Shown piece after piece: positions 1 through 64,000 of a DNA stretch of 64,000 bases. Position 1 is the first letter of the stretch. Every line of letters starts with the position of its first letter. The notes under the pieces are model-generated. The model ran no database searches. It was not told the origin of the DNA and saw nothing but the letters and a program-made list of their open reading frames with translations. This DNA comes from Winogradskyella sp. (GTDB lineage Bacteria > Bacteroidota > Bacteroidia > Flavobacteriales > Flavobacteriaceae), in NCBI GenBank assembly GCA_004211785.1, contig SHBX01000001.1, forward strand, positions 62,001 to 126,000. The letters are read 5' to 3'. A program made the translations under genes and the position numbers.

Positions 1-4
1 TATC

Positions 5-700
5 ATGGTACTTGGTTTGTCATTCGCTATTTTTCCTGAAGTATTTAGCAATGTTAATATTATGGTGGCTAATCTTTTGGTACTATTTGCTTTGAGACGC
101 TTGTTTAGTTTGCACACAAAACGAGACTTAAAGAAAAAGTTTTTTGATGCTGTTTTTTGGATTGCATTATCTTCTTTGTTTTATACTTGGGCAATATTGT
201 ATTTACTAGTTGTTTTTGTTGCGCTAGCTTATTTTTGGCAAAATGAAGGCAAGTATATTGCTGTGTCTTTACTTGGTGTAGTTTCAGTTTTTGTTTTGTT
301 GGTGCTTTACAATATCATTTTTAAAGACCAATATATACTTGAGAGTAATTTTGATTTTAGCTCTAGTTTTGATTTTTCAAACTATAATAGTGCTGGGAAA
401 ATTATAAGATTTACTGTAGTTATAACAATTTATATATGGAGTTTGGTGTTCTATTTTAAAAGTGCCTCAGAGAAGAACAAAAAATTAAAACCCATACACA
501 CACTAGTTGTGTTATCTTCTTTTGTGGCTATAGTTATAGCCGTTTTAGCGCCATTGAAAACGGGTAATGAAGCAGTGTTTTTTATGCTTCCATTTTCTAT
601 AATTGTTGCCAATTATATAGAAACAGCAGAAGAGCTTTGGTTTAAGGAAGTTTTTGTAGCACTACTAATTTTGGTGCCTGTACTAAATTTAGTGTTGTAA
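5..700 (+). CDS. Multi-pass membrane protein (DUF6427-like), probably 5'-truncated by the window edge
   Basis: Hydrophobic multi-TM ORF next to upp; begins 5 nt into the window so the true start is probably outside. Confidence 0.55.
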   Translation: MVLGLSFAIFPEVFSNVNIMVANLLVLFALRRLFSLHTKRDLKKKFFDAVFWIALSSLFYTWAILYLLVVFVALAYFWQNEGKYIAVSLLGVVSVFVLLVLYNIIFKDQYILESNFDFSSSFDFSNYNSAGKIIRFTVVITIYIWSLVFYFKSASEKNKKLKPIHTLVVLSSFVAIVIAVLAPLKTGNEAVFFMLPFSIIVANYIETAEELWFKEVFVALLILVPVLNLVL

Positions 701-1348
701 TTTTTCTCCAAATGCTAAGTCGCCAGCATCGCCAAGCCCAGGAATTATGTAACCTTTTTCATTTAGCTCATCATCAATAGCTGCAATCCATAAGTGAGCG
801 TTTGCATCAAAATTTTCAGAAACAAAATCAACACCTTTTTGAGCGCCAATAACACTGACTAGATGAATTTCTTTTGGTGTCCCAAATGGTTTTAAAGCTT
901 CAAAAGTTGCAACCATAGATTGTCCTGTTGCTAACATAGGGTCAGCAAGAATCAACGTTTTATTTTCAAGATTAGGGCAAGCTAAATACTCAACGATGAT
1001 TTCAAAACTTTCAGGGTTGTCTTTATGATGTCTATAAGCCGAAATAAAAGCATTTTCAGCAGTATCAAAATAATTCAGTAAGCCATTATGGAATGGTACA
1101 CCAGCTCTTAAGATTGAACAAAGCACAATGTCTTTGTTGTGTAATTGCATTTGTAAACTGTCTAGAGGAGTTGTCACCTTTTTAGAGTTATATTCAAGAG
1201 ATTTACTCAATTCATAACCCAAAACTTCTCCAATACGCTCAATGTTTCGTCTAAAACGCATCCTATCTTTCTGAATAGTTTTGTCTCTAATTTCAGAGAT
1301 AAACGTATTCAAAATTGAAGGCATTTTAGAAAGATGGTGAATTTTCAT
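689..1348 (-). CDS. upp: Uracil phosphoribosyltransferase
   Basis: PRTase motif (TLILADPMLATGQSM) and C-terminal YIIPGLGDAGDLAFG. Confidence 0.95.
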   Translation of the reverse strand: MKIHHLSKMPSILNTFISEIRDKTIQKDRMRFRRNIERIGEVLGYELSKSLEYNSKKVTTPLDSLQMQLHNKDIVLCSILRAGVPFHNGLLNYFDTAENAFISAYRHHKDNPESFEIIVEYLACPNLENKTLILADPMLATGQSMVATFEALKPFGTPKEIHLVSVIGAQKGVDFVSENFDANAHLWIAAIDDELNEKGYIIPGLGDAGDLAFGEKLQH

Positions 1349-1353
1349 TGTTT

Positions 1354-2223
1354 TTAAATTACTATTAATTCAAAAGAAGTTTCAAAACTATTACCTGTGT
1401 TTCTGTCTTTTATAATTAAACTACACTTTACGGGATTACTTATAGTACCTTCCGTAACAAGTATTTCTGCGTATAATTGATCTTTAAGGCTTTTAACATC
1501 GACAGCTTCAGGAAGCATATCAATCATTTCCTTAATGGTTCTTCCTCTTGCATCTTTTAAGAAAAGAGAAACTGATAAATCAGCCAAACCATTTGTAACT
1601 TTATATCCGCTTAGACCTTCTAATAGAATATATACTTTTTCATTGGGCGAAACTCTGTTATCAATTAACGAGATGTCTCTTTTCTTGGAATATAAATAAA
1701 GAATATCATAGGATAGGCCATTAGTTTTTGTATCTAACATTCTGTTTTCAACAACCTCAAAATCCATACTAAAATTATAAAATCCATCTCCTAGCTTGTC
1801 AGACACCTTAACGTGTAGTTTGTAAGAAGAATTTGGAAACATTGGCTCTGCAAAAGTTACACTTCCTCTTAAATTTAAATCTTCTATCGTATATCCTTGT
1901 GTTATATCTTTAAATAAGTTTTTTTGCTGAAAAACAGTATCTCCTTTTTTACTCAAAACAATGATATCCATGTCAGGATATACTAACCCATCATCTAAGT
2001 TAAATCCATCAATTCTATCGTAAACAAAATCGATTTCTTCTCCATAATTAAAGGTGTTTCTCTTTACAAGCCCTAAATAGTTTTCAAAATAGATTCCGTC
2101 TGAAGTAAGGATGTTACTTTCTATACCTATTTTTTCTGCTAGATTTCCTTTTTGAGCATTTACAATAGAACAAAAAGATAATATTAATAAAACGATTGTA
2201 AAAGTTAAAAGCCTTATTCTCAT
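1354..2223 (-). CDS. Exported hypothetical protein; start probably at MRIRLLTF (2223) rather than 2259
   Basis: Signal peptide MRIRLLTFTIVLLILSFCSIVNAQ. Confidence 0.6.
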   Translation of the reverse strand: MRIRLLTFTIVLLILSFCSIVNAQKGNLAEKIGIESNILTSDGIYFENYLGLVKRNTFNYGEEIDFVYDRIDGFNLDDGLVYPDMDIIVLSKKGDTVFQQKNLFKDITQGYTIEDLNLRGSVTFAEPMFPNSSYKLHVKVSDKLGDGFYNFSMDFEVVENRMLDTKTNGLSYDILYLYSKKRDISLIDNRVSPNEKVYILLEGLSGYKVTNGLADLSVSLFLKDARGRTIKEMIDMLPEAVDVKSLKDQLYAEILVTEGTISNPVKCSLIIKDRNTGNSFETSFELIVI

Positions 2224-2316
2224 GGTGATTTTTAAAAAATAATTAAGATAAATAGACAAGTAATAAACATATTAATTTGAATCTATTATCAAATGCTTAA
2301 AGTTAATAATTCAGAC

Positions 2317-2324
2317 TATATTTG
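2317..2324 (+). promoter_or_regulatory. Putative Bacteroidota -7 box TATATTTG upstream of the DUF4254-like gene
   Basis: Matches TAnnTTTG; 20 nt before ATG 2344, which argues against the 2293 start. Confidence 0.5.
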
Positions 2325-2343
2325 CATATTAAATTTTATTACA

Positions 2344-2952
2344 ATGTTTTCAGAAAAAGCAAATACCATATTTCAAGACGTTATTAAAACCTACAAAGTC
2401 TTAAATACAGTTGACCAATCGTTTACAAATAAATTTGATAAAAACGAAGATGTCATCTCTCATTTACTATACAGAAAATGTTGGATTGATACTGTACAAT
2501 GGGCTTATGAAGATATTATTAGAGACCCAAATATAGACCCAGTCGGTGCTTTAAAACTTAAACGTATGATTGATGCGTCTAATCAAGACCGCACTGACAC
2601 TGTTGAATACATTGATAGCTATTTTTTAGACAAGTATAAAGACGTAACACCAAAATCTGACGCAAAGATTAACTCTGAAAGCCCTGCTTGGGTTATTGAC
2701 CGTTTATCTATTTTGGCATTAAAAATTTACCACATGCATATAGAAACTGTGCGTGAGGATGCTAGCGATAGTCACAAAGCAGCTTGCCAGAAAAAACTGG
2801 ATGTTTTATTAGAACAACGTGTTGATTTAAGCACAGCTTTAGACGATTTATTGACCGATATAGCTAATGGTGATAAGTATATGAAAGTCTACAAACAGAT
2901 GAAAATGTACAATGACGACGAGCTTAATCCTATACTTCGAGGTCAGAAGTAA
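2344..2952 (+). CDS. DUF4254-like protein
   Basis: Family resemblance; sits directly before a GT9 glycosyltransferase. Confidence 0.65.
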   Translation: MFSEKANTIFQDVIKTYKVLNTVDQSFTNKFDKNEDVISHLLYRKCWIDTVQWAYEDIIRDPNIDPVGALKLKRMIDASNQDRTDTVEYIDSYFLDKYKDVTPKSDAKINSESPAWVIDRLSILALKIYHMHIETVREDASDSHKAACQKKLDVLLEQRVDLSTALDDLLTDIANGDKYMKVYKQMKMYNDDELNPILRGQK

Positions 2953-2959
2953 TTAACTT

Positions 2960-3994
2960 TTGCCAAAACCAAAACACATACTCGTTTTACGTTTCTCAGC
3001 AATGGGAGATGTGGCAATGTCTGTACCTGTTATTCGAGTATTAGTATCTCAACACCCTGATTTAAAAATCACAATAGCCACTAGGGGCTTTTTTGCACCT
3101 TTTTTTAGAGGAATAAAAAATGTAGAAGTATACGAAGTTGATTTAAAAACAAAATACAAAGGTTTTTTCGGGCTTTATAAGTTGTATAAAGAACTAAAAA
3201 CTTTAGGTTTTGACGTTGTTGCTGATATCCACAATGTATTACGAACTATAATCTTGAAATTCTTTTTCGCAGGCAAAAAAGTTGTGCAAATAGATAAAGG
3301 TCGAGCTGAAAAAAAAGCTTTAATTTCTGGTCAAAAATTTGAACAACTCAAAACCACACACCAACGTTATGCTGATGTTTTTGCCAAGTTAGGTTTTCCA
3401 GTAGATTTAGCTAGTTCAGTTTTTCCTGACAAGGTCGAATTGAAATCTGAATTAAATACATTTATAAGTAACTCAAGTTTACCAATAATTGGCATTGCAC
3501 CTTTTGCTGCTTTTGAAGGAAAAATGTATCCGCTAGACCAAATGAAGTTGGTGATTAAGGCGCTTTCTAAAAATCACAATATTATATTATTTGGTGGTGG
3601 AAAAACTGAAGTTGAACAACTAAATCTCGTAGAATCTGAGTTTGATAACACAAAATCTGTTGCAGGAAAACTGACTCTAAACGAGGAGTTGGACATTATC
3701 TCTAACTTGGACGTGATGCTATCTATGGATTCTGGCAATGCGCATATTGCCGCAATGCTGGGAATAAAAGTTGTAACGATTTGGGGCGTGACGCATCCTT
3801 TTGCTGGGTTTACACCTTTCAATCAACCTAAAGATTATGCTTTACTAGCAGATAGAAAACAGTACCCTGAAATACCAACCTCTATTTACGGTAATAAACA
3901 ACCAGAAGGTTACGAAAATGCTGCGAGAAGTGTTTCTGCGGAAAGTGTGGTATCAAAAATTAAAACTATTATTTCTAACAGCGAAGCGGTCTAA
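2960..3994 (+). CDS. Glycosyltransferase family 9 (ADP-heptose:LPS heptosyltransferase-like)
   Basis: N-terminal ILVLRFSAMGDVAMSVPVIRVL and C-terminal SMDSGNAHIAAMLGIKVVTIWGVTHP motifs. Confidence 0.85.
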   Translation: MPKPKHILVLRFSAMGDVAMSVPVIRVLVSQHPDLKITIATRGFFAPFFRGIKNVEVYEVDLKTKYKGFFGLYKLYKELKTLGFDVVADIHNVLRTIILKFFFAGKKVVQIDKGRAEKKALISGQKFEQLKTTHQRYADVFAKLGFPVDLASSVFPDKVELKSELNTFISNSSLPIIGIAPFAAFEGKMYPLDQMKLVIKALSKNHNIILFGGGKTEVEQLNLVESEFDNTKSVAGKLTLNEELDIISNLDVMLSMDSGNAHIAAMLGIKVVTIWGVTHPFAGFTPFNQPKDYALLADRKQYPEIPTSIYGNKQPEGYENAARSVSAESVVSKIKTIISNSEAV

Positions 3995-4015
3995 AACCTA
4001 ACGTCTATAATCTTT

Positions 4016-5071
4016 TTAAACATCATCATAATCTACAACTACTTTTGTGGTTGTAGGATGTGCTTGACACGTTAAAATTAAACCTTCAGCAACTTCGTTA
4101 TCAGTTAAAATATTGTTTTGTCTCATGGTAGCTTCACCTTCAGTAACGCGAGCTATACAGCTACTACAAATTCCGCCTTGGCATGAATAAGGCGCATCAA
4201 CATCTTGTTTTAGAGTTGCATCTAATATGGAAACATCTTGAGCCATTTCGAACTCAAATTCTTCATCATCAACAATGACTTTTAGCTGTGTTTTTCCATT
4301 ACCAACTTCAATTGATGCTTCAGTAGTTTCGGTAGGCGCAGTAAATAATTCAAAGTAGATGTTTTTTTCCTTAATGTTATTTTCAATTAATACATCTTTT
4401 ACGGTATGTATCATTTGCTCTGGCCCGCAAAGGTAATAGCTATCTATCGTAACACCTTTATACTTATTCTTAACCATTAAGTTAACCGTACTTTTTTCGA
4501 TACGGCCAAAAAGCGCATCAGCTTCTTGAGCTTGACTATAAATAAAATGTACATGGAAACGATTACCATAGGTTTGCCTTAAACCCATAATGTGTTGAGC
4601 AAACATAGCATCATTCAATTTTTTGTTTCCATAAACCAGAATGAAATTACTAAAAGGTTCATCCTCTAAAAGCGTTTTTACAATACTCAAAATAGGAGTA
4701 ATACCACTACCAGCAGCAAATGCAGCAACGGTTCTTGTTTTTGCATCATTAGCTTCAAAAACGAAACGGCCATTTGGCTCAGCTACTTCAATAGTATCAC
4801 CAGTATTAAGTTTTTCGTTAGCATAAACTGAGAAGACACCATTTTCAACAGCCTTAACTGCAACAGTTAAATTTCCACTATTTGCCGAAGAACAGATTGA
4901 GTAATCTCTACGAACCTCTTCGCCGTTGATTTCAGTTTTTAAAGTAATGTATTGGCCAGCTTTAAATTTGAAGTTATCCTTTAAGTTTTCAGGTATGCCA
5001 AATGTTAGCGCAACAGATTTTTCTGTAATGCGGTCAATAGATGTTATAGTAAGATTATGGAATTGTGCCAT
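4016..5071 (-). CDS. Ferredoxin--NADP reductase / PaaE-like flavin reductase with C-terminal 2Fe-2S domain; start probably MAQFHNL (5071)
   Basis: FAD motif RRDYSICSS, NAD-binding domain, C-terminal APYSCQGGICSSCIARVTEG 2Fe-2S motif. Confidence 0.85.
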   Translation of the reverse strand: MAQFHNLTITSIDRITEKSVALTFGIPENLKDNFKFKAGQYITLKTEINGEEVRRDYSICSSANSGNLTVAVKAVENGVFSVYANEKLNTGDTIEVAEPNGRFVFEANDAKTRTVAAFAAGSGITPILSIVKTLLEDEPFSNFILVYGNKKLNDAMFAQHIMGLRQTYGNRFHVHFIYSQAQEADALFGRIEKSTVNLMVKNKYKGVTIDSYYLCGPEQMIHTVKDVLIENNIKEKNIYFELFTAPTETTEASIEVGNGKTQLKVIVDDEEFEFEMAQDVSILDATLKQDVDAPYSCQGGICSSCIARVTEGEATMRQNNILTDNEVAEGLILTCQAHPTTTKVVVDYDDV

Positions 5072-5418
5072 TGCAATATTTTTTGCAAAAATAAGGAAGG
5101 CGTTTATTTTATGTAGCATCTTAACTATAAATTAAATAACGTAATAATCTGGTTCTGATTTTTAAATTTATTCAATCATTTTTAGCGAGTTCGGTACTGT
5201 TTTTTTGATAAAATACCCTGAAATAGGATTAGAATCTTGATTAATCAACGTAGAATTCAAGATTAGCGAAATTATTTTGCTTTTTCGCGCCCTTATTTTT
5301 CCTTTTTAAAGCTCATTTTTCCTCTTCATGTTCTTTTAACGCCCGTCAATGTTAGGTTAATAGAGTGTTAGACACTAACCCAATGATTAAAAAATTTTGA
5401 TTTTAAAAAAAAGAAAAC

Positions 5419-6801
5419 ATGAAAAAATTTATTTTATTATTACTATTACCGGCATTTATTTTAAGCTGTAGCAACGATGACGACAGTATAGTTGAAGACG
5501 GAAATATAACACCTAGTGTTATAAGAATTTCGCAAGTAGATGCACAAGCAGATTTGGTAGTTTTATCAAATTTGGGAACAACAACTACAGATATTGCTGA
5601 TTATTTTTTATGCCTTGGGCCAGGAACTTATGTTAGAGTATCTGATGCTGCTAGTGGTTCCACAAACTTGGCGCCAAATCAAAGTATTACATTATCGTAT
5701 GATGTAAATGAAGCTGCTGATGGATTAAGTATTTTTTCCACTAACACATTTGGCTCGAGTGACCCAAATATTTTACTAGACTATTTACAATGGGGCGCTG
5801 GCAATCAAGCAAGAGTTGCACAAGCTGTAAGTGCAGGTCGTTGGGATGATGCTAATAACTTTGTGGCTGTCGGGACTTCTTATAATTTTACTGGAGAAGC
5901 TAATGAATTTGGAGCTTCGTTTTATGAGACTATTGGAGCTGAAGAACCAACACCTTTAGTACGTATTTTACAAGTAGATGCATCTACGGATCGCGTATGG
6001 TTATCAAACTTTGGGTCAACATCTGTAGATGTTGGAGATTACTTTTTGTGCTTAGGCCCAGGAACTTATGTTAGAGTTTCGGATGCAACTAATGGCTCTA
6101 CAACAATTGCACCTGGAGCTAACATTATGTTAGACTATGATGTAAATGAGGCATCAGATGGATTGGGTATTTTCTCAACAAACACCTTTGGTTCTAGTGA
6201 CCCTAGTATATTGTTAGATTATGTACAATGGGGAGCAGCTGACCAAGCTAGAGTCGATCAAGCCGTTACTGCTGGTCGTTGGGATAACGCCAATAACTTT
6301 GTAGCAAACGGATCACCATACACTTTTTCTGGTGAAGGAGATGAATTTGGTTCTACATTTTGGGAAGGAACACCAGAACCAGAATCTAGAGTCGTAAGAA
6401 TAGCACAAGTTAATGCTAATACAGACCAAGTTTGGCTAGCAAATTTTGGTAATGTTTCTGTAGATGTTGGAGATTACTTTTTATGCTTAGGTCCTGGAAC
6501 GTATGTTAGAGTTTCTGATGCAACAAATGCTTCAACAAATCTAGAGCCTGGAGAGAATGTAATGCTATCTTATGATGTTAATGAAAGTGTAGATGGCTTA
6601 AGTGTCTTTTCAACAAACACCTTTGGCTCTAGTGACCCTAGTATATTGTTAGACTATGTGCAATGGGGTGGTGCAAACCAAGCTCGTGTTAATCAAGCAG
6701 TGACTGCAGGTCGTTGGGATGATGCAAATAATTTTATAAATGGAGGACCAACATACACCTTTAATGGTAATGCAGATGAATTTGGGTCTACGTTTTGGTA
6801 A
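5419..6801 (+). CDS. Lipoprotein of three tandem ~145-aa domains
   Basis: Lipobox AFILSC followed by SNDDD; repeated DYFLCLGPGTYVRVSDA...SSDPxILLDYxQWG...GRWDxANNF. Confidence 0.8.
   Translation: MKKFILLLLLPAFILSCSNDDDSIVEDGNITPSVIRISQVDAQADLVVLSNLGTTTTDIADYFLCLGPGTYVRVSDAASGSTNLAPNQSITLSYDVNEAADGLSIFSTNTFGSSDPNILLDYLQWGAGNQARVAQAVSAGRWDDANNFVAVGTSYNFTGEANEFGASFYETIGAEEPTPLVRILQVDASTDRVWLSNFGSTSVDVGDYFLCLGPGTYVRVSDATNGSTTIAPGANIMLDYDVNEASDGLGIFSTNTFGSSDPSILLDYVQWGAADQARVDQAVTAGRWDNANNFVANGSPYTFSGEGDEFGSTFWEGTPEPESRVVRIAQVNANTDQVWLANFGNVSVDVGDYFLCLGPGTYVRVSDATNASTNLEPGENVMLSYDVNESVDGLSVFSTNTFGSSDPSILLDYVQWGGANQARVNQAVTAGRWDDANNFINGGPTYTFNGNADEFGSTFW
5521..6798 (+). repeat. Three tandem in-frame repeats (about 5521-5958, 5959-6393, 6394-6798)
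   Basis: Near-identical protein blocks at ~435-438 nt period. Confidence 0.9.
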
Positions 6802-6876
6802 AAGCCAAATTTTGCCACCTATGATTGTTTGGGAGGGCAATACATAAAACCTACGTTATTATGTTTTGGTTAATTG

Positions 6877-6913
6877 AGAGGTCGTATGGATATAATTCTG
6901 TACGGCCTCTTTC
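6877..6913 (+). terminator. Intrinsic terminator after the triple-domain lipoprotein gene
   Basis: AGAGGTCGTA...TACGGCCTCT stem (one G-U) then TTCATTTTT. Confidence 0.65.
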
Positions 6914-7018
6914 ATTTTTAAAATGGCAAGGAGTTCTTTTAAAGCTATAAATTCACTTAATTTGTGTAACAAATAGTTTATAACTACTACTAACACAAAC
7001 AGACAACCTAACCAAACT

Positions 7019-8497
7019 ATGATAAAGCACTTTTTGAATTTAGAATGGAAACAATATTTCCGTTCTTCCTATTGGCAAAAAAACCTAGCGCTTAATATCC
7101 TTTTAGTATTTTTTGCACTTTATATGATTGGGATATTTGTATTCTTTGGAATATTTCTTTTCAAAATACTCACCGAATTTTATCCTGAACAAGACCCATT
7201 TGTAGTTGCAAACGGTTTTATATTTTTCTGGATTCTCGGTGAAATAGGCATGCGGTTTTTTCTTCAGAAACTACCAGTAATGAGTGTAAAACCATTACTA
7301 ACCTTACCGATAAAACGATCAACTATAGTTAATTTTGTTTTAGGAAAATCGGCATTGTCGTTTTTTAACTTTTTCCCATTATTTTTGACAATTCCATTTG
7401 GTATTTCACTGATAAGCAATGGCTATTCAGGAAGTGTGGTTTTAACGTGGTTAGCTACAATGTTTTTAATATCACTTATTGCCAACTTTTTAAACTTTAT
7501 ACTCGAAGCATTTTCGGCAGAAAGAGAGCTGTCGTTTTTACCATTAATTATACTTGTTGGAGGATTATACGCCTTAAATTATTTCGAAATCATTTCTTTT
7601 ACAGAAATTATAGGTAATGGAATTTTAGCAATTACAGAAAACCCAATCTATTTACTAATCCTATTAGTAGTATTAGTTGCACTTTATACTTTTAACTTTA
7701 GTATTCTACGCAAGAAATTATTCCTGGATTCTTCATTAAAAACAAAGGTCAAAGAGGTAAATGCTTCAGATTTATCTTGGACAAAGCGTTTTGGAGACAT
7801 TGCACCATTTATGCAGTTAGATTTAAAATTGATTTGGAGAAACAAGCGTACCAAGTCTATGGCTTTTTTAATGGTAATAGGTTTGCTTTACGGCTTGTTT
7901 TTCTATCCGCAGCCAATGTATAGAGATATGGAATTTATGTGGGCCTTTATTGGAATTTTTTCTACAGGATTCTTCCTTATTAATTTTGGGCAATTTATTC
8001 CGGCTTGGGATAGTGGTTACTATAAGATGCTAATGAGCCAGAATATAAAGTATGAACAATATTTGCGCTCAAAATTTATACTCATGGTAATGAGTGTAAT
8101 CATAATGTTTGTACTTGGTATACCATACGTATTTTTCGGATGGAAAATTTTAATTGCTCATGCTGCAGCTGCGGTCTATAATATTGGGGTTAATTCTCAT
8201 GTCATTTTATGGGGAGGCTCTTACAATAGAAAAAAAATAGACCTTGACAAAAAAGCAGCTTTTAACTATCAAGGTACTGGAGCTGTGCAATGGTTAATAG
8301 GGATTCCTCTGATGGCATTACCAATGGCATTATTTGGGTTACTTAACTGGCTTATTAATTTTGAAGTGGCAATTGCAACCTTAATAGTTATGGGTGTTAT
8401 AGGAATATTACTCCATAAAAAACTAATGACATTTATTACTCAAAAATACCTAGATTCTAAATACAAAATGATTGCTGCCTTTGGCAAAGACTCTTAA
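7019..8497 (+). CDS. DUF5687-like ABC transporter permease subunit
   Basis: Multi-TM protein directly upstream of an ABC ATPase gene. Confidence 0.75.
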   Translation: MIKHFLNLEWKQYFRSSYWQKNLALNILLVFFALYMIGIFVFFGIFLFKILTEFYPEQDPFVVANGFIFFWILGEIGMRFFLQKLPVMSVKPLLTLPIKRSTIVNFVLGKSALSFFNFFPLFLTIPFGISLISNGYSGSVVLTWLATMFLISLIANFLNFILEAFSAERELSFLPLIILVGGLYALNYFEIISFTEIIGNGILAITENPIYLLILLVVLVALYTFNFSILRKKLFLDSSLKTKVKEVNASDLSWTKRFGDIAPFMQLDLKLIWRNKRTKSMAFLMVIGLLYGLFFYPQPMYRDMEFMWAFIGIFSTGFFLINFGQFIPAWDSGYYKMLMSQNIKYEQYLRSKFILMVMSVIIMFVLGIPYVFFGWKILIAHAAAAVYNIGVNSHVILWGGSYNRKKIDLDKKAAFNYQGTGAVQWLIGIPLMALPMALFGLLNWLINFEVAIATLIVMGVIGILLHKKLMTFITQKYLDSKYKMIAAFGKDS

Positions 8498-8509
8498 TAC
8501 AACACAACC

Positions 8510-9235
8510 ATGATATATACAAAAGACATTTCAAAATCATATAGCGGAACGCAAGTTCTTAAAATAGACGAATTATCAATTCCAAAAGGACAAAGTTTTG
8601 GACTTGTTGGAAATAATGGCGCTGGTAAGACCACTTACTTCAGTTTGCTTTTAGATTTAATTAACCCTTCAACAGGTACTATAACAAGCAACAATATAGT
8701 AGTTTCGCAAAGTGAAGACTGGAAACCGTTTACTTCGGCTTTTATAGATGAAACCTTTTTAATTGGGTATTTAACTCCAGAAGAGTATTTCTATTTTATA
8801 GGAGATTTAAGGGGTCAAAATAAAGCAGATGTTGATAAGCTAACGGCTAAGTTTGAAGATTTCTTTAATGGCGAAATCATTGGAAAGAAAAAATACCTTC
8901 GAGATTTAAGTAAAGGGAACCAGAAAAAAGCAGGTATTGTTGCCGCGCTAATTGGTAATCCAGATGTTATAATTTTAGATGAGCCGTTTGCTAACTTGGA
9001 TCCTACAACGCAAATCCGTTTAAAGCAAATCCTGAAAGATTTAGCCGAAAAACAAGGTGTTACGGTTTTGGTGTCTAGTCACGATTTAATGCACGTTACT
9101 GATGTTTGCGAGCGTATAGTAGTGTTAGAAAAAGGCGAAGTGATTAAAGATTTAGAAACCAACCCAACAACATTAAAAGAGTTAGAAGCCCATTTTACAA
9201 AAAGTGCAGTTTCTGTTTCTGAAGAGGAAGAATAA
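8510..9235 (+). CDS. ABC transporter ATP-binding protein
   Basis: Walker A GNNGAGKTT, signature LSKGNQKK, Walker B VIILDEP. Confidence 0.92.
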   Translation: MIYTKDISKSYSGTQVLKIDELSIPKGQSFGLVGNNGAGKTTYFSLLLDLINPSTGTITSNNIVVSQSEDWKPFTSAFIDETFLIGYLTPEEYFYFIGDLRGQNKADVDKLTAKFEDFFNGEIIGKKKYLRDLSKGNQKKAGIVAALIGNPDVIILDEPFANLDPTTQIRLKQILKDLAEKQGVTVLVSSHDLMHVTDVCERIVVLEKGEVIKDLETNPTTLKELEAHFTKSAVSVSEEEE

Positions 9236-9251
9236 AACTTTCATACTGCCA

Positions 9252-9271
9252 CATCGAGTGTAGTCAAGATG
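9252..9271. repeat. Degenerate REP-like imperfect palindrome CATC-GAGTGTAGTCAA-GATG
   Basis: Same architecture as the copies at 31038-31060 and 31432-31454, with complementary arms CATC/GATG. Confidence 0.55.
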
Positions 9272-9290
9272 ATATCTATAATAGACTATT

Positions 9291-9319
9291 AAGCTTGAGC
9301 TTTTGTCTCAAGCTTTTTG
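9291..9319 (+). terminator. Intrinsic terminator
   Basis: AAGCTTGAG ttttt-type loop CTCAAGCTT then TTTGTTTTT. Confidence 0.75.
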
Positions 9320-9414
9320 TTTTTAAAACATTTGTAAATCCTCTAAAACCTTTCAATTTTAGTCAAAAATTCAAAAAGATGTTTATTTTTACGACTTAGG
9401 ATAACAAAACCCTA

Positions 9415-12039
9415 ATGTTTTCGTTATTCTTAAACCAAAAAACCCATCTTTTGAAAACGTTTACAAAAGCCTCAATATTAGTCTTTTTAATGGCGATTAT
9501 CGCCCAGAGTTGCTCTCGTAAAAAGGATAACTTTATTAATAGGGCTTGGCATTCTGTAGGTACAGAATACAACATACTATACAATGGCGAAATTGCACTG
9601 CAGCAAGGTCTCCAAACCGTTAACAATGCCTTTACAGAAAACTTTTGGGAACAACTACCCATAGAACGTTTTGAAGCAAAGGACGAAGTTCGTCTTGGTA
9701 ATGAGGCCGAAAACTCAGACTTTGAGCGTGCTGAAGAAAAAGCAACCAAAGCTATCCAAAAGCACAGCATGACTATTAACGGAAAAGAAAAAAATCCGCA
9801 AATAGATGAGTCATACTTGTTATTAGGTAAAGCTAGATATTATGATCAACGTTTTATACCTGCATTAGCAGCATTCAATAATATCTTAAATAAATATCCA
9901 ACAAGCGATAAGATTAATCAAGTAAAGGTTTGGCGTGAAAAAACGAACCTCCGTTTAGGAAGCCCAGAACTGACCATCAAAAACCTAAAGCGTCATCTAA
10001 AGCAAGAAGAAGTTGAAGGGCAAGACTTAGCTGATATCACAGCAGTTTTAGCAGATGCATATCTTGCAATAAAAGAAAAAGATACAGCATTAAAATATTT
10101 GGATACAGCAGTAGTTGCTACAAAAATTAATGCTCAAAAGGCACGTTACCATTTTATAAGAGGTCAATTATACAACCAGTTTGACAAAAAAGATAGTGCT
10201 AATATGGCTTTTGATGAGATTATAGATATGCACCGTAAAATACCAAGAGCATTTTACATCAATGCGCATTTAGCTAAGTCCGATAATTTTGACATTGAAA
10301 ATGGCGATAAGTTATTGTTCATGGAATATCTCACAGAGTTAGAAGAAAATAGAGAAAATCGTCCTTTTTTAGACAAAATATATCACAGAATCGCAAGGTT
10401 TCATCAAGCAGAAAGCAGAGATAGTCTATCTGAAGCTTACTACAATAAATCTATAAAGGCTACCCAAGGAGATACAGAGTTAAACTCAAGAAATTACCTC
10501 ATACTTGGTGATATGTATTTTGATAGAACAGAGTACAAAACTGCCGGCGCATATTACGACAGTACGCTTACAAATATGGTTGAAAAGACAAAACCATATC
10601 GTGTAGTTAAGAAAAAACGAATAAACCTTGATGATGTTATTTATTATGAAGGCATTGCGAGAGCAGGAGACAGCATACTTAATGCTGTAAGCTTACCTAA
10701 AGAACAGCAAATAGCACTTTATGCTGATTATATAAAAGAATTAAAAGCTCAAGATTCTATTGCTGCAGAAGTTGAAAAGATACGAGCACAAAAATTAGCC
10801 AGTAAAGCTTCTGGAAAAGGAAATGGTATAGCAGGATTCAATAAACCTCAGCGAGCTAATTTACCTGGCGTACCAGGAAATAATAATGGCGGTAATTCAG
10901 ATTTTTATTTCTATAACCAGACGACAGTATCTTATGGTAAAAATGAATTTTTAAAATTGTGGGGACAACGTAAACTTCAAGATAATTGGAGATTGTCTAA
11001 TAGCCGTGATAATTCGGGTTCTGTTTCAGGCAAAGAAGAAGGTGTTGAAGAAAATATTACGCAGCTAGAGCGTTACGACCCTGAATTTTATATTAAAAGA
11101 TTACCAACGGATAAAGTTGTTTTAGATAGTATTGGCAAAGAAAGAAACTTTGCATATTACCAATTGGGACTTATATATAAGGAAAAATTTAAGGAGTATG
11201 TATTGGCAAAAGATAAGCTTGAAGGGTTGTTAGAAAACAATCCAGAAGAGCGATTAGTATTGCCTTCAAAATATCAGCTATATAAAATTTATTTGCTTCT
11301 AGGACAGAATGATGAAGCTGAAATTGCTAAGAACAGAATTATTTCCGAACATCCAGATTCTAGATACGCAGATATTTTACGTAATCCAGATTCTCAGTTA
11401 GCCAAAGACCAAAACAACCCAGAAACTGTATACGAGAACCTATATAGGAAGTTCGAAGTTCAAGAATATGCAAAAGTTATTGCCTCCGCAGAAGAAAACA
11501 TTAAACGTTTTGAAGGTGATGGATTTGTGCCAAAGTTTGAAATTTTAAAAGCATCGGCTCTTGGCCGCTTAAAAGGATATGAAGCATATAAAGAAGCAGT
11601 AAATTATGTGGCATTGACTTATCCCAATTCTGAAGAAGGTAAACAGGCACAGAAGATTTTAACAGATGCGCTTCCAATGCTAAAAAATAAAGACTTCTTG
11701 CCAGAAGATGAAGGCAATTCGTTTCACGTCATTTATCAATTTGATAGCACCAATAAAGAAGAAATACAGGAATTTAAAAAAGAGCTTTCAAAAATAATGG
11801 AAAGACTTCCTTATCCAGACATAAGTCTTTCAAAAGATGTATACGACAAAAACACTACCTTTATAGTAGTCCACGGTCTAAAATATATTACATCAGCTTT
11901 AGGTTTTGGACCTACGCTTCAAGATTACAAAGAAGATAATACCAAAGGTATTACTAAGGAATATTTTACAATATCTTCTGCCAATTACGCCATTGTTCAA
12001 AGACACAAAAATTTAGGAGACTACATTAATCCAGAATAA
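9415..12039 (+). CDS. porW: TPR lipoprotein, SprE/PorW-like (T9SS/gliding motility)
   Basis: Lipobox IAQSC, TPR content, N-terminal RKKDNFINRAWHSVGTEYNILYNGEIAL typical of SprE/PorW. Confidence 0.8.
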   Translation: MFSLFLNQKTHLLKTFTKASILVFLMAIIAQSCSRKKDNFINRAWHSVGTEYNILYNGEIALQQGLQTVNNAFTENFWEQLPIERFEAKDEVRLGNEAENSDFERAEEKATKAIQKHSMTINGKEKNPQIDESYLLLGKARYYDQRFIPALAAFNNILNKYPTSDKINQVKVWREKTNLRLGSPELTIKNLKRHLKQEEVEGQDLADITAVLADAYLAIKEKDTALKYLDTAVVATKINAQKARYHFIRGQLYNQFDKKDSANMAFDEIIDMHRKIPRAFYINAHLAKSDNFDIENGDKLLFMEYLTELEENRENRPFLDKIYHRIARFHQAESRDSLSEAYYNKSIKATQGDTELNSRNYLILGDMYFDRTEYKTAGAYYDSTLTNMVEKTKPYRVVKKKRINLDDVIYYEGIARAGDSILNAVSLPKEQQIALYADYIKELKAQDSIAAEVEKIRAQKLASKASGKGNGIAGFNKPQRANLPGVPGNNNGGNSDFYFYNQTTVSYGKNEFLKLWGQRKLQDNWRLSNSRDNSGSVSGKEEGVEENITQLERYDPEFYIKRLPTDKVVLDSIGKERNFAYYQLGLIYKEKFKEYVLAKDKLEGLLENNPEERLVLPSKYQLYKIYLLLGQNDEAEIAKNRIISEHPDSRYADILRNPDSQLAKDQNNPETVYENLYRKFEVQEYAKVIASAEENIKRFEGDGFVPKFEILKASALGRLKGYEAYKEAVNYVALTYPNSEEGKQAQKILTDALPMLKNKDFLPEDEGNSFHVIYQFDSTNKEEIQEFKKELSKIMERLPYPDISLSKDVYDKNTTFIVVHGLKYITSALGFGPTLQDYKEDNTKGITKEYFTISSANYAIVQRHKNLGDYINPE

Positions 12040-12050
12040 AATTATTAACC

Positions 12051-12476
12051 ATGTTTTCAGACAAAAAACAAAAAACGATTATGGATACAAGCTCACAACA
12101 AAATATTATTGCGCACGGCACAAGAATCGTTGGGGATATTGACAGTAAAGGTCCTTTTAGAATTGACGGCTCTGTTGAAGGTAATGTTAGAACTGAGGGT
12201 AAGGTTGTCATTGGTAAAGCAGGGAACGTCACAGGAACCTTAGAAGGAGTTAATGTAGATATAGAAGGAAGGTTCTCAGGAAAACTTTTAATAAAAGGAA
12301 CATTATCCCTTAAATCTTCTGCTCATATCGAAGGCGAAGTACAAGTCAGTAAACTAGCTGTAGAACCTGGAGCAACATTTAACGCAACCTGTAGCATGAA
12401 AGGCGCTGTTAAAGCACTTAATAATGGAGAAAAAACATCCGAAAAAAGCAATAAGGGAACAGAAAGAACGGCTTAA
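12051..12476 (+). CDS. Bactofilin (polymer-forming cytoskeletal protein)
   Basis: Bactofilin beta-helix pattern: GTRIVGDIDSKGPFRIDGSVEGNVRTEGKVVIGKAG. Confidence 0.9.
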   Translation: MFSDKKQKTIMDTSSQQNIIAHGTRIVGDIDSKGPFRIDGSVEGNVRTEGKVVIGKAGNVTGTLEGVNVDIEGRFSGKLLIKGTLSLKSSAHIEGEVQVSKLAVEPGATFNATCSMKGAVKALNNGEKTSEKSNKGTERTA

Positions 12477-12675
12477 TACTTACGCGCGATTTTCTGGGAT
12501 TGCCATACAAATGGGTGCAATGATTGCCATAGGCACATTTGTTGGCGTTAAACTCGATGAGAAGTATCCTAACAAAAACAATCTCTTTACACTTGGTTTT
12601 ACTTTAGGATCTGTAATTGCATCACTAGTTTATGTAATAAAACGTATTATTGCAGCTTCAAAAGATAATTCTTAG
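12424..12675 (+). CDS. AtpZ/AtpI family protein
   Basis: Two TM helices, RFSGIAIQMGAMIAIGTFVGVKLDEKYP; upstream of ATP synthase genes. Confidence 0.8.
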   Translation: MEKKHPKKAIREQKERLNTYARFSGIAIQMGAMIAIGTFVGVKLDEKYPNKNNLFTLGFTLGSVIASLVYVIKRIIAASKDNS

Positions 12676-12683
12676 AAACCATT

Positions 12684-13079
12684 ATGGAAGCATTTAAAAA
12701 GAGACAGATTTCGTTTTTATTACAACTTGTTGCTGTGACTGCTATTTTATTAGGGCTACACATGTATTTAGTAAGCTACTTTGCCGAGGAAGTAGATTTC
12801 TTTTTTCCTGTTTGGCATATTTATGTATTTCATTTTTTAGTAACTGCAGCTTTCTATACTATTATTAATTACAGATTCTCATCTGGTAAAACAAACATCT
12901 TCAACTTGTTTATGGGGCTTACGTTTTTAAAAATGATTTTTGCTATTCTTTTTCTGCTACCATTATTACTTTCTGATTTTGAAAACAAACAACCAGATGT
13001 TTTCAATTTTTTCATTCCTTATTTTATGTATTTATTTTTTGAAGTTTATGCGTTAACCAAGTTTCTTCAAAAGGCATAA
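12684..13079 (+). CDS. Small membrane protein of ATP synthase locus (DUF6168-like)
   Basis: Four predicted TM segments between atpZ and atpB. Confidence 0.6.
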   Translation: MEAFKKRQISFLLQLVAVTAILLGLHMYLVSYFAEEVDFFFPVWHIYVFHFLVTAAFYTIINYRFSSGKTNIFNLFMGLTFLKMIFAILFLLPLLLSDFENKQPDVFNFFIPYFMYLFFEVYALTKFLQKA

Positions 13080-13133
13080 AAATCAATAAAATATGCTGCA
13101 AAAAGCACTTTAAAAATTATATCAAAATTAGTG

Positions 13134-13164
13134 TTTGTCAATTCATATAATGTGCGTACATTTG
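13134..13164 (+). promoter_or_regulatory. Promoter TTTG-N19-TACATTTG for atpB
   Basis: Full match to the Bacteroidota -33/-7 consensus; lies inside the computed ORF 13131-14285 and ends 38 nt before ATG 13203. Confidence 0.75.
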
Positions 13165-13202
13165 CACCGAATTTAAAGCAAGGTATTTTTAACCCCGTAA
13201 GA

Positions 13203-14285
13203 ATGAGAATAAACACCTTAAAAAACATCATATTATCTGCATTGTTTATTGCAGTATTTAATGTGAGTTTTGCCTCAGACTCTAAAGGAGGAGATGGCGA
13301 AGAAAAATTCAATCCTAATGAAATGATTATGCATCACGTTAAGGATGCTCACGAGTTTCATATTATAGATTGGAACAAAAAACCAATCTCACTTCCTTTG
13401 CCAATCATTTTATGGACAGATAATGGCTTAACTACCTTTATGTCTTCAGGGTTTCATCATGACGATTCTGGTAAAGAAGTTGTTGAAAAGAACGGTGGTA
13501 AGTTTGTTAAGTTTCATGAAAAAATATATCAACTCAATGATGGTGAAACTGTAGCGGTTTTCAATGATAAGCATGAGTTGACTAATGCTGTAAAGCCACT
13601 AGATTTCTCTATTACAAGAAACGTATTTATGATGTGGGTTTCTGTAATGGTTTTACTATTTATATTCTTTTCTGCGGCGCGAAGCTATAAAAAGAGTAAA
13701 AATAATGTACCATCAGGTATTGGTAGTTTTGTTGAGCCTTTAGTGGTATTTGTAAGAGATGAAATTGCTAGACCAATGATTGGTGAGCATAAGTATAAAA
13801 GATACATGCCGTATTTGTTAACCGTATTTTTCTTTATATGGATTAACAATATTTTTGGATTGATTCCAATATTAAACGGCGCAAACTTAAGTGGTAATAT
13901 AGCATTTACGATGGTGCTTGCATTATTTACTTTTATAATTACAACATTAAGTGGTAACAAAAACTATTGGCAACATATTTTCTGGATGCCTGGAGTTCCT
14001 GTACCAATGAAAATATTTTTAATGCCAATTGAGATTATCGGGATGTTTACTAAACCAATATCTCTAATGATTCGTTTGTTTGCCAACATCACCGCTGGCC
14101 ACATTATTATCTTAGCGTTAATGTCTTTAATATTCATTTTCAAATCTGTAGCAATTGCACCAGTTTCTGTAGCGTTTTCATTATTTATTACTGTTATTGA
14201 GATTGTTGTAACAGCTATACAAGCATATATATTTACAATATTGTCAGCCTTATATTTTGGTATGGCAACAGAAGAAGCACATTAA
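13203..14285 (+). CDS. atpB: F0F1 ATP synthase subunit a (start corrected to 13203)
   Basis: Signal-peptide-like MRINTLKNIILSALFIAVFNVSFA; ATPase a motif PISLMIRLFANITAGHIIILALMSL. Confidence 0.93.
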   Translation: MRINTLKNIILSALFIAVFNVSFASDSKGGDGEEKFNPNEMIMHHVKDAHEFHIIDWNKKPISLPLPIILWTDNGLTTFMSSGFHHDDSGKEVVEKNGGKFVKFHEKIYQLNDGETVAVFNDKHELTNAVKPLDFSITRNVFMMWVSVMVLLFIFFSAARSYKKSKNNVPSGIGSFVEPLVVFVRDEIARPMIGEHKYKRYMPYLLTVFFFIWINNIFGLIPILNGANLSGNIAFTMVLALFTFIITTLSGNKNYWQHIFWMPGVPVPMKIFLMPIEIIGMFTKPISLMIRLFANITAGHIIILALMSLIFIFKSVAIAPVSVAFSLFITVIEIVVTAIQAYIFTILSALYFGMATEEAH

Positions 14286-14289
14286 TTAA

Positions 14290-14526
<237 letters not shown>

Positions 14527-14606
14527 TTAATGCATTAAATTACATACAGAAGTAACGGTTGGTTGCTTCTGTATGTAAAATTTAAATTATTTAAAACAAA
14601 ACAAGA

Positions 14607-15101
14607 ATGGAATTAGTAAACCCTGGGTTTGGATTAGTATTTTGGACAGCAATTACGTTCCTAATCTTACTTTTTATATTAAGAAAATTTGCTTGGAAAC
14701 CAATACTTGGAGCTGTAAACGATAGAGAAGAAGGTATCAAAGATGCTTTAGCCTCTGCTGAAAAAGCACGTCAAGAAATGGAAAATCTTACAGCAGATAA
14801 TGAGCGTATCCTACAAGAGGCACGTGCTGAGCGCGAGTCTATGTTAAAAGATGCTCGCGAAATGAAGAATAAGATGATTGCCGATGCTAAAGACGAAGCG
14901 CAAGCACAAGCCAGTAAAATGATTGAGCAAGCACAAGTAGCTATCGAAAGCGAAAAGAAAGCAGCCATGGCAGAATTAAAAAACCATGTTGCAGGTCTAT
15001 CAATAGATATTGCAGAAAAAGTAGTACGTAAAGAATTATCTAACAAAAACAGTCAAGAGAAATTGGTTGAAGAAATGTTAGGTGAAGCAACTTTAAACTA
15101 A
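14607..15101 (+). CDS. atpF: F0F1 ATP synthase subunit b
   Basis: N-terminal TM plus long charged helix; operon position. Confidence 0.93.
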   Translation: MELVNPGFGLVFWTAITFLILLFILRKFAWKPILGAVNDREEGIKDALASAEKARQEMENLTADNERILQEARAERESMLKDAREMKNKMIADAKDEAQAQASKMIEQAQVAIESEKKAAMAELKNHVAGLSIDIAEKVVRKELSNKNSQEKLVEEMLGEATLN

Positions 15102-15109
15102 TAATATAA

Positions 15110-15646
15110 ATGTCAGGATCAAGAGCAGCCATAAGATATGCTAAAGCGATTTTAAGCTTAGCACAAGATCAAAAAGCAGAGGAAGCAGTAAATAACGATA
15201 TGAAATCTATCGTTAATGCTATTGCTCAAAGTACTGAGTTGGATCAGATGCTTCAAAGTCCTGTTGTAAGATCATTAGACAAGAAAGTAGTTTTGTCTTC
15301 GATATTTACAAACGCTAATACTAATACAATAAACCTTATAGATACTTTAATATCTAATAAGAGATTAGCACTTTTAAATGATGTTGCGGGAAGTTATATT
15401 CACCTATACGATTTGTTAAGAGGCAGTCAAGTTGCCACTGTAACAACAGCAGTAGCCTTAACAGATGACTTAGAAACTAAAGTCTTAGCAAAAATAAAAG
15501 AGCTTACAGGAAAAGAAGCAGAATTAAAAAATATAGTTGATGAAAGCATATTAGGTGGTTTCATTTTGCGAGTTGGTGATATTCAGTATAATGCTAGTAT
15601 TGCAAATAAACTCGATAAATTAAAAAGAGAATTTACATTAAATTAA
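15110..15646 (+). CDS. atpH: F0F1 ATP synthase subunit delta
   Basis: SRAAIRYAKAILSLA N-terminus, ILGGFILRVGDIQYNASI C-terminus. Confidence 0.93.
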   Translation: MSGSRAAIRYAKAILSLAQDQKAEEAVNNDMKSIVNAIAQSTELDQMLQSPVVRSLDKKVVLSSIFTNANTNTINLIDTLISNKRLALLNDVAGSYIHLYDLLRGSQVATVTTAVALTDDLETKVLAKIKELTGKEAELKNIVDESILGGFILRVGDIQYNASIANKLDKLKREFTLN

Positions 15647-15674
15647 GATAATATCTATCTAACTATAAATAAAG

Positions 15675-17255
15675 ATGGCAGAAGTAAAACCAGCTGAAAT
15701 ATCAGCAATCTTAAAACAACAATTGTCAGGTTTTGAAGCAGGAGCTTCATTAGACGAAGTAGGAACAGTATTAACTGTAGGTGATGGTATTGTACGTGCT
15801 TACGGATTAGCTAACGCACAATATGGTGAGCTAGTAGAATTCGAAGGTGGTGCAGAAGGCATTGTACTTAACCTTGAAGAAGATAACGTAGGTATCGTAC
15901 TTTTAGGTACTTCAGTAGGCGTAAAAGAAGGTTCTACAGTAAAACGTACTGAACGTATTGCATCTGTAAAAGTAGGTGAAGGTATTGTTGGACGTGTTGT
16001 AGATACTTTAGGAAATCCAATTGATGGTAAAGGGCCAATCACTGGTGAAACTTATGAGATGCCAGTTGAGCGTAAAGCACCAGGTGTTATCTACAGAGAG
16101 CCAGTAACAGAACCATTACAAACAGGTATTAAAGCAATTGATGCTATGATTCCTGTAGGTAGAGGACAACGTGAGTTGGTAATTGGAGATAGACAAACAG
16201 GTAAGACTACGGTTTGTATAGATACTATCTTAAATCAAAAAGAATTTTACGATGCAGGTGAGCCTGTATATTGTATATATGTAGCAGTTGGGCAAAAAGC
16301 ATCAACAGTTGCAAACATTGCAAAAGTATTAGAAGAAAGAGGCGCACTAGCTTATACAACTATTGTAGCAGCTAACGCATCAGATCCAGCAGCGATGCAA
16401 GTATATGCACCAATGACTGGAGCTTCTATTGGAGAATATTTTAGAGATACTGGTCGACCAGCATTAATCATCTATGATGATTTATCTAAGCAAGCAGTAG
16501 CTTACCGTGAGGTATCTTTATTATTACGTCGTCCTCCAGGACGTGAGGCATATCCTGGTGATGTATTCTATTTACACTCAAGATTATTAGAGCGTTCGGC
16601 AAAGGTTATTAATGACGATAACATTGCTAAAGAGATGAACGATTTGCCAGAATCTCTTAAGCCAATGGTAAAAGGTGGTGGTTCTTTAACTGCTTTACCA
16701 ATTATTGAAACACAAGCGGGAGATGTATCTGCATATATACCAACTAACGTAATTTCGATTACTGATGGTCAGATTTTCTTAGATGGTGATTTATTTAACT
16801 CTGGTGTACGTCCAGCAATTAATGTAGGTATTTCTGTATCTCGTGTTGGTGGTAATGCTCAGATTAAATCAATGAAAAAAGTATCAGGTACCTTAAAATT
16901 AGATCAGGCTCAGTTCCGTGAATTAGAAGCGTTTGCTAAGTTTGGTTCAGATCTAGATGCTTCGACTTTAAACGTTATTAATAAAGGTAAGCGTAATGTT
17001 GAGATTTTAAAGCAAGCTCAAAACGATCCATTTACTGTAGAAGATCAAGTAGCAATCATTTATGCTGGTTCTAAAAACTTATTAAAAGATGTCCCTGTAG
17101 ATAAAGTAAAAGAATTCGAAAGAGATTATGTTGAGTTCTTAAATGCTAAACACAGAGGGACTTTAGATACACTTAAAGCAGGTAAATTAACTGACGAGGT
17201 TATTGACACTTTAACAAGTGTAGCAAAGGACTTATCAAGTAAGTTTAGGGCTTAA
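15675..17255 (+). CDS. atpA: F0F1 ATP synthase subunit alpha
   Basis: [10 protein letters not shown]-loop; high similarity throughout to AtpA. Confidence 0.98.
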
Positions 17256-17304
17256 TTATAAAACTAATGTCACTCCTAGTTTAGGAGTCTTTATAAATTA
17301 AAGA

Positions 17305-18165
17305 ATGGCAAACTTAAAAGAAATACGTAACAGAATATCATCAGTCTCTTCAACGATGCAGATTACTAGCGCCATGAAAATGGTATCTGCTGCAAAATTG
17401 AAAAAGGCCCAAGATGCTATTACTGCAATGCGTCCTTACTCTAATAAGTTAACAGAACTATTACAGAGTTTAAGTGCTAATTTAGATGCAGATTCTGGAA
17501 GTAAGTATTCTGTTCAGAGAGAAGTTAAAAACGTTTTAGTTGTTGCTATCACTTCCAATAGAGGTTTGTGTGGCGCTTTTAATTCTAACATTATCAAACA
17601 GACCAATACTTTAATTAATGACGTTTATTCAGATAAAAACGTTTCAGTTTTAGCTATTGGTAAAAAAGCAAATGATGCTTTTTCAAAACAAGACAGAGTT
17701 ATCGCAAATAAAAGTGAAGTTTTTGATGACTTAACTTTTGATAATGTAGCCGAAATAGCAGAGATGTTAATGGATAAGTTTGTTTCTGATGATTTTGATA
17801 AAATAGAACTAGTTTACAACAGTTTTAAAAATGCTGCTACCCAGGTAGTAATGTCAGAGCAATTTTTACCAATAGTACCAGTTGAAGGCGAGGCAAACAC
17901 AAATCTAGATTACATTTTTGAGCCATCTAAAGAAGAAATTGTTGAAACCTTAATTCCTAAGTCATTAAAAACTCAGTTATTCAAAGGCATTAGAGATTCT
18001 TTTGCTTCTGAGCATGGTGCACGTATGACAGCAATGCATAAAGCAACAGATAATGCAACAGAGCTTAGAGATCAGCTGAAATTAACTTATAACAAAGCAA
18101 GACAAGCAGCTATTACTAACGAAATCCTCGAAATTGTTGGTGGGGCTGAAGCACTAAACAACTAG
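17305..18165 (+). CDS. atpG: F0F1 ATP synthase subunit gamma
   Basis: N-terminal NRISSVSSTMQITSAMKMVSAAKL, C-terminal KARQAAITNEILEIVGGAEAL. Confidence 0.97.
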   Translation: MANLKEIRNRISSVSSTMQITSAMKMVSAAKLKKAQDAITAMRPYSNKLTELLQSLSANLDADSGSKYSVQREVKNVLVVAITSNRGLCGAFNSNIIKQTNTLINDVYSDKNVSVLAIGKKANDAFSKQDRVIANKSEVFDDLTFDNVAEIAEMLMDKFVSDDFDKIELVYNSFKNAATQVVMSEQFLPIVPVEGEANTNLDYIFEPSKEEIVETLIPKSLKTQLFKGIRDSFASEHGARMTAMHKATDNATELRDQLKLTYNKARQAAITNEILEIVGGAEALNN

Positions 18166-18193
18166 GACTAAGACAAATATTTAAAATATCAAA

Positions 18194-18223
18194 AAAACCT
18201 CACTTTTTAAGTGGGGTTTTTTT
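18194..18223 (+). terminator. Intrinsic terminator after atpG
   Basis: AACCTCAC ttttTAA GTGGGGTT stem (one G-U) then T-run. Confidence 0.85.
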
Positions 18224-18380
18224 ATAGATTATTGTTTTATAAGTAGAAAGGCGTATTAACTATCAAAAATTGTTTTTTGGATGTAATGTATTGCATTTAG
18301 TTGCGTCTATTTAAGAATATCATAATCATATTTTCAATATCGAATAAAATTGAAGATATTTGATTTCCAAAAAAAGTAAA

Positions 18381-21300
18381 ATGAAAAAGAAACTTTTAAT
18401 TGGTTCAAGTATTCTACTTGGACTAGCGCTCGCTTTTACATTATTTTTCTCAAATCAGAATTCTAAATCTGATAAACTCACAAACGATGATATTGTAAAA
18501 ATCCACAAAGAAAATCTAAACAAAAGTCCTTTTAAGGAAACCTTAAAGTTGACTAAAAAAGAGCGTAAAGCATTAGGTATTCCACCGGACAGATATTATG
18601 AGGAAGAGTATGAGTTAACTATGAACCCATTACTTGGAAGACCAACACCAGAAAACTTAGAAGGCATCCGTGAAACAATGGAAGCACGTTTTAGACAACG
18701 TGTACCTGGCGATGGTATTGAAAATGATTGGGAATCACGCGGACCAGATAATGTTGGTGGTAGAACAAGAGGATTAATGTTTGATCCAAATGATTCAACT
18801 AATGAAACAGTATTTGCAGGTGGTGTCAGTGGAGGCTTATGGAAAAACACAAATATTTCAAATGCGAACTCTGTATGGGCAAGAGTAGATTTGCCAGATA
18901 ACCTTAATGTTTCAGTAATTATCGCAGATCCTAATAATCCGCAAATATTTTATATCGGAACAGGAGAGTCTTATACCAATGGAGATGTAAGTGGAGATGG
19001 TGTTTGGCAATCAACAGATGGAGGAACAACATGGGCTAGAGTTTTAGGAGGTGTCTCTGGACCAACAGTTTTCGAATCTGCTTCAAATATTACAGTAAAT
19101 ACACCGGCAGGTATTGCTGGAGACTATAATTCAAGAGAATCAACAAATTTTGGAGTACAAACCTCTACTGTAATTACTGCAGATTTTGTATTAGCTAATG
19201 ATACAACATCTGGAATACCTTCAGAAGGCTGTAACTCATTTGGTGCTGATGTAACAGGCAGAATTGCTTTAATAAGAAGAGGGAATTGCCCCTTTGTAGA
19301 TAAAGTAAAAAATGCCCAAGACGCTGGAGCTATTGCAGCTATAGTACTTAATAATGTTGGAGGTGCGCCTATTAATATGGCAGGTACTGACCCTACGATT
19401 ACTATTCCAGCAATTATGATATCAAAAGAAGATGGGGATGCTATTGTAACCGCATTACAAACAGGGACAGTTAATGGTTCTATAAATCCTGCAACGGGAA
19501 CATTTACAGGAACTTTAGTGCCTGGAATACAACAAATAAATGATATAAAAATAAAGGACAACGGAGGGGTTTCTGAAGTGTATGTAGCTGCTGGAGATGC
19601 ATTTTATGGTTCGGCTAACGTAGCCACTTTCCTTGGAGGTACTGAGTTAGGGGTTTTTAAGTCAGTAGATGAAGGTCTAACTTGGACAGAAACAAATATG
19701 CCTCAAACATCAAACGGTAATGATTATGAGCCTAATGATATAGAAATAGGTGCGGATGGAAAAATATGGGTATCTACAATAGATAGTTCAATTTTTGGTG
19801 ATGGTGGTGGAGAAATATTTTCTTCATCTGATGGGCAAAATTTTACTAATGTTTATACTGTTGCAAATGCGGATCGTACGCAGATAGCAGCGTCCTCTCA
19901 GAATGCAGGGATTATATATGTATTAGCTGAAGTGCCTGGTGGCGTAGCAATGGAAGGCACAACAGACGGTTTTGTGTCTGATATTTTTGATTTAGAATTA
20001 CCAAACGATGCTGATAATGATATTGACCCTCAGGACTTTACTAGAGGACAAGCATTTTATGACTTATTGTTAGAAGTTAGTCCTAGTAATGATCAAGTAT
20101 TGTATGCTGGTGGGATAGATTTATTTCAATCTAGCAATGGTGCAGCATTGGGTAATCCAAATTCATGGGTACAAATTTCTAAATGGTCAAACAACCCTGG
20201 TTTAAATACTTTAGACGTTCCTTTAGTTCATGCCGACCAACACGCTATGGCTTTTGCTCCGGGTAACCCGAACACCATAATATATGGAAATGATGGAGGC
20301 GTTTATTACACTTCTCCTCTAGTTATTTTTGATATAGTTCCTAGAAACAATGGTTTTATAACATCACAGTTTTATACTGTTGGTGTTGCGCCTACAGATG
20401 CTTTTGCAGGAGATACAGATCACTTTATAGGTGGATTACAAGACAATGGAACTCAGTTGTTCGATAATGTCGGCCCTGGTATAAATAGTTCTTCAACGGC
20501 TTTTGGTGGTGATGGAGCTGCAAGTTTCTTCGATCAAGATGGTACAGACCAATATTATATTACAAATTTTGTTTTTAACCGTATCGTTAGATTAGTTGAT
20601 TTAGGGACTGGTCAAGTTGTAAATATTAATAATGAAGGAGTAAGTAATGGCTCTTTTATTAATCAACAGGCTTTGGACTCTAATTTAGACATTTTGTATT
20701 CAAACTATTCTTCAGGCTCAAATGCTTTAATCAGAAGATATTCAGGAATAAAAGACCAAAGTACTTTGGTGGCCACTGATATAAGCAATATTATTGAGTT
20801 TACAAATAGGCCAACGGCACTTGAAGTTTCACCTTTTACGACAACGTCTTCAACACTTTTAGTTGGGACAGTTTTAGGAGATATTTTAAAAGTTGAAAAC
20901 GCAGATACAAGCCCAACATGGACAAATATTGAAACAGGTAATGTTATCGTAGGTAGTATCTCTGATGTGCAGTTTGGAGCCAATGAAAATGAAATTTTTG
21001 CAACTGTGCATAACTATGGTGTAGAAAATATATGGTATACCTCAGATGGCGGTGCTTCTTGGTCTTCAAAAGACGGAGACTTACCAGATTTACCAGTAAA
21101 AGCTATTCTTCAGAATCCATTTAACCCAGAAGAAGTCATAATAGGAACTGAATTAGGCATTTGGTTTACATCTGATTTCTCGTCTGCAAGTCCAGATTGG
21201 GAGCCTGCTCAAGGCGGCATGTCTAGTGTACGAGTGACAGATATAGACTTAAGAGATGATAATGCAATTTATGTATCTACATATGGAAGAGGAGTATTTT

Positions 21301-22400
21301 CAGGACAATTTCTTGAAGATCCAAATGCTGATAATGATGGGGATGGCGTTCCTAACACTTCTGATAACTGCCCAAATACAGCAAATGCAGACCAAGCGGA
21401 TACAGATGGTAATGGTATAGGAGATGTCTGTCAAGATACTGATTTAGATGGCGTTTTAGATATTAATGACAACTGTCCAGATACTGCAAATGCAGATCAA
21501 GCAGATGCCGATGGTGATGGTGTTGGCGATGTTTGTCAAGATGCCGATGGTGACGGTATAGCTGATGGAGTTGATAATTGCCCTGATACTCCAAATGCAG
21601 ATCAACAAGATTTAAATAATAATGGCATTGGTGATGTTTGTGATGAGAGTTACGAAGACCCTAACAATATAACTTTAGAGATAACATCAGAGCGCTGTGA
21701 AGGCCAAAATAATGGAGAAGCTCAAGTAACTGTTTTGCAAACATTTGTTAATTATACAGTTACATTAAACGGCTCTGGGACTAACCTTACTCAGACGATT
21801 GCAGGTGCAATTAACACTACTACTTTTACAGATTTAAGTGTTGGCTCATATACGATTTGTGTCAATGTAGATGGTAGAGATTTTGAACAATGTTTCGAAA
21901 TTAATATTGATGCAGCTCCAGCTTTAGGAGGAGTGTTTAGTGTTGCAAATAATGGTGGTGATATACCATTAGAATCAACTTCAGTAACTATAGATACTGG
22001 TACAGCACCTTACACAGTAGTATTTAATGATGATGTTATAATGGTAACTAGCCAAACGTCTTTTAATGTTAATACCTCTGGCGGAGGACTTTTAGAAGTC
22101 ACTTCTGCTGTAGCTTGCGAAGGCAAACTAAGTAGAGTTATAGAAGACCCAACACCATTAAAGCTAAGTTATGGGCCTAATCCTGTGGTTAATGACTTAA
22201 GAATAATCATTCCAAACGCATCAGAAAGTGGTGTAGGTGTACAAGTATACGATGTGCACGGAAAACTTATTGTAAATCAGAATTTATCTATCCAAAGCGG
22301 GACTTATATCAATGTACCTTTTGGCACTCTTACTCAAGGCATTTACTTCGTAAGACTTAATTTAGAAAAAGCTGAAATGATTAAAATCATTAAAAAATAA
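18381..22400 (+). CDS. Large exported protein: sortilin/BNR-like repeats, PA domain insertion, thrombospondin type-3 repeats, T9SS C-terminal domain
   Basis: Signal peptide; GGTTWARV/GGASWSSKDGDLP repeats; CPFVDKVKNAQDAGAIAAIVLNN PA motif; DxDGDGVxDxxDNCP repeats; C-terminal LSYGPNPVVNDLRI...GIYFVRL...KIIKK. Confidence 0.88.
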   Translation: MKKKLLIGSSILLGLALAFTLFFSNQNSKSDKLTNDDIVKIHKENLNKSPFKETLKLTKKERKALGIPPDRYYEEEYELTMNPLLGRPTPENLEGIRETMEARFRQRVPGDGIENDWESRGPDNVGGRTRGLMFDPNDSTNETVFAGGVSGGLWKNTNISNANSVWARVDLPDNLNVSVIIADPNNPQIFYIGTGESYTNGDVSGDGVWQSTDGGTTWARVLGGVSGPTVFESASNITVNTPAGIAGDYNSRESTNFGVQTSTVITADFVLANDTTSGIPSEGCNSFGADVTGRIALIRRGNCPFVDKVKNAQDAGAIAAIVLNNVGGAPINMAGTDPTITIPAIMISKEDGDAIVTALQTGTVNGSINPATGTFTGTLVPGIQQINDIKIKDNGGVSEVYVAAGDAFYGSANVATFLGGTELGVFKSVDEGLTWTETNMPQTSNGNDYEPNDIEIGADGKIWVSTIDSSIFGDGGGEIFSSSDGQNFTNVYTVANADRTQIAASSQNAGIIYVLAEVPGGVAMEGTTDGFVSDIFDLELPNDADNDIDPQDFTRGQAFYDLLLEVSPSNDQVLYAGGIDLFQSSNGAALGNPNSWVQISKWSNNPGLNTLDVPLVHADQHAMAFAPGNPNTIIYGNDGGVYYTSPLVIFDIVPRNNGFITSQFYTVGVAPTDAFAGDTDHFIGGLQDNGTQLFDNVGPGINSSSTAFGGDGAASFFDQDGTDQYYITNFVFNRIVRLVDLGTGQVVNINNEGVSNGSFINQQALDSNLDILYSNYSSGSNALIRRYSGIKDQSTLVATDISNIIEFTNRPTALEVSPFTTTSSTLLVGTVLGDILKVENADTSPTWTNIETGNVIVGSISDVQFGANENEIFATVHNYGVENIWYTSDGGASWSSKDGDLPDLPVKAILQNPFNPEEVIIGTELGIWFTSDFSSASPDWEPAQGGMSSVRVTDIDLRDDNAIYVSTYGRGVFSGQFLEDPNADNDGDGVPNTSDNCPNTANADQADTDGNGIGDVCQDTDLDGVLDINDNCPDTANADQADADGDGVGDVCQDADGDGIADGVDNCPDTPNADQQDLNNNGIGDVCDESYEDPNNITLEITSERCEGQNNGEAQVTVLQTFVNYTVTLNGSGTNLTQTIAGAINTTTFTDLSVGSYTICVNVDGRDFEQCFEINIDAAPALGGVFSVANNGGDIPLESTSVTIDTGTAPYTVVFNDDVIMVTSQTSFNVNTSGGGLLEVTSAVACEGKLSRVIEDPTPLKLSYGPNPVVNDLRIIIPNASESGVGVQVYDVHGKLIVNQNLSIQSGTYINVPFGTLTQGIYFVRLNLEKAEMIKIIKK
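21334..21645 (+). repeat. Thrombospondin type-3 (calcium-binding) repeat region
   Basis: Repeated DNCPxTxNADQxDxDGxGxGDVC. Confidence 0.88.
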
Positions 22401-22404
22401 AATC

Positions 22405-23097
22405 ATGAAAAAAGAAATAAAATTAATAACAGCAATATTTTCAGTACTACTATTAGTCTCGTGTGGAGGTAGTGATGATGGGCCACCACCAAATACTGCG
22501 CCAACACAAGTATCACAAGTTGTATTCCCAACTGCAAATTTATTATGTACAGACAATACAATAATATTTCAATGGAATGCTTCCACCGATGCAGATAGCG
22601 ACCCAATTAGATACAGAATTATAATCGCCACAGATAGAGATTTAAATAATGTTGTTGAAAATAGGATAGTTACAACAAATAGTGTGACAATATCGCTACA
22701 GCAAGGTGTTGCTTACTATTGGAGTGTTACGGCAATTGATGATTCTGGAAATGAAGCAGAGCCATCTACAACATTAGCATTTTTCACTTCTGGACCTGGT
22801 ATTTCTAATTATGCACCTTTTACAGCTGCATTAAATGCACCAGCCGATGAAAGTAGTGTTCCTGCAGGAACAGTAAATTTAAGTTGGACTGGAGGAGATA
22901 CGGATACAGGAGACACATTAGTTTTTGATGTGTATTTTGGTTTAGCGATGGATCCACCATTGATTGAATCAGGATTATCAACTGAAAATACAAACGTGAC
23001 TACAACCTCTGGAAACACGTATTACTGGAGGATAGATACTATTGATGATTCTGGTGTTAAAACCATTGGACAAATATGGTCTTTTGACACCAACTAA
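22405..23097 (+). CDS. Lipoprotein with two fibronectin-III-like domains
   Basis: Lipobox LLLVSCGGSDDG; YYWSVTAIDDSGNEAEPSTTLAFFTSG and YYWRIDTIDDSGVKTIGQIWSFDT. Confidence 0.75.
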   Translation: MKKEIKLITAIFSVLLLVSCGGSDDGPPPNTAPTQVSQVVFPTANLLCTDNTIIFQWNASTDADSDPIRYRIIIATDRDLNNVVENRIVTTNSVTISLQQGVAYYWSVTAIDDSGNEAEPSTTLAFFTSGPGISNYAPFTAALNAPADESSVPAGTVNLSWTGGDTDTGDTLVFDVYFGLAMDPPLIESGLSTENTNVTTTSGNTYYWRIDTIDDSGVKTIGQIWSFDTN

Positions 23098-23143
23098 AAT
23101 ATATGGCATAGCTATTGAAACAGTGTAGTTATCACATAAAATA

Positions 23144-23641
23144 TTGATTATGAAATTGATACGCAAAACATTTAGATTTTTATCTCTAGCCATTATATCC
23201 GTTAGCTTTGCTCAATGCGCAAGTACTATGAAATTAGAAAAAAAAGCACCTACCACTTTTGGAGAAGCATACTGTAAAAGTTGGGTAGCTGGTGTTAAAG
23301 GAGGAGGCTCAGGAACAAATATTTTTATTGAGACAAAATCAGATGATTTGGTTTTAGATAGTGTATACTTTAGAGGAAAAACATCAAAATTGATTACTAA
23401 ACCGGCTAACAAACAATTGTTTATTGGGAGGTTTTTATCAACGTCAAATACTGAAAAATTCAATTTTGAAGAAAACACAAAAGATAAAAGTGTAAGTGAG
23501 AGTTTTCCATTTGAATTAGAAAATAACGAATGTGTTATAAGTTATATAAAGGATGGTAAAACGAGATATTACAAATTAGGTAATATTATAGAACGACAAA
23601 CGGATGCTTTACCAATGTCTACGCCGCCAAATAAAAATTAA
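23144..23641 (+). CDS. Putative lipoprotein of unknown function
   Basis: N-terminal hydrophobic segment ending SFAQCAS; start may be MKLIRKT at 23150. Confidence 0.6.
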   Translation: MIMKLIRKTFRFLSLAIISVSFAQCASTMKLEKKAPTTFGEAYCKSWVAGVKGGGSGTNIFIETKSDDLVLDSVYFRGKTSKLITKPANKQLFIGRFLSTSNTEKFNFEENTKDKSVSESFPFELENNECVISYIKDGKTRYYKLGNIIERQTDALPMSTPPNKN

Positions 23642-23660
23642 CTATAAAAATATATAATCA

Positions 23661-23689
23661 AAACCTCACAATAACAGTGAGGTTTTTTT
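23661..23689 (+). terminator. Intrinsic terminator
   Basis: AACCTCAC aataaca GTGAGGTT then T-run. Confidence 0.88.
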
Positions 23690-23726
23690 GTTTTAAAACA
23701 GTATTTTAGAGCATTAATTATAGGAT

Positions 23727-25154
23727 TTGAGCGTACTTCAAAAGTTTTTTAAAGACACAATTATTTATGGACTGGCTATTGTTTTGCCACGCCTAATTAA
23801 TTTCTTGCTAGTTCGCTTGCATACAGATGTCTTACCAAACGAAGGCTATTCAGAAAACACAGAATTCTATATTGTAGCGGCTTTTTTTAATGTGGTTTTA
23901 ACTTATGGTTTAGAGACATCTTTTTTCAGGTTTTTCAGTAAACAAAAAGAAAAGGAGAAAGTATTGTCTACATCATTAATTTCTATTTTATCGACGACGT
24001 TTGTTTTCGGAATAATATTGTTTGTATTTAGAGAAGTCATTTCTCAAACATTAAGAATCAATACAGATTTTTATAATCTTCTAGTTTCAATAACCTTAAT
24101 TGATACATTGGTTGTTATTCCATTTGCATATTTGCGCGTTACAGGAAGGCCAATAAAATTCGCACTGTTAAAGCTTATTAACGTTTTAATTATTGTAGTG
24201 CTTAATGTGCTATTACTTTCAGTCACTTACGGTTCAGAAATGTTAAGAAGCCTATTTAATGTTAGCAACCCTGTTGAGTATATTTTTATTGCCAATCTTA
24301 TTGCTAGTGGTTTTATTTTAATTATGGTATTGCCTTATATGTTTAAGGCAAAATTCATTTTTGATAAGTCTATTTTTAAACAATTAATTAATTACGGATT
24401 ACCAATAATGGTCGCTGGTTTGGCATTTGTCATAAACGAGAATTTAGACAAATGGCTATTGCCATCTTATGAAGGCGAATACATTAACGGAGCGTATAGT
24501 GCATGTTATAAGTTAGCTGTATTTATGACGCTTTTTATTCAGGCATTTCGTATGGGAGCAGAACCTTTTTTCTTTAACCATTCGGAAAAAGGCAATGCTA
24601 AAGAAACGTATGCTACTATTTTAAAGTATTTCACAATAGTAGGTACATTGGGACTAATCATTATCACTGTATATATTGATGTATTAAGACCACTTTTTAT
24701 TAAAAAAGAGAGTTATTTATTAGCCTTAGATATTGTGCCAATTGTCTTACTAGCCAACCTATGTTTAGGGATTTATCACAATCTTTCCATATGGTATAAA
24801 CTAACCGACAAAACACGTTATGGGATGTACATCTCCATAATTGGCGCAGCAATTACTATTGGGTTTAATGTTGTGTTTATCCCAAAGCTAGGTTTTATGG
24901 CATGTGCTTATGCAACGCTTTTAGCCTATGGGTTAATGATGCTTATGTCTTTAGGTTTAGGTCGAAAGCATTATCCAGTACCTTATGATTTTAAGAGAAT
25001 AGCCATCTATTTACTAGGCGGAACTTTGATTTCATTTTTAAGTTATTACCAATTTGACAAAGATATCTTAATAGGAACCGTATTTTTGTCTGTCTTTGTT
25101 TTAGTGGTCATTTTACTTGAAAAAAAGGACTTAAAACGAATTTTGAAAAAGTAA
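23727..25154 (+). CDS. Polysaccharide biosynthesis / lipid flippase (MATE/MOP superfamily), TTG start
   Basis: Twelve to fourteen TM pattern, typical [22 protein letters not shown] N-terminus. Confidence 0.8.
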
Positions 25155-25156
25155 AT

Positions 25157-25591
25157 ATGAACATAAAAATAATAAACAAATCCAATCACGATTTACCACA
25201 TTACGAAACCATAGCATCAGCAGGTATGGATTTACGTGCAAATATCAATGAGTCAATAACTCTAAAACCTTTAGAACGTACAATTGTAAAAACAGGTTTA
25301 TTTATTGAGTTGCCAATTGGTACTGAAGCACAAGTAAGACCACGTAGTGGTTTAGCAGCTAAAAAAGGCATTACAGTTCTTAATGCTCCAGGAACAGTAG
25401 ATGCAGATTACAGAGGCGAAATCGGTGTAATTTTAGTCAATCTTTCTAACGAAGATTTCGTTATTGAAAATGGCGAGCGCATTGCACAATTAGTTATCGC
25501 AAAACATGAACGTGCAGATTGGGAAGAAGTAGAAATGCTTTCTGAAACTTCTCGTGGTCAAGGTGGTTTTGGTAGCACAGGAGTGAAGTGA
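25157..25591 (+). CDS. dut: dUTP diphosphatase
   Basis: Motifs [43 protein letters not shown]. Confidence 0.97.
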
Positions 25592-25670
25592 TTTTAGAAT
25601 TACAATTGACGATTTTTGAATGCTTTCGAACAAATTAATAGCTAAACAACAAACAAATCAACTAAGAAAA

Positions 25671-26690
25671 ATGAAAATAATAGTCCCAATGGCTGGTCGA
25701 GGTTCGCGTCTTAGACCACATAGTTTAACCGTTCCAAAACCATTAATTCCAGTGGCAGGTCAACCGATTGTTCATCGATTGGTAAAAGACATTGCAAAAG
25801 TTTTAAAGCAACCTATAGAGGAAATTGCATTTGTACTTGGAGACCCAGCTTTTTTTGGAGAAGATGTTGTATCGAGTTTAAAACAATTAGCAGAAGGTTT
25901 GGGCGCAAAAGCATCAATTTATAGACAAGACCAACCTTTAGGCACAGGACATGCTATAATGAGTGCTGAGCCATCTTTATCTGGCCCAGCCGTAATTGCA
26001 TATGCAGATACTTTAATTCGTGCAGAGTTTGATTTAGACCCAGAAGCAGATAGTGTTATTTGGACAAAACGTGTTGCAAATCCTGAAGCTTATGGTGTTG
26101 TAAAGTTGAATAAGAATCAAGAAATCGTAGAACTTGTCGAAAAACCAGAAACCTTTGTGAGTGACCAAGCGGTTATAGGTATTTATTACTTTAAAGATGT
26201 CGCCGTTTTAAAATCTAAGCTTCAAGAAGTATTAGATGAAAACGTAATGAATGGTGGCGAGTATCAAATCAATGATGGTATTAAGCGTATGATGGCTGAT
26301 GGGAGAATCTTTAAAACAGGAACTGTAGACGAATGGATGGACTGCGGAAACAAAGCAGTAACCCTTGAGACTAATACCAAAATGTTAGGCTTTTTAAAGT
26401 CTGATGGCGAAGAAAAGTTAGTTGATGAGTCTGTAGTTTTAGAAAATTCAACAATCATTGAACCATGTTTTATTGGTAAAAATGTAGTGCTTAAAAACAG
26501 TACAATAGGACCAAATGTTTCAATCGGAAATGCTACAACTATCGAAAATTCAGTCGTTAAAAATAGCTTAATTCAGACACAAACAAACATTAAAAATGCT
26601 ACTTTAGACGAGGCTATGATCGGTAATCACGTTAAATATAATGGTGAGTTTACTAAAATTAGTATCGGTGATTATACCCAAATGGAATAA
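25671..26690 (+). CDS. Sugar-phosphate nucleotidyltransferase with left-handed beta-helix C-terminus (start corrected to 25671)
   Basis: MKIIVPMAGRGSRLRPHSLTVPKPLIPVAGQP; C-terminal hexapeptide-like repeats. Confidence 0.9.
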   Translation: MKIIVPMAGRGSRLRPHSLTVPKPLIPVAGQPIVHRLVKDIAKVLKQPIEEIAFVLGDPAFFGEDVVSSLKQLAEGLGAKASIYRQDQPLGTGHAIMSAEPSLSGPAVIAYADTLIRAEFDLDPEADSVIWTKRVANPEAYGVVKLNKNQEIVELVEKPETFVSDQAVIGIYYFKDVAVLKSKLQEVLDENVMNGGEYQINDGIKRMMADGRIFKTGTVDEWMDCGNKAVTLETNTKMLGFLKSDGEEKLVDESVVLENSTIIEPCFIGKNVVLKNSTIGPNVSIGNATTIENSVVKNSLIQTQTNIKNATLDEAMIGNHVKYNGEFTKISIGDYTQME

Positions 26691-26710
26691 AATTTGAATA
26701 GCTTCTTATC

Positions 26711-28072
26711 GTGAAACCTAACTTAAACATTATAAAACTTTTTACTGTACTACTTTTAGTGCCAATGTTTGCATTGGGCCAAGTAGATTTTAATAAAAAG
26801 CCAGATGATGATTTAGGAAATGTAAAAGACGAATATCAAGAACATTTTTTTGAAGCACTAAAACAAAAAGGCATAGAAAATTACGAACGCGCTGTTGGGG
26901 CACTTCAAAAATGTTTGGATATAGACAATTCAAAGCCTGTTATTTATTTCGAACTAGGAAAAAATTATAATCAACTTAAAAACTTTGGTGCAGCAGAAGA
27001 AGCTTTAAAAAAAGCCATCTCCATGCAACCTGATAATGAGTGGTTTTTAGATGAGCTTTATGATGTTTATTACAGACAAGATGATGTCGATAATGCTATT
27101 AAAACAGTTAAGCAATTGGTAAAGTATCATCCGGATTACAAGATGGACTTAGCCACGCTTTACATCAAAAAAGAAAAGTATAATACTGCTTTACGTGTTT
27201 TAGATGAGTTAGATCAAGAACTCGGGACTAATGAGTTACGTGACCAAATGCGTAATAGCATTTACAACAAAACGGGAGATGCAAAGGATAGGATAGATAA
27301 TCTAAAAACTCGCATTTCTGCGAACCCAAATAATGAGAACAACCATTTGCAGCTCATTTACAGGTATAGCCAAACAGGAAAAACAAAAAAAGCCTTTGAA
27401 GCTGCAAAAGAATTATTGAAAATAAAACCAGATTCTAAGCTAGTACACTTGGCGCTGTACAAGTTTTATTTAGATGAAGAAGAAGTAGATAAAGCTGTGG
27501 CATCAATGAAACTGGTTTTAAATACGCCAGAAATTGATGGTCAAGTAAAATCTAAAGTGCTTCAAGATTTTGTGAAGTTTGTCGAGAAAAATCCGCAATA
27601 TCAAAAAGACCTTATCGAGGCAACAGATAATGTAGAAACTGAAAAGAATTCAGAATCTCTTTCAAATTTAGGGGCGTATTACTCCAAAGCAGGAGATAAG
27701 CAAAAGGCACTTAAAAACTATAAAGAGGCGTTGAGCAAAAACCCTAGTGATTTTAAATTGTTACGAGATGTTATTTTGCTTCAAATTGAATTAAAGAATT
27801 ATACCGAAGCATTAACCGAGACCAACAATGCTTTAGAGTTATATCCTGCACAACCAATTTTGTATTTATTAAATGGGGTTTCTAATATCAATTTAAGCCA
27901 ACCCCAAAAAGCTATCGAAAATCTTGAGACGGGTCTAGATTTTCTTGTAGAAAATCCGCAGATGGAACGAGATTTTTACCTTCAATTAAGTCAAGCATAC
28001 AAGTCAATTAATAATAATGCTAAGTCTAGAGCGTTTGCTAAAAAGGCAGAAGCTATAAAAGTTCAGCAATAA
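26711..28072 (+). CDS. TPR-repeat protein, exported
   Basis: Signal peptide ending MFALGQ and multiple TPR motifs. Confidence 0.8.
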   Translation: MKPNLNIIKLFTVLLLVPMFALGQVDFNKKPDDDLGNVKDEYQEHFFEALKQKGIENYERAVGALQKCLDIDNSKPVIYFELGKNYNQLKNFGAAEEALKKAISMQPDNEWFLDELYDVYYRQDDVDNAIKTVKQLVKYHPDYKMDLATLYIKKEKYNTALRVLDELDQELGTNELRDQMRNSIYNKTGDAKDRIDNLKTRISANPNNENNHLQLIYRYSQTGKTKKAFEAAKELLKIKPDSKLVHLALYKFYLDEEEVDKAVASMKLVLNTPEIDGQVKSKVLQDFVKFVEKNPQYQKDLIEATDNVETEKNSESLSNLGAYYSKAGDKQKALKNYKEALSKNPSDFKLLRDVILLQIELKNYTEALTETNNALELYPAQPILYLLNGVSNINLSQPQKAIENLETGLDFLVENPQMERDFYLQLSQAYKSINNNAKSRAFAKKAEAIKVQQ

Positions 28073-28075
28073 ATT

Positions 28076-28861
28076 ATGAAAATTCTACAGGGCAATAGCA
28101 TAAAAATAGTACTCATTGTACTCATGATTGGTTTAACAAGTTGTAAGTCATCAAAGGCTATTATATCCTCTGGTGTTGCAAGTTCAAAGCTTTCGGCTAA
28201 GCAAGTTATAAGAGAGCACAGCAAAAGTGATATTAACTTCAAAACATTACAGGCCAAAGCAAAAATTGACATTACTCAAGGTGAAAAAAAACAAGGTGCG
28301 ACTTTTAATCTCCGTATAAAAAAGGATGAAGTTATTTGGCTAAGCGCACCGCTTGGATTAGCGCGTATGATGATAACTCCAAAAAAAGTTCAGTTTTATA
28401 ACAAAACAGATAACACATATTTTGATGGTGATTACGCATTGTTAAGTGATTTTGTAGGCTTTGAATTAGACTTTTTAAAAGTGCAGAACATTTTAATGGG
28501 TCAAGCTATTTATGATTTAAAAATACAAGCACACGAGGTTGATATTCAAGACAACTCGTATGTGTTACAGCCAAAAAAACAAGACGTTTTACTGGAGCTA
28601 TTTTATTTAATGAACGCATCACATTTCAAGCTTAATTCTTTGCAAATGGCTCAGCAAGTTAAGCGAAGAATTCTTCAAGTAGATTATAAATCTTATCAAG
28701 ACGTTGATAAAAACGTTATTCCAAAAGAAATCAAGGTCATTGCTGTTGAAGACACAGAGGAAGCATTGATTGATATGGAAATAAAGTCTGTGAGTTTAAA
28801 TGGCGATGTGCGTTTTCCATTCAGAATCCCTTCAGGTTATAAAGAAATTGAATTGAAATAA
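28076..28861 (+). CDS. DUF4292-like lipoprotein
   Basis: Lipobox IGLTSCKSSK; position between TPR protein and envC-like gene. Confidence 0.72.
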   Translation: MKILQGNSIKIVLIVLMIGLTSCKSSKAIISSGVASSKLSAKQVIREHSKSDINFKTLQAKAKIDITQGEKKQGATFNLRIKKDEVIWLSAPLGLARMMITPKKVQFYNKTDNTYFDGDYALLSDFVGFELDFLKVQNILMGQAIYDLKIQAHEVDIQDNSYVLQPKKQDVLLELFYLMNASHFKLNSLQMAQQVKRRILQVDYKSYQDVDKNVIPKEIKVIAVEDTEEALIDMEIKSVSLNGDVRFPFRIPSGYKEIELK

Positions 28862-28862
28862 T

Positions 28863-30083
28863 ATGCGTGTAAAAAGCATTTTCATAGTTGTAATTGTTAC
28901 ACTTTTTTCTATTTCATTAGTCTCGGCGCAAAGTGAAAAGCAAAAAGCTTTAGAAGCAAAACATCAGCGTATTTTAAAAGAGATTAATCAACTCAATTCG
29001 CTTTACAGACAAGACAAGAAAAAAGAAACATCTGTTGTTGAGCAAGTCGAAGATGTTAATTATAAGATTAGAGTTCAGCAAAATCTCATTAAAGTTATTA
29101 ATGAGCAGGCCAATCAATTAACACGAGAGATTAATACTAACCAAAGAGAAATTACTCAACTTAGGAATCAATTAAAAGAACTTAAGGAAGATTATGCCAA
29201 GATGATTGTAAAATCTTATAAGAGTAAATCCGAACAAAGCAAGGTGATGTTTTTACTCTCGTCAGACAACTTTAAACAAGCATATAAGCGTCTTCAGTAC
29301 ATTAACCAATACAAAGCTTACCAGAAGAAGCAAGTCGAAGATATAAAGGCTAAGACCTTAGATTTACAAAATCTTAACTTAGAGTTAGCTAAGCAAAAAG
29401 AAGATAAAAAGAAGCTTATTGCCGAAAATAGAAAAGCCAAAAAAGCACTTGAACTTGAAATGAAAGCTCAAGAGGACTTGATGGCTTTAATTCGTAAGGA
29501 TTTAAAAAAGCATACTGCTGAAATACGTGTAAAACGTAAAGAAGCTAACCGCATTGATAAAGAGATTAATAAACTAATCAGAGAAGCTATTGCTGCTTCT
29601 AATGTTAAGGCTGGTAATACAACCTCAACAGGTAAGTTTGTATTAACACCAGCGGCAAAAAAGCTAGCTGCCAATTTTGAAGCTAATAGAGGCAAGCTTC
29701 GCTGGCCAGTAGATAGAGGTGTTATAAAAAGTAGATATGGATTACAGCGCTCAATTACTGATAATGCAGTAAAACAAAATTACAAGAGTATTTATATAGC
29801 TACAGAGAAGAATGCAAAAGTCAAGTCTGTTTTTAATGGTATTGTCTATAAAATACAATTGATTAAAAACAGTAATCCTGTGATATTAATTAATCACGGA
29901 GATTACATGACTGTTTATATGAATTTGTCCAAAATTAGCGTAAAACCAGGTCAGAATGTAGAAACAGGGCAAATTATAGGTGAAGCATTTACCAATAAAA
30001 AAACAGGAAAGACATTATTAGGGTTTAGAGTCTATAAAAATGATGCAACCCAAAACCCTGAATATTGGTTGTCTAAAAATTAG
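28863..30083 (+). CDS. Murein hydrolase activator EnvC-like, M23 peptidase domain
   Basis: Long coiled coil plus LytM domain; catalytic residues look altered (VILINHGDYMTVYMNL). Confidence 0.85.
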   Translation: MRVKSIFIVVIVTLFSISLVSAQSEKQKALEAKHQRILKEINQLNSLYRQDKKKETSVVEQVEDVNYKIRVQQNLIKVINEQANQLTREINTNQREITQLRNQLKELKEDYAKMIVKSYKSKSEQSKVMFLLSSDNFKQAYKRLQYINQYKAYQKKQVEDIKAKTLDLQNLNLELAKQKEDKKKLIAENRKAKKALELEMKAQEDLMALIRKDLKKHTAEIRVKRKEANRIDKEINKLIREAIAASNVKAGNTTSTGKFVLTPAAKKLAANFEANRGKLRWPVDRGVIKSRYGLQRSITDNAVKQNYKSIYIATEKNAKVKSVFNGIVYKIQLIKNSNPVILINHGDYMTVYMNLSKISVKPGQNVETGQIIGEAFTNKKTGKTLLGFRVYKNDATQNPEYWLSKN

Positions 30084-30295
30084 ATGTTAACGATAACGTA
30101 ACCATTTCTAGTTTTACGGTAACGCTTGCCATTCCAAGTATAATAACGTTTACCATTAACACGTACCACTTTATAGTTTCTAGGTAGTTTTTTTACTACA
30201 GTTACATTAGTAGGTTGTCTTACAACGACGCGTTGTGCACAAGAGTTAAAACTTAAAAAGAATATAAGACCAAGTAAAATAAATAGATTTCTCAT
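30080..30295 (-). CDS. Small lipoprotein, Tyr/Arg-rich
   Basis: Lipobox FLSFNSCAQ; repeated GKRYYTWNGKRYRKT. Confidence 0.5.
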   Translation of the reverse strand: MRNLFILLGLIFFLSFNSCAQRVVVRQPTNVTVVKKLPRNYKVVRVNGKRYYTWNGKRYRKTRNGYVIVNI

Positions 30296-30352
30296 GATTA
30301 AAAGATTTAGGTTTAATAATGAGTAAGACTTAAAAAAATAGAATAGGTTTAA

Positions 30353-30862
30353 TTACTCAAATAATGCTTTCAATTCAGTAGCATCGTCAGGTTTCATTTT
30401 ACCAGCTAATACCAGACTTAGTTGTTTACGTCTTAAAGCGGCTTCAAAACGTTCTTTTTCTAATTCAGTTTCTGGTATAAGTTCTGGGACTTTTGTTGGC
30501 CTCCCTGTTTCGTTTACGGCAACAAAGGTGTAGATGGCTTCATTAGCTTTAATACATTCACCAGATTCACGATCTTCAATCCAAACATCCATATACACTT
30601 CCATAGACGATGTAAATGCTCGAGACACTTTAGCCTCAATAGTTACAACACTTCCTAATGGCACAGAACGATTAAAAGCCACGTGATTTACAGAAGCGGT
30701 AACTACAATACGCCTTGAGTGACGCCTTGCAGCAATACTAGCTGCACGATCCATACGTGCTAGAAGTTCGCCACCAAAAAGATTATTTATAGGATTGGTT
30801 TCACTTGGTAAAACAAGGTCAGTAACAATAGTTTTTGACTGAAATGCCGTTTTTGCTTCCAT
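30353..30862 (-). CDS. Acyl-CoA thioesterase (hotdog fold)
   Basis: PSETNPINNLFGGELLARMDRAASIAARRHSRRIVVTASV. Confidence 0.88.
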   Translation of the reverse strand: MEAKTAFQSKTIVTDLVLPSETNPINNLFGGELLARMDRAASIAARRHSRRIVVTASVNHVAFNRSVPLGSVVTIEAKVSRAFTSSMEVYMDVWIEDRESGECIKANEAIYTFVAVNETGRPTKVPELIPETELEKERFEAALRRKQLSLVLAGKMKPDDATELKALFE

Positions 30863-30914
30863 AATGTTTACAAAAAATTATTTTCTAGAAATAGGGAAAC
30901 TATTTAATTCACGA

Positions 30915-30922
30915 CAAAGGTA
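30915..30922 (-). promoter_or_regulatory. Putative -7 box TACCTTTG upstream of thioesterase
   Basis: TAnnTTTG on minus strand 53 nt before the start codon. Confidence 0.5.
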
Positions 30923-31037
30923 AGGTCATTTTATATTAAAGGCTATAAAATTTGTAATATGTTATCACTAATCATGAAACGGTCTTAATAGCATCTCTAA
31001 ATTAATATATTCAGTTATTATGAAATTTTTAATTTCA

Positions 31038-31060
31038 ATATCGAGCGATAGTCGAGATAT
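31038..31060. repeat. REP-like imperfect palindrome ATATC-GAGCGATAGTCGA-GATAT
   Basis: Complementary 5-nt arms around a core related to the 31432-31454 and 9252-9271 copies. Confidence 0.7.
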
Positions 31061-31077
31061 ATTTATTAAATTAAAGT

Positions 31078-31422
31078 ATGTATTATCAGTTTTACATTTA
31101 TATACTTCAGTGTTTCGACGGCAAACTATATACGGGATTCACTAATAATATTGAACGACGAATAAATGAGCATCAGAAGGGATTAAATAAAACTGCTTAT
31201 ACATATAAAAGAAGGCCAGTCTCTTTAATATTTCATCAAGAATTTAATGACGTTTTTCAAGCAAAAGCTTTTGAAAGGAAAATTAAGAAATGGTCTGTAA
31301 ATAAGAAACTAGCTTTGGCTAATGATGATTTTGATAGATTGAAATTACGTTCTATTTGTCAAAATGATACTTCAAGTGCATTTGTAAATTCAGAATATAT
31401 CCCTAAACGATTGAGAGGATAG
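31078..31422 (+). CDS. GIY-YIG nuclease family protein
   Basis: FYIYILQCFDGKLYTGFTNNIERRINEHQKG. Confidence 0.92.
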   Translation: MYYQFYIYILQCFDGKLYTGFTNNIERRINEHQKGLNKTAYTYKRRPVSLIFHQEFNDVFQAKAFERKIKKWSVNKKLALANDDFDRLKLRSICQNDTSSAFVNSEYIPKRLRG

Positions 31423-31431
31423 TTAATAAAG

Positions 31432-31454
31432 AGTTCTCGACTGACGCTCGAACT
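31432..31454. repeat. REP-like imperfect palindrome AGTTC-TCGACTGACGCTC-GAACT, inverted relative to the left copy
   Basis: Core 11/13 identical to the reverse complement of the left copy; arms differ but remain complementary. Confidence 0.7.
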
Positions 31455-31518
31455 AAAATTTAGAATTTAATTTGAAAGATTATTTATATGTCGAGTAATA
31501 GTTTAAGCTATAAACAAT

Positions 31519-32457
31519 TTACTTATTCAAATCCTTAACTAATAACCAAGCATCTTTGTTATGTGCTTTTCGGATAGTATACATAGCACGTTGCGCTTCA
31601 GTTCTACTGCCATAGCTTGAGTAAACAACCTCATGCAAACCGTAGCGGTTAATACCTATTTTGCGGGCTCTATAACCTAAATCTCGCAGTTGTTCTACTT
31701 TTTTATCGGAGTTAGCTTCTATTCTAAAAGCACCGGCAACAATATGGTAATTGCCCATTTGTTTTTCTACAGAGAATGTTGCAGCTGGCAATGGATTGCT
31801 AATAAAAAAGGTCGCTTCTTGAATTTTGTTATCAATCTCATTATTTGCCTCTTGCTGGGCTATTTGATTATGAGTTTCTACATTATTATTTAAATGATTG
31901 TAAACACCAAAACCACTTAAGCCTAATACAATAACAGCTGCTGCCGCGTATTTAAGCAAGTTAACAGAACGCTTTTCAGGAGATAATACAATCGGAGCCT
32001 TTTCTTCAATAGCTTCAGCTTCTTGCTTGTAAATTTCACGAGTAACATCTTGTGCATTAAAATGCGATAAACCAAAAGCATCTGTTAAATAATTGATGTG
32101 ATAAGAAGGACTGAAAACAATACTGCCTTCAGAATTCAATAATAAATCACCAATATTATTAAACGAAATGGTCTCGCCTTCTACCAAGTAAGATTTGATA
32201 GATTTTACCTGTTTTGCGACTTTCTCAACAGCTACTTGATACGGAATCTTCTCTATATCGGCAATATAGTTTGCTAAAAGCCCATCATTATTTTGAAGTT
32301 GCTCATTAAAAGACAATACTTTTTTTGGCGGGTAAAACGTGTGTGTAGATTCGTGTATTTTGGCAGACACTCGATTGGTTAAAAACGCACCAAACCCTGG
32401 CACGGTAACACAATCGTATCTATATAATAAGTCGCTGATGTAAGTTTCTAACTGCAT
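31519..32457 (-). CDS. HU/CCDC81-like N-terminus plus TM plus C-terminal SPOR domain protein (start corrected to 32457)
   Basis: MQLETYISDLLYRYDCVTVPGFGAFLTN; C-terminal NYHIVAGAFRIEANSDKKVEQLRDLGYRA SPOR motif. Confidence 0.82.
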   Translation of the reverse strand: MQLETYISDLLYRYDCVTVPGFGAFLTNRVSAKIHESTHTFYPPKKVLSFNEQLQNNDGLLANYIADIEKIPYQVAVEKVAKQVKSIKSYLVEGETISFNNIGDLLLNSEGSIVFSPSYHINYLTDAFGLSHFNAQDVTREIYKQEAEAIEEKAPIVLSPEKRSVNLLKYAAAAVIVLGLSGFGVYNHLNNNVETHNQIAQQEANNEIDNKIQEATFFISNPLPAATFSVEKQMGNYHIVAGAFRIEANSDKKVEQLRDLGYRARKIGINRYGLHEVVYSSYGSRTEAQRAMYTIRKAHNKDAWLLVKDLNK

Positions 32458-32462
32458 ATACA

Positions 32463-32470
32463 CAAATTTA
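32463..32470 (-). promoter_or_regulatory. Putative -7 box TAAATTTG immediately before the SPOR gene start
   Basis: TAnnTTTG on minus strand, 5 nt from ATG 32457. Confidence 0.5.
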
Positions 32471-32558
32471 GAAATTTTTGATTTGAATGCACACATCACC
32501 TAAGGTATTTATTAACATCTCAAAAAAATGGTATTTTTAAAGCCTATTCTGTATTTAA

Positions 32559-33662
32559 ATGACTGAAGACCAACTCATAAATATTCTTGCTTTACAACAT
32601 ATTCCTAAAATTGGAGCAACCACAGCTAAAAAATTGATTGCACATTGCGGAAGTGCAGAAGCTGTTTTTAAAGAAAAGAAAAGCAATATTCTTAAAATTG
32701 ATGGGATTGGGACAGTTACAATTGAAGGCTTATTTGATAGTATTCATTTTGAAGAAGCCAAAAATGAATTAAGATTTATAAAAGCCAATAATATAGGCTA
32801 TACGTATTTTTCTGATGCAGATTATCCTGAACGTTTAAAGCACTGTATTGATGGTCCATTGTTATTATTTCAGTCAGGGAATATTAACCTCGAAAACAAA
32901 CGAATAATTAGTGTTGTTGGTGCGAGAAAAATTACAACAAGTGGTATTGCCTTTTGCGAAAAATTAATTGAAGAATTAGCACCTTACGACCCTGTGATTA
33001 TTTCGGGATTTGCATACGGAACAGATATTACGGCTCACAAAGCAGCATTGAAGCATAATTTACAAACCGTAGGTTGTTTAGCTCATGGTTTAAACCAAAT
33101 CTATCCCAAAGTGCACAAAAAATATATGGCTGATGTCGAAAAACATGGTGGATTTTTCACAGACTTTTGGAGTACAGATACATTTGATAGAAATAATTTT
33201 TTAAAGCGAAATCGTATTATTGCTGGTCTTAGCGAAGCTACAATTGTAATAGAATCTGCTGAGAAAGGTGGTAGCTTAGTGACTGCTGATATTGCCAATT
33301 CGTATAATCGAGATGTATTTGCGGTTCCTGGACGAACAACAGATAGCCAGAGTGTAGGTTGTAATAATCTGATTAAAACGAGTCAAGCCCATTTGTTATC
33401 CCATCCATTAGACGTACCTTATTTATTAGGTTGGGAATTAGAACAACAAAAAAAACCTACAGTGCAAAAACAACTATTTGTAGAGTTGGAGTCAGATGAG
33501 AAAATCATCTACAACTATCTCAAAGAAAACGATAAGGAACTTTTAGATGTTATAGCATTGAACTGTAATATGCCAACCTACAAACTCGCAGGGCTTTTAC
33601 TAAATATGGAATTGAAAGGTGTAATTAGGCCTTTACCCGGTAAATTGTTTGAAGTTATTTAA
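32559..33662 (+). CDS. dprA: DNA-processing protein DprA
   Basis: VVGARKITTSG, SGFAYGTDITAHKAAL, AVPGRTTDSQSVGCNNLI. Confidence 0.95.
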   Translation: MTEDQLINILALQHIPKIGATTAKKLIAHCGSAEAVFKEKKSNILKIDGIGTVTIEGLFDSIHFEEAKNELRFIKANNIGYTYFSDADYPERLKHCIDGPLLLFQSGNINLENKRIISVVGARKITTSGIAFCEKLIEELAPYDPVIISGFAYGTDITAHKAALKHNLQTVGCLAHGLNQIYPKVHKKYMADVEKHGGFFTDFWSTDTFDRNNFLKRNRIIAGLSEATIVIESAEKGGSLVTADIANSYNRDVFAVPGRTTDSQSVGCNNLIKTSQAHLLSHPLDVPYLLGWELEQQKKPTVQKQLFVELESDEKIIYNYLKENDKELLDVIALNCNMPTYKLAGLLLNMELKGVIRPLPGKLFEVI

Positions 33663-34630
33663 TACCCAACTTTCTTACGAACACGTTCCAATACTTCATC
33701 AGCAACATTACCTGCCTTTTCAGCACCAACGTTTAAAGCAGCATCTATTTCGTTGAGGTTTGCCATGTAATAATTGTAGCGCTCACGAGCTTCTGCAAAT
33801 CGCTTTAAAATCAATTCGTATAAAGCTTGTTTTGCATGACCATAACCATAATTACCATTCTCGTAGTTAGCTTTCATTTCGGCAATTGCAGTATTATCAG
33901 CTAACAAACTATAAATAGCAAAGCAATTACAAGTAGACCAATCTTTAGGCTCTTCAAGTGGCGTACTATCTGTTTGGATAGACATAACCTGCTTACGTAG
34001 TTTTTTTTCTGGTAAAAATATATCGATGATGTTACCTTTACTTTTACTCATTTTGGCACCATCAGTACCAGGAATAAGCATGGTGTCTTTTTGGACATCT
34101 GCTTTAGGTAAAACAAAAGTTTTATCTCCAATTTTTGCATGAAAACGAGAGGCAACATCGCGAGTCATTTCAATATGTTGTTCTTGATCTTTTCCAACAG
34201 GAATAATCTCCGCATCGTACAATAAAATATCGGCTGCCATTAGCATCGGATACGTAAATAAGCCTACGTTTACATCTTCTAATCTATCGGCTTTGTCTTT
34301 AAAACTATGCGCTAAGGTCAATCTTTGATATGGAAAAAAACAGCTTAAATACCAAGATAACTCAGCCACTTGAGGCACATCACTTTGTCTGTAAAACACA
34401 GTTTTATTAATGTCTAATCCAAAAGCTAACCAAGTAGCCGCAGTAGAGTAAGTGTTTTGTCTAAGTGTTTTGTCATCTTTTATTTGCGTTAAAGAGTGCA
34501 TATCTGCAATAAACAAATATGAGTCATTAGCATCGTTTTTTGCCTTTTCTATTGCAGGGAGTATTGCGCCTAATATATTGCCTAAATGAGGTGTTCCTGT
34601 ACTTTGTATGCCTGTTAGTATTCTTGCCAT
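33659..34630 (-). CDS. trpS: Tryptophanyl-tRNA synthetase (start corrected to MARILTG, 34630)
   Basis: TGIQSTGTPHLGNILGAI (HIGH-like) and KMSKSKGN (KMSKS). Confidence 0.96.
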   Translation of the reverse strand: MARILTGIQSTGTPHLGNILGAILPAIEKAKNDANDSYLFIADMHSLTQIKDDKTLRQNTYSTAATWLAFGLDINKTVFYRQSDVPQVAELSWYLSCFFPYQRLTLAHSFKDKADRLEDVNVGLFTYPMLMAADILLYDAEIIPVGKDQEQHIEMTRDVASRFHAKIGDKTFVLPKADVQKDTMLIPGTDGAKMSKSKGNIIDIFLPEKKLRKQVMSIQTDSTPLEEPKDWSTCNCFAIYSLLADNTAIAEMKANYENGNYGYGHAKQALYELILKRFAEARERYNYYMANLNEIDAALNVGAEKAGNVADEVLERVRKKVGY

Positions 34631-34636
34631 ATTTAT

Positions 34637-34654
34637 TTCCCGTGTAAACGGGAA
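34637..34654. repeat. Hairpin TTCCCGT-gtaa-ACGGGAA in the trpS leader
   Basis: Perfect 7-bp stem 7 nt upstream of the trpS start codon. Confidence 0.7.
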
Positions 34655-34690
34655 TCTCATTAATGTTATACTTTATTCTATTCTTAAAAA

Positions 34691-34698
34691 CAAAGGTA
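34691..34698 (-). promoter_or_regulatory. Putative trpS -7 box TACCTTTG
   Basis: TAnnTTTG on minus strand 61 nt upstream of ATG 34630. Confidence 0.55.
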
Positions 34699-34726
34699 AT
34701 TTTTTCTGTTATACTATTTAATTTAT

Positions 34727-35491
34727 TTGTCTAGTTTTGAAACTGTGAAATTATTTAAGTACTTCTTTTGGATTTTCTTTCGCATATGGTTTTATGTGAT
34801 GGTGGCGATTCCTATTATAATATTAATGCCACTGCTATTACTATCTATATCTAGAGAACAATGGTATCCGTATTTTTTTAAGCTAGCGCGTTTTTGGGCT
34901 AAGTTTATTTTGATTGGTATGGGCTTTAATTATAGAATAAAAAAAGAGCAAGCCCCCAATCCAAAAGCCAGTTATATGTTTGTGGCTAACCATACGTCGA
35001 TGACAGATATTATGCTCATGTTAGCATCTATAAAAAACCCATTTGTTTTTGTTGGGAAAAAGGAATTAGCAAAAATTCCTTTATTTGGATTTTTTTATAA
35101 ACGTACGTGTATTTTAGTTGACCGCAGTAGCGCCAAAAGCAGGCAAGCTGTTTTCTTAAGAGCGCAAAGACGATTGCAGCAAGGTTTGAGTATTTGTATT
35201 TTTCCTGAAGGCGGTGTGCCAGAAGAATCTATTTTATTAGATGAGTTTAAAGATGGTGCTTTTAGGATGGCAATTAATCAACAGATACCTATTGTACCAA
35301 TGACGTTTTATGATAATAAAAAACGATTTCCATTTTCCTTTTTTAGCGGAAGCCCAGGTAAGATGCGTGTTAAAATTCATAATTTCTTTTCAACAGAAGG
35401 ACTAACGACTGAAGACACAAAAGATTTAAATAAATCTGTAAGAACATTAATTTTAGAAGACCTTTCTAAAGACCAAAAACAAGTAAACTAA
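34727..35491 (+). CDS. plsC: 1-acyl-sn-glycerol-3-phosphate acyltransferase
   Basis: NHTSMTD (HX4D) and FPEGGVPEES motifs. Confidence 0.92.
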   Translation: MSSFETVKLFKYFFWIFFRIWFYVMVAIPIIILMPLLLLSISREQWYPYFFKLARFWAKFILIGMGFNYRIKKEQAPNPKASYMFVANHTSMTDIMLMLASIKNPFVFVGKKELAKIPLFGFFYKRTCILVDRSSAKSRQAVFLRAQRRLQQGLSICIFPEGGVPEESILLDEFKDGAFRMAINQQIPIVPMTFYDNKKRFPFSFFSGSPGKMRVKIHNFFSTEGLTTEDTKDLNKSVRTLILEDLSKDQKQVN

Positions 35492-35492
35492 A

Positions 35493-35525
35493 AAAGTCGC
35501 TCAAACCACTGAGCGACTTTTTTAT
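35493..35525 (+). terminator. Intrinsic terminator
   Basis: AAAGTCGCTC aaaccact GAGCGACTTT then T-run. Confidence 0.9.
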
Positions 35526-35584
35526 AGTTATTGGCATCATTGCTTTATTGAGTTTACAATAACTATCTATCTAACTAAAAAAAC

Positions 35585-37105
35585 CTAAAACTTAAAACTT
35601 AAGCCTGTATATACACCAATAAAAAATGGTCTAAAATCACCAGACGTATTATTGAATGTATTTATTTGATACTTGAACTTTGGTTCAAGATTAAGATTAA
35701 TCTTTTCTGTTAAGTTATAATCAAGACCTACACCAAAATTGGCACTAAAACTTGTATCTCTAAGGTTGTTAGCCTCTCCAATTTGTGTGCTCTGACCATT
35801 AACGTCTGCAAAAATTTCATTTTCATTAAGTAGTAGTGTACTAAACCCTCCACTAAGATTCACACCTAATTTTTTATCTACTAAACGATACTCTACTTCT
35901 AGCGGAATTTCAATAAAACCAAAACGCTGCTCTAAGTTTCCAGTTTGCAAAGTATTTATAGCTTCAGGAATAGAATTGTCACTAATTGAAGCACGACTTA
36001 ACAACATCAATGATTCATGATTAACATTATTATTGAGTTTTATATTTTCTAAATTGCCATTTGATGAGTTAGACGCTCTAGATGCAAATGCATTATCAGA
36101 TAATGCAATAATATCATTTGTTGTATTATTAAAACTTACTCTATTAATACCCGCAGTAACTTTAAGTCTATTATTTACAGCGTAACTTCCTTTAACACCA
36201 TAACTCATACTTATATCACTACTGGTGTTATTATCATTAAACTGGGCATCAATCGAAGAGCCTTGACCTAAAGAATTAAAATACACCGGCGCTACATTAG
36301 GTGCAATGCTCCACCGGCGTAGTTCTTTTTCTTCTTCTTCTTCTTCTTCTTTTGTTTTGTTAGCCTCAGCTATAGCTTCTTCTATATCTTGCCCTTTTTC
36401 TTCTGTAGTCTCTGTTTCTTTTTGGGTATCAGATACTTTCTCTTCTTCGGATTTAGTATTGTTTTTTTCAGTTGATGCAACTGTTGTAGCAGATTCGGTA
36501 GAAGAGTTAATTATCTTCTTAATCTCTGATTCAGATTTTAATTCTAAATTATCAGTAGGATTAGATTTAGTATTATTAGTTGATGCTACTGTGGTATTTA
36601 CCGTAGTTTTATCTTTATTTTTAGTCGTAAAGGTTGCTCTATTTTCTTTAGAATTTTCAGAGGTCGAATTTTGATAAGCGACTGCGCCTTTCTCTTTATT
36701 ATTAGACTTATACAATTGTTTTTGCGAATCATTTTCCTTTTCAGTTGCTGCTGAAGATTCATCATTTCCATTGGAGTCAATCCTATTTTCTGAAGCTATT
36801 TGCAAGCTGTCTTTTTTAGACGTCTTATTAATATCATCCTTATTCGTATCCTCTATTTGTTGTTTGTCTGTGTCAACAATAATTGGTGTTTCAGTATTAT
36901 TAGTAAGCATATTGCCAATAGCAAACATGATTACAATGGCAGCAGCAGCACCACCTAATTGCCACCAAATAGGAATAATGCGTTGTTTTTTCTTCTTTTT
37001 CTCAAGTCTAGCCTCAATGTTTTCCCAAACAGCATCGTTTGGCATAACGTCAAAGTCTTTAAACTTCTCTTGAAAGAGACGGTCGATATGTTTTTTATCG
37101 CTCAT
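35585..37105 (-). CDS. Putative dual-membrane-spanning anti-sigma factor: cytoplasmic segment + TM + acidic linker + outer-membrane beta-barrel
   Basis: N-term DKKHIDRLFQEKFKDFDVMPNDAVWENIEARLEKKKKK; TM WWQLGGAAAAIVIMFAIGNML; low-complexity linker; barrel ending GVYTGLSFKF; follows an ECF sigma gene. Confidence 0.72.
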   Translation of the reverse strand: MSDKKHIDRLFQEKFKDFDVMPNDAVWENIEARLEKKKKKQRIIPIWWQLGGAAAAIVIMFAIGNMLTNNTETPIIVDTDKQQIEDTNKDDINKTSKKDSLQIASENRIDSNGNDESSAATEKENDSQKQLYKSNNKEKGAVAYQNSTSENSKENRATFTTKNKDKTTVNTTVASTNNTKSNPTDNLELKSESEIKKIINSSTESATTVASTEKNNTKSEEEKVSDTQKETETTEEKGQDIEEAIAEANKTKEEEEEEEKELRRWSIAPNVAPVYFNSLGQGSSIDAQFNDNNTSSDISMSYGVKGSYAVNNRLKVTAGINRVSFNNTTNDIIALSDNAFASRASNSSNGNLENIKLNNNVNHESLMLLSRASISDNSIPEAINTLQTGNLEQRFGFIEIPLEVEYRLVDKKLGVNLSGGFSTLLLNENEIFADVNGQSTQIGEANNLRDTSFSANFGVGLDYNLTEKINLNLEPKFKYQINTFNNTSGDFRPFFIGVYTGLSFKF

Positions 37106-37106
37106 T

Positions 37107-37649
37107 TTATAATGATTGCGAACTTAAATTCGCTTTATAATCTTCAATTTTTTGCTTTAAAATCATTCTAGCTCTCGCTAAATTAGATTTTGAGGTTCCG
37201 GATGAGATGTTTAACATTTTACTTATTTCGCTATGCGAAAACCCATCCATAACATAAAGGTTAAATACCAATCGATACCTATCTGGCAAGTCTTGTATAA
37301 TTTGAAGTAGAAAATCTAAATCCACTTCATCGTTATCAATCTCTACAGAGACATCTTCAATAGCATTCTCATCAATGATATTAAAAACACCTACTTGCCT
37401 GTAGCGTTGCAAAGCTGTATTAATTGCTATGCGTTTCATCCAACCTTCAAAAGAACCTTTTTGCTTATACTGTTCTATTTTATTAAAAATAGTCACAAAT
37501 GCGTCTTGCAGATTATCTTCTGCTTCGACATAGTTTTTGGAATACTTAAGGCAAAGAGAAAATAATTTACTCGCATATTGCTTGTATAATTGACTCTGTG
37601 CCTTAGCATCCTTTTCTTTACATTGATTAATGAGTTCTTTTAAACTCAC
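37107..37649 (-). CDS. RNA polymerase ECF-type sigma-70 factor
   Basis: Region 2 YVEAEDNLQDAFVTIFNKIEQYKQKGSFEGWMKRIAINTALQ and region 4 LPDRYRLVFNLYVMDGFSHSEISKMLNIS. Confidence 0.95.
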   Translation of the reverse strand: MSLKELINQCKEKDAKAQSQLYKQYASKLFSLCLKYSKNYVEAEDNLQDAFVTIFNKIEQYKQKGSFEGWMKRIAINTALQRYRQVGVFNIIDENAIEDVSVEIDNDEVDLDFLLQIIQDLPDRYRLVFNLYVMDGFSHSEISKMLNISSGTSKSNLARARMILKQKIEDYKANLSSQSL

Positions 37650-37674
37650 ATTATGATTGGTTTAATTAATTTAC

Positions 37675-38082
37675 TTATTGAACAACTGGCACCTCCACTA
37701 TCAAATACTGATCTTCTCCAATTTGTGTAGAACCTTGGAAAAACTGAAAAATATATGGATCCGGACTCAAGACTAAAAAATCAAAAGAAACTGAAGCTTC
37801 TTCAGCATTTGCAGAGCAATTAGGGTCATCGTAAACTGTATCTACAACAGCAACAGTTCTCGTATTTCCATCACTTTGAAAAATAAAATCATTAAACTCA
37901 TGACACCCATTTGGTCTTAGATAATTTACCGTGATTTGATGAGTCTCACCAAGTGTAAATTCTGATGGCACAATTACATCAGTTATAGACATGATTTCAA
38001 GTTCAAAGTTTATGCCATCATCACTGCCAATATCACAGGATAAAAGCGTTCCTAAAACAAATAATAATAGTAATTTTTTCAT
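37675..38082 (-). CDS. Small lipoprotein of unknown function
   Basis: Lipobox FVLGTLLSCDIGSDDG. Confidence 0.65.
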   Translation of the reverse strand: MKKLLLLFVLGTLLSCDIGSDDGINFELEIMSITDVIVPSEFTLGETHQITVNYLRPNGCHEFNDFIFQSDGNTRTVAVVDTVYDDPNCSANAEEASVSFDFLVLSPDPYIFQFFQGSTQIGEDQYLIVEVPVVQ

Positions 38083-38151
38083 TAATTTTTTATTTATAAT
38101 TATTGCTTACTCTAAGCAAGATGCAAAAAGGTTAAAATGGTTGCGTCTAAA

Positions 38152-38189
38152 AACAAATAAATCCTGAAAATTTTCAGGATTTATTTGTT
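38152..38189 (-). terminator. 38-bp perfect palindrome, likely recA terminator
   Basis: AACAAATAAATCCTGAAAA|TTTTCAGGATTTATTTGTT, followed on the minus strand by TTTA; overlaps the recA stop codon. Confidence 0.8.
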
Positions 38190-39195
38190 AAGCTACATTT
38201 TCATTGACTTTTGCCCTTACTTTTTCTTCTAATTCATCCATTAGTTCGGGATTATCTTTAATTAATGCTTTTACTGCATCTCGACCTTGACCAAGTTTGG
38301 TGTCGTCATAACTAAACCAAGAACCACTTTTCTTTATAATATCATGCTCTACGGCAATATCTAAAATTTCACCGACTTTAGATATGCCTTCGCCGTACAT
38401 AATATCAAATTCAGCCATTTTAAAAGGTGGCGCTACTTTATTCTTCACCACCTTAACTCTGGTTTTATTACCCATTACAGTGCTGTTACTATCTTTGATT
38501 TGAGTAGAGCGTCTAATATCTAATCTTACAGAAGCATAAAATTTCAGAGCATTACCACCAGTAGTAGTTTCAGGATTACCGAACATTACACCAATTTTTT
38601 CACGTAACTGATTAATAAAAATCATTGTACAATTGGTTTTGCTAATCGAGCCCGTTAATTTTCTTAAAGCTTGAGACATTAAACGTGCATGAAGCCCCAT
38701 TTTAGAGTCTCCCATTTCGCCTTCAATTTCACTTTTTGGTGTTAGAGCAGCAACAGAGTCAATGACTATGATGTCTATCGCACCAGAGCGCACTAAATTA
38801 TCTGCAATTTCTAGAGCTTGCTCCCCATTATCTGGTTGTGATATGATTAAGTTTTCTAAATCTACACCTAGCTTTTCAGCATAAAATCTATCAAACGCAT
38901 GTTCTGCATCAATAAATGCAGCAATACCGCCAGCTTTTTGAGCTTCTGCAATGGCGTGCAGAGTTAACGTAGTTTTACCAGAAGATTCTGGGCCATATAT
39001 CTCAATAACTCTTCCACGAGGATATCCGCCAACACCTAAAGCAATATCTAAGCCAAGTGATCCAGAAGAGATAGCCTCTACGTCCTCAATGGCTTGATCG
39101 CTCATTTTCATTACTGTTCCCTTTCCATAGGCCTTGTCTAACTTATCTAATGTTAGTTTTAGCGCCTTTAATTTCGCGTCTTTTTCACTACTCAT
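38188..39195 (-). CDS. recA: Recombinase RecA
   Basis: GPESSGKTT Walker A and full-length RecA similarity. Confidence 0.98.
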
Positions 39196-39356
39196 CTATT
39201 CAATTTTTTACTGTTAATCTTGAAGGTAAAAATAGCACTTCTTTTAAGAGATTACAATTTTATGACGCAACCATTTTATACTTTTTGCATCTACTAAATG
39301 AAAAAGGAAAAAATTGCTATGTAAAAGTTTAGAATTTTAGCTTAGCTATTTTAGAA

Positions 39357-39449
39357 ATGAAATTCTTAGGAAAAATTATTCTTAGTAAAACTTTAGGTAA
39401 AACAGTAACTGTTTTAGTTTTCGGTTGCTGTAAAGCCGATGGAGGTTAG
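39357..39449 (+). CDS. Candidate small ORF, 30 aa: MKFLGKIILSKTLGKTVTVLVFGCCKADGG
   Basis: ATG to TAG in an otherwise empty intergenic region; followed by hairpin and terminator; not in the supplied ORF track. Confidence 0.35.
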   Translation: MKFLGKIILSKTLGKTVTVLVFGCCKADGG

Positions 39450-39498
39450 CTCGTTATAATATGATTTAATTTAAAAAATTAATATTAATAACGAGTTA
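39447..39498. other. Long-range inverted repeat TAGCTCGTTAT...ATAACGAGTTA
   Basis: 11-nt arms with one G-U; overlaps the small ORF stop codon. Confidence 0.6.
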
Positions 39499-39504
39499 GT
39501 CCTC

Positions 39505-39540
39505 AAAAAAGCACTTTGGTAAAAATCAAAGTGCTTTTTT
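39505..39540 (+). terminator. Perfect intrinsic terminator
   Basis: AAAAAAGCACTTTG gtaaaaat CAAAGTGCTTTTTT. Confidence 0.93.
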
Positions 39541-39552
39541 TATATAAAAACT

Positions 39553-39560
39553 TAACTTTG
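39553..39560 (+). promoter_or_regulatory. Putative trhO -7 box TAACTTTG
   Basis: TAnnTTTG 42 nt before ATG 39602, just after a terminator. Confidence 0.6.
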
Positions 39561-39601
39561 TAGCTGAAAATTAAATATTTAACCTTAAAAATTAGTATAG
39601 C

Positions 39602-40666
39602 ATGCAACTGTACAATAACTTAAGCGGTAAAGAAAGAGCAGCACTTATTGAAAAAGCAGGTAAAGACCGGCTTACAATCTCTTTCTATAAATACGCCAAA
39701 ATCGGAAACCCCGAACTTTTTAGAAATCATTTATTTATTAACTGGAACCACATGGACGTTCTCGGAAGGATTTATGTAGCTCACGAAGGCATCAATGCGC
39801 AATTATCAGTTCCGGCTGACAACTTTGATGTGTTTAAAAATCACTTAGATTCAATTACTTTTTTAGAGAATGTAAGGCTAAATATTGCTGTTGAGCATGA
39901 TAACTTTGCGTTTTTAAAACTAAAAGTAAAAGTACGAAACAAAATTGTTGCGGATGGTCTTAACGATAATACCTTTGATGTTACAGATAAAGGGGTACAC
40001 GTTAATGCCGAAAAATTCAATGAACTTATAGAAGATCCAAACACCGTTTTGGTCGACATGCGTAATCACTACGAAAGTGAAATTGGGCATTTCAAAAACG
40101 CTGTAACACCAGATGTAGATACTTTTAGAGAATCTCTAGATTTAATAGAAGAAGATTTAAGAGAACATAAAGAAGATAAAAAACTAGTCATGTACTGCAC
40201 AGGTGGTATTCGTTGCGAGAAGGCGAGTGCGTATTATAAACATAAAGGTTTTAAAAATGTATTTCAGTTAGAAGGTGGCATTATTAATTACGTGCGTCAA
40301 ATAGAAGCGGAAGGTTTAGAGAACAAGTTTTTAGGCAAAAACTTTGTTTTTGATGAGCGACGCTCAGAGCGAATTTCTGATGATGTTGTTGCTAATTGTC
40401 ACCAATGTGGCGAACCAGCTGACATGCATACCAATTGTGTAAATGAGGCTTGTCATTTGCTTTTTATACAATGCGATAACTGTAAAGAAAAAATGAATAA
40501 TTGCTGCTCTACAAACTGTATGCAAATTATAGAATTGCCTTACGAACAGCAAAAAGCGTTAAGAAAAGGGCAAGGCAATAGCAATGATATCTTTAAAAAA
40601 GGTCGAGCGGACCATTTACCTTATAAAAAAGATTTGCGAAATATATTTGACACTTTAAAAAAGTAG
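39602..40666 (+). CDS. trhO: Rhodanese-domain tRNA uridine(34) hydroxylase
   Basis: YCTGGIRCEKASAYYKHKGFKNVFQLEGGII and C-terminal Cys-rich region. Confidence 0.9.
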   Translation: MQLYNNLSGKERAALIEKAGKDRLTISFYKYAKIGNPELFRNHLFINWNHMDVLGRIYVAHEGINAQLSVPADNFDVFKNHLDSITFLENVRLNIAVEHDNFAFLKLKVKVRNKIVADGLNDNTFDVTDKGVHVNAEKFNELIEDPNTVLVDMRNHYESEIGHFKNAVTPDVDTFRESLDLIEEDLREHKEDKKLVMYCTGGIRCEKASAYYKHKGFKNVFQLEGGIINYVRQIEAEGLENKFLGKNFVFDERRSERISDDVVANCHQCGEPADMHTNCVNEACHLLFIQCDNCKEKMNNCCSTNCMQIIELPYEQQKALRKGQGNSNDIFKKGRADHLPYKKDLRNIFDTLKK

Positions 40667-40820
40667 ACCCACAGCCTTAAAGACATCTTTAAGCCTTTTT
40701 TATTCTCTTTACTTAATAGTGCTTCAAGTCCGATAAATAATTTTATCTTTACTTCTTTAAGATTTATGAATCCTTCTTTCAGAATTTTATAAAATTCTGA
40801 AGTATATATAACGCATTATT

Positions 40821-42008
40821 ATGGCTTGTAACAGTTGCTCAACTGGCAAAGATGGCCAACCAAAAGGATGTAAAAACAACGGAACTTGTGGCACAGATAG
40901 CTGCAATAAACTTACTGTTTTTGACTGGCTGGCCAACATGTCGCTTCCTAACGGACAAGAACCTTTTTTAGGTGTTGAAGTTCGTTATAAAAACGGAAGA
41001 AAACAATACTATAAAAACACAGAAAACTTAACATTAAGTATCGGAGATATCGTTGCTACTCAAGCAAAGTCTGGACATGATGTTGGTATGGTAACGCTTA
41101 CTGGAGAGTTAGTTCGTGTACAAATGAAACGAAAAAAAGTAGACCTAGAAGACAAAGAAAATGTCTTAAAAATATATCGAAAAGCTTCGCAAAAGGATAT
41201 TGACATTTGGTCTGCAGCTCGCGATAAAGAAGAGCCAATGAAGGTGAAAGCAAGGCAATTTGCTATTGACTTAAACCTTAAAATGAAAATATCTGACATC
41301 GAATTTCAAGGCGATGGTAGTAAAGCAACTTATTATTACACGGCAGAAGAACGCGTAGATTTTAGAGAACTCATCAAAGTATTTGCTCGTGAGTTTAGAA
41401 CACGTATCGAGATGCGTCAAGTAGGCTTTAGACAAGAAGCAGCTAGACTTGGTGGGATTGGTTCTTGTGGTCGAGAATTATGCTGCTCTACTTGGTTAAC
41501 AGACTTTAGATCGGTTAGTACTTCTGCGGCAAGATATCAGCAATTATCGTTAAATCCATTAAAGCTAGCAGGACAATGCGGTAAACTTAAATGTTGCCTT
41601 AATTATGAACTGGACTCCTATTTAGATGCGCTAAAAGCATTTCCAAAAAGAGAGAAAAAATTGCAAACCGAAAAAGGTATAGCAGTTTGTCAGAAGACAG
41701 ATATTTTTAAAGGATTAATGTGGTATGCTTACGAAGGCGAATGGATGAATTGGCACATTATTTCTACAGAACAAGCCAATGAAATTATAGAGCAAAACAA
41801 AAGAGGAAAAAAAGTTGCAAGCCTCGAAGAGTATGCTGCAGAGCATATTGAAGACACTAAAGTGGAGTTCGAAAACGTTGTTGGTCAAGACAGTTTAACG
41901 CGCTTTGATAATCCAAAACGTAATAAGAGACGTAAAAACAATAAGAATCGTAACCGAAATAATAAAAGTCGTAACAGAAACCCAAATAATAATGCCAAGA
42001 AAAGCTAG
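40821..42008 (+). CDS. ricT: PSP1-domain protein RicT-like
   Basis: GGIGSCGRELCCSTWL and LAGQCGKLKCCLNYE; upstream of gldH. Confidence 0.88.
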   Translation: MACNSCSTGKDGQPKGCKNNGTCGTDSCNKLTVFDWLANMSLPNGQEPFLGVEVRYKNGRKQYYKNTENLTLSIGDIVATQAKSGHDVGMVTLTGELVRVQMKRKKVDLEDKENVLKIYRKASQKDIDIWSAARDKEEPMKVKARQFAIDLNLKMKISDIEFQGDGSKATYYYTAEERVDFRELIKVFAREFRTRIEMRQVGFRQEAARLGGIGSCGRELCCSTWLTDFRSVSTSAARYQQLSLNPLKLAGQCGKLKCCLNYELDSYLDALKAFPKREKKLQTEKGIAVCQKTDIFKGLMWYAYEGEWMNWHIISTEQANEIIEQNKRGKKVASLEEYAAEHIEDTKVEFENVVGQDSLTRFDNPKRNKRRKNNKNRNRNNKSRNRNPNNNAKKS

Positions 42009-42489
42009 TGTATTTTTTTTAGGATCCTTTTTAATGTTTCTGTTAGTATCATGTGACTCAAAAGCTGTTTTTGATGAGTACCAATCAATGCCAAACCAAT
42101 GGAACAAAGACAATATTATTTCATTTAAAGTAGAAGCGCCAGATACAATAAACACATATAATTTATTCGTTAATCTTAGAAATAATAGTGATTACAAATA
42201 CAATAACCTATTTCTAATTACAAGCTTAGAGTATCCTAATGGCAGAACCTTTATTGATACATTAGAGTACAAAATGGCTGCGCCAGACGGAACACTTTTA
42301 GGGACTGGTTTTGCAGATATAAAAGAAAACAAGTTGTGGTATAAAGGATATAAAGCACCTTTTGCTTTTAAAGAAGCAGGAACTTACAGATTTGAGGTTC
42401 AGCAGGCCATGCGAAAGTTCGGTGACGCCAATGGAGTTGAAGAATTAGATGGAATTACAGAAGTAGGATTTAGAGTAGAAAAAAAATAG
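41992..42489 (+). CDS. gldH: Gliding motility lipoprotein GldH (start corrected to 41992)
   Basis: Lipobox FLLVSCDSKAVFDEYQSMPNQWNKD; position between ricT and pbp1A. Confidence 0.85.
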   Translation: MPRKASVFFLGSFLMFLLVSCDSKAVFDEYQSMPNQWNKDNIISFKVEAPDTINTYNLFVNLRNNSDYKYNNLFLITSLEYPNGRTFIDTLEYKMAAPDGTLLGTGFADIKENKLWYKGYKAPFAFKEAGTYRFEVQQAMRKFGDANGVEELDGITEVGFRVEKK

Positions 42490-42491
42490 TT

Positions 42492-44852
42492 ATGGCTAAA
42501 AAACAAGCTGCAAAAAAGGAGAGTAACACTCAAGACTTTTCAAAATACATTCGTTGGTTTTGGATGACATTTTCATTCGGGATACTTTCTGCAATACTTA
42601 TATTTTTATTGGCATCTTGGGGGTTTTTAGGCGAAATGCCAGATCACACTTTATTAGAAAATCCTCGTACAAATTTGGCTTCAGAAGTTATATCCTCGGA
42701 TAATAAGACACTTTCAAAATTCTATTTTGAAGATAATAGAACTCCTATTAGTTATAATGAGTTGCCAAAGAATCTTGTAGATGCTTTAGTGGCTACTGAG
42801 GATATTCGTTTTTACGAACATTCAGGAATAGATGCAAGGGGTTTTTTAAGAGCAGTTTTTGCAAAACTTACCCTAAGAGATAAAGGCGGAGCGAGTACAA
42901 TAACGCAGCAATTAGCAAGGCAGTTATTTATAGGTGTAAGAGATAAAGAGAGCACTACAAACGCTCTCATCCAAAAAGTGCAAGAATGGGTTATTGCTAC
43001 TCGTTTAGAGCGTCAATACACTAAAGAAGAGATTATAGCTATGTATTTTAATATCTATGATTTTGGTAATAATGGAGATGGTATTCGTTCTGCAGCTCGT
43101 ATTTATTTTGGAAAAGAACCAAAAGATTTAGAATTAAAAGAAGCGGCAATGTTAGTCGGGATGTTTAAAAATTCGTCATTTTATAACCCTCGTTCACATC
43201 GTAATCCAGTCGGCACCAGAAACAGACGTAATGTGGTTTTAGCTCAGATGGCCAAGTACGAGTATATTACTGAAGCCGTAAAAGATTCGCTTCAAGAAAC
43301 AGAATTAGACCTCAATTATTCTCCTGAGTCTCACCGAGAAGGATTGGCTACATATTTTAGAGCCAACTTAGCGGAGTTCATGAAAGATTGGATTAAAGAT
43401 AATCCTAAACCAGATGGCGAAAAGTATAATCTATATAATGATGGTCTAAAAATCTACACAACTATCGATTATCGTATGCAAAAATATGCTGAAGATGCAA
43501 TTGCCCAGCATATGCCCAAGTTACAGGCTGAGTTTGATAATCAAAACACACCTGACCGTAATGCAACAGCACCATTCTTAGAACTTGACAACAAAGAAAT
43601 AGAGAGTTTAATGAGAGTAGGGATGCGTCGAAGTGAGCGTTGGCGACATATGAAAAATGATTTAGGCAAGTCAGAAAAAGAAATTATTGCTTCTTTTGAT
43701 AAACCCGTACAAATGGAAATATTTGCATGGAAAGACGGTAAGTACACTGAGACAGATACAGTAATGAAACCAATGGATTCTATGCGTTATTACAAGTCGT
43801 TTTTGCGCCCTGCTATGATGTCTATGGATCCTCAAACCGGTCATGTAAAAGCTTGGGTTGGAGGAATGAATTATAAGCACTTTAAATATGATATGGTAAA
43901 ACAAGGAAAGCGCCAAGTAGGTTCAACCTTTAAACCATTTGTATATGCCACGGCTATAGATCAATTACAGTTATCACCGTGCGATTCTCTGCCAAGAACA
44001 CCAATTACAATTGAGGCTAATAAGTTTGGTAATCCTGAGCCTTGGACAACAAGAAATACTGGCGGTAATTACAAGGGTTATCAAACACTTAAAGCAGCAT
44101 TAGCAAGTTCTACCAATACAATTACTGCGCGTTTAATGAACGAGATTGGTCCACAGCCAGTAGTAGAGATGGCCAAAAAATTAGGAGTAGAACAAGAAAT
44201 TTTACCTGTACCAGCAATTGCTTTAGGAACACCAGATATTAGTGTTTATGAAATGGTAGCAGCATACTCCACATTTGCAAACAAAGGTGTTTACAATAAG
44301 CCAGTATTAGTTACTCGTATTGAAGATAAAAATGGCACTGTCTTATATCAATTTAAACCGGAGAGTAGAGATGTTTTAAGTGAAGAAGTCGCTTATGTTA
44401 CAGTAAATTTAATGCAAGGTGTTGTACAATCGGGTTCTGGAGCCCGATTAAGAGATAATTGGCGAATAAATCAGGGTTTTACTAAGGAAATGTTGACTGG
44501 TTATCCTTGGGAATTAACTAATCCTATTGCAGGGAAAACTGGGACAACACAAAATAATAGTGACGGATGGTTCATGGGTATGGTACCTAATCTAGTTACA
44601 GGTGTTTGGGTAGGTTGTGAAGATAGAGCCGCACATTTTAGAGACACAAAGTATGGTCAAGGCGCATCTACAGCATTACCAATTTGGGCACTTTATATGA
44701 AAGCATGTTACGAAGACGAAAGCCTAAATGTTTCTAAAGCAGAATTTGAAAAGCCTTCAAATTTATCCATTAATACAGATTGTAGCAAAGCGTCAAATGA
44801 CGATGTTTCAGGAGATGATAATGTTGATGAAGATTTTGGGATTGATTTCTAG
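42492..44852 (+). CDS. Penicillin-binding protein 1A (transglycosylase/transpeptidase)
   Basis: ATEDIRFYEHSGID, GGASTITQQLARQLF, STFKPFVYATA, KTGTTQNNSDGWFMG. Confidence 0.96.
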   Translation: MAKKQAAKKESNTQDFSKYIRWFWMTFSFGILSAILIFLLASWGFLGEMPDHTLLENPRTNLASEVISSDNKTLSKFYFEDNRTPISYNELPKNLVDALVATEDIRFYEHSGIDARGFLRAVFAKLTLRDKGGASTITQQLARQLFIGVRDKESTTNALIQKVQEWVIATRLERQYTKEEIIAMYFNIYDFGNNGDGIRSAARIYFGKEPKDLELKEAAMLVGMFKNSSFYNPRSHRNPVGTRNRRNVVLAQMAKYEYITEAVKDSLQETELDLNYSPESHREGLATYFRANLAEFMKDWIKDNPKPDGEKYNLYNDGLKIYTTIDYRMQKYAEDAIAQHMPKLQAEFDNQNTPDRNATAPFLELDNKEIESLMRVGMRRSERWRHMKNDLGKSEKEIIASFDKPVQMEIFAWKDGKYTETDTVMKPMDSMRYYKSFLRPAMMSMDPQTGHVKAWVGGMNYKHFKYDMVKQGKRQVGSTFKPFVYATAIDQLQLSPCDSLPRTPITIEANKFGNPEPWTTRNTGGNYKGYQTLKAALASSTNTITARLMNEIGPQPVVEMAKKLGVEQEILPVPAIALGTPDISVYEMVAAYSTFANKGVYNKPVLVTRIEDKNGTVLYQFKPESRDVLSEEVAYVTVNLMQGVVQSGSGARLRDNWRINQGFTKEMLTGYPWELTNPIAGKTGTTQNNSDGWFMGMVPNLVTGVWVGCEDRAAHFRDTKYGQGASTALPIWALYMKACYEDESLNVSKAEFEKPSNLSINTDCSKASNDDVSGDDNVDEDFGIDF

Positions 44853-44946
44853 ATTCTAATTTTCAGTTTTAATAAGGTTTTAATATAATCACGATAGCAT
44901 TTTCTGCTAATCTTTTGTAATTTACGTCTGCAAATAATCAATACGT

Positions 44947-45648
44947 ATGATTAATAAAAAAGTAGCCAATGTTGAGGCAGCATTAAGTGGTGTAACCGAT
45001 AATATGACCTTTATGTTAGGTGGATTTGGACTTAGTGGTATTCCAGAAAATGCTATAGCAGAGCTTGTAAAAAGAAATGTAAAAGGCTTAACCTGTATTT
45101 CTAATAATGCGGGAGTTGATGATTTTGGTTTAGGCCTATTACTTCAAGGCAAACAAATTAAAAAAATGGTATCTTCTTATGTTGGAGAGAATGATGAATT
45201 TGAACGCCAAATGCTTAGTGGTGAGTTAGATGTTGAGTTAATACCTCAAGGCACACTAGCCGAAAGATGTAGAGCTGCACAGGCAGGTTTTCCAGCTGTT
45301 TATACCCCTGCGGGCTATGGGACAGAAGTTGCTGAAGGAAAAGAAACACGTGAGTTTGATGGAAAAATGTATGTTTTAGAGCATGCGTTTAAAGCAGATT
45401 TTGCTTTTGTAAAAGCATGGAAAGGAGACGCTGCAGGAAACCTTATTTTCAAAGGTACTGCCAGAAATTTTAATCCAAATATGTGTGGCGCGGCAAAAAT
45501 TACTGTCGCTGAGGTTGAGGAACTTGTGCCTGTTGGAGAATTAGATCCTAATCAAATTCATATTCCGGGAATATTTGTTCAACGAATATTTCAAGGAGAA
45601 GTTTACGAAAAACGTATAGAACAGAGAACCGTTAGACAAAGAAGTTAA
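44947..45648 (+). CDS. CoA transferase subunit A (3-oxoacid CoA-transferase)
   Basis: [16 protein letters not shown]; paired with subunit B. Confidence 0.93.
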
Positions 45649-45650
45649 TT

Positions 45651-46304
45651 ATGTTAGATAAAAACGGAATCGCAAAGCGAATTGCAAAGGAAGTCAAAGA
45701 CGGTTATTATGTTAACCTAGGAATAGGAATACCAACATTGGTTGCAAATTTTGTAAGAGAAGACATAGAGGTTGAGTTCCAAAGTGAAAACGGAGTCTTA
45801 GGAATGGGGCCTTTTCCATTTGAAGGAGAAGAGGATGCAGATATTATTAATGCAGGTAAGCAAACGATAACAACATTACCTGGCGCTTCTTTTTTTGATT
45901 CGGCAACAAGTTTTTCAATGATTCGTGGTAAGCATGTGGATTTAACTATTCTTGGTGCTATGGAAGTTGCGGAAAACGGAGATATTGCCAACTGGAAAAT
46001 ACCAGGAAAAATGGTAAAAGGCATGGGTGGTGCTATGGATTTAGTGGCTAGCGCAGAGAATATAATCGTTGCTATGATGCATACCAATAGAGCTGGTGCT
46101 TCAAAATTACTTAAAAAGTGTTCGTTACCATTAACAGGTGTTGGCTGTGTAAAAAAGGTAGTCACTAATTTAGCAGTAATGGAAGTTACTCCAGATGGAT
46201 TTAAATTATTAGAACGAGCTCCAGGAGTTTCTATAGAGGATGTTAAAAACGCTACAGAAGGTCATTTAATTATTGAAGGAGATATCCCAGAAATGACTCT
46301 TTAA
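45651..46304 (+). CDS. CoA transferase subunit B (3-oxoacid CoA-transferase)
   Basis: YVNLGIGIPTLVANF, SENGVLGMGPFP catalytic Glu motif. Confidence 0.95.
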   Translation: MLDKNGIAKRIAKEVKDGYYVNLGIGIPTLVANFVREDIEVEFQSENGVLGMGPFPFEGEEDADIINAGKQTITTLPGASFFDSATSFSMIRGKHVDLTILGAMEVAENGDIANWKIPGKMVKGMGGAMDLVASAENIIVAMMHTNRAGASKLLKKCSLPLTGVGCVKKVVTNLAVMEVTPDGFKLLERAPGVSIEDVKNATEGHLIIEGDIPEMTL

Positions 46305-46322
46305 GTTCAATATAATATTACT

Positions 46323-46350
46323 AGCCGCTACTATAAAAGCGGCTTTTTTG
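46323..46350 (+). terminator. Intrinsic terminator after CoA transferase genes
   Basis: AGCCGCT actataaa AGCGGCT then T-run. Confidence 0.88.
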
Positions 46351-46530
46351 TGTATAAAATTATGATAAATGTTAAAATATAACGCATTTCATCGATTAAT
46401 TACGTATTTAATCGTTATAAATGAAAAATTGTTTCATATTAGCAATCCCAAATCAAAATAACCTAGTTAACCAGATTTACCATAAACTTAATTTATGATT
46501 TGTCCCCAAATCTATCATAAATTTATACTT

Positions 46531-46650
46531 ATGAAAAATAAACCAAATCTACCAGAACCTACTTTTGAAGAAAAAACTTCTAAATTAAAAAATACGCTAA
46601 GATTAGTTTCTGGCGTATTTTATTTAACTAAAAAGGTATTTTTTCTATAG
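46531..46650 (+). CDS. Candidate small ORF, 39 aa ([39 protein letters not shown])
   Basis: ATG-TAG ORF in the convergent intergenic region; overlaps a hairpin and the ABC gene stop. Confidence 0.2.
   Translation: MKNKPNLPEPTFEEKTSKLKNTLRLVSGVFYLTKKVFFL
46589..46621 (-). terminator. Likely terminator of the minus-strand ABC ATPase gene
   Basis: AAAATACGC...GCGTATTTT stem followed by T-run on minus strand. Confidence 0.7.
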
Positions 46651-48366
46651 ACCCTTTGGAATAGCATCTATAAGTCTTTTTGTGTATTCTTTTTGCGGAT
46701 TACTATAAATACTGTCTGCTTCATTCAATTCTTCAATTTTACCCTTATTCATAACCATAAGTTGATCTGCCATGTATTTAACTACAGCTAAGTCGTGCGA
46801 AATAAAGATATAGGTAAACCCAAATTCTTCTTTTAGATTATTCAAAAGATTTAGTACTTGCGCTTGCACAGAAATATCTAATGCAGAAACGGATTCGTCA
46901 CAGACAATAAGTTTTGGTTCTAAAGCTATTGTTCTTGCTATACCAATACGTTGGCGTTGACCGCCAGAAAATTCATGAGGATATTTATTAAAGTCATCGG
47001 GTAGAAGCCCAACATGTATCAAAATAGAAATTACTTTTTCTTTTCGTTCTTCAGAATTATTACCAATGTTATGAACTTTCATAGGCTCTATAATTGCATT
47101 ACCAACAGTAAGCCTGGGGTTTAAAGAAGCAAAAGGGTCTTGAAATATAATTTGAATATCCTTACGAAGTGTTCTAAGCTCCATTTTACTGAGATTGGTA
47201 ATGTCTATACCATTGTATTTTATAATTCCAGAGGTCGCTTTGTCTAATTGTAGTATAGCATTTCCTAAAGTAGATTTTCCGCAACCAGATTCCCCAACTA
47301 GACCTAGGGTTTCGCCAGGGTATACTTTAAAACTTACTTTGTTTACTGCTTTGAATTGTGATTTTGGACCAAACCACCCTTTTTTAGAGAGATATATTTT
47401 TTCCAAATCAACAACTTCTAACATTGGAGATTGTTTATATAAATCTTCATGTTTTTGTTTGCGCTCAGATTCTGAAATAATATCTGTTTTAATCGCATCA
47501 TTCAAAAAATCACTTACTGTCGGAAGCTGCTTTAATCTTACCTTTGGAGATGGTCTTGAATTAAACAATGCCTTAGTGTAAATGTGTTCCGGGGCTGTAA
47601 AAACTTGATGGACATCGCCTTGCTCAACAATTTCACCTTTATACATAACCAATACTCTATCAGCTAGCTCAGATACTAATGCCAAATCATGCGAAATAAA
47701 AAGAACACTCATTTGGGTATCTTTTTGTAAAGTTTTAAGTAAGTCTAAAATTTCTTTCTGAACTGTGACGTCAAGCGCGGTGGTTGGCTCATCTGCAATC
47801 AATATTTTTGGCTTGCAAGAGATGGCCATGGCAATCATAACACGTTGCTTTTGTCCGCCAGAAATTTCATGAGGATATGCATTATAAACACGTTTTGGTT
47901 CAGGAAGTTTGACTTTTTCAAATATAGAAAGTACTTCTTTTTTTATCTCATTGTTAGATAAAGACGTATGTTGTTTAATAATTTCGGCAACTTGTTTTCC
48001 ACATTTCATTGAAGGATTTAAAGAACTCATAGGCTCTTGAAAAATCATCGAAATTTCTTTGCCTCTAATATTCTGAAGCTCTTTTTGTGATACGTTACTT
48101 AAATCTTTTCCTTCAAACTCAATTGAACCAGATGTGATTTTAGAAATACCCTTTGGTAGAAGTCCCATTATTGATAATGATGTAACAGATTTTCCTGAAC
48201 CTGACTCACCTACAACCGCAATAATTTCATTAGATTTTATACTAAAAGAAACATTATGCAGCACCTCAATATCTTCATTTTTAGAGCTAAAGCTTACATT
48301 AAGATTCTGGATTTTAAGGATTTGGGGGTTTTGCATGTGTAAATTTAATGTAATAATCCCATACAA
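46645..48366 (-). CDS. Oligopeptide/dipeptide-type ABC transporter, two fused ATP-binding domains; start may be MQNPQILK (48336)
   Basis: Two sets of Walker A ([16 protein letters not shown]), signatures (SGGQKQR, SGGQRQR) and Walker B. Confidence 0.95.
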
Positions 48367-48501
48367 AAAAGCATATGTAATTGAGAAATTGATAGTATTT
48401 TGTCGAAAATATTAAGAATTTTATTGTTAGTTAACAATATTTTAATAGTTTCATCCGTCGAAAAATTTCTTCGATAACTAACTCTAACCAAATTCACAAA
48501 A

Positions 48502-51500
48502 ATGATTAAAAAATTACGTTTACTGCTAGGTAGTGTTTCATTACTTATAGTAGCAATTAGTGCATTTACTGTTCTCACTAAAAATGAAAGCGATAAGTCA
48601 CAGAAAATCCTTGAAGAACAGCGAGAAGCCCATGCTAAAATCATGGCAAATTCTCCATTTAAAGAAACGCTGACTTGGGATAAAAGAAAAAGAAAAAAAG
48701 AAGGTTTACCTCCAAATAGATACTTCGAACAGATGTTTGAGCTTACTGTAAACCCTTCAACAGGGAAGTTAGATGATGGAGAACTTACAACATTAAGAGA
48801 AGAGATTGCGCAAAGACGTGCAAATGAAAGAAATCCAGGCGAAGTAGGGAATGCTTGGGACGAAAGAGGGCCAAATGATATTGGTGGACGTACTAGAGCT
48901 ATTTTATTTGATCCTAATGATGCATCTAACAATACGGTTTATGCAGGCGGTGTAAGTGGTGGTCTTTGGAGAAATACTAATATTACAAATTCAAGCTCAC
49001 AATGGCAACGGGTTGAGAATGTACCAGGAAATTTATCCGTAACATCTATAACTGTAGATCCAAACAATTCTAATCGTTGGTATGTAGGTACTGGTGAGCA
49101 ATATACCGCTGGTGATGTGGTGGGTAATGGTGTATATGTCACAAACGATGGCGGTACCACTTGGAGTTCAGTTAATATTCCTCCAGCTGGACCAGGAACG
49201 TTTGAATTTAATGCTTCAAACTTATTTTTATCAGGAATCTTTTATGTAAATGATATAGTAGCTTGGAATAATAATGGTAATACTGAATTATTTGTTGGTG
49301 TTGGAGCCCATGTATATGGAGCTTCAAGTAGCCCAACAAACTGGTTAGGATTACAAACGGCAGGATTATATCGTTCTACAAATGATGGTGCTACTTGGAG
49401 CAGAATAGAAACATCAAATCTTCAGTTCGATTTTCAAGGTACTGCGTATCCAGTAATTCCTAATGATTTTGAAATCGGTGCTGATAATAAATTATGGATG
49501 GGAACGATTACTACACCAGGAATTGGTGGCACAGGCGGTGGTCGCGTATTTAGCACCACAAATGGGGGCACATGGACTGAAGCAGGAGCTTCACCTTTGA
49601 CAGATTCTAATAGAGTAGAAATAGCAGTGTCTTCAAGCAATGCTAATAAGATGTATGCCTTAACTCAAGGTGTTAGCAGTCCAGTTCATGTTTACACCAC
49701 TACAAATGGATTTGGTACAATTTCTAATGGCGCCTTACCAAATGATGCTGATAACGGTATTGCTGCAAATGATTTTTGTAGAGGTCAAGCATTTTATGAC
49801 TTAATGATTGAAGTAGACCCTAACAATGATAATATTCTTTATGTCGGTGGTATAGACTTATTTAGATCTACAAATAGTGCTGGTTCATGGACACAAATAT
49901 CTAAGTGGTCTAATAACCCTGGATTAAATACATTAAGTGCACCTTTAGTTCATGCTGATCAGCATGCAATGACGTTTAGACCAGGAAACTCTAACCAAGC
50001 AGTTTTTGGTAATGATGGTGGTATTTATTACGCATCAAGTTTATCTGCAGCATCAGGTAGTGGTTCTGCAATTAGTGTAAGGAATAATAATTATAATGTT
50101 ACGCAATATGTAAAAGCAGGAATAGGGCCTAATGGAAATGGTAGTACAAGCGTAATTTTTACAGCTGGTGCTCAGGATAATGGTTCTCAAGCATTCAGAA
50201 ACGGTAATGCTTCACCAGGAATTAATGGTTCGGAAGAATTATCAGATGGTGATGGTTTCTACACATTTGTAGATAAAGATGGTCAGTATATGATTGCAAC
50301 TTTTGTTAATAATGTGATTTACAGATTTAGCTTACCATGGAATGGTTTAGGGCGTCGTCAAGGAGGTGCTACAACTTTATCAAGTGATCAATCACGTGGA
50401 GATTTTGTAAACCAGATGGATTATGATAGTGATGCAAACCGTTTATTAACTAACAATTCTAATCAATCACAGAATGCCATAAAATCTATTAATGTAGCAT
50501 CTAATAGTAGTGGAAGTATTACAAATGCAGCATTAACTGCAAAACCAACGGCTTTTAGAGCATCGCCTTTTGCAAACAATGTTTGGCATGTAGGTTTGGC
50601 AAATGGAGGATTGCTAAGGTTAAATAACGTTACAAATTCTTCAGCTTCGTTTACAACGATTACAACACCTTTTGTGGGTTCTGTATCTTCTGTAAGATAT
50701 GGCGAAACAGCAAATGATATTTTTGTAACCGTTCATAATTATGGTGTGACAAGTGTATGGGCAACTTCAAACGGAGGGACTTCTTGGGCAAGTAAAGAAG
50801 GAGATTTACCAAATATACCTGTTAGAGATATTTTACAAAACCCATTAAATAGAGATGAAGCCATTTTAGCAACTCAATTAGGTGTGTGGTCAACTTCAAA
50901 CTTTAATTCTGCTAATCCTACATGGACACAGGCTTATAATGGTATGAGCGATGTTAGTGTTACGTCATTAGATTATTGGGCAGTTAATGGAGATGATAAC
51001 AATAATCAAATTATTGCTTCAACTTATGGTAGAGGTGTGTTTACAGGAACTTTTACTGCAACAGCAGTATCTGATACTGAAGCTCCAACTGTACCAACTA
51101 ATCTAACTGCAGCAAACACTACACAAAGTACAACAGATTTAAGTTGGACAGCTTCAACAGATAATGTAGCAGTATCAGGATATGATGTTTTACAAGGCGG
51201 TGCAGTTATTGCTTCCGTTTCTGGAACAACTACTAATTATCAAGTTACAGGATTATCTCCTAATACAACTTATGCTTATAGTGTTGTGGCTAAGGATGCT
51301 TCAAACAATGAATCTGCAGCAAGTAATGTTGTAAATGTAACAACAGATGCGCCAGATACTTCAGCGCCTTCTGTGCCAACAAGTTTAACAGCTTCAGGTG
51401 TTACAGCTACTTCAGCAAATTTATCATGGACAGCCTCAACAGATAATGTTGGCGTGGCATCATATGATGTATTAAGAGATGGAGCAGTCATTGGGAATTC

Positions 51501-54309
51501 TACAAATACAAGTTTTGCGGTTACAGGATTAACAGCAGAAACTCAGTACAGTTTTACTGTTACTGCAAAAGATGCCGCTGGAAATACATCAGCGGTAAGT
51601 AATACAACAACAATTACAACGGATGCTGTGCCAGTAACCTACTGTACATCACAGAGTTCAAATGTTAATGATGAGTTTATAAGTCGTGTTCAGTTAAACA
51701 CGATAGATAATTCGTCAGGAGCACAATTTTATTCAGATTTCACGGGTATATCGACGACATTAACCAAGGATACTCAGTATACGATATCCATTACTCCAAC
51801 ATGGACAGGGACATTATATAATGAGGGTTATTCGGTATGGATTGATTACAATAGGGATGGAGATTTCACGGATGCTGGGGAGCAAGTATTTACCCAAAGT
51901 CCGACACAAGCTACGCCAGTCAGTGGAAGTTTTACAGTGCCATCATCGGCATCAGAGGTTTCTACGCGTATGCGTGTAACGATGAGTTATAATGAGGTTG
52001 TAGGTCCATGTGCTTCATTCACTTATGGAGAAGTAGAAGATTACACGATAGTAATTGAAGGTAGTGGACCAGACACAGAAGCACCGGTAATTACTTTAAA
52101 TGGCTCAGCTACAATTAATCTCAATCAAGGCGAAGCCTATACAGAATTAGGCGCAACTGCTACAGATAATGTAGATGGTAACCTCACCTCAAGTATCGTA
52201 ACTACAGGCACAGTAAATACGAGTATTGCTGGCACATACACATTAACCTATAGTGTCAGTGATGCCGCAGGCAATAATGCAAGTGCAACACGAACGGTTA
52301 ATGTTATTGCAGATACTACAGCACCAGTAATTACCTTAAATGGTGCCTCGACGATAACATTAGAGTTAGGACAAGTTTATACAGAGCAAGGTGCGACGGC
52401 TACGGATAATGTAGATGGTAATCTGACCTCAAGTATCGTAACTACAGGCACAGTAAATGTAAATGTCGCAGGCACATATACAGTAACCTATAGTGTCAGT
52501 GATGCCGCGGGCAATAATGCAAGTGCAATACGAACAGTCACTGTAAATCCAGATACAACAGCGCCAGTAATAATATTAAATGGTGCATCTACAATTAACT
52601 TAAATGTAGGCGAGGCTTATAACGAGCAAGGCGCCACAGCAACGGATAACATCGATGGCAACCTTACCTCAAGTATCGTAACTACTGGTACGGTAAATAC
52701 AAGTGTAGCAGGCACCTATACAGTAACGTATAGTGTCAGTGATGCTGCAGGTAATAGTGCATCAGAAACAAGAACAGTAATTGTAAGCGCAGATACAGTT
52801 GCACCAGTAATTACATTAAATGGTTCAGCAACGGTTAACTTAACGGTAGGTGATGTCTATACAGATGCAGGCGCCACAGCAACAGATAACATAGATGGTA
52901 ATTTAACCTCAAGCATTGTAGTGACAGGTTCAGTAAATACAAATGCAGCAGCAAGCTATACACTAACTTACAATGTAAGTGATGCAGCAGGTAATGCAGC
53001 CACTCCAGTAGTAAGAACAGTTAATGTTAATGAGCCAGCAAATGGTTGTTCAGCAGGCATATCAACATTCCCATATGCTGAGAGTTTTGAATCTGGTGAT
53101 GGATGGACACAAGCTGGAGGTGATGATGGAAATTGGGTTAGAAATAGTGGTAGCACACCATCTAATACAACGGGTCCAAGTTCAGCTGTAAATGGTTCTT
53201 TCTATATGTTCTTAGAAGCATCAACAAATAATAGCCCAGGACAAATAGGCCCTAACGCAACGGCTATTTTAGTAAGCCCATGTTTTGATTTAACTAACGA
53301 AACAACAGCAACATTTAGTTTCCAGAATCATATGTATGGTACAAATATTGGGTCATTATCTCTAGAGGTATCTACAGATGAAGGCAGCTCATGGGCTTCA
53401 GTATGGAATTTATCAGGGAATCAAGGTAATCAGTGGAATCAAGTATCTGTAGACTTAGCTTCTTATTTAGGCCAGTCAATAACAATGCGATTTGTTGGCA
53501 TAACAGGTTCTAGTTGGAGAAGTGATATCGCAATAGATGATTTAGGATTAACTACTGATGGCGGTTCTACAGGAGGATGTGATGTGCTTAACTTCAATGA
53601 TTATACGTTAAACTCATTCTCAACTCAAGATAGCAACGGAGCTAATTCCATTGGAAATGGAGGAGCTTCATTAACATTAAGTAACAATACATGGAAATAT
53701 ATCGATTTTCCTTATACAGTTACCACAAGTACTGTGATTGAGTTAGAGTTCAGTAGTACTTCTGAAGGAGAAATTCATGGAATTGGATTTGAAAATAATA
53801 ATTCATTAACATCTTCATTTTACTTTAAGTTCTACGGAACACAAAATTATGGTATCACTAATTTTGATAATTATACAAGTGGAACTAGAACATATGTTAT
53901 TCCGGTAGGCGACTCTTATACTGGAGTTATGGACAGACTAGTGTTTATAAATGATAATGATGCAGGTTCTGGTAACAACTCTACGTTTGCTAATGTGAAA
54001 ATTTATGAAACTTCTTGTCCTGGAGCAAAAAACAAAATTACTTTTGGAGAAAGAGTAGATGTATTAGGTAATGAGGATGAAAATGCATTTAAAATGAAAA
54101 TATACCCTAACCCGGTGACAAATACTTTATATGTTGAGACTATAGGTATCGAAAATGCAACTTACAGAATTGTAAATATGATAGGTCAAACAGTATTACG
54201 TGGTTCTAACATTAACCAAATTGAAGTTGGTGAATTAAATAAAGGTGTATACTTTTTAGAGGTAAGCACAGAAAATGAATCAGTATCAAGAAAGTTTATC
54301 AAAAACTAG
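48502..54309 (+). CDS. Very large exported protein: sortilin/BNR-like repeats, two FN3 domains, GEVED domain, four DUF5011/HYR-like repeats, MAM/jelly-roll-like region, T9SS C-terminal domain
   Basis: Homology to the 18381 ORF at the N-terminus; DISPLAY of FN3 SWTASTDNVxVxxYDVL, GEVEDYTI, DTTAPVITLNGAST repeats; C-term MKIYPNPVTNTLYVET...GVYFLEVSTENESVSRKFIKN. Confidence 0.9.
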   Translation: MIKKLRLLLGSVSLLIVAISAFTVLTKNESDKSQKILEEQREAHAKIMANSPFKETLTWDKRKRKKEGLPPNRYFEQMFELTVNPSTGKLDDGELTTLREEIAQRRANERNPGEVGNAWDERGPNDIGGRTRAILFDPNDASNNTVYAGGVSGGLWRNTNITNSSSQWQRVENVPGNLSVTSITVDPNNSNRWYVGTGEQYTAGDVVGNGVYVTNDGGTTWSSVNIPPAGPGTFEFNASNLFLSGIFYVNDIVAWNNNGNTELFVGVGAHVYGASSSPTNWLGLQTAGLYRSTNDGATWSRIETSNLQFDFQGTAYPVIPNDFEIGADNKLWMGTITTPGIGGTGGGRVFSTTNGGTWTEAGASPLTDSNRVEIAVSSSNANKMYALTQGVSSPVHVYTTTNGFGTISNGALPNDADNGIAANDFCRGQAFYDLMIEVDPNNDNILYVGGIDLFRSTNSAGSWTQISKWSNNPGLNTLSAPLVHADQHAMTFRPGNSNQAVFGNDGGIYYASSLSAASGSGSAISVRNNNYNVTQYVKAGIGPNGNGSTSVIFTAGAQDNGSQAFRNGNASPGINGSEELSDGDGFYTFVDKDGQYMIATFVNNVIYRFSLPWNGLGRRQGGATTLSSDQSRGDFVNQMDYDSDANRLLTNNSNQSQNAIKSINVASNSSGSITNAALTAKPTAFRASPFANNVWHVGLANGGLLRLNNVTNSSASFTTITTPFVGSVSSVRYGETANDIFVTVHNYGVTSVWATSNGGTSWASKEGDLPNIPVRDILQNPLNRDEAILATQLGVWSTSNFNSANPTWTQAYNGMSDVSVTSLDYWAVNGDDNNNQIIASTYGRGVFTGTFTATAVSDTEAPTVPTNLTAANTTQSTTDLSWTASTDNVAVSGYDVLQGGAVIASVSGTTTNYQVTGLSPNTTYAYSVVAKDASNNESAASNVVNVTTDAPDTSAPSVPTSLTASGVTATSANLSWTASTDNVGVASYDVLRDGAVIGNSTNTSFAVTGLTAETQYSFTVTAKDAAGNTSAVSNTTTITTDAVPVTYCTSQSSNVNDEFISRVQLNTIDNSSGAQFYSDFTGISTTLTKDTQYTISITPTWTGTLYNEGYSVWIDYNRDGDFTDAGEQVFTQSPTQATPVSGSFTVPSSASEVSTRMRVTMSYNEVVGPCASFTYGEVEDYTIVIEGSGPDTEAPVITLNGSATINLNQGEAYTELGATATDNVDGNLTSSIVTTGTVNTSIAGTYTLTYSVSDAAGNNASATRTVNVIADTTAPVITLNGASTITLELGQVYTEQGATATDNVDGNLTSSIVTTGTVNVNVAGTYTVTYSVSDAAGNNASAIRTVTVNPDTTAPVIILNGASTINLNVGEAYNEQGATATDNIDGNLTSSIVTTGTVNTSVAGTYTVTYSVSDAAGNSASETRTVIVSADTVAPVITLNGSATVNLTVGDVYTDAGATATDNIDGNLTSSIVVTGSVNTNAAASYTLTYNVSDAAGNAATPVVRTVNVNEPANGCSAGISTFPYAESFESGDGWTQAGGDDGNWVRNSGSTPSNTTGPSSAVNGSFYMFLEASTNNSPGQIGPNATAILVSPCFDLTNETTATFSFQNHMYGTNIGSLSLEVSTDEGSSWASVWNLSGNQGNQWNQVSVDLASYLGQSITMRFVGITGSSWRSDIAIDDLGLTTDGGSTGGCDVLNFNDYTLNSFSTQDSNGANSIGNGGASLTLSNNTWKYIDFPYTVTTSTVIELEFSSTSEGEIHGIGFENNNSLTSSFYFKFYGTQNYGITNFDNYTSGTRTYVIPVGDSYTGVMDRLVFINDNDAGSGNNSTFANVKIYETSCPGAKNKITFGERVDVLGNEDENAFKMKIYPNPVTNTLYVETIGIENATYRIVNMIGQTVLRGSNINQIEVGELNKGVYFLEVSTENESVSRKFIKN
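51081..51629 (+). repeat. Two tandem fibronectin type III-like domains
   Basis: Repeated APTVPTNLTA.../APSVPTSLTA... with LSWTASTDNV. Confidence 0.85.
52081..53040 (+). repeat. Four tandem 240-bp units (DUF5011/HYR-like domains)
   Basis: APVIxLNG recurs at 52081, 52321, 52561, 52801, with equal 240-nt spacing. Confidence 0.93.
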
Positions 54310-54330
54310 AGATAAGATTCTCAATAAAAT

Positions 54331-54359
54331 AAAAGCCCAGATGTTATGTCTGGGCTTTT
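54331..54359. terminator. Bidirectional intrinsic terminator between convergent genes
   Basis: AAAAGCCCAGA tgttatg TCTGGGCTTTT. Confidence 0.92.
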
Positions 54360-54362
54360 ATT

Positions 54363-55076
54363 TTATATATGCTTTACTTCATTATCATGAAGTAGCTCGT
54401 CACCCCGAAGGCGCAAGAAAATCTGAGCGACAGCAATAGTGTCTTTTTCGCAATAGGTAATGATGCGGTCAATGTTATTTTCTTCATAAAAAACGCGATA
54501 CACCTCACTACCATCAATATCATCTTTTGGAGATGGGATTCCTAAAACATTAGTTAGTAATTTTAATGATGTGTAAGTTTTATAATCGCCAAATTTCCAT
54601 AGTTCTAAGGTGTCAAGATGCGGAACTTCCCATGGTTTTTTACCAAATAAATTCAATTTATATGGTAATTCTATATTATGAATAATCATTCGCCGAGCGA
54701 TATACGGAAAGTCAAATTCCTTACCATTATGCGCACACAATAAATGTTTGGTTTGGCTAAAATGTGAAATTAAAAGGCTTTTAAAGTCCTTCAGGATTTT
54801 AATCTCATCACCATAAAAAGACGTCACACGAAAGTTTCTGACATCTCCTTCCATTTTAAAATAACCTACCGAAATACATATTATTTTGCCAAATTCTGCC
54901 CAAATACCAGAACGGTCATAAAACTCTTCTGCAGTAAAATCTTCGCGGCGTTGATATTTAGATTTTGATTCCCAGAGTTGTTGCTTAGTGTCATCTAAAT
55001 CAGCAAAATTTTCGACTTCAGGAACGGTTTCAATATCTAGAAATAAGATATTTTCAAGATGAAGTTTTGAAATCAT
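54363..55076 (-). CDS. Predicted PolB-type 3'-5' exonuclease
   Basis: ILFLDIETVPE, LLCAHNGKEFDFPYIARRM, ITYCEKDTIAVAQIFLR (DEDDy motifs). Confidence 0.85.
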   Translation of the reverse strand: MISKLHLENILFLDIETVPEVENFADLDDTKQQLWESKSKYQRREDFTAEEFYDRSGIWAEFGKIICISVGYFKMEGDVRNFRVTSFYGDEIKILKDFKSLLISHFSQTKHLLCAHNGKEFDFPYIARRMIIHNIELPYKLNLFGKKPWEVPHLDTLELWKFGDYKTYTSLKLLTNVLGIPSPKDDIDGSEVYRVFYEENNIDRIITYCEKDTIAVAQIFLRLRGDELLHDNEVKHI

Positions 55077-55082
55077 AATCTG

Positions 55083-55442
55083 TTATTTTGAAGTTTTGAA
55101 AAGTAAACTTAACTGCTTTCCAAATAAGGCCGAAATCCCTGCAGCAATGCCGCCAATTATACCAGTAACTAATATGAGTAAATATTCATTTCCGTCTAAA
55201 GGCAATAGAATAGCTATTTTTTTGGCCAAGATGAAATCATTAGCACTACTCAGAGCAAAGGCGTAAACCATCCAAAATAATGTGATGGCCAAAAAAGGTA
55301 CAAAGAAGACTGCGCTCTTTTTTAAGCTGATTAATAATGCTGAAATAAAACCAGCCAACATCACTGACCACCATGGTAAAAACTGCGAAAATATTACCGC
55401 TAATACAATTGTAACTATAAAGTTGATACTATTCTTTTTCAT
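55083..55442 (-). CDS. Small membrane protein
   Basis: Multi-TM ORF in a co-directional cluster. Confidence 0.6.
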   Translation of the reverse strand: MKKNSINFIVTIVLAVIFSQFLPWWSVMLAGFISALLISLKKSAVFFVPFLAITLFWMVYAFALSSANDFILAKKIAILLPLDGNEYLLILVTGIIGGIAAGISALFGKQLSLLFKTSK

Positions 55443-57859
55443 TTTAAAGGCTTTAAGGTTTGCGTAGATTTTGTTGAAGTCGAATCATCTTGAGATTGCA
55501 TAAAATTGATTTCAAAATAATTACCTTTTGCCCAATCGTCAATAAAATTATCGTAATACTTACTACCTGGATTTCCGGATTGTCCGCCAGGATAGATACC
55601 ATAAGCTTTAGGCTTTTCGCTCATCTCTACAACCATTCGCCATGAAGGACCATGATTTCTAGTTGTGGCATTTACTGTATTTCCATCGCCTCCTATTGGA
55701 ATGTCTTGTATCGAAAAAGCAGGTAAAGCTTGTAGTAAATGGCCAACATAGGTGCGCTTATAATTTGCCCAATCGTAATCTCCATTTTTTTCAGCCCATG
55801 TGTTGAGTTTCTCAACAGTTTCCGTAAATGCTAATTGAATTAAATCTGTAGCAGTTTCCTTTTTTGTGGTTTCCAAAATATCCATAAATTCATCATTTGG
55901 ATGATTTTTTAGCATATACATATATTGATAAGTAAATGGCCATTTTAGAGTTTCGTCTTCAACATCAAACTCGTCCCAAAGCAAGTTATAAATACTATTG
56001 TTCCAACTTGAGAAAAAACCTGGAGCTTTACTGTCGATATGATTGTCAAAATCCCAGTTTTTCATTAAATCTAATGCTTCCTTCTCGTCATCATTTAGTT
56101 TTGAAACATCTAATTGCCCAATGAGATATGGTACAATTTCTTTTGCCTTTAAATTAAAGTTGTTGTTCTGTAAACCTTTAAAATCATTAACATCAAACTT
56201 TTCTTTAGACCTTAAGAAGTTATTAATTATTCGAGAACGATATGTGTCGTAACCGTCATTAAACACATAAAATGGATACATAGAGTCTGTTGGGTGCTGA
56301 TTTGCAGAACTCACAAAACCACGTTCAGGATTTTTGGTATGCGCATTATAGTCCGAAGGAATAAAATCTTTCCAATCGTGTTCAGGATTACTGCCATCCA
56401 TTAAAAATTTACCTTGACCTTTCCATTTGTTAGGAAATTGCCCTTGAACCCACATGGCGATGTCACCACTTTTTGAAGCAAATATAAAATTCTGTGCAGG
56501 TGCTACATGGTTTTTTATAGCGTTTCGATAACCATTGTAGTCTTTGGCGCGATTAAGCTTATAAAACAAATCGGTAAAGTTGTGTCCGATGTGTCCAGCC
56601 CATTTCATAGCGTAGCCTTTGAGCTCATCATCTGTTCTAAAACTATGGTCATAGCTCACTGGACCGTGATGTGTATAGATTACTGAATCTATGAATGTTT
56701 CTTTGCCTTTTATTTTTATTTCTTCAAGACGCACAGACGTTCCCTTCCATTGACCATTGTATTTGTAGGCTTGCTTTTTTTCATCTTGAAATTCGATACT
56801 GTACCAATCTTTAACATCTCGAGTGGCATTAGTAACACCCCAGGAAATATCTTCATTAAAACCAATAATAACACCTAAAGCACCTGGTAAAGTTGCACCG
56901 TAGACATTGTGGTCTGGTGTTGATAATTGCATAACAAACCAAATAGATGGAATGTTTAAGCTTAAATGCGGGTCACTAGCTAAAATAGCATTCCCAGTAA
57001 CTGATTTTTTTGGTGCAACCGCCCAATTATTACTACCATTATTTGGGTGTGGCTTTTCCATTAGTTTTGATATGGAAACCGAATCGTTTTCTATTTCTCC
57101 TTGAGGAATATCAGCTATTTTAGAATCTATAAAACTCCAATCTGTTTCTTTTGGAATTACTGGGTCGATGATATCATAAAAATCTGGGAATAACATATCA
57201 AAACGCTTCTTACCAAACTTTTTGATGGTATTTGTAAATTCTAAATCGTAGTCTCGACCGCACAGCATATCTGTCATATACATGAGCAAATGCATTGTTT
57301 TTTCGGCAGTCCAAGCTTCAGGTTTGTAACCTAAGAGTTTGTATTCTACAGGATAACTTTCTGGCAATAAGGTTTCTATATAAGCATTAACGCCATCGCT
57401 ATAGGCTTCAAGTAAAGCTAAAGCTGCTGGGTCTTTTTTGACAATCTCCAAACTGTTTTCTGCTCCAAACAACATGCCGTTTCGGCGTTGCTCACGGTCA
57501 TAATCTAGAGCACCTTCACCTATAATTTCTGATAATCTACCTGCAGCAGCATAGGTCTGAAACTCCATTTGCCACAAACGATGTTTTGCTGTGATGTAAC
57601 CTTGCGCTTTATATAAATCTGCATCGTTTTTTGCAAAAATATGTGGAATCAATTGCTCATCGTAATGAACAGTCACAGTATCTTCAAGACCTGAAATAGT
57701 AATTTCTCCAGTGACAATGTCATCAGCTTCGTTTTGCCAAATACCTTGGTTAGGCGCCAAGAATTTTCCTAAAGCAGGAATACTGCCGAACTTAGTGTTT
57801 AGGCCATAAAAAACAGCAACTGTTAGTACAAAGAATAGAAGGAGTTTAAGATATTTCAT
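55439..57859 (-). CDS. Penicillin acylase family protein
   Basis: NGSNNWAVAPKKSVTGNAILASDPHL (catalytic Ser after NGSN) and overall Ntn-hydrolase layout. Confidence 0.93.
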   Translation of the reverse strand: MKYLKLLLFFVLTVAVFYGLNTKFGSIPALGKFLAPNQGIWQNEADDIVTGEITISGLEDTVTVHYDEQLIPHIFAKNDADLYKAQGYITAKHRLWQMEFQTYAAAGRLSEIIGEGALDYDREQRRNGMLFGAENSLEIVKKDPAALALLEAYSDGVNAYIETLLPESYPVEYKLLGYKPEAWTAEKTMHLLMYMTDMLCGRDYDLEFTNTIKKFGKKRFDMLFPDFYDIIDPVIPKETDWSFIDSKIADIPQGEIENDSVSISKLMEKPHPNNGSNNWAVAPKKSVTGNAILASDPHLSLNIPSIWFVMQLSTPDHNVYGATLPGALGVIIGFNEDISWGVTNATRDVKDWYSIEFQDEKKQAYKYNGQWKGTSVRLEEIKIKGKETFIDSVIYTHHGPVSYDHSFRTDDELKGYAMKWAGHIGHNFTDLFYKLNRAKDYNGYRNAIKNHVAPAQNFIFASKSGDIAMWVQGQFPNKWKGQGKFLMDGSNPEHDWKDFIPSDYNAHTKNPERGFVSSANQHPTDSMYPFYVFNDGYDTYRSRIINNFLRSKEKFDVNDFKGLQNNNFNLKAKEIVPYLIGQLDVSKLNDDEKEALDLMKNWDFDNHIDSKAPGFFSSWNNSIYNLLWDEFDVEDETLKWPFTYQYMYMLKNHPNDEFMDILETTKKETATDLIQLAFTETVEKLNTWAEKNGDYDWANYKRTYVGHLLQALPAFSIQDIPIGGDGNTVNATTRNHGPSWRMVVEMSEKPKAYGIYPGGQSGNPGSKYYDNFIDDWAKGNYFEINFMQSQDDSTSTKSTQTLKPLK

Positions 57860-57869
57860 TTTTTATAAA

Positions 57870-58403
57870 TTATGTTTTTCCTTTTTTAATAATCCATTTC
57901 GAAATCTTATAATAATTGGTCAATAATAAACAGCCAATTAAAAGATTTATCCCTGAAAAAATCCAATCAAAATAGTCCTTACTTGAACCAAAAGAATTAT
58001 CAATAAAGTAATTTATATTACCTCTTTGTATTTCAGTCTTAAAAGCTAAAAAGGAATACTCAATAAAATTCGAAAATTCAGATACAATTAAAAAACCACT
58101 GATAAGGATTATTCCTAACATTAAAACTTTTTCAGAATTAAAATTAGAAAGTTCAATTTCTGAATCATCAAAACCTTTATCAATCTTTAAAAAATCAATA
58201 ATAGCATCTGTTTTTTTAATTAAAAAAACATAAATCAAAATAGATAAAAACGTTGCTAACAAAGCTATTGCAATTATTACAATATTTTCATAATCAAAAA
58301 ACGAATACATAAGGTTAGTAGGAACCCAACTAAATACGGTTAGTATAATTGAATAAAGCGCAAAAATTTTAATTAGTACTCTAAAGAAATCTCTTTTTGT
58401 CAT
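57870..58403 (-). CDS. Hypothetical membrane protein
   Basis: Four predicted TM segments. Confidence 0.6.
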   Translation of the reverse strand: MTKRDFFRVLIKIFALYSIILTVFSWVPTNLMYSFFDYENIVIIAIALLATFLSILIYVFLIKKTDAIIDFLKIDKGFDDSEIELSNFNSEKVLMLGIILISGFLIVSEFSNFIEYSFLAFKTEIQRGNINYFIDNSFGSSKDYFDWIFSGINLLIGCLLLTNYYKISKWIIKKGKT

Positions 58404-58413
58404 TTAATTAAGT

Positions 58414-59568
58414 TTATTTTCCTAACATTTCATAAGCTTCCTCAATATACAAACTGATATCATCTGTAAAGGTTTTGGTACCAATATCAGGTGATTTTTG
58501 ATGCCCTAAACGTACTATAATCACATTGTCTTCTGGCTGAACAAATACATATTGCCCTAAGTGGCCGCGCATCATAAAGAAGTCTTTACCTAAGTGTTTT
58601 TTAAGCCACCAACCATAACCATATTGAGGACTTTGAAGGAAACGTGGCACTACAGATTTTGCCACAAAAGAGGAATCTAAGATTTGTTTACCATTCCATT
58701 TGCCATGGTCTTTATAGAGTTTGCCAAAACGTGCAAAATCTTTGGCATTACTGGCAATACAACAATACGCTTTTACCAAATCATGATCTTCGCTATCGAC
58801 TTGCCAAAGGGTTGCGTTTTCGCTACCTAATGGTTCCCAAAAGCTATCGCTAAAATAATCGTATAATGGTTTTCCTGTTGCTTTTTCAATAACCATTGCT
58901 AACATTTGCGTGTCGCCACTAGCGTATTTAAAACTTTTACCTGGGTCGGTTTCCATTTTAAGACCATTCATAACTTTAGCTAAATCGTCATCAAAATAAG
59001 CACGAGTAGTTATAGATAATGGCGAATAATAAGCTTCATCCCAATTGGTGCCAGAGGCCATACTACTTAAATCACCTACAGTCATTTTTGCTGCTTTACC
59101 CTCGCAAAATGCTGGTAAAAAATCACAAACAGGTTGGTCTAAACTTTTAATGTGGCCTTGCATAATAGCTTTTCCCATTAAACCAGACACATAACTTTTT
59201 GCCATGGAAAAAGAGTTGGATTTTGAATCTTCATTAAAACCGTCATAATAGTTTTCGAACCAAATGCTATCGTTTTTAATAATCACATAAGCAATGCTTC
59301 CCCAATCTTTATTGGCTTTATTTAAACGCTCTGTTTCGGTTGCGGAATTGTAATCTTTATGGTTTGGCCATGCTTGCGGATTACTACTTGCATCTACAGG
59401 TTGATTATCAAAATGTTTGTAATCTTCAAGATATGCTGTGGTGTGACCTCTAAAATAGATGGTTCTTACCGCTTTGAGTAAATAATCTGTATCTGTGATG
59501 TAGAGTACCGCGACAAGTAATCCAAAAAATATGATAAGTACTTTGAATAGTTTTTTTAGGAATTTCAT
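58414..59568 (-). CDS. Serine hydrolase, class C beta-lactamase family
   Basis: SFSMAKSYVSGLMG (SxxK), YxS-like KYASGDTQML. Confidence 0.88.
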   Translation of the reverse strand: MKFLKKLFKVLIIFFGLLVAVLYITDTDYLLKAVRTIYFRGHTTAYLEDYKHFDNQPVDASSNPQAWPNHKDYNSATETERLNKANKDWGSIAYVIIKNDSIWFENYYDGFNEDSKSNSFSMAKSYVSGLMGKAIMQGHIKSLDQPVCDFLPAFCEGKAAKMTVGDLSSMASGTNWDEAYYSPLSITTRAYFDDDLAKVMNGLKMETDPGKSFKYASGDTQMLAMVIEKATGKPLYDYFSDSFWEPLGSENATLWQVDSEDHDLVKAYCCIASNAKDFARFGKLYKDHGKWNGKQILDSSFVAKSVVPRFLQSPQYGYGWWLKKHLGKDFFMMRGHLGQYVFVQPEDNVIIVRLGHQKSPDIGTKTFTDDISLYIEEAYEMLGK

Positions 59569-59601
59569 TTTTGTTATTTAGGAATTTAAATATACTAAAC
59601 C

Positions 59602-60075
59602 TTAAAATAAAGTTTGTTGTTTGTTCTCACTTTCGTGATTAATCAACCACTGTTTACGATGTAATCCACCAGCATAACCTGTTAAACTGCCGTCACTTCC
59701 AATAACGCGATGACATGGAATAATTATCCAAAGTGGATTTTTCCCGTTGGCGTTTGCAACGGCTCTAATAGCTTTTGGGTCACCTAACTTTTTTGAGAGT
59801 TCTAGATAAGAGCAAGTTTTGCCAAATGGAATTTGTTGCAATTGTTGCCACACTCTTTTTTGAAAATCGGTACCACTAGGATTTAATTTTAAGTCAAAAT
59901 CTTGTAGCTCTTCTCTAAAATATGCTTTGAGTTGCGTAACACAATCCAATAAATCTTCAGGGATAAGTTCTGATAACTCTCCAGTTGTATCTCCTATTGA
60001 AACTCTAGCTATACCATCTACATCACCAGTAATTTTGGCGTGACCTAATGGTGTTTCAATAGTACAGCTTTGCAT
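59602..60075 (-). CDS. Methylated-DNA--protein-cysteine methyltransferase
   Basis: Active site WIIIPCHRVIGSDGSLTGYAGG. Confidence 0.95.
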   Translation of the reverse strand: MQSCTIETPLGHAKITGDVDGIARVSIGDTTGELSELIPEDLLDCVTQLKAYFREELQDFDLKLNPSGTDFQKRVWQQLQQIPFGKTCSYLELSKKLGDPKAIRAVANANGKNPLWIIIPCHRVIGSDGSLTGYAGGLHRKQWLINHESENKQQTLF

Positions 60076-61193
60076 TAATCTTCAGTGTTATCTTCTTCAA
60101 TAATGCCCAAACGTTTGGCTCTTGTTTCCCAGCTTTTACGAGCGAGCATTTGCAAGTCAGAAACATTATCACTCTCGTCCATAATTTCAAGCCCAAGAAG
60201 CGTTTCAATAACATCTTCCATAGTCACTAAACCACTTACTGAACCATATTCATCTACAACTAAAGCCATGTGATTTCGGCTTTCTACCAGTTGCTCAAAT
60301 AAAGTTGGAATTGGTAAACTTCGATTAATGATAATGATATCCCGTTTTAATTCAGATAAGAGTTTAGTACCATTTCCAAACGCCATTTCTTTAAAAACAT
60401 CATCCTTTAAAACCAAACCTGTGATATTATCGGACTCGTCCGTATAAACAGGGATTCTAGAAAATCGAATATTAGAGTTAGCATTAAAAAAGGCTTCAAC
60501 GGTCATGGTTTCATTCTCAGTTTTCATAACTGTTCTAGGTGTCATCACATCTTTAGCTTGTACGTCTTTAAAGTTGAGTAAGTTTTTGATGACTTTACTT
60601 TCATTTTCTTCAAAAACGCCTTCTTCATGTGCAATTTCAGTCATAGCAACAAAACCTTCACGGCTTAAAACACTACCGTGACCTTTACCGCCAATAAGTT
60701 TTGTTGTAAGTTGTAATAACCATAAAATACCTGTCCATTTTAATGGAAATATTAAAACATTTAGAGCTTTTGTAGTAAAGTTTGCGAGTTGCTTCCAGTA
60801 GGTAGCACCAATGGTTTTTGGAATAATCTCTGAAGCGACTAATATTAAAATGGTCATAATTGTTGATACGACACCAACCATAATATCTTCGGTAAATTCA
60901 ATACCTAAAACAGAACGCGTTTCAGTACCATAAATTTCTGCATAAGCCACTTTTGCTTGTACACCAACTAAAATTGCGCCAACAGTATGCGCAATAGTAT
61001 TAAGAGTTAAAATGGCAATTAATGGACGGTCTACATCTTTTTTTAAGGCTTCTAAATCTGAAGCATAAGCTTTGCCTTCGTTCTTTTTAAGATTAAGAAA
61101 TGTTGGCGTGATACTTAAAAGTACAGCTTCTAAAATGGAACATAAAAACGAAAAGAAAATTGAAATAACAGCATAAAAAACGAGTAAACCCAT
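60075..61193 (-). CDS. CNNM domain/CBS-pair transporter (hemolysin/CorC family)
   Basis: DUF21 TM region and CBS pair (VMTPRTVMKTENE...LVVDEYGSVSGLVTMEDVIETLLGLEI). Confidence 0.92.
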   Translation of the reverse strand: MGLLVFYAVISIFFSFLCSILEAVLLSITPTFLNLKKNEGKAYASDLEALKKDVDRPLIAILTLNTIAHTVGAILVGVQAKVAYAEIYGTETRSVLGIEFTEDIMVGVVSTIMTILILVASEIIPKTIGATYWKQLANFTTKALNVLIFPLKWTGILWLLQLTTKLIGGKGHGSVLSREGFVAMTEIAHEEGVFEENESKVIKNLLNFKDVQAKDVMTPRTVMKTENETMTVEAFFNANSNIRFSRIPVYTDESDNITGLVLKDDVFKEMAFGNGTKLLSELKRDIIIINRSLPIPTLFEQLVESRNHMALVVDEYGSVSGLVTMEDVIETLLGLEIMDESDNVSDLQMLARKSWETRAKRLGIIEEDNTED

Positions 61194-61250
61194 TAATGGA
61201 GTATTGAATTAGTTATTGCTAATTTACAAAATGAAAGATTAAAAATAAAT

Positions 61251-61285
61251 TAAAAGCCCATAACTCATAAAGTCATGGGCTTTTA
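61251..61285. terminator. Bidirectional-looking intrinsic terminator
   Basis: TAAAAGCCCAT...ATGGGCTTTTA. Confidence 0.85.
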
Positions 61286-61305
61286 AATTTTCAAAAGAGA
61301 TATTA

Positions 61306-61947
61306 CTAATTCTTTTTAGCACGTTCAGCTGCTCTTTTACTACGTTCTAAATCTCTTTGCGCGCGCTCTAAGTCGCGTTGAGCACGCTCCATCTCACGTT
61401 TAGCGCGGGCAACTTTTTTGGCTTCTTCTTTCTCTTTGCTAGAACCAGAGATGTAATATTTTAAATCTTGACCCATAGCTTTTATTTTTTCTAAAAAGGC
61501 ATCAGAAGTATAATCCAAATCCAAATACATACGTAATCTACCATTGGTTAACTTACACTCAAATACTTCATCTCCATTTTCACTATTGGTCCACATGTAA
61601 GTGTTTCCACTAATTTTTAAACCGTTTTCACCTAATTTTTCTAATAAGATGTCTTTAACACCATTGTTTTTTGATTTGTGATAGCTTGCTCTAAACTTAT
61701 AAGTATCATCTGATAGGGAAATAGATACAGAGCTGTTAAGCGTTTCATCATCATCATTATCTATTGAGATAGAATAAGATGTCCCCGATGATTTTACAGT
61801 TGGTGGAGAAGGAGGCGTTGGCGGAGTGCTTTGCGCATTAACTGAAATTACTGAAAACAGTAATGCTATTGCTGTAAAGTAAACGCCTTTTTTTGCATCG
61901 ATAATTCTGATGCTTTGTAGCCTGTGTTTTGATTTTGAAAAATTCAT
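61306..61947 (-). CDS. Exported protein with C-terminal charged heptad (ERAQRDL) helix; start corrected to MNFSKSKHRL (61947)
   Basis: Upstream part of the computed ORF contains a hairpin/terminator-like element; signal segment TAIALLFSVISVNAQ. Confidence 0.65.
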   Translation of the reverse strand: MNFSKSKHRLQSIRIIDAKKGVYFTAIALLFSVISVNAQSTPPTPPSPPTVKSSGTSYSISIDNDDDETLNSSVSISLSDDTYKFRASYHKSKNNGVKDILLEKLGENGLKISGNTYMWTNSENGDEVFECKLTNGRLRMYLDLDYTSDAFLEKIKAMGQDLKYYISGSSKEKEEAKKVARAKREMERAQRDLERAQRDLERSKRAAERAKKN

Positions 61948-62012
61948 AACTGTTCGATTTTTAATGATTAATACTACAAATCTATAGGACAGAACCGTTA
62001 TAAAAAAGAAAA

Positions 62013-62032
62013 TGCTAGGCGTTAACCTAGCA
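62013..62032 (-). terminator. Hairpin with T-run between the response regulator and the downstream gene
   Basis: Minus strand TGCTAGG TTAACG CCTAGCA TTTTCTTTTTT. Confidence 0.7.
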
Positions 62033-62054
62033 TTAACCAAGCGTATATATTGTA

Positions 62055-62741
62055 TTAACTTACTTTAAATTCCAAGCCAACATTTCTAATGCTTTCTATA
62101 GCTATAGATGAATCTAGTTTAAAATACTTACGAAGTCTACTAATAAAAACATCCATACTTCTACCAGAGAAAAAATCATCATTTTCCCAAACGGCTTTTA
62201 AGATGTCTTCTCGTTTGAGTAATTGGTTTTTATGATTAAAAAGAAAAAGGATGAGTTCACCTTCTTTTTGAGTGAGCTGTTTTTTGTAATCTTTACACGT
62301 TAACTCTAGGCGCTTAGTGTCTAAGTTGTAATTGCCAATTTTTATGGTCTCTGATAGTTGTAGTTGACTATTCGCTTTTTCTGTACGTTTTAAAATATTT
62401 TGAAGTCGTAACACCAACTCATCTGCTTCAAAAGGTTTTACGATGTAATCATCGGCGCCAAGTTTAAGACCTCGAATTTTATCTTCCTTTAGTTTTCTGG
62501 CAGTTAAGAATATAAAAGGTGTTTCAGGCTTTATATCTATAGCTTTTTCAGCAAGAGAAAAACCATCTAGTTTAGGCATCATAACGTCAAAAACACAGAT
62601 GTTAAATGTGTCTGTTTTAAAGCGTTCCAAAGCAGCTTCACCATCTTTTTCCCAAGTGACTTGATATCCTGAAATTTCTAGATATTGTTTTAAAATATTT
62701 CCAAAATCAACATCGTCTTCAGCTAATAAAATCTGTTTCAT
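62055..62741 (-). CDS. Two-component response regulator, OmpR family
   Basis: ILLAEDDVDFG, FDVMMPKLDGF, KPFEADELVLR; winged-helix C-terminus. Confidence 0.95.
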   Translation of the reverse strand: MKQILLAEDDVDFGNILKQYLEISGYQVTWEKDGEAALERFKTDTFNICVFDVMMPKLDGFSLAEKAIDIKPETPFIFLTARKLKEDKIRGLKLGADDYIVKPFEADELVLRLQNILKRTEKANSQLQLSETIKIGNYNLDTKRLELTCKDYKKQLTQKEGELILFLFNHKNQLLKREDILKAVWENDDFFSGRSMDVFISRLRKYFKLDSSIAIESIRNVGLEFKVS

Positions 62742-62761
62742 CTGTTTTTTTATTATGCTAA

Positions 62762-64000
62762 TTAATTAAATGGAATGGTTAAAATAAAGGTGCTGCCTTT
62801 GCCTACCTTACTGTCTAGTTTTATATGACCTTGGTGTGCTTTAATAATTTGGTTAGTATAGTATAGGCCTAGCCCAAGTCCTTTTACGTCATGGATTTCT
62901 TTATTTCCTGCACGGAAAAACTTTTCGAAAATTTGTTTTTGATCTTTATCAGAGATGCCAATACCGTTGTCTTTAATTGAAATTTTTAAAGCGTTTTTTA
63001 CATTAATTTTGCAATCAATTACTAGAGTGCTTCCCGAATATTTTACGGCATTTTCTAAAATATTAAGTAGCGCTGTAGTAAAGTAAAACTTATCAAGATT
63101 TATAGTTTTGGTTTTTCCAGAAAACTGTCTATTTATAATAATGTTTTCAGCGTTTATTGACAATTCAAAATCATCTAAAACCGTATTGATGTAATTTTCT
63201 ATAACAACATTTTCTTTATGGAGTTTAATTTCTCGATAACCCAAACTGTTATTTAATACTTGGTCAATTAGTTTTTGTAACCGTTTGTTTTGTCGCTCAA
63301 TAGTATTCACGGTATTATCAATAAACTGGGGCTGTTGTTTTACTTCATCATTTTTTAGCATTTTGGTAGCTAAAGTCAAAGTTGCCAAAGGTGTTTTGAG
63401 CTCGTGTGTAATATTATTGACAAAGTCGGTTTTGATATCGGCTATTTTCTTTTGAGTGATTAAACTTTTAATTGAATAATATAGTAGTCCAATTACAAAC
63501 GCAAATATGAGTAGAGAAAATAATAGCAAACTCAGCATTTGTTTTAAGACTATATTTTTCCATCCAGCAATATCAATTTCGTCTTCAGTTAGGAACAATA
63601 AATAGAATGTAACTTCTTTATTTATATTATTTATTACTCGGTTAGAAGTATGGTCTGTTTCCCATGAAGTATTGCTAATCCTTATGGCGCTATCTTTATC
63701 AATAGTGTCGCCGATAACAATCTGTTTCTGCGCTTTTGAAGTATCAAAAAGAGTATCGTTTTGTATGGAGTCTAAAATTACAATTGCTTTTACTTTTTTA
63801 TGAAATTTAATACCATAAGGAATATTTTTTTTCACTAATTCCTTTTGGTATTCTTTTCGGTAAATCTCATTAATAGAATCTATGACAAATTCTAATCCAT
63901 TAATTACATCATTCTTTTTTGCATTACCAATTTTATAATCTGCTAACTTCTCTAAAAAGTTTTCTCGCCAAAAATCAGTCAGAGAATCTAAAGCTGGTGA
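62762..64000 (-). CDS. Sensor histidine kinase, truncated by the window end
   Basis: H-box NNITHELKTPLATL, N and G boxes (LENAVKYSG, GIGISDKDQKQIFEKF, GLGLGLYY); computed start at 63835 is an internal GTG and the frame stays open upstream (…IDSINEIYRKEYQKELVKKN…). Confidence 0.93.
   Translation of the reverse strand, partial: SPALDSLTDFWRENFLEKLADYKIGNAKKNDVINGLEFVIDSINEIYRKEYQKELVKKNIPYGIKFHKKVKAIVILDSIQNDTLFDTSKAQKQIVIGDTIDKDSAIRISNTSWETDHTSNRVINNINKEVTFYLLFLTEDEIDIAGWKNIVLKQMLSLLLFSLLIFAFVIGLLYYSIKSLITQKKIADIKTDFVNNITHELKTPLATLTLATKMLKNDEVKQQPQFIDNTVNTIERQNKRLQKLIDQVLNNSLGYREIKLHKENVVIENYINTVLDDFELSINAENIIINRQFSGKTKTINLDKFYFTTALLNILENAVKYSGSTLVIDCKINVKNALKISIKDNGIGISDKDQKQIFEKFFRAGNKEIHDVKGLGLGLYYTNQIIKAHQGHIKLDSKVGKGSTFILTIPFN

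Follow-up and report, generated by a model that had tools for sequence, protein, structure and literature searches.

A small gene for a stand-alone GIY-YIG nuclease lies between two inverted, REP-like palindromes in the window (the whole 64,000-nucleotide stretch of Winogradskyella sp. DNA analyzed here), which raises the question of whether the nuclease and the repeats belong together as one mobile unit. Our results favored a two-part, REP-type selfish unit made up of a small GIY-YIG endonuclease and its cognate hairpin repeats, which we regard as the likely explanation of the locus.

The window cassette and its nuclease

The features of the locus, in window coordinates, were as follows.

9246..9273, plus strand: possible solitary, decayed REP-like element, TGCC-ACATC-GA-GTGTAG-TC-AA-GATGA, which fits the structural grammar given below
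30353..30862, minus strand: acyl-CoA thioesterase-like gene that marks the left side of the insertion, adjoining the SPOR gene in 28 relatives
31033..31060, plus strand: 5′ REP-like element of type A, read from the sequence as a decayed tag TTTC, then A-ATATC-GA-GCGATAG-TC..., with the stem ATATC/GATAT and a bulge
31078..31422, plus strand: small stand-alone GIY-YIG nuclease gene, 114 aa
31432..31458, minus strand: 3′ REP-like element with an outward, decayed tag, AGT-TCGA-GCGTCAG-TCGA-GA-ACT, the inverted partner of the 5′ element
31488..31512, plus strand: third REP copy, decayed (TCGAGTAATAGTTTA), located past the 3′ element and before the next gene's stop
31519..32499, minus strand: SPOR-domain-like gene that marks the right side of the insertion, present in 69 of 69 genomes of the genus

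The positions given for the two palindromes by the sequence-only reading were right: a gap of 17 nt separated the left palindrome (31038-31060) from the ATG at 31078, and one of 9 nt separated the stop at 31422 from the right palindrome (31432-31454). The two elements agreed in their cores at 11 of 13 positions, as had been claimed, and the type A core of the 5′ element was common to 15 other cassettes. The pattern TCGAGNNATAGTNNA matched at 31041 and at 31491 (third copy, 31491-31505), with 0.02 matches expected. In the 2.9-Mb source genome, a draft of 55 contigs that is 89.7% complete, the exact core GAGCGNNAGTCGA was found three times, twice in the window cassette and once in a solitary element, and the reversed control pattern was not found at all. 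Repeat copies in this genome were few, about 3-5 by strict patterns. The solitary element, which holds the only exact core outside the window (L006:1501-1513), was intergenic, upstream of a SecD-like gene, and had an intact GTC tag (GTCATTTCGAGCGTCAGTCGAGAACTT). The proposal of a further relative at 9252 stood in part, since the element has the form of a solitary, decayed copy under the grammar, but core matches with two mismatches allowed were not enriched over the full window (5 found, 4.07 expected). An Rfam search with the window cassette gave no match. The tags of the window elements were decayed to TTTC and TTTT in place of TGTC, so the window cassette may no longer move; it looks partly decayed and may be a relic.

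A different inverted motif was seen at recA (38188-39195), which is located between copies of ACGCAACC-N9-TTTTTGCATC at 38120-38146 (minus strand) and 39265-39291 (plus strand). Genomes of the genus had 0-3 copies each, for the most part close to the recA locus. Both 37675-38082 and an apparent sigma-factor gene lie downstream of the minus-strand copy, so the motif looks like an ECF-type autoregulated promoter and not a mobile repeat.

The identification of the ORF as a GIY-YIG nuclease was borne out by PF01541 (E 2.7e-17), and the predicted fold was clear from the Pfam and PDB sequence matches, the nearest solved relatives by sequence being the UPF0213 proteins 1zg2 (E 1.3e-10) and 1ywl (E 1.2e-9). 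Although UPF0213/YhbQ proteins share this fold by sequence, their members in the comparison genomes formed separate clades and had no bracketing repeats. The conserved residues Y7, Y17, G19, R27, H31, and E65 were all present in the window protein, and the residues expected for catalysis, invariant or nearly so across 60 relatives, appeared intact in this copy. The source genome had six PF01541 proteins. All four small stand-alone genes among them (the window gene, L002/L056, L003/L057, and L079) were bracketed by inverted (T)GTC-tagged palindromes of differing types, and no bracketing palindromes were found at UvrC (L080) or at the gene of a 457-residue GIY-YIG protein (L081). In a phmmer comparison, the window protein matched a GIY-YIG protein of N. 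gonorrhoeae (L200) with an E of 8e-8, the two belonging to different clades. A distant endonuclease was the only match in PHROGs, and a weak PADLOC match to UzuA (E 0.0097) was dismissed.

Bracketing repeats and their folded form

The association of repeats with GIY-YIG genes was examined in a sample of 69 genomes of the genus, one per species, with ORFs called mechanically. The test set consisted of 41 stretches of about 20 kb, the window included, which contained 47 GIY-YIG genes and 689 other ORFs. When each gene was scored by the best inverted repeat between its 200-bp flanks, a score of at least 14 was reached by 28 of the 47 GIY-YIG genes and by 8 of the 689 other ORFs (p 5e-31); the window gene itself scored 16.5, above the 99th percentile of the control ORFs (14.8). 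A structural grammar was also derived from the genus elements themselves, [CTG]GTC-N5-GA-loop-TC-(GA)-N5', which requires four or more of the five arm positions to pair and the tags to be directed away from the gene. This grammar was matched at both ends by 27/47 GIY-YIG genes vs 4/689 other ORFs (OR 231, p 2e-32), and two of these four ORFs adjoined a GIY-YIG gene. With the grammar fixed in advance, other genera of the phylum were then examined: both ends matched at 15 of 28 loci and at 2 of 54 shifted controls, and an inverted repeat scoring at least 12 was present at 24 of the 28 loci and 3 of the 54 controls. The comparisons show that small GIY-YIG genes are bracketed by two predicted inverted elements with outward tags, and the enrichment at these genes over other genes, for which the sequence-only reading had called, was strong.

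The refined form of the element was [CT]GTCA-N4-GA-loop-TC-(GA bulge)-N4', with the tag outward. Pairing of the arms was examined with the tag, GAG, and TCGA as anchors and with no pairing required, which gave 43 distinct arm pairs. Arm positions 2-5 were Watson-Crick in 91% of cases vs 38% with shuffled arms (maximum 52% in 5000 shuffles), while position 1, which was paired in just 35%, belongs to the tag ([CT]GTCA). The two-base GA bulge was present in all grammar-found elements, though the grammar would also have accepted elements lacking it. The tag of the 75 cassette-end elements was TGTC or CGTC, or in one case GGTC. In types A-C an outer stem of 4 bp was followed by the GA bulge, an inner stem of 2 bp, and a loop of 3-38 nt. 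Taken singly, the window hairpins were no more stable than shuffled sequences (z -0.06 and 0.18). The case for a conserved fold is therefore carried by comparison between relatives and not by folding energy, and it is by comparison that the covarying stem of each bracketing element, and with it the earlier proposal of selection on a bulged, self-complementary structure, is borne out.

The arms differed between the two ends of a cassette in 24 of 27 cases, from which we infer that unlike arms would prevent the hairpins of one cassette from annealing to one another. For type A the unlike ends seemed to have a fixed polarity relative to the gene, but type C did not bear this out, and the idea was rejected.

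Short palindromes are common and single hairpins are weak, as the energies above illustrate, so chance palindromes or transcription terminators beside a small gene have to be weighed. This explanation has a negligible probability: the enrichment held against matched short ORFs (2/127 with both ends matching the grammar) and against ORFs with wide intergenic flanks (2/126), the polarity of the tags was fixed, the arms covaried, and the sites were empty in relatives.

Insertion junctions and gene-less repeat pairs

The thioesterase and SPOR genes were adjacent, with no GIY-YIG gene between them, in all 28 relatives that had both neighbor genes on the fetched stretch. The gap between them was 57-173 bp in 25 of the 28 and 660 bp in the window; in the nearest relative, whose SPOR protein was 92% identical, it was 57 bp. 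Genome comparison shows the unit in the window as a recent, lineage-specific insertion, which, with one genome per species compared, is seen between species and not between strains. The empty sites anticipated by the earlier reading were found here and at two further junctions, and together with the enrichment they support its idea of a nuclease-repeat system.

At the junction of the cupin and hydroxyacid dehydrogenase genes, a second cassette site, the two genes overlapped in three relatives. Five other relatives had type E/F repeat pairs or their remnants at this junction, one had a type A repeat, and in G045 there was a cassette with type E repeats whose GIY-YIG nuclease belonged to another clade. 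Across species, at least three kinds of repeat pair and two kinds of nuclease cassette were observed here (L056, L259-L276). The junction is an insertion hot spot at overlapping stop and start codons. At the third site, between the FabZ and ketoacyl synthase (KAS) genes, which abutted or overlapped in most relatives, G017 had a cassette with a nuclease 82% identical, and G018 had a 134-bp repeat pair whose unlike ends matched both ends of the G000 and G017 cassettes. This pair is most simply read as a cassette minus its gene or as a cassette precursor. The cupin/dehydrogenase and FabZ/KAS junctions did not define a target-site duplication.

Among the close repeat pairs of the genus, which were read by eye from a list, the tags pointed outward in 17 of 18, and the distance from start to start was 28-51 bp, as in REPINs. 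Judged from these comparisons, gene-less short inverted pairs are found throughout the genome as well as at the gene junctions used by the cassettes. The 47 GIY-YIG genes fell into 20 neighborhoods, and some cassette sites were common to several species, which implies that many copies were inherited and not freshly moved. Tandem identical copies of a cassette were present in G065 and G003 (L060, L070); at L060, L070, L073, and L063, two or three near-identical cassettes stood in tandem with shared hairpin repeats between them. Such arrays are recent local duplications.

GIY-YIG homing endonucleases exist, and if the enzyme cut the empty double-stranded site and the cassette was copied in by double-strand break repair, cassettes would also be expected exactly at junctions between genes where relatives have none. 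Homing is nevertheless improbable, because a single clade occupied several unrelated sites, the cassettes of two clades were found at one junction, and the match to TIGR01453 was far under the cut-off (18.2 bits vs 56.05), by which membership in that homing endonuclease family was rejected. Homing also leaves unexplained the inverted cognate hairpins around the gene and the gene-less pairs.

Nuclease clades, tagged repeats, and the proposed unit

When repeat type was placed on a tree of 73 GIY-YIG domains, built from a short alignment and with many weak forks, 7 changes were needed for 7 groups (minimum 6), compared with a mean of 43 after shuffling, and none of 200 shuffles was as low. Types A (16 rows) and C (22 rows) each made up one side of a tree branch. 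The type E repeat, which is the dRS3/CGTC-1 palindrome ATTCC..GGAAT, was tied to a single nuclease clade with members in Neisseria gonorrhoeae, N. viridiae, Nitrosospira, Lysobacter, Pirellulales, Dehalococcoidia, and Poribacteria, its phyla including Planctomycetota and Chloroflexota, together with a few flavobacterial-type copies. Since the named genomes were chosen for having dRS3-like repeats, they are fairly judged only against their own other PF01541 genes, among which the UvrC and UPF0213-like GIY-YIG genes had no bracketing pair. On this tree the repeat type is shown to follow the nuclease clade. Further repeat types flanked small GIY-YIG genes at L210 (Calditrichaeota; GATCCTTCACTTCGTTCAGGATGACA) and at L217 (Curtissbacteria; CGTCATTGCGAG..CGAAGCAATC), which makes the existence of other nuclease-repeat pairs probable.

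The core TCGAGCGNAGTCGAGA was present in 0-34 copies per genome of the genus, and its reversed control was never found. The median was 10 copies in genomes that encode a close relative of the window nuclease and 2 in the others (p 1.7e-6). G067 had 26 type A repeat cores, but no GIY-YIG relative was detected there; its repeats have either outlived a lost enzyme or are spread or handled by another one.

The anatomy of the cassette resembles that of RAYT, REPtron, and REPIN systems in having a single enzyme gene between inverted hairpin repeats, a tag beside the hairpin, and, at other genomic positions, inverted repeat pairs without a gene, but the enzyme is a GIY-YIG nuclease (PF01541) whereas the RAYT is an HUH Y1 tyrosine transposase, and the tag is TGTC or CGTC instead of the GTAG of RAYT REPs. 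This REP-like anatomy, and the presence of Y1 transposases in some genomes of the genus, would suit ordinary REPs that are spread in trans by a RAYT or IS200-type Y1 transposase and stand near GIY-YIG genes by accident. A search of the source genome for PF01797 (Y1 transposase/RAYT) gave no match, however, and the same was true of G044 and G067, which had 34 and 26 repeats; the action of a RAYT in trans is therefore unlikely. With the enrichment at GIY-YIG genes and the coupling of clade and repeat also against it, this explanation is very improbable.

The repeats are also similar to the CGTC-tagged REPs, which were stated to be without a dedicated transposase and unassociated with transposase genes, and which have a stem of 8-9 bp, a loop of 4-5 nt, and A-T first pairs (Di Nocera et al. 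2013, PMC3733652). In both, a CGTC or TGTC tag stands unpaired beside one end of the palindrome, inverted dimers predominate, heterodimers are common, and the type E repeats at GIY-YIG genes match the CGTC-1/dRS3 pattern. They differ in that types A-C are outside the published stem and loop sizes, to which only the type E repeats conform, and in that the repeats described here flank a nuclease gene. In the literature searched, no paper linking REPs to GIY-YIG genes was found.

Ssn, the nearest system described so far, is reportedly a GIY-YIG family of site-specific single-strand nucleases, described in Nature Communications in 2025. The enzyme of Neisseria meningitidis is said to act on a repeated target, NTS, and to modulate transformation, and the many homologues are said to have their own target sequences. 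We take the N. gonorrhoeae protein at L200 to be Ssn itself. Similar to Ssn, the window has a small stand-alone GIY-YIG nuclease with a cognate repeat in the genome, and the Neisseria gene was found here to be bracketed by inverted dRS3-type repeats. The window protein, however, belongs to another clade, its repeat is a bulged GA hairpin and not a perfect dRS3 palindrome, and its unit is a bracketed insertion with gene-less derivatives, which may set it apart from Ssn. If the Ssn work is as reported, the pairing of enzyme and repeat is already known in kind, and a mechanistic link, of which the earlier reading knew no description, has probably been described for the Neisseria Ssn and its repeated target.

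An Ssn-like, site-specific single-strand nuclease might also act without transposition, its repeats shaping recombination or natural transformation, and the cassette being spread only by homologous recombination in the flanks or by horizontal transfer. The repeats around the related gonococcal gene, the reported modulation of transformation, and the cassette sites common to different species are in favor of this explanation, but clean lineage-specific insertions between abutting genes, and gene-less pairs at the cassette junctions, are hard to produce by flank recombination alone. We consider it somewhat unlikely, though the most serious of the alternatives.

In the two-part selfish unit that we prefer, a GIY-YIG nuclease fits the role of the RAYT. 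Each element would fold once the locus becomes single-stranded during replication, repair, or DNA uptake, and the nuclease would recognize the bulged hairpin together with its tag, most plausibly on single strands. It would nick at or near the hairpin and tag at both ends, thereby freeing or marking a short hairpin-ended fragment, which the repair and ligation enzymes of the host might insert elsewhere, with a preference for gene junctions. The gene-less pairs would ride along with this enzyme, much as REPINs do with RAYTs. GIY-YIG enzymes hydrolyze DNA and form no covalent protein-DNA link, so the chemistry would differ from that of the RAYT and rejoining would rely on host enzymes.

Our analysis of the window locus adds a bulged-hairpin branch, covariation, clade coupling, a bracketed cassette with lineage-specific insertion, gene-less pairs at cassette junctions, and an explicit tie to the CGTC REPs. 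REP elements are among the commonest bacterial repeats, and the data link the CGTC class and its bulged relatives to one specific, tiny nuclease in several phyla. We propose tentatively, at somewhat less than even confidence, that in many bacterial phyla GIY-YIG nucleases are the mobilizing enzymes which the CGTC REP superfamily had seemed to lack, and that they evolved in parallel to the RAYTs while nuclease clades and hairpins co-diversified. Hydrolytic nicking of bulged hairpins followed by host repair, with no covalent intermediate, would then be a second, chemically distinct route by which REP and REPIN-like elements are made and spread. If true, this would explain the origin of thousands of intergenic hairpins, supply nuclease-hairpin pairs of varied specificity, and connect a transformation-related nuclease of Neisseria to a selfish, REPIN-like lifestyle.
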